A model generated the notes under the pieces. The model did not search any database. It saw only the letters and a program-made list of their open reading frames with translations, and was not told the origin of the DNA. A program made the translations under genes and the position numbers. Shown here one piece after another: positions 1 through 42,078 of a stretch of 42,078 nucleotides of DNA. The stretch is taken from IMG/VR virus record IMGVR_UViG_3300022072_000027, positions 1 to 42,078 of that record; one strand, written 5' to 3'. The first letter of the stretch is position 1, and the number at the start of each line of letters is the position of its first letter. This DNA is from a virus.

Positions 1-639
1 GCAAATGCTGTAATAGTTAAAAATAGAGATGGAGCAGCAAATTGGGTAGTTTATGTAGATGGTTTGACTGCAAACCATTGTATGGAACTAAATACTCTTG
101 ATACTGAAAGTGATAGTACGCAGGGCAGAGTTTTATCAAACGCTGGTACTCGTGGCACTTCAACAATTTTTTCTATCAGAAGTGGTAGTGGTTCAGTTAT
201 ACAAACAAATACTAGTGGTGAAGATTATGTAGCCTACTGCTTTGCTTCTAAACAAGGCTACAGCAAGTTTGGCAAGTATATCGGTAACGGACATTCTGGT
301 GGTGACGGTACTTTTGTTTATACTGGTTTTGCTCCTCGTTTTGTTATGATAAAAAGGACTGATGGTGCAAATGATTGGATTCTACACGATTATAAACTTG
401 GAACATTAGCTTCTACTGGAAGTGAGAAAGGTAACGTAGGAAACGTAAATAGTGCAGCATTAAGAGCAAACGAAACCAGTACTACAGATGATTGGGGAAG
501 TATCGATATGCTTAGTAATGGATTTAAAGCAAGAAGCGATGCAGCATCAGTAAATGCATCAGGCGGTTCATACATCTACATGGCATTTGCAGAACATCCA
601 TTCACAACATCAACAGGAATCCCAACAACAGCGAGGTAA
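1..639 (+). CDS. Tail fibre-like protein, C-terminal part (5' truncated)
   Basis: The reading frame is open from base 1, so the gene begins outside the window and only about 212 C-terminal residues are visible. The sequence alternates short beta-type stretches rich in Gly, Ser and Thr, with motifs such as YIGNGHSGGDGTFVYTGF and FVMIKRTDGANDWILHD. This pattern resembles a repeated domain of marine phage tail fibres (DUF7483-like), which probably forms part of the receptor-contacting fibre. The next gene resembles a fibre-assembly protein, which supports the call. The TTG at 64 should not be taken as a start because coding runs through it. Family assignment is from memory of the motif, not from a search. 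Confidence 0.65.
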   Translation, partial: ANAVIVKNRDGAANWVVYVDGLTANHCMELNTLDTESDSTQGRVLSNAGTRGTSTIFSIRSGSGSVIQTNTSGEDYVAYCFASKQGYSKFGKYIGNGHSGGDGTFVYTGFAPRFVMIKRTDGANDWILHDYKLGTLASTGSEKGNVGNVNSAALRANETSTTDDWGSIDMLSNGFKARSDAASVNASGGSYIYMAFAEHPFTTSTGIPTTAR

Positions 640-642
640 ATT

Positions 643-1242
643 ATGTGGGCTTTAGTAGAATCAGATAACGTAACACAAGTCTTTACAAGACCTAAAGGTA
701 TAACCGTAGGAGAAGTTAATTACCCTAGTAATATCTTTATGCTTTGGACAGCTTCAGAACTAGAAGCTATAGGGATTTATGCAATTGTTATAGACAACTC
801 AAACTTAAAAGACAAAGAGTATTACGTAAATACAAATCAGTCTTTTGCGTTTGCAGACGGTACAGTCACTGCAACATACGGTACAGCCACAGCTTTACCT
901 TTAGATGATATACTTTTTACAGCACAAGACGAGACTGATGGTTTAGGAACTGAAGGTGAAGTTAAACAACCGGGCATCCGTCAAGGTCATATAGACAGGA
1001 TAAACGCACAAGCTGCTGGTATATTACAACCTACAGACTGGATGGTTGTTAGAGCTGCAGAAGGTGGTACAGCAGTTCCTAGTTCTATTACAACTAAAAG
1101 AGCTGCAGTAAGAACCAAAGCTAACGCTATGTGTACACAGATAACAAACGCTGCAAACGTTGATGCTTTAGCAGCTTTATACGTTTACAACGATGCAACA
1201 CCACCAGTAAGACCTCTTGGCGAACTACCACAGGTAGACTAA
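643..1242 (+). CDS. Tail fibre assembly-like protein (DUF4376-like C-terminus)
   Basis: This 199-aa protein starts three bases after the fibre-like gene. Its N-terminus (MWALVESDNVTQVFTRPKG) has the pattern of phage proteins that follow tail fibres. The C-terminal third (about residues 110-185) is an Ala-rich helical segment beginning with an RQGHIDRINAQAAGIL-type motif and resembles DUF4376 or fibre-assembly chaperones. The likely role is folding, trimerising or capping the fibre. There is no signal peptide and no membrane segment. A structural role as a minor fibre component cannot be excluded. Confidence 0.5.
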   Translation: MWALVESDNVTQVFTRPKGITVGEVNYPSNIFMLWTASELEAIGIYAIVIDNSNLKDKEYYVNTNQSFAFADGTVTATYGTATALPLDDILFTAQDETDGLGTEGEVKQPGIRQGHIDRINAQAAGILQPTDWMVVRAAEGGTAVPSSITTKRAAVRTKANAMCTQITNAANVDALAALYVYNDATPPVRPLGELPQVD

Positions 1243-1243
1243 C

Positions 1244-1489
1244 ATGGAAATGGTATCACCTTACATTGTTTGGAATGTTCTCATAACTTTGATACTTGCT
1301 CCAATCTGGTTTCAGATTAGAGTAAACTCTTCAGAGCTTAAAAGACAAGACATACTCATTAATAAAACACGTGAAGAGATTGCAAAAGAGTATGTCACAA
1401 AACTAGAACTAAAAGATGATTTTAATCTATTAATGGAAAGAATGGAAAAGTTACATGAAAAGGTTGACAAACTCTTTGAAGTTAAGTAA
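1244..1489 (+). CDS. Small membrane-anchored coiled-coil protein
   Basis: This 81-aa protein has one N-terminal hydrophobic segment (about residues 5-24) followed by a charged helical region with heptad-like spacing (residues 30-80). This is an N-in or N-out membrane anchor plus coiled coil, as in inner-membrane spanins and some phage membrane-remodelling proteins. The start is ATG at 1244, one base after the previous stop; a second ATG at 1250 is possible. The upstream AGGTAG is a weak ribosome site. No specific family is recognised. Confidence 0.5.
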   Translation: MEMVSPYIVWNVLITLILAPIWFQIRVNSSELKRQDILINKTREEIAKEYVTKLELKDDFNLLMERMEKLHEKVDKLFEVK

Positions 1490-1511
1490 AATAGGTATAT
1501 AGGATTTAATA

Positions 1512-3947
1512 ATGGCAAAAAGAAGAAATAGAAAAAGAAGCGGTGGAATAGCTAGACAAGACTATACTCAAGGTGGTAGAGTTGGGTATCAGCGTGGAAA
1601 GGTTGTAGTAGATAGAGAAACTGGTGAAATTATAGAACCAAGAGAACCAGAACCAACGCCTGCACCTACACCAGCTCCAACAAATGCCGGTACAGGTGGA
1701 AATGCCGGTACAGGTGGAAATGCCGGTACAGGTGGAAATGCCGGTACAGGTGGAAATGCCGGTACAGGTGGAAATGCCGGTACAAGTGGAAATGCCGGTA
1801 CAGGTGGAGAGGGAGATTCTGCTGAAACAGAAGAACAAAGAATAGCAAGAGAAGCTCAAGAAGCTCAAGACGAAAAAGATAGATTGGCAAAAGAAGAAGC
1901 TAGATTGGCTGAAGAAGCTAGATTGGCTGAAGAAGCTAGATTGGCTGAAGAAGCTAGATTGGCTGAAGAAGCTAGATTGGCAGCAGAAGAAGCTAGATTG
2001 GCTTCTGCCCGTGCTCAAATGAAGAGAGATACTACTGCAGATAGAGAAAGGACTGCTCGTATTCAAGAGACTGCTGATACTATTACACAATCTGCACAAG
2101 GTGTTGTACCTGAGTCTGCGGTTATTCCCGATGCTGTTAAAGTTGGTGGAATGCAAAGAGATTCGGCTGGTAATCTTATATTAGACGAAGAAGGAAATCC
2201 AATTCCAGTTGTTGCGGATAGTGTTGTAACGCAAATGGCTGCTATTCCAACAGCAGAAAAAGCAGGAGCAGATACTGTAAAGATTATAGGAGAGGACAGC
2301 GTTTTACAGCCAGAAGTTGTAGATACTGTTTCAGAGACCGAAATGGGAACAGCTTCTGGTCCAGCAGAGCCTATAACAGCCGGATCATTTACAGGAGATC
2401 AGGTAGGTGTTAATGCTCAAGTAGATGCTGCACAGGGACAAATATCACAAAATGCTATTGCACAAGCTGCAGGGGTTGAACGTATAGACCCAACTCAATC
2501 TGCAACCATTGAAATTAAAGAAGGTGCATTAACTGAAAGAGTTATAGGTACGTTAAGTGAAGGAGCCAAATCAACTGCTGCTATGAACGTAGGTAGTTCT
2601 TTATCACGTATTACAAGGGCTAAGAAACAACTAGCAAATGCTGGACTAAGTGATGCAGATATTACAGAGCTTGGTAATGACCCAGAAGCTTTAGAAGATA
2701 GACTAGCAGACTTTAGTGAAGAACAACGAGGTATTATTGAAGGCTTACCACAAGAAGCATTAGTATCTAATCAGCTAGATAGTTTATTAAGTGGTATTGA
2801 AGAAGGTGAAATTCCTGCATGGGCAAGACCTGCTGTTGCATCAGTAGAATCTATGTTAGCTCAACGTGGTATGGAAGCTTCAACTGTAGGTAGAGATGCC
2901 TTGTTCAATGCTATTATAACATCAGCTATGCCGATGGCTCAGTCTAATGCACAAGCGATACAAGCTAGTGTTGGACAACAAAGAACTATCGAAGCTCAAG
3001 AATCTGAAGCTAACGCTGCAAGAGTACAACAGACAGCACTAACAAATGCCAGTAACGTTTTTCAAATGGATATGGCTCAGTTTAGTTCTGACCAGCAGAT
3101 AGCACTTTCTAATAGTAAGTTTTTACAAACTGTAAGTATTACAGATGCTACAATGAATCAACAAACTATTATACAAGATGCAGCATTGATGTCTCAGGCT
3201 AATTTAACTGAAGCAGACTTTAATCAAAAAGCTCAAATACAAAATTCTCAAGCATTCTTACAAATGGATTTAACTAATCTAAGTAATGAACAACAATCAA
3301 ATGTATTAAAAGCTCAACAAAATCAACAACGTTTGTTAAGTAATCAAGCTTCTACTAACGCATCGTTGCAGTTTAACGCTGCAAGTAAAAATCAAACTAA
3401 TCAGTTTATGGCTAATCTTAATGCACAAATAAGTCAGTACAATGCTTCTCAAAAAAATGCAATGGCACAGTTTAATTCTACACAAGAAAACGCTGCTACA
3501 GCCAGAGAAGCCCAAAGAGTTGCTGATGTTGCAAAATTTAATGCTCAACTAACTACACAAGTAGATCAGTTTAATGCTCAACAAGATTTTGCAAGGAATC
3601 AATGGAATGCACAGAACGCTGCTGCTGTTGAAGCTTCTAATGTTCAATGGAGAAGACAGGCTAACACAGTTAATACTGCTTCACAAAATCAAATTAATAT
3701 GCAGAACGCACAAAACGCTTTTGGTTTGTCATCACAGTCTCAGTCGTTTTTATGGCAAGAACTAAGAGATCAAGCAGACTTTGATTTTAGAGCTTATGAA
3801 AATACACAAAACAGAAATGCACAAATCGTAGCTACTGCGTTAGCAAACGAAGGTAAAGCCGGTGAAAAGTACGATGACTATCTTACAAACTTAGTAAATA
3901 GTTTAGGCACATCATATCAAGCTGGACTTTATGGATATGGAGGATAA
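1512..3947 (+). CDS. Large Gln/Asn/Ala-rich repeat protein, probable virion or ejection protein
   Basis: This 811-aa protein opens with a basic stretch and a GGRVGYQRG motif (about residues 21-30), a short element I associate with marine phage virion proteins. Seven NAGTGG repeats follow at residues 58-99, then six EEARLA repeats at about 128-164. From about residue 470 to 760 the protein is a long Gln/Asn/Ala-rich helical region with recurring FNAQ/FNS-type phrases, suggesting an extended fibrous or coiled assembly. It ends in a Gly/Tyr-rich tail. It heads a block of similarly large proteins where T7-like phages keep internal virion (ejectosome) genes, so a core or ejection role is inferred. 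No enzymatic motif is seen. Confidence 0.5.
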   Translation: MAKRRNRKRSGGIARQDYTQGGRVGYQRGKVVVDRETGEIIEPREPEPTPAPTPAPTNAGTGGNAGTGGNAGTGGNAGTGGNAGTGGNAGTSGNAGTGGEGDSAETEEQRIAREAQEAQDEKDRLAKEEARLAEEARLAEEARLAEEARLAEEARLAAEEARLASARAQMKRDTTADRERTARIQETADTITQSAQGVVPESAVIPDAVKVGGMQRDSAGNLILDEEGNPIPVVADSVVTQMAAIPTAEKAGADTVKIIGEDSVLQPEVVDTVSETEMGTASGPAEPITAGSFTGDQVGVNAQVDAAQGQISQNAIAQAAGVERIDPTQSATIEIKEGALTERVIGTLSEGAKSTAAMNVGSSLSRITRAKKQLANAGLSDADITELGNDPEALEDRLADFSEEQRGIIEGLPQEALVSNQLDSLLSGIEEGEIPAWARPAVASVESMLAQRGMEASTVGRDALFNAIITSAMPMAQSNAQAIQASVGQQRTIEAQESEANAARVQQTALTNASNVFQMDMAQFSSDQQIALSNSKFLQTVSITDATMNQQTIIQDAALMSQANLTEADFNQKAQIQNSQAFLQMDLTNLSNEQQSNVLKAQQNQQRLLSNQASTNASLQFNAASKNQTNQFMANLNAQISQYNASQKNAMAQFNSTQENAATAREAQRVADVAKFNAQLTTQVDQFNAQQDFARNQWNAQNAAAVEASNVQWRRQANTVNTASQNQINMQNAQNAFGLSSQSQSFLWQELRDQADFDFRAYENTQNRNAQIVATALANEGKAGEKYDDYLTNLVNSLGTSYQAGLYGYGG
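1683..1808 (+). repeat. Seven in-frame 18-bp tandem repeats (NAGTGG)
   Basis: The unit aatgccggtacaggtgga is repeated seven times with almost no substitutions; copy six has an A for G giving NAGTSG. It encodes NAGTGG in the 811-aa protein. The near identity at synonymous positions implies recent expansion by slippage or recombination. Confidence 0.95.
1893..2003 (+). repeat. Six in-frame 18-bp tandem repeats (EEARLA)
   Basis: The unit gaagaagctagattggct occurs six times, with an inserted GCA codon before the last copy. It encodes a charged helical EEARLA repeat in the 811-aa protein. The unit length equals that of the preceding NAGTGG array. Confidence 0.92.
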
Positions 3948-3952
3948 AGAGA

Positions 3953-4660
3953 ATGGGATTTTTAAGAAAAAAAGCTAGGCAATTAAAAAAAGGAATTAAA
4001 AAACTTTTTAGTTCTTCTTTAGGTAGGATAGTGGGAGGTATTGCTCTCAGTATGATGTTTGGTCCTGTGGTTGATCGTATATTTCAAGGAGGTGCAACTG
4101 CGGTTCCCGGCAAAGTAGCGGAAGAAGCCGGGAAAAAAGTTGTAGAAGAAGGTGCAAAAAAAGTAGCAGAAGAAGGTGCAAAAAAAGTAGCAGAAGAAGG
4201 TGCAAAGAAAGTAGTAGAAGAAGGTGCAAAGAACGTAGCAACTGACGCAATTGCATCAGATACTGTTACTGGAGCAGTAGAAAAAAACTTTATGCAAAAA
4301 CTTGGTACTAATTTAAAAGAAGGTGCAATAGATATTGGAACAGGTATTAAAAATTTTGCAGTAGACCCTATTGGAAAAACTGGAGAATATTTAGGAGGTG
4401 GTAACTTTATTCCTGATGTTGCACAAGGTGTTTTAGGTTCAGTAGCAACTTCAGCAATTATCGGAGACCCTGAAGAACAATTTGTTAGTCGAGGTATTAT
4501 GCCACAACCAGTACAAGAACAAGCTCAAAATGCTTATGTACAAGCTGTACAAGCTCAAGTTCCTTCAATGCAAGGAATGAATTTTCAACAGATGAATCAA
4601 AGTTTATTATATGGAACATTATCTCCACAATATTTAATGTCACAACAACAATACGGTTAA
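3953..4660 (+). CDS. Basic N-terminus and KKVxEEGA repeat protein, probable internal virion protein
   Basis: This 235-aa protein begins with a Lys-rich amphipathic stretch (residues 1-22), then a hydrophobic segment (about 24-44) that could insert in or lie on a membrane. Next comes an eight-residue repeat, GAKKVxEE, at about residues 57-96. The C-terminal half is Gln/Ala-rich and ends with several Gln and Tyr residues. The gene starts six bases after the 811-aa gene and sits in the virion or ejection block. A membrane-active ejection protein, loosely like T7 gp14, is an inference from position, size and the hydrophobic segment. Confidence 0.45.
   Translation: MGFLRKKARQLKKGIKKLFSSSLGRIVGGIALSMMFGPVVDRIFQGGATAVPGKVAEEAGKKVVEEGAKKVAEEGAKKVAEEGAKKVVEEGAKNVATDAIASDTVTGAVEKNFMQKLGTNLKEGAIDIGTGIKNFAVDPIGKTGEYLGGGNFIPDVAQGVLGSVATSAIIGDPEEQFVSRGIMPQPVQEQAQNAYVQAVQAQVPSMQGMNFQQMNQSLLYGTLSPQYLMSQQQYG
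4121..4240 (+). repeat. 24-bp tandem repeats encoding EEGAKKVx
   Basis: Four close copies of gaagaaggtgcaaaaaaagta plus three bases run from 4145 to 4240 and are preceded by one degenerate copy at 4121-4144. They encode the eight-residue helical repeat in the 235-aa protein. Confidence 0.88.
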
Positions 4661-4669
4661 GGATACATT

Positions 4670-5266
4670 ATGGCAATATCAGAAAAAGCAATTAAATTTT
4701 TAGGAGATAGTTTAGATAAAGGTAGACCTGTACCGGGACAGTCTTTAACAAACTCTCCTCAAGAACCTTATAATTGGGAAAGACCACCTGAATTTACAAG
4801 TCCACGAGAAGCAATGTATAAAATATTTGATTCTTTGTTAGAAGAAGAAGCATTACTTAATACTCTATCAGCTTTAGACAACGGAGCAGGAGTTATAGAT
4901 ATTGCATCGGTAGTATTGTATGCAGGTTTTATAGAGGGTAAGTGGAGTCCTGATTTAATGTTATTGTTGATGGAGCCAACCATGTATATGATTATTGCTC
5001 TGGCTCAAAAAGCAGACATTGATTTTAATTTAGATGCAGGAGACGATGAACAACCGGAAGAAATGAGTCCTGATACACAGCTATCAGAAATTAACAAAGG
5101 TGTTAAATCGTTACGAGAGCTACAACAAAAAGCAGCAGGACAGGTTAGTCCTATGTCTGTACCAAAAGAAGTAAAAGAAAGAATAGAAGAAACTGAAATA
5201 CCTCAAAGTTTATTAAGTAAAGTTTCAAAAAATCCACCTAAAAATTTATTAGGTAAAGAGGAATAA
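4670..5266 (+). CDS. Unrecognised 198-aa protein in the virion block
   Basis: Residues 35-60 are acidic and helical (REAMYKIFDSLLEEEALLN). Residues 80-118 are hydrophobic, with a GFIEGKWSPDLMLLLMEPTMY-type region that could pack as a helical hairpin or contact a membrane. The C-terminal third is charged and ends in Lys-rich sequence. The gene lies nine bases after the 235-aa gene and two bases before the next, so it is almost certainly co-transcribed and co-assembled with the virion proteins. I do not recognise the family. Confidence 0.5.
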   Translation: MAISEKAIKFLGDSLDKGRPVPGQSLTNSPQEPYNWERPPEFTSPREAMYKIFDSLLEEEALLNTLSALDNGAGVIDIASVVLYAGFIEGKWSPDLMLLLMEPTMYMIIALAQKADIDFNLDAGDDEQPEEMSPDTQLSEINKGVKSLRELQQKAAGQVSPMSVPKEVKERIEETEIPQSLLSKVSKNPPKNLLGKEE

Positions 5267-5268
5267 TT

Positions 5269-6969
5269 ATGGCAGATGATATATTTAAAGGTTTACTAGA
5301 AAGATCAAGCAGTCCCGGAACAAATTTTGGCGAGTTAGCTGGTGCTTATTTTTCTAGTCGTGGTAAAAAAAGTAATAGAGCTAGAAATGTATTGGTTGCT
5401 TCTTTGTTTTTTAACGCAGCAGAGCAAAGACGACAAGCAAATGTTATGCAAAAGTTACAAGATGTAGAAGATAGAAAACTTACAGAAATTGCAAATGCTC
5501 AATCTACTTATAAACAATACATGGATTTGTTAGCTAAAGATAAAGACATAAAAGAAAAAACAGCTACTCAATATTTTGATACTGTGGCAGAGGATTGGTT
5601 TAATAATCCTAATAATCACGATGCAGGATTTGATTCACGAGAATATGAAGATACTACAAGCCCCCTTTATAGATTAAAACAAAAAGAAAAAAACGAATAT
5701 ATAAACAAAATTTTATTACCTGAACATCAAGCAAGAATGTCTTCCATAGAAGGGTTAGATATAAAAAGTGAAGCGGATTTTCTAGCTCCAATTAAACAAG
5801 CATTTAAAGCAGAAAAAAGAAAAGTGGCTTCTCCACAAAATGTTAGTTTAGTTCATAAAGCTTTTAATAAATTAGGTATCGGTGATGATGAAAAATATCA
5901 AACTGAATATAACGAAGCTAAAGCTGAGATGGATATCTTTAATCAAAAATTAGAGGGTTTAAATCCCGGAACTATTTATAGATTGAAAGATGAAAAGACG
6001 GGTAAAGAACAGGTTTCTCCTGATATGATTGACACAGGCTATTCTATAAAGCTTGTAAATCCTTACGGTAATAAAGAGGTTAAGCTTACAGAAATTGATA
6101 GACTTGGATTAAGTACAGAAGACCTCCAAGAAATTCCAACCTATAATGAGTTTGAGTTTAAAAATACACAAGAGTTTAAATCTTTACAAAGTCCTGTTGC
6201 TCGACAACTTGCGATACAATCGTTTAATGCTTTAGATGATAACCAAAAAACTGAAGATAATTTATTATCAGTTGTTGTAGCTGCTGCTGCAACAGACGTG
6301 TATCAACAACAACTAGCAACGTTTGAAGCAATTAAAAATCAAAATAAACCTACGATGCCACAAGGAATGAATGAAGATACTTTTAAAAAGTCTCAAGTTT
6401 ATCAAGATTGGGAAAAGTCATATCAGCCCGGTGGAACACAGTACTATAAAGCTCGTCAACAAGCTGGACTACCTACTACTACACTTGACAAAGTAAGAGA
6501 TGAAGTTCAAGATTTAATTTTATTTGATAAACAAGTTTTAGCAAAAGAAAAAACATTGAGTGAGAATACTAAACTATCTGACAAAGATAGAGAAACCCAA
6601 CTACAATCATTTATAGATGAGAGAATTAATACTCACGTAGAAACTCACGCACAAAAGATTTTACAAGGTGGAGGAATAGATCAGTTCTTACAAGGCTATA
6701 TGCAATCATCTTTACAAAACTTAGATAGTTATTTACTTAGTAATCTAGGACAAGAACAAATTACTCAACTGGCTGCTACAAAAAATATTGCTCCTGCTGT
6801 CGCAGAACAACAAATTAGAAATATGAGAGTTTTTAATATTCTTCAAGGTCAACAAGCTTATAAATTAATCTTTGAAAAGTATGCACAAAGTGGTGGTGTT
6901 ACAGACATTGATTTAGATGCTTTTAAAGAAGATTTAGGTGATATTGAAGTAATTATGGACATAGACTAA
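5269..6969 (+). CDS. 566-aa helical protein, probable internal virion or ejection protein
   Basis: The protein is long, charged and almost entirely predicted helix, with Gln/Lys/Glu-rich stretches and no signal peptide. Its N-terminal region (residues 30-75) is basic and carries a short hydrophobic patch (VLVASLFFNAAEQRR). A good ribosome site (AGAGGA) precedes the ATG. It sits directly before the 1899-aa giant, as gp15 precedes gp16 in T7, where both are ejected and span the cell envelope. That positional analogy is the main basis for the call; no specific motif confirms it. Confidence 0.5.
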   Translation: MADDIFKGLLERSSSPGTNFGELAGAYFSSRGKKSNRARNVLVASLFFNAAEQRRQANVMQKLQDVEDRKLTEIANAQSTYKQYMDLLAKDKDIKEKTATQYFDTVAEDWFNNPNNHDAGFDSREYEDTTSPLYRLKQKEKNEYINKILLPEHQARMSSIEGLDIKSEADFLAPIKQAFKAEKRKVASPQNVSLVHKAFNKLGIGDDEKYQTEYNEAKAEMDIFNQKLEGLNPGTIYRLKDEKTGKEQVSPDMIDTGYSIKLVNPYGNKEVKLTEIDRLGLSTEDLQEIPTYNEFEFKNTQEFKSLQSPVARQLAIQSFNALDDNQKTEDNLLSVVVAAAATDVYQQQLATFEAIKNQNKPTMPQGMNEDTFKKSQVYQDWEKSYQPGGTQYYKARQQAGLPTTTLDKVRDEVQDLILFDKQVLAKEKTLSENTKLSDKDRETQLQSFIDERINTHVETHAQKILQGGGIDQFLQGYMQSSLQNLDSYLLSNLGQEQITQLAATKNIAPAVAEQQIRNMRVFNILQGQQAYKLIFEKYAQSGGVTDIDLDAFKEDLGDIEVIMDID

Positions 6970-6983
6970 TATAGGAGTCTTAT

Positions 6984-9900
6984 ATGGCATCTCGCCTAGA
7001 ATTAATCAGAAACCAAATAAAAGAAAATAATCCTAATTCAGGACTACTTGCTATGTCCGACCAACAGCTTGTAGGGTATCTTCACACAAATAAATATTCT
7101 GATAAAACATATAATGAGTTACAGCAACATTTATTAGGTAATATTAAACAAGATAAAGATGAAGAAATAGAAAACCCATATCAACAAGGGTGGGGTCAAA
7201 AAGTTTATCAATCTTTATTAGGTCCTGTTGGAACTTTATTACCAATAGCTCCAAAAGAAGTCAGACGTTCTCTTGGTGGGATACCTCAAAATTTAGCTGA
7301 AGGAACATCTGATTTATTTGATTTTTTAAAACTAAAAGACAAGACACCTGATGTTATAAAGAAAGGTGCACAGGAATTTGTAAACTTTACAAGCACTGCA
7401 CTTGTTGGTCCAGAGTTAATGTCTGAAGGAAAGGTTGAAGAGCCTACAACTATAACAGGCTCGTTGGTTAAAGAGTTAGGAACTTTTGCTATTCCATATG
7501 CTGGTAGTATGAAGCTACTAGGAGCAGGTCAAAAAGTATTAGAAGCTAGAAAAATTAATAAGTTGCAAAAAGCTTATAAAGATTCTAGAATTGTACGTCT
7601 TAAACCTAGATTCCCTAAAACATTAGCAGCTACAAAACTGTTAGCAAGTGGAGAGATAGCTTCACAATGGGTTATAAAACCGGAAGATGCTATTATGGGT
7701 CAGTTCTTAGGACAAATTGTTGGTGATGATAACGAACAACTTTCAGAACTACTTGATTTTGTTACTGCTGATAAAGATAAAACAGAGGGCGAAAATAGAA
7801 TAGCTTTATTGTTTGATGGTTTATTTATGACTGGGGTTATTGGTGGTGTATTAAAGCTAGGTGGTTTAACATTTAGGTCTGGTAGAGAAATGTTTAACTA
7901 TTTTAAAAATGTTAAAAACTCTGCTACTCCCGAACAAAAAGAAACAATTGTAGAAACTATTAAAGAAGCTTCGGCAACTCCAAAGGCAAACAAAACCCCA
8001 AAACAACTTAAAAAACCGGGTGGTGATGAAACTCCTGTTAAGCTCTGGTCAGAAAGTTCTAATTCTTTTTTACGTGGTTTATCTCAAGCAGGAACTGTTA
8101 CCAAAGATTTATTTTTTTCAGCTAGAGGATTTTTTAATCCTGAAGCATTTGCGTTATTTAATAAAAGTAAAGATGCTAAACTGGCGTGGGCAAGTAAAGG
8201 TGAGCAGTTAATGACCACAATGGAAAGACAAATTAGAACATTGGCAAAAGAAGGTAGGTGGTTTAGAGTAAATAAACAAGCCGAGAAAGAAGCAAACGCT
8301 GTGCTTGATGGATATTTACAAGGCTCGGTAAAATTAAAAGATTTACCTGAGTCAATGCAGTCTACTGCAAAAGAAATGAGAGATACGGTAGATGAATTGT
8401 CTAGGTTTTTATCTCAAAGTAAAGTGGTAGACCCTGAACTTAGAAAAGAAATTGTAGAAAATATAGGTTCTTATCTTAGAAAAACTTATAAAAAATTTGA
8501 AAATCCAGACTGGAGACCATCACAAGAAGTTATTGATAGGGCTGAAAATTTTATCTATGGTAAATTAAAAAGTACTAAATTAAGCAGAAGCAAAGGTAAA
8601 ACGGATAAAGCATTACGTGAAGAAGCAAAAGCTGAAGTTAAAAATTTATTAAGCAACGCAAAATATAGTAAAAACTTTTTTGATTTTACGGATATTATAT
8701 ATGGTGCTAAAGACGGTAAAAAATTATTTAGAGAACGTCAAAAAATTGCACAGCCTATTCGAGATTTATTAGGAGAAGAAAATAATCCAAGTACAAGGGT
8801 ATTTAGTACGATAAGAACTTTGTCAGAATATTTATATGACAGAAATTTAATGGAAAAATATTATAGACTTGGAAACAATAAATTCTTTTTTGAGAATCCA
8901 ACCGGAAACTACAGAAGAATAATTGAGGGAAAACAATTTGGTCCTTTAGATGGTATGCATACAGATACTAAGACATACGCAACTTTAGTAAAACCACTTC
9001 AAACAAATATTAATAAATCTTTTTTTGATAATGTAGTAGGAGAATCGGTTTTAGGAGTGGCTAAATTAGCATTTGCTGCAAAAGGGTTTGCTCAGTCTGC
9101 AGCAACAGTTATTAATAATATTACCCACGAAAGAAACTTATTTGGTAGTGCTAAAATACTTTTAAATAATGGTATCAATCCATTAAGTAAAGAAACATGG
9201 GAATCTGTAAGAACAGTAACTACTAAAATTAGAGGGTCTGGACAAAAAGAATATCAAGAGTTATATAATAAATATTTAAGGCTTGGGATTGTAAATCAAA
9301 ATGCTCGTCTTGGAGATTTAAGATTGTTAATGCAGTCTGCTTCTAAAACAAACGCAGGTAGTTGGTTAAATCAATATAATCCATTTAAAAAGATTTATAA
9401 AAAGCTAGAAGATATTTATGTGGCAGAAGACGATATCTGGAAAATTGTAGCGTTTGAAAAAGAATTAAAAACCTTACAACGAGCTTATCCTAATAAAGGA
9501 ATTGCAGAGCTAGAAGACATGGCAGCAAAAATTGTTAGAAATACAATGCCAACGTATGATATGATTCCTACTGGAATTAAAGCACTAAGATATTCTCCAT
9601 ATGGTAACTTCTTTTCGTTTCATGTTGAAAGATTTAGAAATATATTTCACACTTATAGACAAGGATTTGCAGAATTAAACAGTGGTAATAAAGTTTTACA
9701 ACAAAGAGGAGCTTTAAGACTTGGTTCTCAAACTACGTTAGGTACAGGTGTAGGAGCTTCTGCTGCAGATTATGTAACTGGAAATATGTCTGGACTAAGT
9801 GAAGAAGAAAGATATCATATTAAAGAAGTCAGTAAGCAAGAATACAACGGTGATCGTTGGATTTGGGACATGAACAAAAATGGTAAAATAGTTTGGGCAG

Positions 9901-12683
9901 ATTTAAAATTTAATGACCCAGATGCTCCTGTAAGTGAAACCATTGTGTATCCTATTTATGATGCTATATTTGGCAAAGGCGAATTAGACCAAAGAGAGTT
10001 TGATGAGAGACTAGGACAGGCTTTTGCATCTTCTTTAAAAGAATTTTTTGAACCATTAACTACTGAAACATTATTATCAGAAGCTCTTATTGATAAATTT
10101 TTAAGAAATGGTACAACAGAAGATGGACAATACATAGATGATTACATTGTGTCTGAGTCTCCTGATTTTGAAATCTATGCAAATAATCAAATTGCATCTT
10201 GGAAACACATTGCTGAAAAACTTTACAAAGTTGGAGCATACAAAAACTTAGAACGCTACGCAAAAGCTAAATCTGGCGATAAGGATATTTATGGTGTTGG
10301 TTATGATTTAAGTTCTGAAAAACTAGCAAACTTTACAGGGTTTAGATTTAATGTTATTGATGATAAACGACTTCTTAAAAGTTTACACATGGCATTGTTT
10401 AAATTTAATAGAGAAAGAAGTAATGCTACTACCGTAATGTATACGGATATAAAGAAAAAAGAAACAACCGTACAAGACTTTGTAAATAATTATACATTAG
10501 CAAACAAAATGTATTACAAACAATATGTAAAAACTAAAAATAAATTACATAGTTTACAAGAGCTAATGGAGTTTGATAACCTGAGAGAAAAAGAAGGTAA
10601 AGAAAAAATTTATAATCTTAACCAATCTAAAATTGATTTAGTTGTTAACGAAAGAATACAATCTTCTATAGTGGAAGATGATTTTAAAATCTTTACTCCT
10701 CAAATAGATTACTTTAAACCTATTGAACCGTCAACAGAAAAGATTGATGAGTTTATGCAGATGCATCCTGATGTAAATAGATCAGAGCTAAAAAATATAT
10801 TAAAACAAATTTCAAATGATTTTAGAAAACTGCCCTTATTAGAGTTAAAAGAAGATTATAACGATGATCAATTAGAAGTAATTGAAAGACTTGGTTTGGC
10901 TAAAGGTGGTTTTGTTAAAGGACCAGATGTTGTTCCGTTTACTAAAGAAGACCCGGCTGATAGGATTAATCCACTAACAGGATTAAGTTATGACGAAGAA
11001 GCAGAAAGAAAACAGTTTGCTGAAGGTGGGGCTATTGAGTTTAGAAATAATCAAGAGTCTGCTAGAATGATGAAAAATATTGCAAAGGCTTTTCCATCAA
11101 TAGAAAATCAACAATCCTTTATACAAAATATTTCTAAAACATTAGGTAAAAATGTAAAGAGTTTAGATAATAAAAGTTTGGCTTTAGTTACTGCAAGAAT
11201 ACTAGATACATTCTATCCTGCACAAGATAACAGAAATAATAATATGTTAAAGTCTTTTAGCTTTGGTGATTATTCAAATCAACGAGAAAAAGTTTTAAAA
11301 TATAATGAAACGGTTGCTATTAAAAGAATAAATAATTACTTTGAAAAACAAAAGAATCTTCAAGCACCGGGTTGGAATCCTACTAAAACTGCAGAATTAC
11401 TATCAGGTAGAGATACATATAGTGTAGGCGGTATTGTTTTAAGAAAAGTTATGCAGTTAAAAGCAGCAGGTAAAGATGTAGAATATGACCCATCGGCAGC
11501 ACAGAAAACACAGATAGCTACAACAGGTGGTACCTATGAAAAAGCTTCTAAAATAATGGATGATTATAATGCATATGATTCATTAGATTATGGTTCAGGC
11601 ATACAAATTAATCAAGCTAGACAAGTTTTAAAAGCTGATACATACGAACCATATCCACAATTAGATAAGGCTAACAAGTATGGTACTCCAGACTTTGTAG
11701 AACCGGAAGAAATTACACGTAAGTATAATTTTATTACTAACTTCTCAGTGTTAAATGTATTACCAAAACTAGATAGAGATAAAGCTGTTAAACATATTGG
11801 CTCGTTGTTACAAGATAATGGTGTTGCTGTTATAACTGTACGGTCAAAAGATGATGTATTAAAAGCTTTACCCAATGCAAAGAAACAATTATCTGATTCA
11901 GAATTAATTACAGCAAGAGGTACATATCAAAAAGGTTTTACTCGTGATGAGCTTAAAAAATATTTAAGTGAAACTCTTGGTAAAGGTTATGAAGTAATGG
12001 ACTTGCCTAACAAATATAAAATGTCAGGTGTAGGTGTCCTTATAAAAAAATCTCCAAGAAGTAAATTTTCTGAAGGTGGCAAGGTTTCTACCAACGAACA
12101 AATGGAGAGGTTAGGTTTTAAACATGGTGGTCCACATAGTGCTGCTGAAACTATATTACAAACAGTAGCAAAAAAACGAGGATGGACACCTGAACAAACA
12201 AATTTATTTAGACAATTTGCAGACGATGTAGGATGGGTCGAAGCTGATAGTATACCAACTCGTACACAAAACGATGATCCTAAAGGAATAGGTCGTGGTA
12301 AATATCAAGTTGAAATGGATAGTTTAAGAAAAGAAGCTGCTAAAAATAATCCAGAGGAATATAAAAGATATAAAGACTTAACTGGTTCTAGTTCAGTATA
12401 TGTAAATAGGTATAAAAATTATAAAGCAAAAAATAATCTACCATTAACAAAAGACGAAATAGAACTATTTAAAAATAAAGATTTAGATTTTTCTCAAATA
12501 CCAGAAGATTTACAGGATGCAATGTTTTATACAGATAAATTACAAAAACCAAATTTTGCTGTAGATGATTTAGTCACAGGAAAAATAAGTTCGAATGATG
12601 CGTGGTATAACTATCATTATGCTGGAAAAGATGAATCAAAAAGAAATTTATTTAATGAACGACTAGCTATGAGACCACAATAA
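6984..12683 (+). CDS. Giant multidomain virion/ejection protein with methyltransferase-like and lysozyme-like C-terminal domains
   Basis: At 1899 aa this is the largest gene here and is comparable to or longer than T7 gp16. Residues 1-1290 are mostly helical and charged, with hydrophobic patches at about 160-180 and 270-300 typical of ejected channel proteins. Short glycine motifs LAKGGF (about 1308), FAEGGA (about 1348) and FSEGGK (about 1696) separate later segments. Residues about 1490-1690 look like a class I SAM methyltransferase: a motif-I-like DYGSG at 1535-1539, then NFSVLNVLP and an AVITVR strand. Residues about 1713-1899 resemble a lysozyme-like fold, with VGWVEADS followed by GRGKYQ, the Glu and G-x-[YF]-Q pattern of peptidoglycan-cleaving proteins. 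The likely job is to cross and locally cut the cell wall during DNA entry. The methyltransferase part is unexplained. AGGAG at about 6974 supports the start. Confidence 0.6.
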   Translation: MASRLELIRNQIKENNPNSGLLAMSDQQLVGYLHTNKYSDKTYNELQQHLLGNIKQDKDEEIENPYQQGWGQKVYQSLLGPVGTLLPIAPKEVRRSLGGIPQNLAEGTSDLFDFLKLKDKTPDVIKKGAQEFVNFTSTALVGPELMSEGKVEEPTTITGSLVKELGTFAIPYAGSMKLLGAGQKVLEARKINKLQKAYKDSRIVRLKPRFPKTLAATKLLASGEIASQWVIKPEDAIMGQFLGQIVGDDNEQLSELLDFVTADKDKTEGENRIALLFDGLFMTGVIGGVLKLGGLTFRSGREMFNYFKNVKNSATPEQKETIVETIKEASATPKANKTPKQLKKPGGDETPVKLWSESSNSFLRGLSQAGTVTKDLFFSARGFFNPEAFALFNKSKDAKLAWASKGEQLMTTMERQIRTLAKEGRWFRVNKQAEKEANAVLDGYLQGSVKLKDLPESMQSTAKEMRDTVDELSRFLSQSKVVDPELRKEIVENIGSYLRKTYKKFENPDWRPSQEVIDRAENFIYGKLKSTKLSRSKGKTDKALREEAKAEVKNLLSNAKYSKNFFDFTDIIYGAKDGKKLFRERQKIAQPIRDLLGEENNPSTRVFSTIRTLSEYLYDRNLMEKYYRLGNNKFFFENPTGNYRRIIEGKQFGPLDGMHTDTKTYATLVKPLQTNINKSFFDNVVGESVLGVAKLAFAAKGFAQSAATVINNITHERNLFGSAKILLNNGINPLSKETWESVRTVTTKIRGSGQKEYQELYNKYLRLGIVNQNARLGDLRLLMQSASKTNAGSWLNQYNPFKKIYKKLEDIYVAEDDIWKIVAFEKELKTLQRAYPNKGIAELEDMAAKIVRNTMPTYDMIPTGIKALRYSPYGNFFSFHVERFRNIFHTYRQGFAELNSGNKVLQQRGALRLGSQTTLGTGVGASAADYVTGNMSGLSEEERYHIKEVSKQEYNGDRWIWDMNKNGKIVWADLKFNDPDAPVSETIVYPIYDAIFGKGELDQREFDERLGQAFASSLKEFFEPLTTETLLSEALIDKFLRNGTTEDGQYIDDYIVSESPDFEIYANNQIASWKHIAEKLYKVGAYKNLERYAKAKSGDKDIYGVGYDLSSEKLANFTGFRFNVIDDKRLLKSLHMALFKFNRERSNATTVMYTDIKKKETTVQDFVNNYTLANKMYYKQYVKTKNKLHSLQELMEFDNLREKEGKEKIYNLNQSKIDLVVNERIQSSIVEDDFKIFTPQIDYFKPIEPSTEKIDEFMQMHPDVNRSELKNILKQISNDFRKLPLLELKEDYNDDQLEVIERLGLAKGGFVKGPDVVPFTKEDPADRINPLTGLSYDEEAERKQFAEGGAIEFRNNQESARMMKNIAKAFPSIENQQSFIQNISKTLGKNVKSLDNKSLALVTARILDTFYPAQDNRNNNMLKSFSFGDYSNQREKVLKYNETVAIKRINNYFEKQKNLQAPGWNPTKTAELLSGRDTYSVGGIVLRKVMQLKAAGKDVEYDPSAAQKTQIATTGGTYEKASKIMDDYNAYDSLDYGSGIQINQARQVLKADTYEPYPQLDKANKYGTPDFVEPEEITRKYNFITNFSVLNVLPKLDRDKAVKHIGSLLQDNGVAVITVRSKDDVLKALPNAKKQLSDSELITARGTYQKGFTRDELKKYLSETLGKGYEVMDLPNKYKMSGVGVLIKKSPRSKFSEGGKVSTNEQMERLGFKHGGPHSAAETILQTVAKKRGWTPEQTNLFRQFADDVGWVEADSIPTRTQNDDPKGIGRGKYQVEMDSLRKEAAKNNPEEYKRYKDLTGSSSVYVNRYKNYKAKNNLPLTKDEIELFKNKDLDFSQIPEDLQDAMFYTDKLQKPNFAVDDLVTGKISSNDAWYNYHYAGKDESKRNLFNERLAMRPQ

Positions 12684-12832
12684 TGCTACTTTACACAGAG
12701 AAACAATTAGGCATAGCCTATAACATTTATAGAATGCACCAGATTGGACAAGGGCTAAGTTTTATGGAGTTAGAAAACTTTAGAAGACTTTACGAAGAAC
12801 TATTAGAAGAGGTATATGATGTTCCCATTTGA
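12683..12832 (+). CDS. 49-aa conserved small phage protein
   Basis: The start overlaps the giant gene's stop as TAATG and the end overlaps the next gene by 17 bases. The protein is acidic and helical, with a core resembling IYRMHQIGQGLSFMELENFR. Similar tiny proteins are, to my recollection, common beside membrane-protein genes in marine podoviruses. The function is unknown; translational coupling to the holin-like gene is suggested by the overlap. Confidence 0.6.
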   Translation: MLLYTEKQLGIAYNIYRMHQIGQGLSFMELENFRRLYEELLEEVYDVPI

Positions 12833-13250
12833 AATTATAACTATGTTAGGTTCTACTCTATTGAGTAGTGTATTAAGCTTATGGTCTCAGCGTATGAAGG
12901 CTAAACAAGATGAGCAGAAGATGTTAATTACTCGTGGCGAGTTTCAACTCAAAGCTGTAGAGTCTGCACGTAACGTACAAGACAAAGGATTCCAGTGGAC
13001 AAGACGTATTATTGCTCTATCATCTGTCTTTGCAATCGTTATACTACCTAAACTGGTAGCAGTATATTATCCAGATGTTGATGTAACAGTAGGATATACA
13101 CTATTTCATCCGGGCTTTTTATTCTTTACAGACGGTAGAGAAGTATTTGAATGGATAACTTTTCAAGGCTTGGTAATAACACAACTAGATACAAACCTTG
13201 TATCAGCAATCATAGGTATGTACTTTGGTGGCAGCCTAGTTAAAAAATAA
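12816..13250 (+). CDS. Holin-like membrane protein
   Basis: This 144-aa protein has an N-terminal hydrophobic segment (about residues 3-22), a charged Gln/Lys helix (25-60), a second hydrophobic segment (67-86) and a C-terminal hydrophobic stretch (about 112-140). This resembles the three-segment phage holin group. The likely role is inner-membrane permeabilisation or anchoring at lysis. Two ATG codons in tandem (12816 and 12819) follow AGAAGAGG inside the upstream 49-aa gene. It is followed closely by another membrane protein, giving a small lysis-like pair. No separate endolysin gene is visible nearby. Confidence 0.5.
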   Translation: MMFPFEIITMLGSTLLSSVLSLWSQRMKAKQDEQKMLITRGEFQLKAVESARNVQDKGFQWTRRIIALSSVFAIVILPKLVAVYYPDVDVTVGYTLFHPGFLFFTDGREVFEWITFQGLVITQLDTNLVSAIIGMYFGGSLVKK

Positions 13251-13259
13251 GAGGGCATT

Positions 13260-13625
13260 ATGCAACAGAATAATATGGGTGGCTTTAGTGGCGACATGGA
13301 TAGGAACGAGGTCGAGATAGACCTTAATAAGTTTATGGAGTTGCTGCAAGAGAAGTCAGCACTAAAAGATAGGATAAGAGAGTTAGAGGATATCAAGAAC
13401 GATAACCCTTATCAAAAACTTATATTTGTAGCACAAGCTGTGGATAGTTGGAGAATAATACCTAGAGCTTTTTTAAGTGTGTATATGTTTTTATTATACT
13501 ATACAACTTTTTGGTTCATGGATATTGTTGACCCAACAATGGAACAATCAGGATTCATATCAGTAGTAGTTGGAGCAGGTGCTGCATGGTTTGGATTATA
13601 CACATCAACATCAAAAACTAAATAG
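13260..13625 (+). CDS. Small two-segment membrane protein
   Basis: The 121-aa protein has an acidic coiled-coil-like N-terminal half (about residues 18-48), then two hydrophobic segments (about 69-90 and 100-117), the last Gly/Ala-rich. It begins nine bases after the holin-like gene with a GAGGG ribosome site. It could be a second holin, an antiholin or a membrane-anchored lysis regulator; sequence alone does not decide. Confidence 0.5.
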   Translation: MQQNNMGGFSGDMDRNEVEIDLNKFMELLQEKSALKDRIRELEDIKNDNPYQKLIFVAQAVDSWRIIPRAFLSVYMFLLYYTTFWFMDIVDPTMEQSGFISVVVGAGAAWFGLYTSTSKTK

Positions 13626-13633
13626 GAGATAAC

Positions 13634-14737
13634 GTGTCAAGAGGTGATTTAAATAGAGGATTTTTTGGACCATTATTTATATTAGGTTTATTAACAGTAT
13701 CGTTTGTTGCAAGTGCAGACCAAACAGGAGACTGTACTTCGGGTACACAGTATTGTGAAGACAATGGTTTAACTACTATTAATACTACGGTGACTACAAA
13801 TACTAACACCAATAACAATACTAATAATAATACCAACACCAATACTAATACAAATAGTAATACGAATAATAATACTAATATAAATACTAATACTAACACT
13901 TCGACTAACAATAATAACAATGTTAATACCTCAACTAACACAAATAACAACGTTAATACTTCCACATCTACAAGCAATAATACCAATACTAATAACAACG
14001 TCAACACATCTACGTCTACATCTAACTCTACTGTAAACTCTACAGTAAATCAGAATGTAAATAACAACAGTAATTCTACTAGTAACAATACAAATACTAA
14101 TAACAATACAAACGTTAATCAATCTACGTCAGACTCTAATGTTACAACAGATAATACTAATACTAATAATAACAATACAAAGTCGGATAACACTAACCGG
14201 AATATAAACGAGTCTAACTCTACTCAAACAATCAACCAGAATGTACGTAGTAAAGCACCTCCTGCTTCTGCTATAGCACCTAGTATCATGTCTTACTCAC
14301 AAGACCTATGTACTGTAGGACGTTCTGGTGCGTTTCAAGGGCAAGTATTTGGGTTCTCTACAGGAGCTACTGTGACTGACGAGAACTGTGAACGCTTAAA
14401 ACTTTCCAAGTATCTCTATGATACCGGTATGAAAGTTGCTTCAGTATCTATACTTTGTCAAGACCCAAGAGTATTTAAGGCTATGGAAATGGCTGGTACT
14501 CCTTGCCCTTATCAAGGTCAGATAGGTAAAGAAGCTACCAAAGCTTGGGCAGAAAACAAATCTAAAAGACCTGATGCTAAAGAACAAGAAAAACTTTTTA
14601 TACAGCAATGCACACACGATAGAAATCCTAACAGAGACAAGATAAATAAAGATGTTGTTGGGGCAGTCAAAGTTATTTATACAACTAAAACTAAAACTAA
14701 AAGGCAATGCAGAAAAGAATTTTATGCTACGCAGTAG
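13634..14737 (+). CDS. Sec-exported Asn/Thr-repeat protein
   Basis: The start is GTG at 13634, supported by AGGAG eight bases upstream. Residues 1-30 form a classical signal peptide ending VASA before DQ. Residues about 50-205 are almost pure Asn, Thr and Ser in a degenerate TNTN/NNNT repeat, an unstructured or beta-solenoid-like tract. The C-terminal 145 residues form a compact Cys-containing domain (about 223-310), followed by a Lys-rich tail. Export plus cysteines implies a periplasmic, cell-surface or virion-attached location. It overlaps the next exported protein gene by 31 bases, so the two probably work together. I do not recognise a characterised homologue. Confidence 0.6.
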   Translation: MSRGDLNRGFFGPLFILGLLTVSFVASADQTGDCTSGTQYCEDNGLTTINTTVTTNTNTNNNTNNNTNTNTNTNSNTNNNTNINTNTNTSTNNNNNVNTSTNTNNNVNTSTSTSNNTNTNNNVNTSTSTSNSTVNSTVNQNVNNNSNSTSNNTNTNNNTNVNQSTSDSNVTTDNTNTNNNNTKSDNTNRNINESNSTQTINQNVRSKAPPASAIAPSIMSYSQDLCTVGRSGAFQGQVFGFSTGATVTDENCERLKLSKYLYDTGMKVASVSILCQDPRVFKAMEMAGTPCPYQGQIGKEATKAWAENKSKRPDAKEQEKLFIQQCTHDRNPNRDKINKDVVGAVKVIYTTKTKTKRQCRKEFYATQ

Positions 14738-16857
14738 CGTGTCTCTTAAGTCTTAATGTCTTTAGTCAGTATATCTACGAAGGCAATCAGTCTTTAGTAG
14801 ACCTCACTAATCAATCAGGTACAACCAACTTAAACTCAGGAGACGATAGAGTATCTAATGCTTTTAGTCTAGGGTTTAACTTTGATTTTTATAATCAGAC
14901 ATTTAATTCTGCTAGAATGGCTACCAATGGTTGTCTTCACTTTAAAACCTCTGGAGCTTACTGCTCAGATTATACACCCGACCCTTTAGCAAATCAGTAT
15001 ACTTATACTATGCTACCTTTTTGGACTGACCTCATACGAGATAACGGTTCTAAGATGTTAGCTAAAAGCTTTAGCGATAAGACAGTCTTTGGTTGGTATG
15101 ATATGCGTGAATACAACCGTGCATCTGATAACAGTTTTGAAGTTATATTATGGACTAACGATACCTTTGAGTATAGATATGGTGCATTAGATATAATTAA
15201 TCACGATGTTTTAATTGGTGAAGTGGGTAGTGGTAGCTCTGAAGTCTATCAATATTTGTATCACGATGAATGTAGCACAGGTACAACTAACTCTAGTAGC
15301 TGTGTAAGTACTAATTGGAACGACACCTCTGCTAATACTTTGCTAGAAAATGGTGGTTCGTTATATGGTTCTGGTAGTGGTAATGATATTGATTGTAGTA
15401 ATCCTCTAAACAATTCAAGCTGTTCAGGTTATGCAGCAGCTTATCAAACTCAACAGTGCGACATAGACCAGTTATACTCTGAGTCATGTCCTTACTATTG
15501 GGATGCCTATGACGATCTTCAGTGTAATCTAGACCCACAGTATGGACCATTCTGTCAAGGCTATAGACAAGAAGATTCAGTGGCTTACTTTGAAGAAGAG
15601 ATTGACTATGGTTATCAAGAAGAGTATGACATGTATGACACTTTTGAAGAGCCAGAAATCTTTGAAGAGTATGTCTTTGAACTTGAGTATGACTTTTTTG
15701 AAGAGCCTGAGTATGTATACGAAGAAGAGATAATCTTTGAACAGATGTTTCCTCGTGAAGAATACTACGAACCTTTTGAAATCATGCATGACTTACCTAT
15801 GCACGAAGAAGAAATCTTTATGCCGGTGGAAGAGTTGTTGATTGAGGAGTTTATCTTTCAAGAAACATTCCTTGTAGAAGATTATAGAGAACCTGAAACG
15901 TTTATTGAATTGGAAACTATTGAAGAACTGGAGGAATGGTTTGAGGAAGAGACAAGAATGGAAGAAGAACTTGCGTATGCAGAAGAGCCGGAAGAAGAAT
16001 TTATTGAAGAAGTCTTTGAAGAAGAAGCTGTAGAAGAAGTTTTTGAAGAGATAGAAGAAATGCGTGAGGAGATGGAAGAAGAACGTATAGCTGAAGTAGA
16101 AGAAGAAAGAGTAGAAGAACTGCAAGAAGAAGAGATAGTTGTTGGTGCTATACTACCAGAAGGTAAGAGTTCAATAAGTAGAGAAATGGCACTGAACGTT
16201 ATCTCCTCTACTCTAAGTACAGCTCAAGCTAGTGTTAGTGGAACTACATCAGGTAGTTCTATACACGCTACAGGTGGCACGACAGGAGCTTCTAGCGTAT
16301 CATCATCTAATTCTAGCGGTGGTATGAGTACAAGTAACTCACCTAGTATGTCAGCACAGTTTGCATCGTCTACTGCACAAAACAATCAAGTATTAGACAT
16401 GAGTACAAGCTTTAGTGTAAGTAATTCTACAAGCTCTGTAAGCGTTGAAGCTGAGACAGTTGAGACAACGAGTGTCGTAGCTGCTGTAACACCTACTCAA
16501 ACTTTACAAAGTCAAATAGATGTGTCAGTCTCTACAGATGCATCAGCTACAGAGACAGAACAAACTGTAGCCAATGTCATAGCCCAGAATTTACAAGCTG
16601 CTCAAGATGATGTTGAAGCTAAACAAGAAGAGACCGGTGAGTATGGCTCAGAGAATACTATCATAGCTTACATGGGATTTGTACCTAACTTTAATAACTA
16701 TAGATTAGTTACAATACCGGACCAAGATATGTGGTACGAGTCTACAGATATTTATGCCAACAATATGTTGTCAGATAACATCGAAGGCTTTTATCAAATG
16801 GCAGGACAAAGTTTAGAAACATTAATTGAAATGAGACAATTACAACCACCACTATAA
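14707..16857 (+). CDS. Sec-exported protein: NIDO-like domain, Cys-rich stretch, long acidic tract
   Basis: Residues 1-20 are a signal peptide (LLSLNVFSQ). Residues about 25-195 resemble an extracellular nidogen-like (NIDO) beta domain: LGFNFDFYNQTF, ATNGCLHF, MLPFWTDL and FEVILWTND. A Cys-rich segment follows (about 230-285). Residues about 290-480 are extremely rich in Glu with regularly spaced Phe, Tyr and Ile. The last 235 residues are Ser/Thr-rich and end in a compact hydrophobic domain. Such architecture suggests a secreted or surface adhesin or a very long virion decoration, and the acidic tract could bind cations. It partners the 367-aa exported protein through a 31-base overlap. Confidence 0.55.
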   Translation: MQKRILCYAVACLLSLNVFSQYIYEGNQSLVDLTNQSGTTNLNSGDDRVSNAFSLGFNFDFYNQTFNSARMATNGCLHFKTSGAYCSDYTPDPLANQYTYTMLPFWTDLIRDNGSKMLAKSFSDKTVFGWYDMREYNRASDNSFEVILWTNDTFEYRYGALDIINHDVLIGEVGSGSSEVYQYLYHDECSTGTTNSSSCVSTNWNDTSANTLLENGGSLYGSGSGNDIDCSNPLNNSSCSGYAAAYQTQQCDIDQLYSESCPYYWDAYDDLQCNLDPQYGPFCQGYRQEDSVAYFEEEIDYGYQEEYDMYDTFEEPEIFEEYVFELEYDFFEEPEYVYEEEIIFEQMFPREEYYEPFEIMHDLPMHEEEIFMPVEELLIEEFIFQETFLVEDYREPETFIELETIEELEEWFEEETRMEEELAYAEEPEEEFIEEVFEEEAVEEVFEEIEEMREEMEEERIAEVEEERVEELQEEEIVVGAILPEGKSSISREMALNVISSTLSTAQASVSGTTSGSSIHATGGTTGASSVSSSNSSGGMSTSNSPSMSAQFASSTAQNNQVLDMSTSFSVSNSTSSVSVEAETVETTSVVAAVTPTQTLQSQIDVSVSTDASATETEQTVANVIAQNLQAAQDDVEAKQEETGEYGSENTIIAYMGFVPNFNNYRLVTIPDQDMWYESTDIYANNMLSDNIEGFYQMAGQSLETLIEMRQLQPPL

Positions 16858-16858
16858 T

Positions 16859-17272
16859 ATGGCATACTCAAATAAAGTTGTAGATAGGTTTGAAGGAGTT
16901 TTAAATAACCCAGAAAAATATTCAGTCGGTAGATTTGACCCTAAAGATTTAGATGTGGGTACAGGTATGGTTGGTGCACCAGCCTGTGGTGATGTAATGA
17001 AGTTACAAATTAAATGTAAACTACATGGTAACAGACATGTCATTGATGATGTTAAGTTTAAAACTTATGGATGTGGGTCAGCAATAGCATCAAGCACTAT
17101 GTTTGTTGACATGTTAAAAGGAAAGACAATAGAAGAAGCTTGTCAAATAAAAGATAAAGACATAGCTAAAGCTTTGGAGTTACCACCTATCAAGTTACAT
17201 TGTAGTGTGTTAGCAGAGGATAGTATAAAACAAGCCATAAATGATTGGCAACAAAAACAAAACGGAGAATAA
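16859..17272 (+). CDS. iscU: IscU-like iron-sulfur cluster scaffold protein
   Basis: This 137-aa protein aligns in length and motifs with bacterial IscU, the scaffold on which [2Fe-2S] clusters form before transfer to target proteins. All key residues are visible: Cys43 and Asp45 in PACGDVMKLQI, Cys72 in YGCGSAIASS, and Cys115 in KLHCSVLAEDSIKQAI. The LPPIK motif at 108-112 matches the LPPVK site bound by the HscA chaperone, so the protein could enter the host Isc machinery. No iscS, iscA, hscA or ferredoxin gene is nearby; the neighbours are phage membrane and exported proteins. It starts two bases after the preceding gene with no strong ribosome site. It is an auxiliary metabolic gene, apparently intact. 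Confidence 0.92.
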   Translation: MAYSNKVVDRFEGVLNNPEKYSVGRFDPKDLDVGTGMVGAPACGDVMKLQIKCKLHGNRHVIDDVKFKTYGCGSAIASSTMFVDMLKGKTIEEACQIKDKDIAKALELPPIKLHCSVLAEDSIKQAINDWQQKQNGE

Positions 17273-17273
17273 T

Positions 17274-17630
17274 ATGGATTGGTTACAAAATAAAACAACA
17301 CAGTTTATTGCATTGATGGGTATCATTGGAACTCTTGCAGGGTTTGGATACACAGGTGCGACCTATGTGAATAGAATAGAAAACTTAGAATCAAAAGCTC
17401 AACAAGCTAAAGAAACTGAGCAAGGAGTGGATGAGGTTATCAATAGGATTGAAGCGTTAGAAACATCAGTAGAATATATTAATAAAACTATTGATGAAAC
17501 TATTTTACTTAAGATTAATAACCTCGAATCTATTCGATCTGATATGTCAGGTATGAAAGCTGATATAGAAAGTGTTAAGACTGATATAAAAATATTTAAA
17601 GAAGAGAATAAGAATCCTTTAGCAGGATAG
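17274..17630 (+). CDS. Membrane-anchored coiled-coil protein downstream of iscU
   Basis: The start is set at ATG 17274 because GGAG lies at 17264-17267; an in-frame ATG at 17241 would sit inside iscU without a ribosome site. The 118-aa product has an N-terminal hydrophobic segment (about residues 8-29) and then a long heptad-rich helix (about 33-105). This is the topology of inner-membrane spanins and some virion-anchoring proteins, but no homology is recognised. It is the last plus-strand gene of the left arm, and its stop codon directly abuts the stop of the convergent minus-strand gene. Confidence 0.6.
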   Translation: MDWLQNKTTQFIALMGIIGTLAGFGYTGATYVNRIENLESKAQQAKETEQGVDEVINRIEALETSVEYINKTIDETILLKINNLESIRSDMSGMKADIESVKTDIKIFKEENKNPLAG

Positions 17631-17849
17631 TTACTTAAGTACGTTTAACTCTCTTTGAAAATAATTATGTAAGTCTCCCATCTTTGACTTACCGTTACGG
17701 AGGATTGTTTTGATTAAGTCTCTCTCATCAAGAGGGAATATCTCATCGACCATATCCTCCGGTAACATACTAAACTCTGTAACTATTTCATTCTTGCGTG
17801 TAAGAAGCACTTTAAAACTTACTAAGTTTGCTTCGTTCTTATTAACCAT
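17631..17849 (-). CDS. Unrecognised 72-aa protein at the end of the RNR operon
   Basis: The chosen start (17849) overlaps the nrdB stop by eight bases, the usual coupling in this operon. The protein is mixed alpha/beta and charged (FKVLLTRKNEIVTEF; EIFPLDERDLIKTIL). It is the last gene of the minus arm; its stop codon touches the stop of the convergent plus-strand gene with no gap. The function is unknown; position suggests co-expression with ribonucleotide reductase. Confidence 0.6.
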   Translation of the reverse strand: MVNKNEANLVSFKVLLTRKNEIVTEFSMLPEDMVDEIFPLDERDLIKTILRNGKSKMGDLHNYFQRELNVLK

Positions 17850-18825
17850 TATCACTCTCCAAGTTTGCAAAGGTTATCTTATCTTGTCTACCACGTAGTC
17901 CTGCTTTCATATAAGAAGTAGCACGACCTTCAAAGAAGTTCTGATGTTCAACACCCATCACTTCATCCAACCAACCTAGAGGATTCTCACGCTGGTCATA
18001 GTTTGTTTTTAATCCTAGCTGGAGTAATCTTCTATCAGCTATATATCTATTATAAGCATACATATCTTTCTTGGTAAGACCTTCAAGGTCTCCCATATCA
18101 AACACTAAGTCTAAGAATTTATCTTCTAGCACTACCATTGTTCTACATATATCATAGAGTTCTGCTTTAAAATCATCTGTCCATATATCTAAGTTTTCTT
18201 GGATAAACTCTCGAAACAATTTAGTCATAGCTTCAACGTGCATAGACTCATCACGTATAGAGTACGTAACTATCTGTCCCATACCTTTCATACGTCCAAA
18301 GCGTGGGAAGTTTAACAAGATTGCAAAGCTACTAAACAACTGTAGTCCTTCTGTAAAAGCTGAATAGACTGCTAAAGTTTTGGCAATGCTTTTTTTATCC
18401 GACTTAGTTGTCTTAAGCTTACGAACATACTCATGTTTATCTGCCATCTCTTCGTACTCTGCAAAAGCTTTGTACTCTATCTCAGGCATACCAACTGTAT
18501 CAAGCAGTAAACTGTATGCATGTTGATGAATAGATTCCATGTTCGCAAAAGAACCCATCATCATTCTAGCTTCAGGCTTTCTAAAGATACGCATGTATCT
18601 ATCAACATATCCGGCACCAACATCTACATCTGATTGAGTAAACAATCTAAAGATTTGAGTAAGTAAATTCTTTTCTTTTGAATCTAACTCCTGCCAATCT
18701 TTTACATCAGTGTGTAAAGGTACTGACTCCGGCATCCAATGCATTTGGTTTTGTAAGACATAGTAGTCAAACATCCATGCATGGTCAAAAGGTTTGTAGT
18801 AATCTCTTGTATCTAATAAACTCAT
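17842..18825 (-). CDS. nrdB: Class I ribonucleotide reductase small (beta) subunit
   Basis: This 327-aa protein makes the tyrosyl radical used by NrdA to reduce ribonucleotides to deoxyribonucleotides. The di-iron ligands can be placed: Asp66, Glu97 and His100 in ESIHQHAY, Glu159 in FTEGLQ, Glu193 and His196 in RDESMH. Tyr104 has the same spacing from Glu97 as the radical Tyr122 from Glu115 in E. coli, so a classic Fe-Tyr cofactor is expected. The C-terminus is short and lacks an obvious terminal Tyr/Phe-rich tail like that with which NrdB usually binds NrdA. It is separated from nrdA by two tiny genes and its ATG overlaps the preceding stop (ATGA). Confidence 0.95.
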   Translation of the reverse strand: MSLLDTRDYYKPFDHAWMFDYYVLQNQMHWMPESVPLHTDVKDWQELDSKEKNLLTQIFRLFTQSDVDVGAGYVDRYMRIFRKPEARMMMGSFANMESIHQHAYSLLLDTVGMPEIEYKAFAEYEEMADKHEYVRKLKTTKSDKKSIAKTLAVYSAFTEGLQLFSSFAILLNFPRFGRMKGMGQIVTYSIRDESMHVEAMTKLFREFIQENLDIWTDDFKAELYDICRTMVVLEDKFLDLVFDMGDLEGLTKKDMYAYNRYIADRRLLQLGLKTNYDQRENPLGWLDEVMGVEHQNFFEGRATSYMKAGLRGRQDKITFANLESDNG

Positions 18826-19001
18826 CTGTTCTCCTTGTTAAATCTCTTAACTAAATATTTAAAATTTTCAATTACATATCCTGCGTAATCTTTTGTTTTT
18901 GAGAATGGGTCTTTATGTTCATCACAATAATCTAACCACATCCTACTAGTAAAGCCAGAAAACTTCTGACTAAACACAGTATCAAATTCTGATTGTTTCA
19001 T
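18822..19001 (-). CDS. 59-aa small protein between nrdA and nrdB
   Basis: The gene starts at ATG 19001, just after the 47-aa Zn-ribbon gene, and ends with TGA overlapping the nrdB start (ATGA). The product is charged and helical with one Cys, resembling MWLDYCDEHKDPFSKTKDYA. No redox motif is present. Tight coupling to nrdB suggests that it accompanies RNR; its function is unknown. Confidence 0.6.
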   Translation of the reverse strand: MKQSEFDTVFSQKFSGFTSRMWLDYCDEHKDPFSKTKDYAGYVIENFKYLVKRFNKENR

Positions 19002-19002
19002 A

Positions 19003-19146
19003 TTAATCCTTTGGTAAATAAACTATAACAGCCGAGTTACATTTAGGGCAACTTAAATTAGTTTCCATAATATACTCATCGTTCTCATCTTCTATGTCGT
19101 GGTCTCCACCCCATATTAATTGTGTTCCACAGTGCCAACAATCCAT
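19003..19146 (-). CDS. 47-aa Zn-ribbon protein between nrdA and nrdB
   Basis: Two CxxC pairs, CWHC at residues 3-6 and CPKC at 33-36, flank an acidic loop, giving a minimal zinc ribbon. The start lies one base after the nrdA stop with a GAGGG ribosome site upstream. Similar tiny WHCG proteins occur, as I recall, in many marine phages. It could be a redox or regulatory partner of RNR, but the CxxC spacing fits metal binding and no glutaredoxin fold is present. Confidence 0.65.
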   Translation of the reverse strand: MDCWHCGTQLIWGGDHDIEDENDEYIMETNLSCPKCNSAVIVYLPKD

Positions 19147-19147
19147 A

Positions 19148-21043
19148 TTATCCCTCACATGCGATACATTCAGCATCGTCTAATTTAATACGTTGTACTT
19201 TAGTGTTTACGTTCTCTGCATTACGAGCAGCATTAGTTCTAAAGTAATATAAAGATTTAAGTTTGTTCATACCATACCAGTGCACATCATTGACATACTG
19301 CATATACTCATCATGTACTTCCTGTGGTTCGGTAGCTGTAGGTATAGTAAAGAAAAGATTAACTGACTGTGCTTGACAAATAAACTCTTGTCGTTTAGCA
19401 GCGTGTTCAATAATCCATATTTGATCTATCTCATTAGCAGTCTTGAATATTTCTTTTTCATCATCTGTAAAAATATCAAGGTGCTGTACGGAACCCTCGT
19501 TACCTGCAATGTCTTTCCAGACTGAAATCAACTCATCTTTCTTTAATCCTTTATCTTTAAGTATCTCTTCTAAGTATTTGTTTTTAACTTGGAACGAGCC
19601 TGAGAGAGTCTTGTGCGTATAGACATTAGCCCTGTATGGCTCAATCGAAGGAGATGTCCCACCACATATGATACTAGAAGAAGCATTAGGAGCAACAGCG
19701 AGTAGATGAGCATTACGCCTACCACTACCACTGACATCAGGTGACTCACCACGTTCATCAGCAAGTCTTTCAGTTGCTCTAATTGAATGTCTCTTAATGT
19801 GTTTAAATGCTTTGTAATTAAAGCCCGTAGCGAAGATACCCTCAAAAGGAATGCTGCGTGATTGGAGATACGAATGGAATCCCATCGCACCAAGACCCAA
19901 CGACCTTTCTCTGTAAGCAGAGTAGGCAGATTTAAGAAACCCTTCTTTGCCCGGCTTAATATGTTTTTGAAACCTTTTAAAATTTGCATTATATTCTCCT
20001 AAGTTATTGGTGTCGACAGCATTATCAATGTAATGTTGTAATACATTGTCAAGCATGGTAATTAAATCATCAATGAACAAAGGGTTCTCACTCCACTCAT
20101 CAAAGTATTCTAGGTTTACGGAAGACAAACAACACACTGCTGTTCGTTCTTCGTTAGTAGGTAAAGTAATCTCAGAACATAGATTGCTCTGTTTGATTTC
20201 TAATCCTAAATCTTTTTGTTCTTTAGGTAATGCTTCGTTACATGTATCTATATTAATCATGTAAGGCTCACCTGTCTCTGCTCTTGCGTTGATGATCTGC
20301 CACCATAAGTCTCTAGCATTTACAATCTTTGTAGGTTCGTGAGTCTTCGGGTCAATCAATCTAAAGTCTGCATCTTCTTGTACAGTTTTGAGAAACTCAT
20401 TGGTAATGTTGATACCATTGTGAAGATTAAGATTCTTACGGTTGATATCACCACCAGATTCTTTACGCATGTTAATAAACTCTTCAATCTCCGGATGAGA
20501 TATGTCCATGTATGCAGCATAAGAACCACGTCTTGTTGTGCCTTGATTAAAGGCTAACATCTGAGAATCTACGACATGCATGAAAGGGATTGAACCAGTA
20601 GACTTACTACCGTGAGTAGTAGAAATACCATTACTCCTAATATCTCCCCAAAATCCACCAATACCTCCACCCGAACTTGCCAACCAAATATTCTCGTCAT
20701 AGTGAGCAGATAAACCATCCCTGCTATCAGGTACATAATTGAGGAAACAGCTAATAGGAAGCCCACGACTTGTTCCCCCGTTACTAAGTATAGGAGTGCT
20801 AAACATGAACCAACAAGAGGAACTGTAGTGATAAAGTCTTTGAGCCAACTCAAAATCTGTGTGACCTTTGTAGGTTGCTCCGAAGACTGATGCTCTGGCA
20901 AACGCTTCTTGTGCATGTGTTTCATTCTCCCATAAGTATCTATCCTTGAGAGTATCAAGGCTAAACTTATCTAATAGTTTTTCATTACTGTAATTAATTT
21001 TTATACCAAGATATTCCTTGATACCTACTTTATCATCTACCAT
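19148..21043 (-). CDS. nrdA: Class I ribonucleotide reductase large (alpha) subunit
   Basis: At 631 aa this is shorter than E. coli NrdA (761 aa). The missing part corresponds to the N-terminal ATP-cone, so dATP activity inhibition is probably absent. Catalytic features are present: Cys99 in LPISCFLN and Cys304 or Cys305 in AVCCLSSVNL as the redox pair, Cys289 with Asn287 and Glu291 in NLCSEI as the thiyl radical site, and the LKSLYYFRT tyrosine pair of the radical path. The C-terminal CIAC (Cys626, Cys629) is the swinging thiol pair reduced by thioredoxin or glutaredoxin, which the host must provide. Its ATG overlaps the stop of the DUF3310 gene by one base. Confidence 0.96.
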   Translation of the reverse strand: MVDDKVGIKEYLGIKINYSNEKLLDKFSLDTLKDRYLWENETHAQEAFARASVFGATYKGHTDFELAQRLYHYSSSCWFMFSTPILSNGGTSRGLPISCFLNYVPDSRDGLSAHYDENIWLASSGGGIGGFWGDIRSNGISTTHGSKSTGSIPFMHVVDSQMLAFNQGTTRRGSYAAYMDISHPEIEEFINMRKESGGDINRKNLNLHNGINITNEFLKTVQEDADFRLIDPKTHEPTKIVNARDLWWQIINARAETGEPYMINIDTCNEALPKEQKDLGLEIKQSNLCSEITLPTNEERTAVCCLSSVNLEYFDEWSENPLFIDDLITMLDNVLQHYIDNAVDTNNLGEYNANFKRFQKHIKPGKEGFLKSAYSAYRERSLGLGAMGFHSYLQSRSIPFEGIFATGFNYKAFKHIKRHSIRATERLADERGESPDVSGSGRRNAHLLAVAPNASSSIICGGTSPSIEPYRANVYTHKTLSGSFQVKNKYLEEILKDKGLKKDELISVWKDIAGNEGSVQHLDIFTDDEKEIFKTANEIDQIWIIEHAAKRQEFICQAQSVNLFFTIPTATEPQEVHDEYMQYVNDVHWYGMNKLKSLYYFRTNAARNAENVNTKVQRIKLDDAECIACEG

Positions 21044-21309
21044 TATGAGTTCTCTGTGTCGTGTACGTTAAGCATTATTATACCATAATGTAGTATCTTT
21101 AGCAAGTCTTTTCTGTTCTTTCCGTCTTTGTTTCCATAACGTTTAGCGTACTTCATAATGTTACCAAGAGTAAACCCTTCACCATGTCCTGAATCAATGA
21201 TGATGTCTGTTGCTTGATACTTATCGGAAGCATAATGCTCACCATATGTACCATCAATATAAGCCTGTAGTTCTTGTATTAGTTGTCCTTCATTAAATTT
21301 ATAGTTCAT
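21043..21309 (-). CDS. DUF3310 protein (T7 gp1.7-like putative nucleotide kinase)
   Basis: The 88-aa protein contains the DUF3310 pattern: a short N-terminal segment, then GEGFTLGNIMKYAKRYGNKDGKN, then a KDLLKILHYG helix. T7 gp1.7, the best-known member, is a nucleotide kinase acting on dTMP and dGMP and affecting sensitivity to dideoxythymidine. The neighbour is nrdA, which suits a role in nucleotide supply. The core His and Lys/Arg residues are in place, although the N-terminal region is divergent. Confidence 0.7.
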   Translation of the reverse strand: MNYKFNEGQLIQELQAYIDGTYGEHYASDKYQATDIIIDSGHGEGFTLGNIMKYAKRYGNKDGKNRKDLLKILHYGIIMLNVHDTENS

Positions 21310-21745
21310 CTGTTATCCACTCCTTCGGTAAAGTTTCTTCACTATACCATGTAAAATTATTTGTTTCTGCCCACTCAGCATGGGTTCTTTTTGTTCCATT
21401 CTTTCTTATCTTAGCTCCCGGCATAGGTGCAAAAGGTTTTTGAAATAAGAATATTAGTTCATAGTCTTCTACTCTCTCACTCAAGGCTTCTCTTATCCAG
21501 ATATACTTACTGTATTCAGCATAATCCCAGAACCTTCCCTTTGCTTCTAACAATATTATTTTACCATCAACAGTCTTTACAAAGTCTGGCTCATAAGTAT
21601 GCTCTACTATATAATCAATTTTATCCCAATGATGTTTCCAATCTTGTAAAATTGTTTGATGTATATTATATTCCCATGTACTATCATAGCCTTTAGGTAC
21701 GTTAGTTTTTTTAGGTCTAGGTTTTCTGGGAACTCGTCTAGGCAT
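21299..21745 (-). CDS. Endonuclease I (T7 gp3-like Holliday junction resolvase)
   Basis: At 148 aa the length matches T7 endonuclease I (149 aa). The active-site residues are Glu25 in STWEYNIH, Asp54 in YEPDF, and Glu67 with Lys69 in LLEAKGRF, the E-D-ExK set of this enzyme. The N-terminal RRVPRKPRPKK is basic and could bind DNA. In T7 it resolves branched DNA before packaging and helps degrade host DNA. It overlaps both neighbours slightly, inside the replication operon between the exonuclease and RNR genes. Confidence 0.9.
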   Translation of the reverse strand: MPRRVPRKPRPKKTNVPKGYDSTWEYNIHQTILQDWKHHWDKIDYIVEHTYEPDFVKTVDGKIILLEAKGRFWDYAEYSKYIWIREALSERVEDYELIFLFQKPFAPMPGAKIRKNGTKRTHAEWAETNNFTWYSEETLPKEWITDEL

Positions 21746-21986
21746 TCAAGTCTCCAAGAGTAATGTTAGGATTACGTTTTACTTGTTTGTAAAACCACCT
21801 CAAACTATATGCACTCAATAAAAATTTATTGTTAGCAAAGATATGAGTTTGTTCTGGTAAGAACTCATTAAGATTTTTTCTATTAATCTTAGATGTATCT
21901 TCTCCATCGGGAACCATTGTTCTTAACCACTCAATGAGTAAGTCTTCTGCTCTCCGTCTTAACTGTTTAGATTTTTTTTGATTCAT
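21738..21986 (-). CDS. Unrecognised 82-aa basic protein
   Basis: The protein is basic at the N-terminus (KKSKQLRRRAEDLLIEWL) and helical, with an aromatic C-terminal segment (LRWFYKQVKRN). It overlaps the exonuclease stop by 20 bases and the endonuclease I start by eight, so it is coupled to nuclease genes. A DNA-binding accessory role is possible but unproven. Confidence 0.55.
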   Translation of the reverse strand: MNQKKSKQLRRRAEDLLIEWLRTMVPDGEDTSKINRKNLNEFLPEQTHIFANNKFLLSAYSLRWFYKQVKRNPNITLGDLNA

Positions 21987-22809
21987 AGTTCTTTACTAAT
22001 TTCCAATAGTTTAAAATGCTGTTAAACATTTCTGTATGTTTTGTTTGAGAGTCTCTATCCCATATATGACAGGCTATAAGTTCTTTGTCTTGACGATCAA
22101 CAAATATAGATACTCGTTCTACATCATCAAAACCACAGCCTTGAGCATAGGCTGACAACTGCATACCATGTTCATCATATACTAAACGAGCAGGGTCTTT
22201 ACCAAATAGATTATCTTTAGTTTTAAAGTCTACAAAGATACCAGACTTAGAATATAAATCTATCTTACCACCATAACCTAAGTCAGAACAGAAAGAATCT
22301 TCTGCTATCCAGTCTTCATCCGGAAAGTTTTCATCTAACCAAGACCGTATTATCTCATAGGTTGGATTTGTTTCTTCGCCTAAGAAACCTCGTTCAATCA
22401 TTGCATGAATCTTAGTTCCTTCTTCTGCAGCTTCTTGTCCTATCCTTTTAGAATCTTGTTTACACCTGTAAGCAAACTCCTCAAGAGATTCATCTTCTTC
22501 TTTCTCTAACATAAGTGCAGAGTTTAATGCTTGATTAATCTTCCAGTTTTCTAATCCGGGTTTGGCTACCAGACTTAGTACAGTAGTAACCGATGGTACT
22601 AAGTTATCTTTCTTGGCATCACGTAATGTAGTGTTACGTTCTTTACCATTAGCACCTACAATAGTATACATTGGTTCGCCTTCTTGCGTATACCAATGCC
22701 CTGATTCGGCTGATTTTTTCTTAGCCGACAACTTATTATATACTTCTTGACTGGTTGTGTCAAGAGGTTTTGTTTTATTTTTAGAAATTAAATTCGCCTT
22801 GTTTGGCAT
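21967..22809 (-). CDS. PD-(D/E)XK exonuclease (RecB/Cas4-type fold)
   Basis: This 280-aa protein carries the full motif series of phage RecB-like nucleases: His135 in GTKIHAMIE, Asp184 in YGGKIDLY, Asp194-x-Lys196 in VDFKTK, and Gln217 and Tyr221 in QLSAYAQG. These coordinate metal and cut DNA. In T7-like replicons the equivalent (gp6) removes RNA primers and degrades host DNA, so that role is likely. The N-terminal 70 residues contain a Ser/Lys-rich segment and a WYTQEGEP motif of unknown use. The start at 22809 overlaps the HNH gene by 29 bases. The fold differs from T7 gp6, so the call is functional analogy. Confidence 0.85.
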   Translation of the reverse strand: MPNKANLISKNKTKPLDTTSQEVYNKLSAKKKSAESGHWYTQEGEPMYTIVGANGKERNTTLRDAKKDNLVPSVTTVLSLVAKPGLENWKINQALNSALMLEKEEDESLEEFAYRCKQDSKRIGQEAAEEGTKIHAMIERGFLGEETNPTYEIIRSWLDENFPDEDWIAEDSFCSDLGYGGKIDLYSKSGIFVDFKTKDNLFGKDPARLVYDEHGMQLSAYAQGCGFDDVERVSIFVDRQDKELIACHIWDRDSQTKHTEMFNSILNYWKLVKNYESKKI

Positions 22810-23188
22810 TAGCTACCTCCTGTATAATAGTTTTATTTTTTCTAACGTGTGGCATGTAATCTCTTTCTTCCCATGTTTTAATGCTATGGCAGTTTTGACA
22901 ACGTACTTCACACTTTCTTATTTCATTAAACAAATCTTTAATGTACTGTCTGTTTTTTACTTTATCAGTCGGAGTAATCCGGCATACTAAAGTACTCATA
23001 TTAGCTCCGCTTTTAGAAGCATCTAATAATATTGTTTTTTCTTCTCTTACTTTGTGGTCAAAGCAAAGTGCTTTTGGATGTTTATTGTAGCCACAATCTA
23101 TACATCCTTTACTAAGTTTATATTTATTAATCCGTCTGTATCTGTTATCACGGAGATATTTTCTGTATTCATCACTAGTGAGTGTCAC
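22781..23188 (-). CDS. HNH-type zinc endonuclease-like protein
   Basis: The 135-aa protein has a CIDCGY knuckle (Cys29, Cys32), a LCFDHK segment with the Asp-His of an HNH beta hairpin, and a C-terminal CEVRCQNCHSIKT zinc knuckle. This is the compact two-knuckle HNH layout seen in free-standing phage nucleases. It lies between DNA polymerase and exonuclease, overlapping each by 14 and 29 bases. That could reflect a mobile homing-type gene now locked into the operon, or a domesticated nuclease. Confidence 0.75.
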   Translation of the reverse strand: MTLTSDEYRKYLRDNRYRRINKYKLSKGCIDCGYNKHPKALCFDHKVREEKTILLDASKSGANMSTLVCRITPTDKVKNRQYIKDLFNEIRKCEVRCQNCHSIKTWEERDYMPHVRKNKTIIQEVANAKQGEFNF

Positions 23189-24905
23189 TCCAGTTACCTC
23201 CTACTTTATATTCGCCATCCATTGGACAGCGTAGATTAAAATGTTCACCTGCTTCTATAATACTTTTGACTGCAGTCTCTCCAACAAAATCTGCTTGAGA
23301 TTCTTTGACTTCAATCTGCCACTCATCATGTATGTTAGCAACAAATCTATAATCAATAGCGTTTAGTTTTAACACACTGTCTAAGTCTACTAATGCTTTC
23401 TTCATTAAGATAGCACCTGCTCCTTGCAATAAGGTATTAAGTGCAGCATGTTTGTTTCTTATATACAGCTTCCTACCATCTAATCCTTTGAGGTAATTTT
23501 TTGAAGCTGCTCTGTCAACTCGTTCCTTAAGAGTTCGGTATGTTGGGAGACTACTAAGAAAGCGTTCTCGCAACCTCTTACCTTCTGCTCTGCTTCCTTT
23601 AATGATGCTTCCAATCTTCTCATCTCCTGCTCCGTAAACGAGTGCGTAGATGAAAGTTTTAGCCTGATCTCTTGATTTAAGTCCAGCAAAGTTTTGGTTA
23701 GTCGTGTGAATGTCTCCATTAATAATTTCATTTATATACTCCTTGTCGTCCATGTAATGTGCTAACATGCGTAGCTCTAATCCACTTGCATCTACACCTA
23801 CAAGCTTATGTCCTTCTGGTACAGTCCAACATGCTCTACATTCCTTACCGTATGGGCTATGAACTGAGGGAACTTGAGCAACGTTAGGGTTTCTATGTGA
23901 CATCCTGCCGGTAATAGTACCGTTGGGAATAACAAAACCATGTATCCTACCATCATCCCTGACAGCTTCTACCCAAGAGTCAATCTGAGCTATACGCTTT
24001 TGTAATAGTAAAAAGTCTGCAATTAATTTAGCTTCATGGATATGTGTAATCTTGGATAATGTTTTCTCATCTACAATAGGTTGACCAGTGGGTGTAAATC
24101 TATCTGGATTCCAACCAAAGTCAATAAGATATTCTCCAATCTGTTTACGAGAACCAAGATTAAACTCTTGTAAAGTTTGTCGCATGAAAGGATTGAAGTT
24201 GTTTGTATCTAAACAACGTTGATATTCTTCATCAGTCATACCACGCTTAGATAGATTACCATCTTTCTTGATGTAGGGTGTGACTTGTTTTGTGTCTACC
24301 CACTTAGGTTTAAATGTGGAATGAACCTCGTCTTCAATCTGTTGTTTCTTTTCTCTTAGTTCTGCTAGTAACGTAAGTGCTGATTGCATATCAAAAGCAA
24401 AACCATCTTGCTCCTGTTGTTTCATAATCTTAGCAACACCTTGTTCAAGATCAATACAATCTTTCTTAAACCCTCGTGACTCCTTACGAAGTTCTTGTAA
24501 AACTTTAGTATTAAGTTCTACATCTCTTACACAATAGGTCAACATATCCTCAGAGTAGTTTAAGTAATCTTCAAACTCAATCTTAGGATAGCCTAACTTG
24601 TATCCCCAAGTCTCAAGACTGTGCCCACCATCACGTGTTGGATTAAATAGTCTGGATAAAACTAAAGTATCAATAACTATCTTATCACTTAGGTCTACAT
24701 TACCAAACTTTTCTACCAGAGGTATGTCAAATCCAATAATGTTGTGACCGATAAGTGTATCTGCTGTTGTCAAAAACTGATATCCTTCTTCTAGTTTGTC
24801 AGGTGGGAACTTAAATACCTCACCGGATACTGGATTCTGTGCAACAATACACCATACCTTTGTTGCGTTCAGATCATCAGTCTCTATATCAAATACTAAT
24901 TCCAT
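23175..24905 (-). CDS. Family A DNA polymerase with 3'-5' exonuclease
   Basis: This 576-aa protein is the replicative polymerase. The exonuclease domain (about 1-190) shows DIETDDL (Asp6, Glu8), GHNIIGFDIPL (Asp60) and YCVRD (Asp128). The polymerase domain shows motif A VDASGLELRM (Asp372), motif B RDQAKTFIYALVYG (Arg412, Lys416, Tyr420) and motif C HDE (526-528). The residue equivalent to E. coli Phe762 is Tyr420, as in T7 gp5; in marine phages Tyr here has been linked to fast, lytic replication. No 5'-3' exonuclease domain is present. It is shorter than T7 gp5 (704 aa), and I see no clear thioredoxin-binding insertion. Its start overlaps the primase-helicase stop. Confidence 0.96.
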   Translation of the reverse strand: MELVFDIETDDLNATKVWCIVAQNPVSGEVFKFPPDKLEEGYQFLTTADTLIGHNIIGFDIPLVEKFGNVDLSDKIVIDTLVLSRLFNPTRDGGHSLETWGYKLGYPKIEFEDYLNYSEDMLTYCVRDVELNTKVLQELRKESRGFKKDCIDLEQGVAKIMKQQEQDGFAFDMQSALTLLAELREKKQQIEDEVHSTFKPKWVDTKQVTPYIKKDGNLSKRGMTDEEYQRCLDTNNFNPFMRQTLQEFNLGSRKQIGEYLIDFGWNPDRFTPTGQPIVDEKTLSKITHIHEAKLIADFLLLQKRIAQIDSWVEAVRDDGRIHGFVIPNGTITGRMSHRNPNVAQVPSVHSPYGKECRACWTVPEGHKLVGVDASGLELRMLAHYMDDKEYINEIINGDIHTTNQNFAGLKSRDQAKTFIYALVYGAGDEKIGSIIKGSRAEGKRLRERFLSSLPTYRTLKERVDRAASKNYLKGLDGRKLYIRNKHAALNTLLQGAGAILMKKALVDLDSVLKLNAIDYRFVANIHDEWQIEVKESQADFVGETAVKSIIEAGEHFNLRCPMDGEYKVGGNWSDTH

Positions 24906-26575
24906 TAGAATCCTTCGTCTCCAGAGTTATCAAACTCTATATCATCGTTAGTTAATTCAGATAGTCTACCGGTCTCGGCATCATAGATAACTCTAGCTGC
25001 CATACCTACATCACCTGTGTATCTTGATTTAAGAACACGTAGCCTTGTAGTCCTAGCTTCGTCTGGGTCGTCTGATTGTTGATTACGTTCTAATGCAATA
25101 ACACAATCGGATAGTTGACCAATACTATTAGAGCCACGTAGATGAGATAGACTTACTTCAATTCCATTCTCGTGTCCTTTGTTACCATCGACACGTCTAA
25201 GATGAGACACAAGTATAATACCTGCACCTGTCTCTTCAACTAAACTTCTTAGCCTAGTCATAATTGCATCAATGGCTCGTCTCTCATCACCTTCATGCAC
25301 TGCACTGACTAGCATATGTAAGTGATCGACCACTATCCATTTGCAATCACAGCCAATAATCATAAAGCGAAGCTTAGTAAAGATATCATCAATGTCGTTG
25401 GTGCCAAAGTGTGAGTGAACCCATACTCTGTTTTTGTTCTCACCATCGTACAAGATGTCAAACATCTTATCAAGTTCTTCTTTAGAAAACTTCTCACGTT
25501 CTTGGTCAATGTATAATCTAGCGTTAGCTTCAATAGAAAGTATACCATCAATGGTACGTCTCCAATCTTCTTCTAATGCTATGATACCTACGTTGTCCTG
25601 TGTTTGTTTGACAAGCCAATGCTCTATCTCTCTGGTCACACTAGACTTACCAAGTCCTGTTCCACCTGTAAGAGTTACAAGTTCACCCTGTCGTAAGCCA
25701 TACAGCTTCTTGTTTAATCCTTCATAAGGATAGGGAACACTTTGTTTCTTCTCACGATTATGAAACTTCTCACGTTGCTCAGTAACATTTATAACACCAG
25801 ATGGTGTGTAAACTTTACTCGCCCACCACGCTTCAACAAAATCTTTATGTCTGTTGTCACGAAGCATATCGTTAGGGTCTTTGAAGCCATTAGGAAGTGT
25901 GAGTATCCTAGCCTTGCCGGGCTTGAAAAGTCTAGCAACTTTAACTGCTGCATCCTTTCCTGCCTTGTCATTATCAAATGCGACAATAACATTTTCAAAA
26001 TCATCAAAGAACTCTAAGCTTTCCTTGATGTCTCTGACTGCACCCTGTGCACCACGCTTGATGGATACGACTGCCCACTTACTACCAAGTAGTTCGTAAG
26101 CTGCCATCGCATCACACTCCCCTTCGGTTATCGTGACATACTTGCCACTCTTAAACAACTGTTGACCAAACAATCCGGTCTCGTTATAACTACCAGATAC
26201 AAAGAAGTCTTTACTTAAAGAGTTTCTACATTTGGTAGCTGACAATTCGTGTCCGTTGTAATACGGATAGAAATGTTTAATGACCTGACCTTTAAGGTCT
26301 TGGACAGCTTTGACCCCAAACTTCTGTGCAGTTGCTTGAGATATTTTTCTATCAGTTAATGCAATGAAGTTACCTTCGGCTACATTATCTGGTTGTTTGG
26401 TTTGTGTTGGTTGTGATTGTGTCATAGTTTTTCCGTTACATGCTTGTTCATAGTTAGGCATAAATTCTCCACAACTGAAACACTTTGCCGAGCCATCTTG
26501 ATTGACTCCTACAGCATCACTGCTGTTGCAAAGTGGACAGGGTTGTTTCAACTTATCCCACGTTGTATCGTTCAT
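24905..26575 (-). CDS. Primase-helicase (T7 gp4-like)
   Basis: The start is placed at 26575 because AGGAGG lies immediately upstream; a GTG 15 bases earlier would put the ribosome site inside the gene. The 556-aa protein has an N-terminal zinc finger (Cys13, Cys16, Cys32, Cys35) for template recognition, then a TOPRIM primase core (Glu151 in TEGECDA; Asp201 and Asp203 in FDNDKAG). The RecA-type hexameric helicase follows, with Walker A GGTGLGKSS at about 303-311, Walker B VVDHLH at about 415-420, and a SHLRR then HLRGSNSIGQ region. It synthesises primers and unwinds DNA ahead of the polymerase. Length matches T7 gp4 (566 aa). Confidence 0.96.
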   Translation of the reverse strand: MNDTTWDKLKQPCPLCNSSDAVGVNQDGSAKCFSCGEFMPNYEQACNGKTMTQSQPTQTKQPDNVAEGNFIALTDRKISQATAQKFGVKAVQDLKGQVIKHFYPYYNGHELSATKCRNSLSKDFFVSGSYNETGLFGQQLFKSGKYVTITEGECDAMAAYELLGSKWAVVSIKRGAQGAVRDIKESLEFFDDFENVIVAFDNDKAGKDAAVKVARLFKPGKARILTLPNGFKDPNDMLRDNRHKDFVEAWWASKVYTPSGVINVTEQREKFHNREKKQSVPYPYEGLNKKLYGLRQGELVTLTGGTGLGKSSVTREIEHWLVKQTQDNVGIIALEEDWRRTIDGILSIEANARLYIDQEREKFSKEELDKMFDILYDGENKNRVWVHSHFGTNDIDDIFTKLRFMIIGCDCKWIVVDHLHMLVSAVHEGDERRAIDAIMTRLRSLVEETGAGIILVSHLRRVDGNKGHENGIEVSLSHLRGSNSIGQLSDCVIALERNQQSDDPDEARTTRLRVLKSRYTGDVGMAARVIYDAETGRLSELTNDDIEFDNSGDEGF

Positions 26576-26593
26576 GTTAGCCCTCCTCACAGA

Positions 26594-26893
26594 CTATGTG
26601 GTTTCTTTTGCTACTTTAGATTCGTCCTCTATAGTTTCTGGGTCGTCTCCTACGAACTGACCTTTCTCGTTACGAGCAGATTCAGTTTCAACGATTGCTT
26701 CGTCTCTATCTTTAAGAAGTCCTTCTAAGTTAGCACGATGTGTACGACTTGCAAAGTCTAAAGCTTCTATGATAACTTGTAAGTTACCTACTTTCTGTAC
26801 TATAACAGTAGCTTCTTGCTTTACTTTGTCGTCACTAATGTTGTTGACATCATAAGAGTTGTTACTGTCGTCATTATTAATAGTAATAATCAT
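26594..26893 (-). CDS. 99-aa acidic protein between SSB and primase genes
   Basis: The protein begins with a short beta strand and an Asn/Asp-rich stretch, has a central amphipathic helix (residues about 25-60, VIVQKVGNLQVIIEALDFA), and ends in a Glu-rich tail. It starts directly after the ssDNA-binding protein stop and ends 18 bases before the primase-helicase start. Its place between two replisome genes suggests a replication accessory role. I do not recognise the family. Confidence 0.55.
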   Translation of the reverse strand: MIITINNDDSNNSYDVNNISDDKVKQEATVIVQKVGNLQVIIEALDFASRTHRANLEGLLKDRDEAIVETESARNEKGQFVGDDPETIEDESKVAKETT

Positions 26894-27307
26894 TTAGAAC
26901 TCCTCGTTATCAGTGTCACCTTCAACATATTCTATTAAGTTCTCAACCTTTACAGCCATGAGTTCAGCGAATTGTCCGAAGTCATTCTTGTAAGGTTTAA
27001 TCTTAACAGTTACTTCTGAACCATTACCCACACTAACATCAATAGGTTCACCATCAACGTTAATTAACTTAGGTGCAGTATTAGCTACCCCATCGTTATT
27101 GGCTGCTCTTTTACTAAAAGTAAATGCCGGTTCATCATACTTAGGCTGTCCTGCTCTGTCCTTAACTTGATTAAGACCAATGCCTTCAAGTTTTGCTGCA
27201 GTATCTGCATCTGTTAAAACAGTCAAGCCATACTTGTGAGGTTGAAACCTCGTGTTTGGCGATGTGATGTTTGCCCACATTGCCTTTCCTTTTACATACT
27301 CATACAT
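26894..27307 (-). CDS. Single-stranded DNA-binding protein (T7 gp2.5-like)
   Basis: The start at 27307 follows GGAGGA; a longer frame begins at 27340 without a ribosome site. The 137-aa product has a beta-rich core (GKAMWANI, FQPHKYGLTVL, EVTVKIKPY, GQFAELMAVKV) and a short acidic tail ending NEEF. An acidic tail with a terminal Phe is the hallmark of T7 gp2.5, where it contacts the polymerase and primase-helicase. It is the first gene of the replication block and follows a good promoter. T7 gp2.5 is longer (232 aa), so this is a compact version. Confidence 0.78.
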   Translation of the reverse strand: MYEYVKGKAMWANITSPNTRFQPHKYGLTVLTDADTAAKLEGIGLNQVKDRAGQPKYDEPAFTFSKRAANNDGVANTAPKLINVDGEPIDVSVGNGSEVTVKIKPYKNDFGQFAELMAVKVENLIEYVEGDTDNEEF

Positions 27308-27342
27308 AATTATTCCTCCATCGGTTTGTATTAAGTGCACAC

Positions 27343-27371
27343 ATTATATCATACTTTGATGATAAAGTAAA
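27343..27371 (-). promoter_or_regulatory. Sigma70-type promoter before the SSB-replication operon
   Basis: On the minus strand TTTACT (27371-27366) and TATAAT (27348-27343) are 17 bases apart. The transcript would start near 27336, about 29 bases before the SSB start codon, leaving room for its GGAGGA. It can drive SSB, primase-helicase, polymerase, nucleases and RNR. Confidence 0.65.
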
Positions 27372-27429
27372 GTGTTTGGTTAAAAAAGTTAAGCCGGTTT
27401 TAGCTTGGCACAAGACCGGAAACTTGTAG

Positions 27430-27472
27430 ATATTATAAGTTAAATAAAGGAGGGCAAAACTTCTTATAATAT
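27430..27472 (-). promoter_or_regulatory. 10-bp perfect inverted repeat, operator candidate
   Basis: ATATTATAAG at 27430-27439 and CTTATAATAT at 27463-27472 are perfect inverted copies with a 23-bp spacer. Both arms are AT-only except one base, with no U tail, so a terminator is unlikely. It lies upstream of the SSB promoter in the only sizeable gap between the early small genes and the replication operon, which would suit a repressor or activator site. Confidence 0.4.
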
Positions 27473-27479
27473 ACCTCAA

Positions 27480-27677
27480 TTAATTTCTGATAGCAGTTAG
27501 TATTTCTTCCCAAAATGTAAGTGGAGTATCATCCAGATGTACTATAAAAGTATCGTCTAGTTTGTCCACCACATGCCCTACATTTGGATAGTTTTCAGTC
27601 ATATACAATCCAAACTTCCTGTACTCATCACGAGTAAGTAGTTCTGTATTGTATTGTTTTTTTTCTAATGAATACAT
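27480..27677 (-). CDS. Unrecognised 65-aa protein with its own promoter
   Basis: The start at 27677 is chosen because a promoter lies directly upstream and its transcript would begin about there; a longer frame from 27713 would start inside the promoter's -35. The protein is compact and mixed, with IVHLDDTPLTFWEEILTAI at its end. The function is unknown. Confidence 0.5.
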   Translation of the reverse strand: MYSLEKKQYNTELLTRDEYRKFGLYMTENYPNVGHVVDKLDDTFIVHLDDTPLTFWEEILTAIRN

Positions 27678-27684
27678 AAGTTGT

Positions 27685-27713
27685 ATTATACCACAGATTA
27701 ATTGTAAATGCAA
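27685..27713 (-). promoter_or_regulatory. Sigma70-type promoter giving a leaderless or near-leaderless mRNA
   Basis: TTGCAT (27713-27708) and TATAAT (27690-27685) are 17 bases apart on the minus strand. Only seven bases separate the -10 element from ATG at 27677, so the transcript would begin at or next to the start codon with no ribosome site. Confidence 0.6.
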
Positions 27714-27716
27714 CCT

Positions 27717-28397
27717 TTAAATGTTAATTGTGAAAGGTAATGTACACCCTGTCATAGTGACTGGATTATCAAACTCTAAATCCATTACATAATTAAAGGT
27801 AGCTTGTTTAACTTTGTTAGGTATCTTACCCTCATATCTAACATCAGTTACATTACCTTCAAAGAGATCATAGATAACTGTAAACTTTAAAGTTCTTTTA
27901 ATTGTAATGTTATCTATGTAATATCCATAAGGTCTAGGTGAACTAACTTTAGGACATACAATAGGCTCTGGTGTTACCTCTGGTTGTCCTGTTACTTGTG
28001 TTCCTGTAAGCACACCGAATCCAGCATTAACACCTAAGTCTGGCTCTGGCTCTGTCTCTATATACTTTTCAATAACTACAGTTGCAACCGGTGGTTTGTT
28101 TAAGCGTTCATCTAAATCATTTAAGATTCTATAAATCTCTGAGTTAGTTTCTTCCATTACATCTAGTCTGTCTGATAAATCAACTAAAGAATTACGATAG
28201 CTTTCTCTGGTAGATTCTATTAAGTCTGCAGTCCTACCTACACTTTCGAACTCTTCGCTGAGAGACAGGAAAGATTTATTCAATCTTGTAAGTCCTGCTT
28301 TGTTTTCTGTTATCCCTCCGGCTGTTGTTGTTACGATGCTATAGACAGAAGCCATCGAAGCTACCAGCACCATTCCAAATATTATTTTAAATTTCAT
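27717..28397 (-). CDS. TonB-like membrane-anchored periplasmic protein
   Basis: Residues 1-26 form an N-terminal membrane anchor or signal (MKFKIIFGMVLVASMASVYS). Residues about 35-100 are a coiled coil. A Pro/Glu segment follows (ETEPEPD, then QPEVTPEPIVCPKVSSPRP at about 138-156). The C-terminal 70 residues (about 157-226) have the pattern of a TonB C-terminal domain: TLKFTVIYDLFEGNVTDVRY, a helix, then LPFTINI. Anchor, extended Pro-rich linker and TonB-type end match host TonB, which energises outer-membrane iron and vitamin receptors. Cys148 and Cys218 could form a periplasmic disulfide. Possible roles are altering receptor traffic or blocking superinfection. Homology is from pattern recognition only; another periplasmic beta domain is the alternative. 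Confidence 0.45.
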   Translation of the reverse strand: MKFKIIFGMVLVASMASVYSIVTTTAGGITENKAGLTRLNKSFLSLSEEFESVGRTADLIESTRESYRNSLVDLSDRLDVMEETNSEIYRILNDLDERLNKPPVATVVIEKYIETEPEPDLGVNAGFGVLTGTQVTGQPEVTPEPIVCPKVSSPRPYGYYIDNITIKRTLKFTVIYDLFEGNVTDVRYEGKIPNKVKQATFNYVMDLEFDNPVTMTGCTLPFTINI

Positions 28398-28895
28398 TTA
28401 CGCTACCTCCTGTGTAGTCCACCATGTAGGTTTAGCTCTGTTCTGTTCCCACTTGGCATAGTGTTTTTCATTGATTACATATCTACGATACGCAACGATT
28501 GGGTCATTGTGTTTATACTCCTCCGGCATAGCCTGTGCTAATGGTGTCATATCACCAATGTTTATATTAAGTGGTAGTTGCATAAGAGGTGTTGATAGTT
28601 TATCAAAACTTAAATGCGATCTACCATATCTATGACTGTACTCAATGGCTAGTGCTATGAAGTGCCGATACAACCATTGATAGTTAGAACTAGATTCTCT
28701 TGCCCAGATAGTACAAGGATGATTCTTGTATGCAGTTTTGTAAAGTCCTTGCTTGTCTGCCCACTCATCACCATCTAATTCTCTATGTGCTGTGCATAAC
28801 ATCTGTGCTGTTTCCAATGGCATCTTGACTAGCATCTTATCTGGTTGTGCTAGTGCTGATTCAACTGGACATTCGTTAAAATAAAATATGTTCAT
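28398..28895 (-). CDS. Conserved viral protein of unknown function (MNIFY family)
   Basis: This 165-aa protein begins MNIFYFNECPVESALAQ and contains VKMPLETAQMLCTAHRELD, YKNHPCTIWARESSSNYQWL and LTPLAQAMPEEYKHNDPIVAYR. I recognise this series from many tailed phages and some large viruses, where it is annotated as hypothetical. Conserved His, Arg and Asp/Glu residues along helices suggest an enzyme, possibly acting on nucleotides or DNA, but no activity is established to my knowledge. It sits between the TonB-like gene and a tiny basic gene in the early arm. Confidence 0.7.
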   Translation of the reverse strand: MNIFYFNECPVESALAQPDKMLVKMPLETAQMLCTAHRELDGDEWADKQGLYKTAYKNHPCTIWARESSSNYQWLYRHFIALAIEYSHRYGRSHLSFDKLSTPLMQLPLNINIGDMTPLAQAMPEEYKHNDPIVAYRRYVINEKHYAKWEQNRAKPTWWTTQEVA

Positions 28896-29041
28896 TTACC
28901 TTGCCCTCGATATTTTTTTAAGTTGGCTTTTTTATTTTTGTTCATGGTAGATGTGCCAACGTTACCTCTACCTTGACTTGTCTTCTTACCTCTGCCTTGT
29001 GTAGCAGATGTATATACAGATTTATTCCACGTCTTCGCCAT
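28892..29041 (-). CDS. 49-aa very basic Gly/Lys/Arg-rich protein
   Basis: The gene begins at 29041, overlapping the previous gene by 20 bases, and its stop overlaps the next start (ATGA). The product has repeated QGRG (TQGRGKK, SQGRGN) and ends KKYRGQGK, so it is likely a nucleic-acid-binding peptide. No family is recognised. Confidence 0.6.
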   Translation of the reverse strand: MAKTWNKSVYTSATQGRGKKTSQGRGNVGTSTMNKNKKANLKKYRGQGK

Positions 29042-29234
29042 ACCTATTCTCCTCTATCGTTGCTCTGCGTTTGTCTCTGTACTCTGTAACACTTCGACCA
29101 TCAGCATAGTCAACAGTTTGTTTATACCATAAACCATCTTTGTACCTTGTGTCAATACCTACAACTCGTTTAGCTTGTTTTTCTAATTCAAGTATTTGTC
29201 TTTGCTGTTCAACAGATTCATCATACTGTGTCAT
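29022..29234 (-). CDS. Unrecognised 70-aa charged protein
   Basis: The protein is a helical, highly charged chain (EQQRQILELEKQAKRVVGI, then YRDKRRATIEENRYGED). It overlaps both neighbouring genes by 14-20 bases, as in a translationally coupled early operon. The function is unknown. Confidence 0.5.
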   Translation of the reverse strand: MTQYDESVEQQRQILELEKQAKRVVGIDTRYKDGLWYKQTVDYADGRSVTEYRDKRRATIEENRYGEDVE

Positions 29235-29433
29235 TTTGTTCCCTCTCTTTTTTAAGTTCCATCAACTCGTCCCACTTGTAATACTTCTTAGTCTCTGCAT
29301 CCCAGAAGTTACCTCTGTGTTTCATAGGTGTGGGTACATGTGGTTCTACCTTATCATCTTCAACCAAGTACATATACAAAGTTGTGACTGACAATAACAA
29401 CACAACACCTACTACTGTTAACATAAATTCCAT
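29221..29433 (-). CDS. Single-pass small membrane protein (70 aa)
   Basis: One hydrophobic segment (about residues 3-24, MLTVVGVVLLLSVTTLYMYLV) is followed by a charged cytoplasmic or periplasmic tail. Early small membrane proteins of phages often modify the host envelope or exclude other phages, but nothing specific is seen here. Confidence 0.55.
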   Translation of the reverse strand: MEFMLTVVGVVLLLSVTTLYMYLVEDDKVEPHVPTPMKHRGNFWDAETKKYYKWDELMELKKEREQNDTV

Positions 29434-29444
29434 AGCTCTATCTC

Positions 29445-29690
29445 CTATATAGATTTTTCAAAGTTACTACTGCTTGTAATACTTTTAAACTTAACACCCA
29501 ATAACTTATGTATCCTATCCTCAAACAAACTAACTTGATTCATTATCTCAGCTTGTTCACGAGGTGTAGCGTTTGCAAATCCCTTATCCATATGAACCTC
29601 TGGACTATCAAACAAACCCATCAAGTAATCAGACACTTGGTGTTTAGCATACACTTTCGGTGTTACTTTTTTATTATTATATTCTATCAT
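29445..29690 (-). CDS. Unrecognised 81-aa protein, first gene after an early promoter
   Basis: The ATG at 29690 follows AAGGAG, which is the end of a CTTTATAAAG motif. The protein has a beta start, a helical core (REQAEIMNQVSLFEDRIHKLLG) and a Ser-rich tail. It is the first gene downstream of the strong promoter at 29782-29810. The function is unknown. Confidence 0.55.
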   Translation of the reverse strand: MIEYNNKKVTPKVYAKHQVSDYLMGLFDSPEVHMDKGFANATPREQAEIMNQVSLFEDRIHKLLGVKFKSITSSSNFEKSI

Positions 29691-29934
29691 TATTATTCTC
29701 CTTTATAAAGTTTTATAAATACTAATATAAATTATTAATATAATTAATTATTAATTTAATTAATGTTATAATATGTATAAGATTATATCATAAAAATAAA
29801 CAGAAGTCAAATCGTGTGACATTCGTGTTAGATTATCCATCAAAAAAATATAAAAATATTAACAAACTTAAAAAAATAATGAGCATTTGTACTCCTCTCT
29901 AAGCATAGGGTTAATTAAAAGGTAGGGCATACCC
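29691..29934. other. AT-rich non-coding gap with a promoter
   Basis: This 244-bp gap has no convincing gene. It holds an exact CTTTATAAAG at 29701-29710 overlapping the ribosome site of the 81-aa gene, an AT-only tract at about 29716-29775, a minus-strand promoter at 29782-29810, and a GTCAAATCGTGTGACAT element overlapping that promoter's -35. The part from 29830 to 29934 shows nothing else I can name. Confidence 0.6.
29782..29810 (-). promoter_or_regulatory. Strong sigma70-type early promoter
   Basis: TTGACT (29810-29805) and TATAAT (29787-29782) are spaced by exactly 17 bases. The transcript would start near 29775, leaving an AU-rich leader of about 85 bases before ATG 29690. The -35 lies in an element shared with the promoter at 30468-30495. 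Confidence 0.7.
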
Positions 29935-30165
29935 TTAGTACTTGAACGAACGTCCAATACACGAAGCCACATACTCTTCTACAAGCATGTTTATGTCCAT
30001 CTCTGATAGGCTATCTAAGTCTCTACGATTTATGACATAAGCATGAGCATCTTGTAGCAACATTTGTTGTGTTATCTTTGTCAATCTACCATACAAATTT
30101 CCAAAGTCTCGGCATAAAATTTCCTCAACTCTGGAATGCCATGTACCTTTTTCTATTCTTTGCAT
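29935..30165 (-). CDS. Unrecognised 76-aa protein
   Basis: The protein is helical and mixed charge with two Cys residues (EEILCRDFGNLYGRL; LVEEYVASCIGRSF). Its start lies inside the 44-aa gene upstream, overlapping by 13 bases. It is the last gene before the 244-bp non-coding gap. The function is unknown. Confidence 0.5.
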   Translation of the reverse strand: MQRIEKGTWHSRVEEILCRDFGNLYGRLTKITQQMLLQDAHAYVINRRDLDSLSEMDINMLVEEYVASCIGRSFKY

Positions 30166-30287
30166 TCCATACCCTCCAATAGTTCAGCAACCATATCCTC
30201 ATCTTGCTGCTGTTTTTTAACAAAGTCTAACCACTCTTGACTGTTCTTGTCAACAGTATCAAACCATTCTCTAAATACTTTACTCAT
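30153..30287 (-). CDS. 44-aa acidic small protein
   Basis: The gene reads from ATG 30287 after AGGAG and ends inside the next gene. The product is acidic and helical (VFREWFDTVDKNSQEWLDFV). It is the first gene after the structured leader at 30313-30467. The function is unknown. Confidence 0.5.
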   Translation of the reverse strand: MSKVFREWFDTVDKNSQEWLDFVKKQQQDEDMVAELLEGMECKE

Positions 30288-30505
30288 ACTTTACTCCTTG
30301 TTATAAATTAGGTGCTAGTTTTACAGGTCTAGCAACTGTGTCCTTCCTTACTCGGACAATTTGTAGTTAGTGCATGGTGGTTTAGTTCTCATTTACTTTC
30401 ATCCTTAACACGCACTTAAGACATATAAGACCAGTGGGATTTTACAAAGGCTCACTCCTAACTACAAAACATATCCTATCATATCAATGTGTCAAACGTG
30501 TGACA
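30288..30505 (-). other. Non-coding leader with several stem-loops, candidate regulatory RNA
   Basis: No gene is visible here. On the minus strand the region can form TGCTAG/CTAGCA (30313-30318 with 30329-30334), TGTCC/GGACA (30339-30343 with 30354-30358), and an 8-bp stem (30369-30376 with 30409-30416) whose one non-Watson-Crick pair is G-U in the minus transcript. A perfect 10-bp inverted repeat (30361-30370 with 30458-30467) encloses the last one. A promoter lies at 30468-30495, so the outer arm may be only partly transcribed. Confidence 0.45.
30468..30495 (-). promoter_or_regulatory. Sigma70-type promoter upstream of the leader
   Basis: A perfect TTGACA (30495-30490) is followed after 16 bases by TATGTT (30473-30468). 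The -35 sits in GTCAAACGTGTGACAT at 30491-30506, an element shared with the promoter at 29782-29810. The -10 is weaker than at the other promoters. Confidence 0.5.
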
Positions 30506-30760
30506 TCATTGTGACAATTCTGCAATATCTATATATTTATAGACTTTAACTTTTGACATACAATCAATAAAGAATTGTCGATAGTCTCCATCCATGTTGA
30601 TACAGCCACCGACTAACACTTCATCGTGTATGTTGTATTTCAAGTCTGATATTGTTGTCAATACTCTACTTTCATAAACATCATCATCATTTTTAAAGTA
30701 TTGGAAAGTTATTCCATAGCCTTTAAAGAATGCTTTGCTTATTATTTCTGCTGTTGTCAT
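30506..30760 (-). CDS. Unrecognised 84-aa protein
   Basis: The protein is mixed alpha/beta with a Tyr/Phe-rich N-terminal half (KAFFKGYGITFQYFKND) and no membrane segment. Its start overlaps the stop of the 43-aa gene (ATGA). The function is unknown. Confidence 0.5.
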   Translation of the reverse strand: MTTAEIISKAFFKGYGITFQYFKNDDDVYESRVLTTISDLKYNIHDEVLVGGCINMDGDYRQFFIDCMSKVKVYKYIDIAELSQ

Positions 30761-30888
30761 TCATCTTCTCCTATTAAAGCGTTGATGTCTGCTTTACAAG
30801 TTTGTAAACGTGCATTTATTACAGCGTTTAACTCTCTTATAAAGTCTAGTTCTTTCTCTAGTCTTTCTAGTTCTTCTGATTTATTCAT
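30757..30888 (-). CDS. 43-aa coiled-coil peptide
   Basis: The gene runs from ATG 30888, after GGAGAGAT, to a stop overlapping the next start. The product is one amphipathic helix rich in Glu, Leu and Lys (EELERLEKELDFIRELNAV), so it is probably a dimeric coiled coil. The function is unknown. Confidence 0.55.
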   Translation of the reverse strand: MNKSEELERLEKELDFIRELNAVINARLQTCKADINALIGEDE

Positions 30889-30889
30889 A

Positions 30890-31177
30890 TTATCTCTCCT
30901 CTGTTGTTATATTTACATCATCAAATTGTATATCATCTACATACAATAGTTTATTTTTGACACCTTTGAGATTGATAAGGATAGATTTTTTGTATATCCC
31001 ACCTGCTCTGCTAGGTGCATCATCACACTGTATTTCTATTTGAACGTGGTCGTGTTCACCTGCTTGGTACTCATCGTTAGTTTTGTTGGCTTTCGTGTGT
31101 ACTATCGACACCATAGTTGCTTCCTCAATGTTGATGGTCTCTCCAAAGTAGTCGTTCAATTTTATTTCTTTTATCAT
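30890..31177 (-). CDS. Unrecognised 95-aa beta-rich protein
   Basis: The start at 31177 follows GAGGAGGAAGAG; a longer frame to 31225 lacks such a site. The protein shows alternating beta strands (TMVSIVHTKAN, HVQIEIQCDD, KSILINLKGV, KLLYVDDIQF). It overlaps the 53-aa gene by 53 bases in another frame. The function is unknown. Confidence 0.5.
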   Translation of the reverse strand: MIKEIKLNDYFGETINIEEATMVSIVHTKANKTNDEYQAGEHDHVQIEIQCDDAPSRAGGIYKKSILINLKGVKNKLLYVDDIQFDDVNITTEER

Positions 31178-31286
31178 ACTCTTCCTCCTCTTTGTATGTT
31201 TCAGTTGTTTCTGGATTAGTGTCAATCAATGGTGCATCTGCATAATGTTGATCGACAACCTCGTTTATTATATCGTCTTCCATCAT
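31125..31286 (-). CDS. 53-aa acidic peptide overlapping the next gene
   Basis: The gene reads from tandem ATG codons (31286 and 31283), preceded by an AGGAG, and continues 53 bases into the following gene. The Glu-rich stretch YKEEEEYDKR is encoded by that gene's ribosome site, so overlap constrains its sequence. It is small and could be a leader peptide rather than a functional protein. Confidence 0.4.
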   Translation of the reverse strand: MMEDDIINEVVDQHYADAPLIDTNPETTETYKEEEEYDKRNKIERLLWRDHQH

Positions 31287-31291
31287 AACTC

Positions 31292-31501
31292 CTATGTTAT
31301 CACGGTTGGTTGTTCATACCAATAGTCTTCGTTATTTGTAGAGAAGTAAACATTCGGCTCACCTCTAAATCTTACAATCGCTTGTTCGATTAGATCATCG
31401 CTTCCTTCTGGCAAGATTGCTCTCTCCAGATGTTGCAGCACTAAGTCTCGTTCCTCCTCAGTTCTACATTTTACTTTTACATTATAAGTTTCTTCAGTCA
31501 T
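31292..31501 (-). CDS. Unrecognised 69-aa acidic protein
   Basis: The protein begins with a beta strand and a helix (YNVKVKCRTEEERDLVLQHL) reminiscent of small alpha/beta folds, and ends with aromatic residues. It starts after AAAGGAGAATAT. The function is unknown. Confidence 0.5.
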   Translation of the reverse strand: MTEETYNVKVKCRTEEERDLVLQHLERAILPEGSDDLIEQAIVRFRGEPNVYFSTNNEDYWYEQPTVIT

Positions 31502-31511
31502 ATATTCTCCT

Positions 31512-31721
31512 TTATCTTTTTGTTATTAAGCATAGGTATCTATTGTCTAAAAAGTTAAAGACAATACCTCTACTTGTTCGGTAGATATTTCTACCATCTA
31601 CTTTAGATAGTCGTTTGTTATTAGCAATTCTAAATTTCAACCCAAACAAATTCACGTGATGGAATTTTTTGTTGCTGTTATCTTTATCACTAAATGTTTT
31701 TACATTTATCATATCATTCAC
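31512..31721 (-). CDS. Unrecognised 69-aa basic protein
   Basis: The protein is basic and beta-rich (FHHVNLFGLKFRIANNKRL; RGIVFNFLDNRYLCLITKR). The start could be 31721 or the internal ATG at 31712. It follows the 273-aa conserved gene by about ten bases. The function is unknown. Confidence 0.5.
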   Translation of the reverse strand: MNDMINVKTFSDKDNSNKKFHHVNLFGLKFRIANNKRLSKVDGRNIYRTSRGIVFNFLDNRYLCLITKR

Positions 31722-31730
31722 TCCTAGCTA

Positions 31731-32552
31731 TTACGCTAATTGTATTACATTAATTACAAAGCCGGACGTATCTTGTCTAGCTTTGCCCTTCGCTTTCAGA
31801 CCAACCACGCTATTTGGTTCGTCCAGAAATCTCATATCTGTTTTGTCTCCATCAATTACCTTTAGTTCCTTGAACATACTCGGCAATATTCCATTGAATA
31901 CTACAGCTTTGTTATGTTTTACTTTGTCAAATAGTTTTGCATATTTCTCATTCGCTTCGCTGTAGCTCCATGTCAAGTGATAGTTCGGTATATGATCTAT
32001 CTTCCTAGTTGGTATCTTGGTATAGTCATAAAACTGTACATCTGGAAAGTGATCGAACAAGGTTTTACCCTCGTGCAGTTCATACTCCCATTGTATATCA
32101 CTCGTTCCATTCAACCGGATACAAGGTTTTTTATTGGTAGTTTTACACTTAACCACAAATTTAGCTATCTCTTTATGTAGTTGTTGCATAAAATTAACCC
32201 TATCATCTAAATAAAATAGAGTTCGTCTAAGTCTAGCTAACTCAATCGCATTCGTGGTCTCACCATTTTTAATGATACCACCTCTTCCGGCAGTATTTAA
32301 ACAAGGCTTCCAACATTGTGCAGTTTTTGCAAAAGCACAAAGCGTTCTTTTTGTTGGTCTCTCCATCAATACATCGGCTTTATCGTGGGGCAGTAAATGC
32401 ATTAGCTTAACATCAAGATGCTCAGTAATACCTTTTACAAGCTTGGCATTACTCTCACCATCTGTTAGTAATGTGATCGGCTTACCCCTGTAAAGCTTGT
32501 CAAGTAAATCCGGATATGACTTGTATGTCTTATCTTTATATTTTAGTTTCAT
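31731..32552 (-). CDS. Conserved viral protein with Cys triad (DUF7227-like)
   Basis: This 273-aa protein is the largest of the early small-gene block. Motifs include CAFAKTAQCWKPCLNTAGRGG (split here: Cys72, Cys80, Cys84), IRLNGTSDIQWEYE, VQFYDYTKIPTRK, NYHLTWSYSE and DTSGFVINVI. I recall this family from many marine and soil phages, tentatively as DUF7227, with no established function. The three close Cys residues could hold a metal or an Fe-S cluster, and the RLNGTSDI and YDYTK strands suggest an enzyme with a TIM-barrel-like order. The ribosome site is one of four identical AAGGAGAACGAAGATGA cassettes. Confidence 0.7.
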   Translation of the reverse strand: MKLKYKDKTYKSYPDLLDKLYRGKPITLLTDGESNAKLVKGITEHLDVKLMHLLPHDKADVLMERPTKRTLCAFAKTAQCWKPCLNTAGRGGIIKNGETTNAIELARLRRTLFYLDDRVNFMQQLHKEIAKFVVKCKTTNKKPCIRLNGTSDIQWEYELHEGKTLFDHFPDVQFYDYTKIPTRKIDHIPNYHLTWSYSEANEKYAKLFDKVKHNKAVVFNGILPSMFKELKVIDGDKTDMRFLDEPNSVVGLKAKGKARQDTSGFVINVIQLA

Positions 32553-32688
32553 CTTCGTTCTCCTTTAAATCTGGACTATCAACAATTTCCTTAATCATAT
32601 CTGCTAACCAATATATAGAGCAGTAAGGATTATTTTCATTTGCGTTGCAAAGACTTCTAATCTCTGCAATCATTTCTGTTTTATTCAT
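32536..32688 (-). CDS. 50-aa small protein ending LKENEDETKI
   Basis: The gene starts at ATG 32688 in a repeated AAGGAGAACGAAGATGA cassette and overlaps the next gene by 17 bases, its own C-terminal LKENEDE being encoded by the next cassette. It has two Cys and is helical. The function is unknown. Confidence 0.55.
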   Translation of the reverse strand: MNKTEMIAEIRSLCNANENNPYCSIYWLADMIKEIVDSPDLKENEDETKI

Positions 32689-32839
32689 CTTCGTTCTCCT
32701 TTAAGTGTGGCTCTCTTAAATCTTCGGTAAATTGCAAAGCATTATTTAAATCTACATCATTATCTGGAATCGCATATTTATTTTGCAATTCTTGTAGAGC
32801 TGAATGTATGCTTTCTAGTTTTGTATATTCAATCGTCAT
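32681..32839 (-). CDS. 52-aa small protein ending HLKENEDE
   Basis: The start at 32839 lies in the repeated start cassette. The protein is helical (LESIHSALQELQNKYAI) and ends LKENEDE, encoded by the next cassette. The function is unknown. Confidence 0.55.
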   Translation of the reverse strand: MTIEYTKLESIHSALQELQNKYAIPDNDVDLNNALQFTEDLREPHLKENEDE

Positions 32840-32999
32840 CTTCGTTCTCCTTAAAAATAGCTGTAGTTTCATCTTCGCAATTATCACAATAAACAAATTT
32901 ATCTTCGCAACTGCCATTAACATTATTTAATTCATCTGCCCATACTCGCCAAGAAATATTATCTTGCTTACAAACAGAGCAACACATAGTTTTACTCAT
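32829..32999 (-). CDS. 56-aa zinc-ribbon protein ending FKENEDDD
   Basis: The start at 32999 lies in the repeated start cassette. Two Cys pairs (CSVC at 7-10 and CDNC at 38-41) frame a beta hairpin, a likely zinc ribbon. The acidic end KENEDDD overlaps the next cassette. The target is unknown. Confidence 0.6.
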   Translation of the reverse strand: MSKTMCCSVCKQDNISWRVWADELNNVNGSCEDKFVYCDNCEDETTAIFKENEDDD

Positions 33000-33013
33000 C
33001 TTCGTTCTCCTTA

Positions 33014-33307
33014 TTAATTTGGATACAGCATCAAGGTTCCTGCATCGTATGGCTCCCAGAACCATCCTGCATCCTCGATTATTTTTAATAGGTCTGGATG
33101 TACACAATCATCCTCTGAACATCCTTGCTCATAGGCTAGATAGTGTTCATATAATAATCTTTCATAGGCTAAAGAGCCTTTAAAAGAATACTCACTTCCT
33201 CGAATCCAGATACCTGTACTATCATCATCATAAAATTCTGATATAGGTGTTGCATTCGCAATAGGTATTAATCTATTGATTTTATTTATTAGGTGTCCTT
33301 GTTTCAT
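33014..33307 (-). CDS. Unrecognised 97-aa protein
   Basis: The start at 33307 follows AAGGAG. The protein has a helical N-terminus, an acidic turn (EFYDDDSTGIWIRGSEYSF) and two Cys at 63 and 68. The first of the four repeated start cassettes follows its stop. The function is unknown. Confidence 0.5.
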   Translation of the reverse strand: MKQGHLINKINRLIPIANATPISEFYDDDSTGIWIRGSEYSFKGSLAYERLLYEHYLAYEQGCSEDDCVHPDLLKIIEDAGWFWEPYDAGTLMLYPN

Positions 33308-33311
33308 AGGC

Positions 33312-33425
33312 TCATTCTCCTTGCTCGTAAAAGCGTTTGTAGGCTTCAGCTTCAGCATCTGCCGGTGTATATCCTTGCATAAGTAGTTCCTCGTACAAGT
33401 CGTTTAATATTTTATCGTTGTCCAT
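33312..33425 (-). CDS. 37-aa acidic peptide
   Basis: The gene runs from ATG 33425 to a stop four bases before the 97-aa gene's start; its last codons carry that gene's AAGGAG site. The product is helical (LNDLYEELLMQGYTPADAEA), with a fold like a short helix-turn-helix hairpin. The function is unknown. Confidence 0.45.
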   Translation of the reverse strand: MDNDKILNDLYEELLMQGYTPADAEAEAYKRFYEQGE

Positions 33426-33437
33426 AATTTACCTCGT

Positions 33438-33632
33438 TTAATATGAGAACATTCTTGCTAGTTCTATTTCTTCCTGCTTTTCTCGTTCTCGTTCTACTTG
33501 TTCAATTAATTTTATCATATCTGTCATATCTTTAGTGTCTTGTTCATATTCAGTTCTTAATGTCCAATGAACTCTAGACATTTTTTCTAAATGTTCTTTT
33601 AACATTTTTTCTAATTCAATCATATTATCCAT
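33438..33632 (-). CDS. 64-aa coiled-coil protein
   Basis: Nearly the whole chain is an amphipathic helix with heptad spacing (MIELEKMLKEHLEKM; MIKLIEQVEREREKQEEIE). It is probably an oligomeric coiled coil. The function is unknown. Confidence 0.5.
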   Translation of the reverse strand: MDNMIELEKMLKEHLEKMSRVHWTLRTEYEQDTKDMTDMIKLIEQVEREREKQEEIELARMFSY

Positions 33633-33635
33633 AAT

Positions 33636-33812
33636 TTATTTTTCCCATAGTTCATGTTCGTTTATCTTATTTCTTAATCCTTTCCAATCGTCTAATGGTT
33701 TTAATATGTCGTGTCCTAGATCAATATCTAATTCATCACATATTATTTTTTCAAGATCGCATATTGCATCTTCTATTCTTACATATTTCAATGTATCTTT
33801 ATAAGTTTTCAT
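33636..33812 (-). CDS. 58-aa acidic helical protein
   Basis: The gene runs from ATG 33812 after GAGGTAT and ends three bases before the 64-aa gene. It has two Cys and an acidic centre (DAICDLEKIICDELDIDLG). The function is unknown. Confidence 0.5.
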   Translation of the reverse strand: MKTYKDTLKYVRIEDAICDLEKIICDELDIDLGHDILKPLDDWKGLRNKINEHELWEK

Positions 33813-33941
33813 AAATACCTCTATGAATTGGCAACCTTTTCAAAATTGTGGCGTTGCTCTTTTGCCTAGACTTTCGATTTACTCTATTCGTCTTTTTGTT
33901 TATAAGTTAATCTTACACTAATTGAATACTAATTACTAGTA

Positions 33942-34178
33942 TTAAATCCAATTATTTATAACTTTTAATTCTGGATTAGCTCCGTATCTGGCTCTATGAG
34001 TTTCGATACATGCATATTGATAGGCTGTTATTCCTAAAACTTTGGTTTTGGATTTCTTACCATATCTTTTCGCTTTCCTTTTTGCATTCTTGGAAAGCTT
34101 TTTAACTTTAACCGGTTCATCTTGAATATGTCTATATTCCTTTTCTCCGGTTTCGATATTTGTATATTCTTGATACAT
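33942..34178 (-). CDS. 78-aa very basic protein, first gene of the early arm
   Basis: This is the first gene on the minus arm, read from a strong promoter at 34251-34280. The centre is extremely basic (KVKKLSKNAKRKAKRYGKK), suggesting DNA, RNA or ribosome binding. AAGGA precedes the ATG. Being first and basic suits an early host-takeover protein, which is inference. A Fur-box-like palindrome lies in its leader. Confidence 0.55.
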   Translation of the reverse strand: MYQEYTNIETGEKEYRHIQDEPVKVKKLSKNAKRKAKRYGKKSKTKVLGITAYQYACIETHRARYGANPELKVINNWI

Positions 34179-34195
34179 AATATGTCCTTATTTCT

Positions 34196-34216
34196 AAATG
34201 AGAGTCATTCTCATTT
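34196..34216. promoter_or_regulatory. Fur-box-like palindrome in the early leader
   Basis: AAATGAGA and TCTCATTT flank a 5-bp spacer. Its core TGAGAGT-C-ATTCTCA matches the 7-1-7 Fur model TGATAAT-n-ATTATCA at 11 of 14 positions. It lies about 28-48 bases downstream of the predicted early transcript start, so it could also act as an RNA hairpin in the leader. Confidence 0.4.
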
Positions 34217-34250
34217 GGCTATTCAGGTTATCCCTTTTCGCTATATACAT

Positions 34251-34280
34251 ATTATACGCAGATTTTAAAAATGATATCAA
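34251..34280 (-). promoter_or_regulatory. Sigma70-type promoter for the early arm
   Basis: TTGATA (34280-34275) and TATAAT (34256-34251) are 18 bases apart on the minus strand. The transcript would start near 34244, about 65 bases before the 78-aa gene. Confidence 0.65.
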
Positions 34281-34418
34281 TACCATAATTCAGAGATTTT
34301 CAATTAATTTTTACGAATTATGTACTATTCACACAATGCCCTGTATGAAGTTTATTTGATTTTTAGATGCTGTAGCATTAGTGAAGTATTGGTTAGCTTA
34401 GAATGGAGGAGGTGAAAC

Positions 34419-34596
34419 CTTTATAAAGTGTATGAATAATATATTATAGTTATAACACTTTATAAAGGCTATGAATGATATAAACTAGATAAATTTGACA
34501 AGCTTGTAAAATTTTACAGATCACTAACATATAAAAACTTTATAAAGCTTTATAAATTTCATGAATTATACATGGCACTTATAAAACTTTATAAAG
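34419..34596. repeat. CTTTATAAAG repeat array, iteron or operator candidate
   Basis: The 10-bp palindrome occurs exactly at 34419, 34458, 34538 and 34587, with a one-mismatch copy at 34548. Start distances are 39, 80, 10 and 39, so a 39-40-bp period is apparent. Copies at 34419, 34458 and 34548 are followed by a TATGAAT-like or CATGAAT segment, extending the unit to about 20 bp. AT-rich sequence surrounds them. Near copies lie at 34900 beside the plus promoter and 29701 in an early leader. Confidence 0.65.
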
Positions 34597-34616
34597 TATG
34601 CTTATGTTTCTGATAT

Positions 34617-34653
34617 ACTGTACGTTTATACAGTATTGTACGTTTGTACAGTA
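34617..34653. promoter_or_regulatory. Two tandem operator-like dyads, 18-bp period
   Basis: TGTACGTTTATACAGTA (34619-34635) and TGTACGTTTGTACAGTA (34637-34653) differ at one base. Each is a dyad: ACTGTA-6-TACAGT at 34617-34634 and TGTAC-4-GTACA at 34637-34650. Tandem dyads in phase with nearly two helical turns resemble repressor operators. Confidence 0.6.
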
Positions 34654-34911
34654 GGGAGGGCAGGAGCCCCATAGGGGGTGGCGGGTATATATCTAAATGT
34701 TATACATTTCGAAAGGTTTTACAACATTAACCAGATTGCCCGGTATGCAATAATTTCGCCTATGAGTTATGGTATTTTGAATAAGTCTTGGAACGACTAG
34801 AATGGGTTATGTTATATATATAACTGGGGAGAACCTTACAATTCTATTGTACACATTTATTTCGATTTTGTCAAGTCATTTGCGAAATAAAGTAAAAAAC
34901 TTTACAAAGGC

Positions 34912-34940
34912 TTGACAAATTTGCAATATACCTCTATAAT
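34912..34940 (+). promoter_or_regulatory. Perfect-consensus sigma70 promoter, leaderless terminase transcript
   Basis: TTGACA at 34912-34917 and TATAAT at 34935-34940 match consensus at all 12 positions with a 17-bp spacer. ATG of the next gene begins at 34947, just six bases after the -10, where transcription should start. CTTTACAAAG at 34900-34909 adjoins the -35 and may be a regulator site. Confidence 0.85.
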
Positions 34941-34946
34941 ACCTAC

Positions 34947-35372
34947 ATGGCAACCAATTATTTAGCTGAATCAAAAGACAAGAACCTAACTGAAAAGCAG
35001 GAAGCGTTCTTGGGTCACCTCGTGGATACAGGAGGAGACTTTAAAAAGTCAGCCGAACTTGCAGGTTACTCCGGCAATCACTATCAAGTACTAAAAAGTT
35101 TAAAAGAAGAAGTAGTAGATTTAGCCCAAAACGTACTTGCAAGGGAAGCCCCTACAGCAGCGTTCAAGATTATAGAGGTTTTGAAGTCAGATAAGCCTAT
35201 ACCTCAAGCTAATTATAAGTTACAAGCTGCACAAACGATACTAGATCGTGTAGGAGTTTCAAAGACTGACAGGATAGATGTTAATCATAATACAGGAGGA
35301 GGTATATTTATTCTCCCCGAGAAAAAGGCGATTGACATTACAGAAGGAGATTATGAAGATATTTCTGACTGA
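34947..35372 (+). CDS. Terminase small subunit-like protein
   Basis: This 141-aa protein begins with LTEKQEAFLGHLVDTGGDFKKSAELAGYSG, shortened here to LTEKQEAFLGHLV and KSAELAGYSG, a helix-turn-helix typical of phage small terminases that recognise packaging sites. A central helical part (about 55-105) would oligomerise. The C-terminal tail (DRIDVN, then GGGIFILPEKKAI) is typical of proteins contacting the large subunit. Large terminase and portal follow within 4 kb. There is no ribosome site and the promoter's start coincides with the ATG, implying leaderless translation. Confidence 0.72.
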   Translation: MATNYLAESKDKNLTEKQEAFLGHLVDTGGDFKKSAELAGYSGNHYQVLKSLKEEVVDLAQNVLAREAPTAAFKIIEVLKSDKPIPQANYKLQAAQTILDRVGVSKTDRIDVNHNTGGGIFILPEKKAIDITEGDYEDISD

Positions 35373-35562
35373 GATCGAAGCCTACGGTACAACCTTTGCC
35401 GGTCCTAACATTGTAGCTTCATCTTATGAGAAAGCAGAACTAGCTGCAGCCCAGAACCATTTGGTTGTTGTCGGAGAGTTAGACAGCATCTATGTAGATG
35501 ATGATCTAGAAAAAGAATACTTAAACACAATACCCAGAGAAGAAGATAGGACAATACACTGA
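35353..35562 (+). CDS. Unrecognised 69-aa protein
   Basis: The start at 35353 follows AGGAG and lies 20 bases inside the terminase small subunit-like gene. The protein is a small alpha/beta fold (FLTEIEAYGTTFAGPNIVAS; HLVVVGELDSIYVDDD) with an acidic end. The stop overlaps the next ATG. The function is unknown. Confidence 0.55.
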   Translation: MKIFLTEIEAYGTTFAGPNIVASSYEKAELAAAQNHLVVVGELDSIYVDDDLEKEYLNTIPREEDRTIH

Positions 35563-35774
35563 TGTTATTAGAAAGATTACAATTTAGAAGTGGCGGTAAA
35601 GCTAAGTCCACTGTCAACAAAGCAGGAAACTACACTCAACCAACCAAACGTAAAAAGATATTCCAAAGAATAAAGTCACAAGCTTCACACGGTACTGCAG
35701 CCGGTAAATGGTCTGCCCGTAAAGCACAGGCACTAGCCAAAGCTTACAAGAAAGCTGGTGGTGGTTACAAGTAA
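35562..35774 (+). CDS. 70-aa basic protein of a common marine-virus family
   Basis: The C-terminal half has the pattern YTQPTKRKKIFQRIKSQ, then GKWSARKAQALAKAYKKAGG, which I recall from many marine phages and large viruses. It is very basic and probably binds nucleic acid or packaged DNA. Start and stop overlap the neighbours by one base. The function is not established. Confidence 0.6.
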   Translation: MLLERLQFRSGGKAKSTVNKAGNYTQPTKRKKIFQRIKSQASHGTAAGKWSARKAQALAKAYKKAGGGYK

Positions 35775-36304
35775 TGTTAAAGAAATCACAACAATCGTTA
35801 AAAGACTGGAGCAAACAAGACTGGGGAACTAAGTCTGGTAAGAAATCCAGTGAGACAGGTGAAAGATATTTACCCAAAAAAGCTAGAGAAGCTTTGAGTG
35901 ATTCAGAATATGCAGCTACCACAGCAGCTAAACGTAAAGACAAAGCTGCCGGTAAGCAACACTCTAAACAACCCAAGAAGATTGCAGAGAAAACAAAAAA
36001 ATTTAGAATGGCTAAAGGTGGTAAAGCAGATGGTAGATTAAAACGAGCAGGAGTCAGTGGTTATAACAAACCCAAGCGTACTCCTAATCATCCTAAAAAG
36101 TCACATATTGTTGTAGCTAAATCAGGTAGTACTATTAAAACTATTAGATTTGGAGAACAAGGAGCTTCAACAGCAGGTAAACCTAAAGCAGGTGAGTCAG
36201 CTAAGATGAAAGCTAAACGTAAATCTTTTAAAGCTCGTCACGCTAAGAACATCGCCAAAGGTGTATTGTCTGCAGCGTACTGGGCTAACAGGGTAAAGTG
36301 GTAA
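35774..36304 (+). CDS. 176-aa basic protein, two viral domains (DUF5872/DUF6321-like)
   Basis: Residues about 1-78 follow the pattern SLKDWSKQDWGTK, GERYLPKKAREALSDSEYAA, KQPKKIAEKTKKFR, resembling DUF5872. Residues about 105-176 follow KKSHIVVAKSG, TIKTIRFGEQG, KSFKARHAKNI and end AAYWANRVKW, resembling DUF6321. An MAKGGKADGR linker joins them. Both domains are common in aquatic viruses, sometimes as separate genes. About a quarter of residues are Lys or Arg, so DNA binding, perhaps in the virion, is plausible but unproven. Confidence 0.6.
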   Translation: MLKKSQQSLKDWSKQDWGTKSGKKSSETGERYLPKKAREALSDSEYAATTAAKRKDKAAGKQHSKQPKKIAEKTKKFRMAKGGKADGRLKRAGVSGYNKPKRTPNHPKKSHIVVAKSGSTIKTIRFGEQGASTAGKPKAGESAKMKAKRKSFKARHAKNIAKGVLSAAYWANRVKW

Positions 36305-36459
36305 TCAGAACTATTAGTTTAGTTTTACTGATGAGTTGCGTAACCACACCAAACAACAACGAGTTTGAAAAATGTAAAGACATTTATTATGCTGCTTATT
36401 CTGAAGAAGTAGTCTTAGAAGAATGGCACAAATGTATGCAAGGAGAAGATGATGGGTAA
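36298..36459 (+). CDS. Small lipoprotein-like peptide (53 aa)
   Basis: Reading from GTG 36298, the N-terminus VIRTISLVLLMSC has a short basic start, a hydrophobic core and a lipobox-like LMSC, so Cys14 could be lipidated. The rest is acidic with two more Cys (26 and 46). It overlaps the 176-aa gene by seven bases and the next gene by 11. Outer-membrane spanins have this form, but no inner-membrane partner is adjacent. Confidence 0.5.
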   Translation: MVIRTISLVLLMSCVTTPNNNEFEKCKDIYYAAYSEEVVLEEWHKCMQGEDDG

Positions 36460-36634
36460 ACAAATCGGCAGTGATGAAAAGCCAATAACATTTAGATCAC
36501 CGATCTATAAAAATACACACGGAAGTAAGGGTGCTAATCCCAGACCTGGATTCTATACACAAGATTACAGAGATAACTGGGATAGAATATTCGGCAAAAA
36601 GAAAACAGAGGAGAACAACAATGACAATGATTAA
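36449..36634 (+). CDS. Unrecognised 61-aa protein
   Basis: Tandem ATG codons (36449, 36452) follow AAGGAGAAG inside the lipoprotein-like gene. The sequence ITFRSPIYKNTHGSKG and YTQDYRDNWDRIFGKKK looks conserved rather than random, with an Asn/Asp-rich tail. The function is unknown. Confidence 0.5.
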   Translation: MMGKQIGSDEKPITFRSPIYKNTHGSKGANPRPGFYTQDYRDNWDRIFGKKKTEENNNDND

Positions 36635-36734
36635 GAAATGGTTAGAAGCAATAAAAAATTTTCTAACTCCAAAGAAACAAACAACCAAGAGGAAAACAAA
36701 TGTTAAAAGAACTACTAGAAAAAAAAGTAAATAG
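36621..36734 (+). CDS. 37-aa basic amphipathic peptide
   Basis: The gene starts after GAGGAGAACAAC and overlaps both neighbours. The product MIKKWLEAIKNFLTP followed by a Lys/Arg/Thr-rich tail could be an amphipathic membrane- or nucleic-acid-binding peptide. The function is unknown. Confidence 0.45.
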   Translation: MTMIKKWLEAIKNFLTPKKQTTKRKTNVKRTTRKKSK

Positions 36735-36831
36735 TATGATTAATACCAATGACCTTACAGACATGCAAGTCTGGGGTATCATGTGTGGTATAGGATTTAT
36801 ATCAGCTTTTATAGTTATGTGGATTATCTAA
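36700..36831 (+). CDS. 43-aa single-pass membrane peptide
   Basis: ATG at 36700 follows GAGG within the previous gene. Residues 24-43 are hydrophobic (VWGIMCGIGFISAFIVMWII), one membrane span at the C-terminus. The stop lies one base before the next ATG. Small holin-like or envelope roles are possible. Confidence 0.5.
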   Translation: MLKELLEKKVNSMINTNDLTDMQVWGIMCGIGFISAFIVMWII

Positions 36832-36832
36832 G

Positions 36833-37129
36833 ATGCGTTTAGTTCCCGAAGGTTACATTAAAAGAAACACCTCTACCATACCATTCGGGTATGAGTTCGA
36901 TGAGGTTACTGGATTTCTTAAACCTATAGAAGAGGAACTAGAAGCGTTACAAATTGCTGAGAACATGATAGTCAACGAAGAGGTATCACTTCAGGCTGCA
37001 TGTGATTGGTTAGAATATAAAACCGACAGAAGAATTTCTACTCCCGGTCTCAAGAAACACGTAGATAAAAAATATGGAAAACGAAACGAAAGACTGGGAG
37101 AGGAATCCTCATCTTTACTTGCAAGATGA
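36833..37129 (+). CDS. 98-aa protein with helix-turn-helix-like end, before terminase
   Basis: The N-terminal half is strand-rich (YIKRNTSTIPFGYEFDEVTG). The second half, NEEVSLQAACDWLEYKTDRR then ISTPGLKKHVDKKYG, resembles a helix-turn-helix of resolvase or small-terminase type. It overlaps the large terminase gene by 56 bases, suggesting a packaging accessory or alternative small terminase. I cannot assign a family. Confidence 0.5.
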   Translation: MRLVPEGYIKRNTSTIPFGYEFDEVTGFLKPIEEELEALQIAENMIVNEEVSLQAACDWLEYKTDRRISTPGLKKHVDKKYGKRNERLGEESSSLLAR

Positions 37130-38732
37130 TGATGGTAACTTTGTCTTAAAGAAAGACGGAACTCCTAAAAAGAAAGCAGGTCGACCTAAGACCAGCACCG
37201 AAAAAGCTATCAAGGCTGCACGTGCTACGGTAGGTCGTAAACAGCGTAACATTAAAAAGCTTGAAGCCAAGCTTAACAACGCTAGACAATCGTTTAAAAA
37301 ACAAAAAGAAACAATTCAAAAACTTGACAAGACTGTAGAAGGTCCTGTTACTGAAGATGAACTTGACAATCTTCCAAAAGCTGTACAAGAAAATTTAGAC
37401 AACCATACAGTCTTGTTCCATGCTAACGAAGGTCCACAGACAGACTTCCTTGCTGCCGGTGAAAAAGATGTGTTGTATGGTGGAGCTGCCGGTGGTGGTA
37501 AATCTTTTGCCATGATCGTAGACCCACTCAGATATTGTCACAAGAAAGCTCATCGTGCTTTAATCCTTAGACGTTCTATGCCAGAACTAAGGGAGATGAT
37601 TGATAAGTCTCGTGAGTTATATCCACAAGCCTTTCCCGGTGCTAAGTTTAGAGAAGTTGAAAAGCTTTGGAACTTTCCAAGTGGTGCAAAGGTTGAGTTT
37701 GGATTCCTTGAGAGAGATGCAGACGTATACAGATATCAAGGACAAGCATATAGTTGGATAGGCTTTGATGAGATTACTCACTTACCCACAGAGTTTAGCT
37801 GGAACTATCTTGCTTCACGACTCAGAACAACTGACCCAGAAATACAAACATACCTTCGCTGTACTGCTAATCCCGGTGGTGTTGGTTCGCATTGGGTTAA
37901 AAAAAGATACATAGAACCTTCAGAGCATAATAAATCTTTTGCTGGTAACGATGGTTTAACACGTAAGTTTATTCCGGCTAAGTTAGCTGATAACCCATAC
38001 CTTGCAGAGGATGGTGTCTATGAGCAAATGCTTAAGTCTTTACCACCGATTCAACGTAGACAATTGCTTGAAGGTAACTGGGATGTAGCAGAAGGTGCAG
38101 CATTTGTAGAGTTTGACCCACTCAATCATGTGATTACTCCGTTTGAATTACCTTTACACTGGGAAAGAGTAAAAGCAGTTGACTATGGATACGCTGCAGA
38201 AAGCTGTTGTTTATGGGGAATAATGGATCAAAATGACGGAACTTTAATAATTTATAGAGAATTATACAGAAAAGGCTTGACAGGAGAAGAATTAGGTAGT
38301 ATAATAACAAGTATGGAGCTAGAAGACCCTTACTCGGTCTCTGGTGTCTTGGATACAGCAGCGTGGGCTAGAACAGGTACTACAGGACCTACGGTTGGAG
38401 AAGCACTTGTACGAGCAGGACATAAGCTGAGACCAGCAGATAAGAACAGGGTACAGGGTAAAATCCAGATACACGAGTTTCTGAAGGTTCAAGAGAATGG
38501 TAGACCTAAGTTACAGATATTTAATACATGTCCTAACTTAATACGAGAGATACAGTCTATACCGTTATCAAAGAACAATCCGGAGGATGTGGATACACAT
38601 GCTTCAGATCACGCATATGATGCATTGCGTTATATGATAATGAGTAGACCACGAATGATAAGTACATTCGATAGGTTGAGAGGATTGAAAAGAGATATCC
38701 ATCAACCGGCTGATTCAACATTTGGATATTAA
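37074..38732 (+). CDS. terL: Terminase large subunit
   Basis: The packaging motor has an ATPase domain with Walker A GGAAGGGKS (136-144), Walker B WIGFDEITH (Asp232, Glu233) and coupling motif CTANPGG (263-269). The C-terminal RNase H-like nuclease has Asp370 in VDYGYA, Asp427 in LDTAAW and Asp512/Asp516 in SDHAYDALRY. It pumps DNA into the procapsid through the portal and cuts it. An unusual 110-residue N-terminal extension holds an AT-hook-like KAGRPK and a Lys-rich coiled coil (about 45-85). The ATG at 37074 has no clear ribosome site, so translation may be coupled to the overlapping 98-aa gene. Confidence 0.95.
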   Translation: MENETKDWERNPHLYLQDDDGNFVLKKDGTPKKKAGRPKTSTEKAIKAARATVGRKQRNIKKLEAKLNNARQSFKKQKETIQKLDKTVEGPVTEDELDNLPKAVQENLDNHTVLFHANEGPQTDFLAAGEKDVLYGGAAGGGKSFAMIVDPLRYCHKKAHRALILRRSMPELREMIDKSRELYPQAFPGAKFREVEKLWNFPSGAKVEFGFLERDADVYRYQGQAYSWIGFDEITHLPTEFSWNYLASRLRTTDPEIQTYLRCTANPGGVGSHWVKKRYIEPSEHNKSFAGNDGLTRKFIPAKLADNPYLAEDGVYEQMLKSLPPIQRRQLLEGNWDVAEGAAFVEFDPLNHVITPFELPLHWERVKAVDYGYAAESCCLWGIMDQNDGTLIIYRELYRKGLTGEELGSIITSMELEDPYSVSGVLDTAAWARTGTTGPTVGEALVRAGHKLRPADKNRVQGKIQIHEFLKVQENGRPKLQIFNTCPNLIREIQSIPLSKNNPEDVDTHASDHAYDALRYMIMSRPRMISTFDRLRGLKRDIHQPADSTFGY

Positions 38733-38737
38733 AGTTT

Positions 38738-40945
38738 ATGGCAGACAACGAGAATACATTTTTAAACGCTGACAACATCTACGAAGACGTAGAAGGTGAA
38801 GCTGGTAAAAATCTTAATTTAGAAATAGAACAGAAAAGTAATCTTGTTGGTATCATCAAAGATAGGTTTCAAGTATCAGAAGATGCAAGACGTTCAGATG
38901 AATCACGTTGGTTAAAAGCTTACGAAAACTACAGAGGACTTTACAACAAGTCAATTAAGTTTAGAGACTCAGAAAAGTCTAGAGTCTTTGTTAAGATTAC
39001 CAAAACAAAAGTACTAGCTGCTTTTGGTCAACTTGTTGATGTAATCTTTGGTACAGGTAAATTTCCAATTGGTATTTCAGAAACAAAAATACCAGAAGGT
39101 GAATTAGCAAGTGCTCATTTAGATACTCAAACAGGTGCACCCGGCTTAGAAAGCACTATGGGTGGTGGTGAGTTGCCCGGAGATGTGGATGGGAATACAT
39201 TAGATAACCCATACGATGTTGGATATGAAGGTGATGGTAAAGTTCTTAAACCCGGAGCTACCTTCAACAAAGGAATCTTTGAGGACAGTCTTGAAGATAA
39301 AGTAGAAGACCAGTTGGTTGAAGGCTTTAGTCCTATACCTACAATGTTAGAAATTTCTCCAGCACAAAAAGCTGCAAGGAGAATGGAAAAACTTATACAC
39401 GATCAAATAGATGAATCAAAAGGTTCATCAGAAATTAGAAATGCTCTTTTAGAATCTTCTCTACTTGGTACAGGGATTGTAAAAGGACCATTTAACTTTA
39501 ACAAGAAACTTCACAAGTGGGATACTGGTGAAGATGGTGAAAGAAGTTACAACCCGTTAGAGGTTAGAGTACCTAGAATTGAGTTTGTTAGCTGTTGGGA
39601 TTTTTATCCTGATCCCGGAGCTACTAGTATTGAAGAGTGTGAGTATGTTATTCACAGACACAAACTAAACAAATCTCAACTTAGACAACTACGTAACATG
39701 CCTTACTTTGATGAGGATGCTATCCGTAATTGTTTACAGATGGGTGCTAATTATGAAGAGAAAAGCTTTGAGTCACATTTAAAAGATGATGCAAGAAGCG
39801 ATGAAGACTATCAATCTAACTTTGAAGTTCTTGAATACTGGGGAATCATGGATGCAGAGTATGCACGTGAAGTCGGTATAGAACTTTCAGATGATATTGA
39901 TGATCTAGATGAAGTTCAAGTTAATGCTTGGGTATGTGGTAACAGTTTATTAAGAGCAGTGGTCAATCCATTTACTCCTTATAGATTACCATACCACGCT
40001 TTCCCATACGAAAGAAATCCTTATAACTTCTTCGGTATTGGTGTAGCTGAGAACATGGATGATTCTCAACAGATTATGAATGGTCATGCACGTATGGCTG
40101 TAGATAACCTAGCAATGGCTGGGTCTTTGGTGTTTGATGTAGATGAATCTGCCTTAGTTGGTGGACAGTCTATGGAAATATATCCGGGTAAGATATTCAG
40201 AAGACAAGCTGGAATGCCCGGACAAGCTATACATGGTTTGAAGTTTCCTAACACAGCACCAGAAAACATGATGATGTTTGACAAGTTTAGACAACTTGCA
40301 GATGAGCAAACAGGAATACCTAGTTACTCACACGGACAAACAGGTGTACAAAGTATGACAAGGACTGCTTCGGGCATGTCAATGTTGTTAGGTGCATCAA
40401 GTTTAAATATTAAAACAGTTGTTAAGAATCTTGACGACTTTTTATTAAGACCTCTAGGAGAAGCTTTCTTTCAGTGGAACATGCAGTTCTTTGAAGGTGG
40501 TCTAGATGTCAACGGTGATTTAGAAGTTAAAGCTACCGGAACAAACAGCTTGATGCAAAAAGAAGTACGTAGTCAAAGACTAACTACATTCTTACAAACT
40601 GTACAAAATCCTGCTGTTGCTCCGTTTGTTAAGATTTCTAAACTAATTAGTGAACTTGCTTATAGCTTAGACTTAGACCCAGATGAAGTTTTAAACGACC
40701 CTGAAGAAGCAGCTATCATGGCACAAATCATAGGAATGCAAAATGTTGGACAAACAACTGGCGAAGAAGCTCAACCCGATAGTCAACAACCCGGCGGTAT
40801 GGGAAGTCTTGCAGGAACACCTGCAGAACCTCAAGAGCTTGGACCTACAGGCACTGGCGGTGGCAACATCGGAATCGGAAATGTTCCGGTTGCAGGGGAA
40901 GATCAATTCTCTGGTACGCTTAGAGCAGCTCCCGGAGCAGGTTAA
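38738..40945 (+). CDS. Portal protein
   Basis: This 735-aa protein follows the large terminase by six bases, as portals do. The N-terminal region (about 35-105) has the helical clip/wing pattern of podovirus portals (LKAYENYRGLYN, then VFVKITKTKVLAAFGQLVDVI). The central part includes FVSCWDFYPDPGATSIEECEYVIHR (shortened: FYPDPGATSIEE) and YHAFPYERNPYNFFGIGVAE, a strongly portal-like segment. It forms the dodecameric DNA channel at the vertex. The last 65 residues are Gly/Pro/Gln-rich, and the DNA there also encodes another protein in the +1 frame. Its GC content and codon use differ from the rest of the gene. Confidence 0.85.
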   Translation: MADNENTFLNADNIYEDVEGEAGKNLNLEIEQKSNLVGIIKDRFQVSEDARRSDESRWLKAYENYRGLYNKSIKFRDSEKSRVFVKITKTKVLAAFGQLVDVIFGTGKFPIGISETKIPEGELASAHLDTQTGAPGLESTMGGGELPGDVDGNTLDNPYDVGYEGDGKVLKPGATFNKGIFEDSLEDKVEDQLVEGFSPIPTMLEISPAQKAARRMEKLIHDQIDESKGSSEIRNALLESSLLGTGIVKGPFNFNKKLHKWDTGEDGERSYNPLEVRVPRIEFVSCWDFYPDPGATSIEECEYVIHRHKLNKSQLRQLRNMPYFDEDAIRNCLQMGANYEEKSFESHLKDDARSDEDYQSNFEVLEYWGIMDAEYAREVGIELSDDIDDLDEVQVNAWVCGNSLLRAVVNPFTPYRLPYHAFPYERNPYNFFGIGVAENMDDSQQIMNGHARMAVDNLAMAGSLVFDVDESALVGGQSMEIYPGKIFRRQAGMPGQAIHGLKFPNTAPENMMMFDKFRQLADEQTGIPSYSHGQTGVQSMTRTASGMSMLLGASSLNIKTVVKNLDDFLLRPLGEAFFQWNMQFFEGGLDVNGDLEVKATGTNSLMQKEVRSQRLTTFLQTVQNPAVAPFVKISKLISELAYSLDLDPDEVLNDPEEAAIMAQIIGMQNVGQTTGEEAQPDSQQPGGMGSLAGTPAEPQELGPTGTGGGNIGIGNVPVAGEDQFSGTLRAAPGAG

Positions 40946-40976
40946 AGAAGCAGCAAATAGAAAAGAGGAAACATGA
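40743..40976 (+). CDS. 77-aa helical protein encoded out of frame within the portal gene's 3' end
   Basis: The gene lies in the +1 frame relative to the portal gene, overlapping it by 203 bases, and ends in an ATGA overlap with the next gene. AGGA at 40732-40735 precedes its ATG by seven bases. The product is a regular amphipathic helical protein (NPAVWEVLQEHLQNLKSL; MFRLQGKINSLVRLEQL), quite unlike a random frame. Small helical proteins of this type, with an RLQG core, follow portals in other phages as I recall. It may assist capsid or portal assembly. The portal tail in the overlap is low complexity, suggesting which frame is constrained. Confidence 0.65.
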   Translation: MLDKQLAKKLNPIVNNPAVWEVLQEHLQNLKSLDLQALAVATSESEMFRLQGKINSLVRLEQLPEQVKEAANRKEET

Positions 40977-41713
40977 AAAAAAAGAGTTTATTAAAAGACG
41001 ATAGCTTTCCAGATTTAAACAAAGATGGTGAAGTTACTTATGCGGATGTATTAGAAGGTAGAGGTGCTTTTGCTGTTGGTGGTTCTCTTTTAGCAGATGA
41101 TATGCCTGTAGAAGAAAACAAAATGGAAGAACCCATGATGGAAAAACCTATGGTTGAAGAACCCATGATGGAAGAACCAAAAGAAGAAATGATTCCAGAC
41201 AACGAAATGGAAGATGAATACTTAGATTTTATATTAGACGAAGCATTAGATAACGAAGAAGAAGATTTTCTAATGGATGCGTTACAAAGCAACGAACAAC
41301 TGTCAATGATATTTGACAAAGTTATAGACGTTGCACAAGAATTTGCTGGGTCTGGTCCTGTTGAAGGTCCGGGTTCAGGAGTCTCTGACAGTATACCTGC
41401 AAGGTTATCTGACGGAGAATTTGTCTTTACTGCAAAAGCTGTAGAACAAATCGGAGCCGATAAACTAATGGCAATGATGAAGGATGCAGAAATGGAAGCA
41501 GATGATAGACAAGGTTTAGCTAATGGTGGTGAGCCAGAAGAAGAAAATGTTGAGATGGAGGTTGAAAAACCTGCAACTAAACAGGATATTAGAGTAGTGA
41601 AAACTACTGTAGATAACGGTGGAAAAGGATTGTTAGATGAAGATGAGATATCTAAAAGTATTAAATCTAAAATGATGCTTGACAACCGAACTGGAAGACA
41701 CGTCCAAAGCTAA
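40973..41713 (+). CDS. 246-aa acidic protein between portal and scaffold genes
   Basis: Residues 9-28 contain an EF-hand-like loop (DLNKDGEVTYADV), as in dockerins. A Met/Glu/Pro-rich tract follows (about 45-75) with PMMEEP-type repeats. Residues about 128-165 hold GPGSGVSDSIPARLSDGEFV, then FTAKAVEQIGADKLMAMM, a phrase I recall in many phage structural proteins of unknown role. It also carries FAVGG and LANGGE motifs. It probably assists head assembly, perhaps with calcium. It is not the scaffold itself, as a better candidate follows. Confidence 0.55.
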   Translation: MKKKSLLKDDSFPDLNKDGEVTYADVLEGRGAFAVGGSLLADDMPVEENKMEEPMMEKPMVEEPMMEEPKEEMIPDNEMEDEYLDFILDEALDNEEEDFLMDALQSNEQLSMIFDKVIDVAQEFAGSGPVEGPGSGVSDSIPARLSDGEFVFTAKAVEQIGADKLMAMMKDAEMEADDRQGLANGGEPEEENVEMEVEKPATKQDIRVVKTTVDNGGKGLLDEDEISKSIKSKMMLDNRTGRHVQS

Positions 41714-41724
41714 ACAAACTTAAC

Positions 41725-41838
41725 GGTAGGGCTACCTTATGTCATAAGCACCCTACTATTTTATAAACCGAAAGGCTACCTTTACATACAAGCCCTCTAG
41801 TCGACATAGAGCTACCTTGTGAACGAAGCCCCCGTAGG
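41725..41838 (+). ncRNA. Three tandem similar hairpins before the scaffold gene (cis-regulatory RNA candidate)
   Basis: GCTACCTT occurs at 41731, 41775 and 41811, each followed after a short loop by AAGC. Each can fold as G-CTAC-CTT-loop-AAG-C with CTAC as a one-sided bulge. Copy one has a longer stem (GTAGGG 41726-41731 with CCCTAC 41751-41756; CTTAT with ATAAG) and is followed by TATTTTAT, terminator-like. Copy three can also pair CTAC (41812-41815) with GTAG (41834-41837), part of the scaffold gene's ribosome site. Confidence 0.6.
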
Positions 41839-41847
41839 AGAAAGAAT

Positions 41848-42078
41848 ATGACTACAGAAGTACAAGAGGAAAATGCCAATCCTTACAACATGAACAAATC
41901 ATGGCATACTGAAGACGAAATAGGTTTCCAAGATGCAAACGGAGTTTTTTTCGAAAAGCCCAAAGCAAAACAGGAAGCAGACATAGAAGAACCTGTGGAA
42001 CAGGAAGCAAAGAAGGACGAACCTTACAAGCGACCAGACTACAAGAAACGCTATGACGACTTGAAAAAACATTATGAC
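41848..42078 (+). CDS. Scaffold-like protein, N-terminal part (3' truncated)
   Basis: The frame is open to the window's edge, giving 77 residues. The ATG follows TAGGAG. The protein is acidic and Gln/Glu/Lys-rich with KRPDYKKRYDDLKKHYD at the end, the pattern of podovirus capsid assembly scaffold proteins. It is placed after the portal, where scaffold then major capsid genes are expected. Scaffold guides capsid shell assembly and is then removed. Confidence 0.7.
   Translation, partial: MTTEVQEENANPYNMNKSWHTEDEIGFQDANGVFFEKPKAKQEADIEEPVEQEAKKDEPYKRPDYKKRYDDLKKHYD

Follow-up and report, generated by a model that had tools for sequence, protein, structure and literature searches.

The window, that is, the whole stretch of DNA analysed here, comprises the 42,078 bases of a record from an HMO-2011-type podovirus. 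Towards its end lie the genes for terminase and portal, a further reading frame, a folded RNA element and the beginning of a presumed scaffold gene (Table 1). The portal gene served as the anchor for comparison among relatives. Residues ~120-180 of the reading frame that follows it match parts of tape-measure protein families in PHROGs.

A near-identical locus (L007) contains the full-length counterpart of the truncated gene at 8664-9512, encoding 282 aa with a phrog_13678 match at 1.2e-76; the next gene encodes the major head protein, of family phrog_267. PHROGs annotates phrog_13678 as of unknown function. Its location between portal and coat, its size and its all-helical predicted fold (AlphaFold model, pLDDT 78, pTM 0.42) suggest a scaffold protein, which would give the gene order portal, scaffold, coat in the window's phage. 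The protein has no Pfam match, and its model returned no fold or profile match in the PDB. In the spring-water podovirus MW202701, an annotated PacI-like HNH endonuclease gene lies between the presumed scaffold and capsid genes (L319, 1893-2462), and in Rhizobium phage RHph_N3_13 a group I intron (RF00028) lies just 5' of the annotated terminase large subunit (L302, 746-963).

Table 1. Genes and RNA features at the 3' end of the window.
Feature	Positions	Strand	Sequence or remarks
Terminase	37074-38732
Portal gene	38738-40945	+	phrog_332, 4.5e-81; phrog_1216 (portal), 9e-39; homologous to HMO-2011-type phage portals
Reading frame of 246 aa, between portal and element	40973-41713	+	stop codon 11 nt 5' of hairpin 1
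Hairpin 1	41725-41757	+	covariation in 44 and 48 distinct relatives
Hairpin 1, outer stem	41725-41731 with 41751-41757		GGTAGGG/CCCTACT
Hairpin 1, internal loop	41732-41735 / 41749-41750		CTAC / CA
Hairpin 1, inner stem	41736-41740 with 41744-41748		CTTAT/ATAAG; loop GTC
Long hairpin, copies 2 and 3	41774-41832	+	cross-pair covariation, RNAalifold, pair counts, window MFE
Long hairpin, outer pairs			GG/CC
Long hairpin, lower internal loop	41776-41779 / 41829-41830		CTAC / CC
Long hairpin, lower stem	41780-41783 with 41825-41828
Long hairpin, upper stem	41787-41792 with 41816-41821		TACAAG/CTTGTG
Long hairpin, upper internal loop	41793-41794 / 41812-41815		CC / CTAC
Apical stem-loop	41795-41811	+	CTCTA-GTCGACA-TAGAG
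Self-complementary hexamer	41800-41805		GTCGAC
Shine-Dalgarno core	41837-41840	+	GGAG; 6 nt past the element's last CC
Presumed scaffold gene (phrog_13678), 5' part	41848-42078	+	truncated at window end

Fold of the element in the window and its close relatives

The initial annotation had rightly pointed out three copies of GCTACCTT, at 41731, 41775 and 41811, spaced 44 and 36 nt apart and each followed by AAGC. The whole window holds six copies against 1.36 expected, a number that none of 100 shuffles reached, and a span of 88 nt contains three of them. In relatives, conservation of these three is strong.

Copy 1 folds, by prediction, into a local hairpin whose pairs covary strongly in 48 distinct close relatives, and its outer stem is the one first proposed. 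When 44 distinct sequences are aligned on their conserved flanks only, pairing is kept nearly throughout. The second inner pair is C-G in 30 and T-A in 14 of them, the third T-A in 33, G-C in 8 and A-T in 1; the third outer pair is A-T (26), G-C (15) or G-T (3). Placed on a tree of portal proteins, the pairs of this hairpin underwent at least 3 to 12 changes each. The 5' strand of its internal loop reads CTAC in 32 sequences and CCAC in 12, the 3' strand CA in 35 and CC in 9. The unit model R2 finds the window's hairpin 1 at 34.1 bits (E 1.8e-07) with a copy of this hairpin in its training set; window scores of R1 and R2 are partly by construction, identical or near-identical sequences having served for training.

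A T-rich stretch does follow hairpin 1 in the window, and it would suit a transcription attenuator or terminator placed between the upstream late genes and the scaffold-coat genes. However, the T run is not conserved in relatives and no terminator-like site is found there on the + strand. We consider this role very improbable.

Contrary to the first reading, in which three independent hairpins stood in tandem, copies 2 and 3 are best modelled as the two strands of one longer hairpin. RNAfold pairs copy 2 with copy 3 in the window, and compensatory changes favour this cross-pairing over local pairing. The inner sequences form 28 distinct pairs. Next to the upper loop, 23 of these have G-C as the cross-pair and 5 have A-T, and in those five cases local pairing of copy 2 would give C-A. 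At the fourth cross-pair, 25 have C-G and 2 have A-T; at the fifth, 26 have A-T and 1 has T-A. Local pairing at position 4, in contrast, holds in 2 and 6 of the 28. The cross-paired model leaves 95.3% of alignment cells paired, compared with 87.0% in shuffles, and contains 135 double changes, compared with 45.9; the local model has 88.3% of cells paired. RNAalifold, unaided, recovered the same upper stem and top stem. We rejected the local three-hairpin model for copies 2 and 3, in which local pairing holds for 72.9% and 76.6% of cells and C-A mismatches appear where the cross-pair turns A-U. Of all these results, the anchored counts carry the weight; one unit tally and alignment A5 used units that had been selected for pairing.

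In the long hairpin thus drawn, the internal loop 5'-CYAC / 5'-C[A or C] occurs twice, in inverted orientation, with an invariant closing G-C pair. The lower stem of this hairpin hardly varies, which makes for a weak test, and owes its support mainly to symmetry with other phages. An RNAalifold alternative for the lower part, AAAGG-CUA-CCUUU, likewise hardly varies, loses pairs without compensation in a few rows and is unproven. Pairing between the third CTAC and a GTAG at the ribosome site, also suggested initially, is possible in the window and is not conserved, other relatives having GATTAGGAG or AACAAGGAG. As for the earlier view that pairing rather than loop is kept, pairing indeed holds while stem and loop letters vary, but the internal loop CYAC/CM (M, A or C) and the apical palindrome of the long hairpin are conserved as well.

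Within the window's group, 17-19 of 48 sequences show covariation in the apical stem (GC/CG and CG/UA). Above it, the hexamer is GTCGAC in 30, GTGCAC in 16, TAGCTA in 1 and GTCGAA in 1, hence self-complementary in 47 of 48. Between GTCGAC and GTGCAC there were at least 13 state changes on the portal tree, each a double change that preserves self-complementarity; such compensatory upkeep of a 6-nt palindrome is found in the window's subgroup only. Two loci with identical portals, L020 and L021, carry GTGCAC/CTGC and GTCGAC/CTCT, respectively (palindrome/stem), a difference that suggests recombination at the element.

Both this maintenance and the likeness of GUGCAC with flanking purines to the HIV-1 loop (PMC7357161) would fit dimerisation of the RNA, in which two scaffold mRNAs kiss through their apical loops, clustering messages or raising the valence of an assembling protein. 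Yet recombination between two alleles may be the source of part of the switches and, as the identical portals of L020 and L021 indicate, could inflate their count. Moreover, the tops of HMO-2011-type hairpins are non-palindromic and phages with a single hairpin lack the palindrome, which argues that the palindrome is an addition in one branch and dimerisation not the core function. We give dimerisation only a small chance.

Distribution and placement of the recognition unit

Most of 80 portal-anchored IMG/VR relatives have GCTACCTT in the same gap, where the cultured phages HTVC103P and HTVC104P also carry the element. More widely, the module occurs with unrelated stems 5' of the phrog_13678 gene in about 210 of 225 metagenomic loci and in nearly all cultured phages with that gene, a link that is partly built in because the loci were gathered through the neighbouring portal gene. 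A permissive test detects at least one unit at 210 of 225 loci and a strict test at 199 (1.7 in shuffles); read by eye, most remaining loci hold near-variants. Unit density reaches 6.29/kb in the 200 nt 5' of the gene, compared with 0.054/kb over the rest of that strand and 0.086/kb on the opposite strand. In a letter-blind tally of all 4x2 internal loops with stems of at least 4 bp, CTAC/CC was found at 74 loci and CTAC/CA at 52, the commonest unrelated loop at 9.

The units are arranged in several ways. HMO-2011-like loci have one hairpin in which 'GG CTAC n5-6 CC CC' occurs twice and pairs with itself, forming two inverted CUAC/CC loops between covarying stems. CRP-212, CRP-3, MW202701, phiM6 and RHph_N3_13 share this dyad plan. 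Single units are present in CRP-2, -9, -13, -207, -235, -603 and -738, CHOED and Aeromonas phages, with loop variants ATAC/AC and ACAC/CC among them, while tandem single hairpins occur in HTVC103P-like phages, HTVC115P and several IMG/VR groups. Independent pair changes could be placed on the portal tree, and many pairs covary. Altogether, the comparison describes a conserved RNA with a predicted fold, of which hundreds of related phages have one to four copies around the same gene.

There are exceptions. Slicky01 has the phrog_13678 gene and no element, none is seen at loci L217 and L218, and the more remote N4-like G7C, vB_Pun_Y3 and RHph_TM3_14A are without it. A direct DNA search for the element in phages gave no match, since the sequence diverges too fast. 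A search of bacterial genomes gave only four MAG contigs.

Another possibility is a site acting as DNA, in packaging, in replication or for a transcription factor. Inverted repeats and a palindrome speak for one. Against it, covariation turns the pairs into unrelated sequences, the asymmetric loop is specific to one strand (a unit-model search of 40 loci gave 40 hits, all of them on the coding strand) and the element is positioned relative to the ribosome site. We find this explanation barely plausible.

The presumed scaffold gene does have a conserved RNA fold at its ribosome site: from the last CC of the element to the Shine-Dalgarno core the median distance is 6 nt (n=172 loci). This constancy, together with the freely varying stems, is what a purely structural insulator would display, stable hairpins holding the ribosome site open with no trans-acting reader. 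It would nevertheless leave unexplained why the CYAC/CM letters and the closing G-C pair are kept amid changing stems, and why some copies lie inside the gene; we regard it as distinctly unlikely.

Those in-gene copies form an extra unit within the coding sequence, +106 to +139 nt from the start, at eight loci of one subgroup (L275, L284, L286, L290, L292, L294, L298 and L301). Their stems differ, as in gagg[CTAC]TTCC..GGAA[CC]cctc and agaagg[CCAC]CC..GG[CC]ccttct, and no unit is found 300-600 nt after the start. The in-gene unit is located in a linker region of the presumed scaffold gene that, apart from the unit, is variable.

Some phages (phiM6, RHph_N3_13 and CRP-603) have a second dyad 5' of the capsid gene. 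In HMO-2011-like loci (L088, L099-L106, L110-L140), a gap of 200-260 nt separates the phrog_13678 and capsid genes. It contains a sigma70-like promoter (GTTGACA, 16-17 nt, TATAAC), and the conserved leader RNA encoded there folds strongly, with the hairpin GTGTAAGTGGGTTAGCTACTTGCTTACAC, a long-range GCAAAC/GTTTGC pairing and loops that resemble the YAC/CC module; this leader has no Rfam match in L088, L099, L102 and L110.

Processing or stabilisation of the mRNA would also make use of such hairpins, cut or protected by RNase III, RNase E or a phage nuclease at the internal loop to yield a stable, well-translated scaffold-coat message. The element lies between genes of one late operon and ends a few nt 5' of the ribosome site, and hairpins with internal loops are typical of phage processing sites, as in T7. 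On the other hand, single units of ~10-12 base pairs are short for RNase III, RNase E sites are single-stranded and AU-rich, and cleavage at the in-gene unit would mean cutting the gene itself. Processing seems to us unlikely.

A putative operator of the scaffold-coat mRNA

With modest confidence, we lean towards reading the element as a cis-acting RNA operator with several sites, located in the scaffold-coat mRNA leader of HMO-2011-type podoviruses. Its recognition unit would be the asymmetric internal loop 5'-G[CYAC]Y / 5'-R[CM]C between two freely varying helices, present one to four times per gene, either in single hairpins or as an inverted pair within one long hairpin, with the last unit a few nucleotides 5' of the Shine-Dalgarno sequence. 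Fixed loop letters amid free stems imply specific recognition: something reads the loop. A protein bound there may alter initiation at the scaffold start, and the multiplicity of units, their inverted pairing, their placement at the ribosome site and the copies within the first codons all point to one that acts cooperatively. Likewise, units to either side of the start codon are what one would expect if the element were an operator and not a spacer.

Among candidate readers, the likeliest is one of the phage's structural proteins, the scaffold (phrog_13678) or the coat, since the element accompanies their genes in very different hosts; feedback by such a protein would hold scaffold and coat in proportion. 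The reader could also be a host protein or a nuclease. Against the operator stand Slicky01 and the loci L217 and L218, devoid of the element, as well as the presumptive nature of the scaffold itself. A bolder version is tentative and on balance improbable: that the CYAC/CM loop, singly, in tandem or as an inverted pair, is a new RNA recognition module, and that capsid-assembly proteins of a common group of ocean phages bind it on the mRNA that encodes them, in some phages to either side of the start codon, and so fix the scaffold:coat ratio, with kissing-loop dimerisation of the leader in the pelagiphage branch.

The fold, the conservation of the loop, its position and its strand are shown by comparison; the element probably sets the amounts of scaffold and coat proteins. 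The initial annotation had described a repeated RNA element 5' of the scaffold and capsid genes, to be checked by covariation in relatives and by its presence in phages with the same gene order, and both are found. Among the functions it listed (attenuation, stability and protein binding), the last fits best.

Control of the scaffold:coat ratio in tailed DNA phages is poorly understood at the RNA level. Here, a sharply defined and widely conserved RNA element lies where a tailed phage must balance the two proteins, which makes the question directly testable: cultured hosts and phages exist (HTVC103P, HTVC115P, HMO-2011, CRP and Rhizobium phages, Vibrio phage CHOED), and the repeated internal-loop motif can be used as bait for its protein.

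Relation to known systems

No covariance model of Rfam 15 (4227 families) matches the window or the element at gathering score, or the element at E up to 5, in agreement with the initial annotation, which knew of no described motif of this form. Twelve relatives scanned against Rfam gave only tRNAs and one group I intron. Literature searches turned up neither an account of the element nor an open-access paper about autoregulation of the P22 scaffold. We classify the element as a new family of a known kind, the cis-regulatory mRNA elements, with an unusual, repeated internal-loop recognition unit.

The scaffold of phage P22 (gene 8) is subject to post-transcriptional autoregulation, which by analogy would be the closest functional precedent. 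P22 has the same gene order (portal, scaffold, coat) and the same demand for balance between scaffold and coat; in contrast, the 13-nt gap before its gene 8 has no such hairpin and no room for the element, and the comparison yielded no protein match. In RNA phages such as MS2 and PP7, the coat operator is a small irregular hairpin at a start codon, read by the capsid protein, much as we propose here. Theirs, however, is built of a bulged A and an apical loop, whereas here a 4x2 internal loop CYAC/CM occurs in several copies in tailed DNA phages, with a putative reader. The C-loop, an RNA 3D motif, has defined non-canonical pairs in an asymmetric internal loop; the C-rich asymmetric loop of the element offers only a lead to it.

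For the apical palindrome, the dimerisation initiation site of HIV-1 offers a parallel, its apical loop also having the 6-nt palindrome GUGCAC between purines (PMC7357161). Unlike in HIV-1, the palindrome is here confined to the window's pelagiphage group, is more commonly GTCGAC and lies in a phage mRNA leader, where dimerisation is putative. The prohead RNA of phi29 differs in that its loops are two and complementary, while the loop here is self-complementary, in an mRNA leader with no Rfam match; both are phage RNAs tied to head assembly, with a potential for loop-loop contacts.
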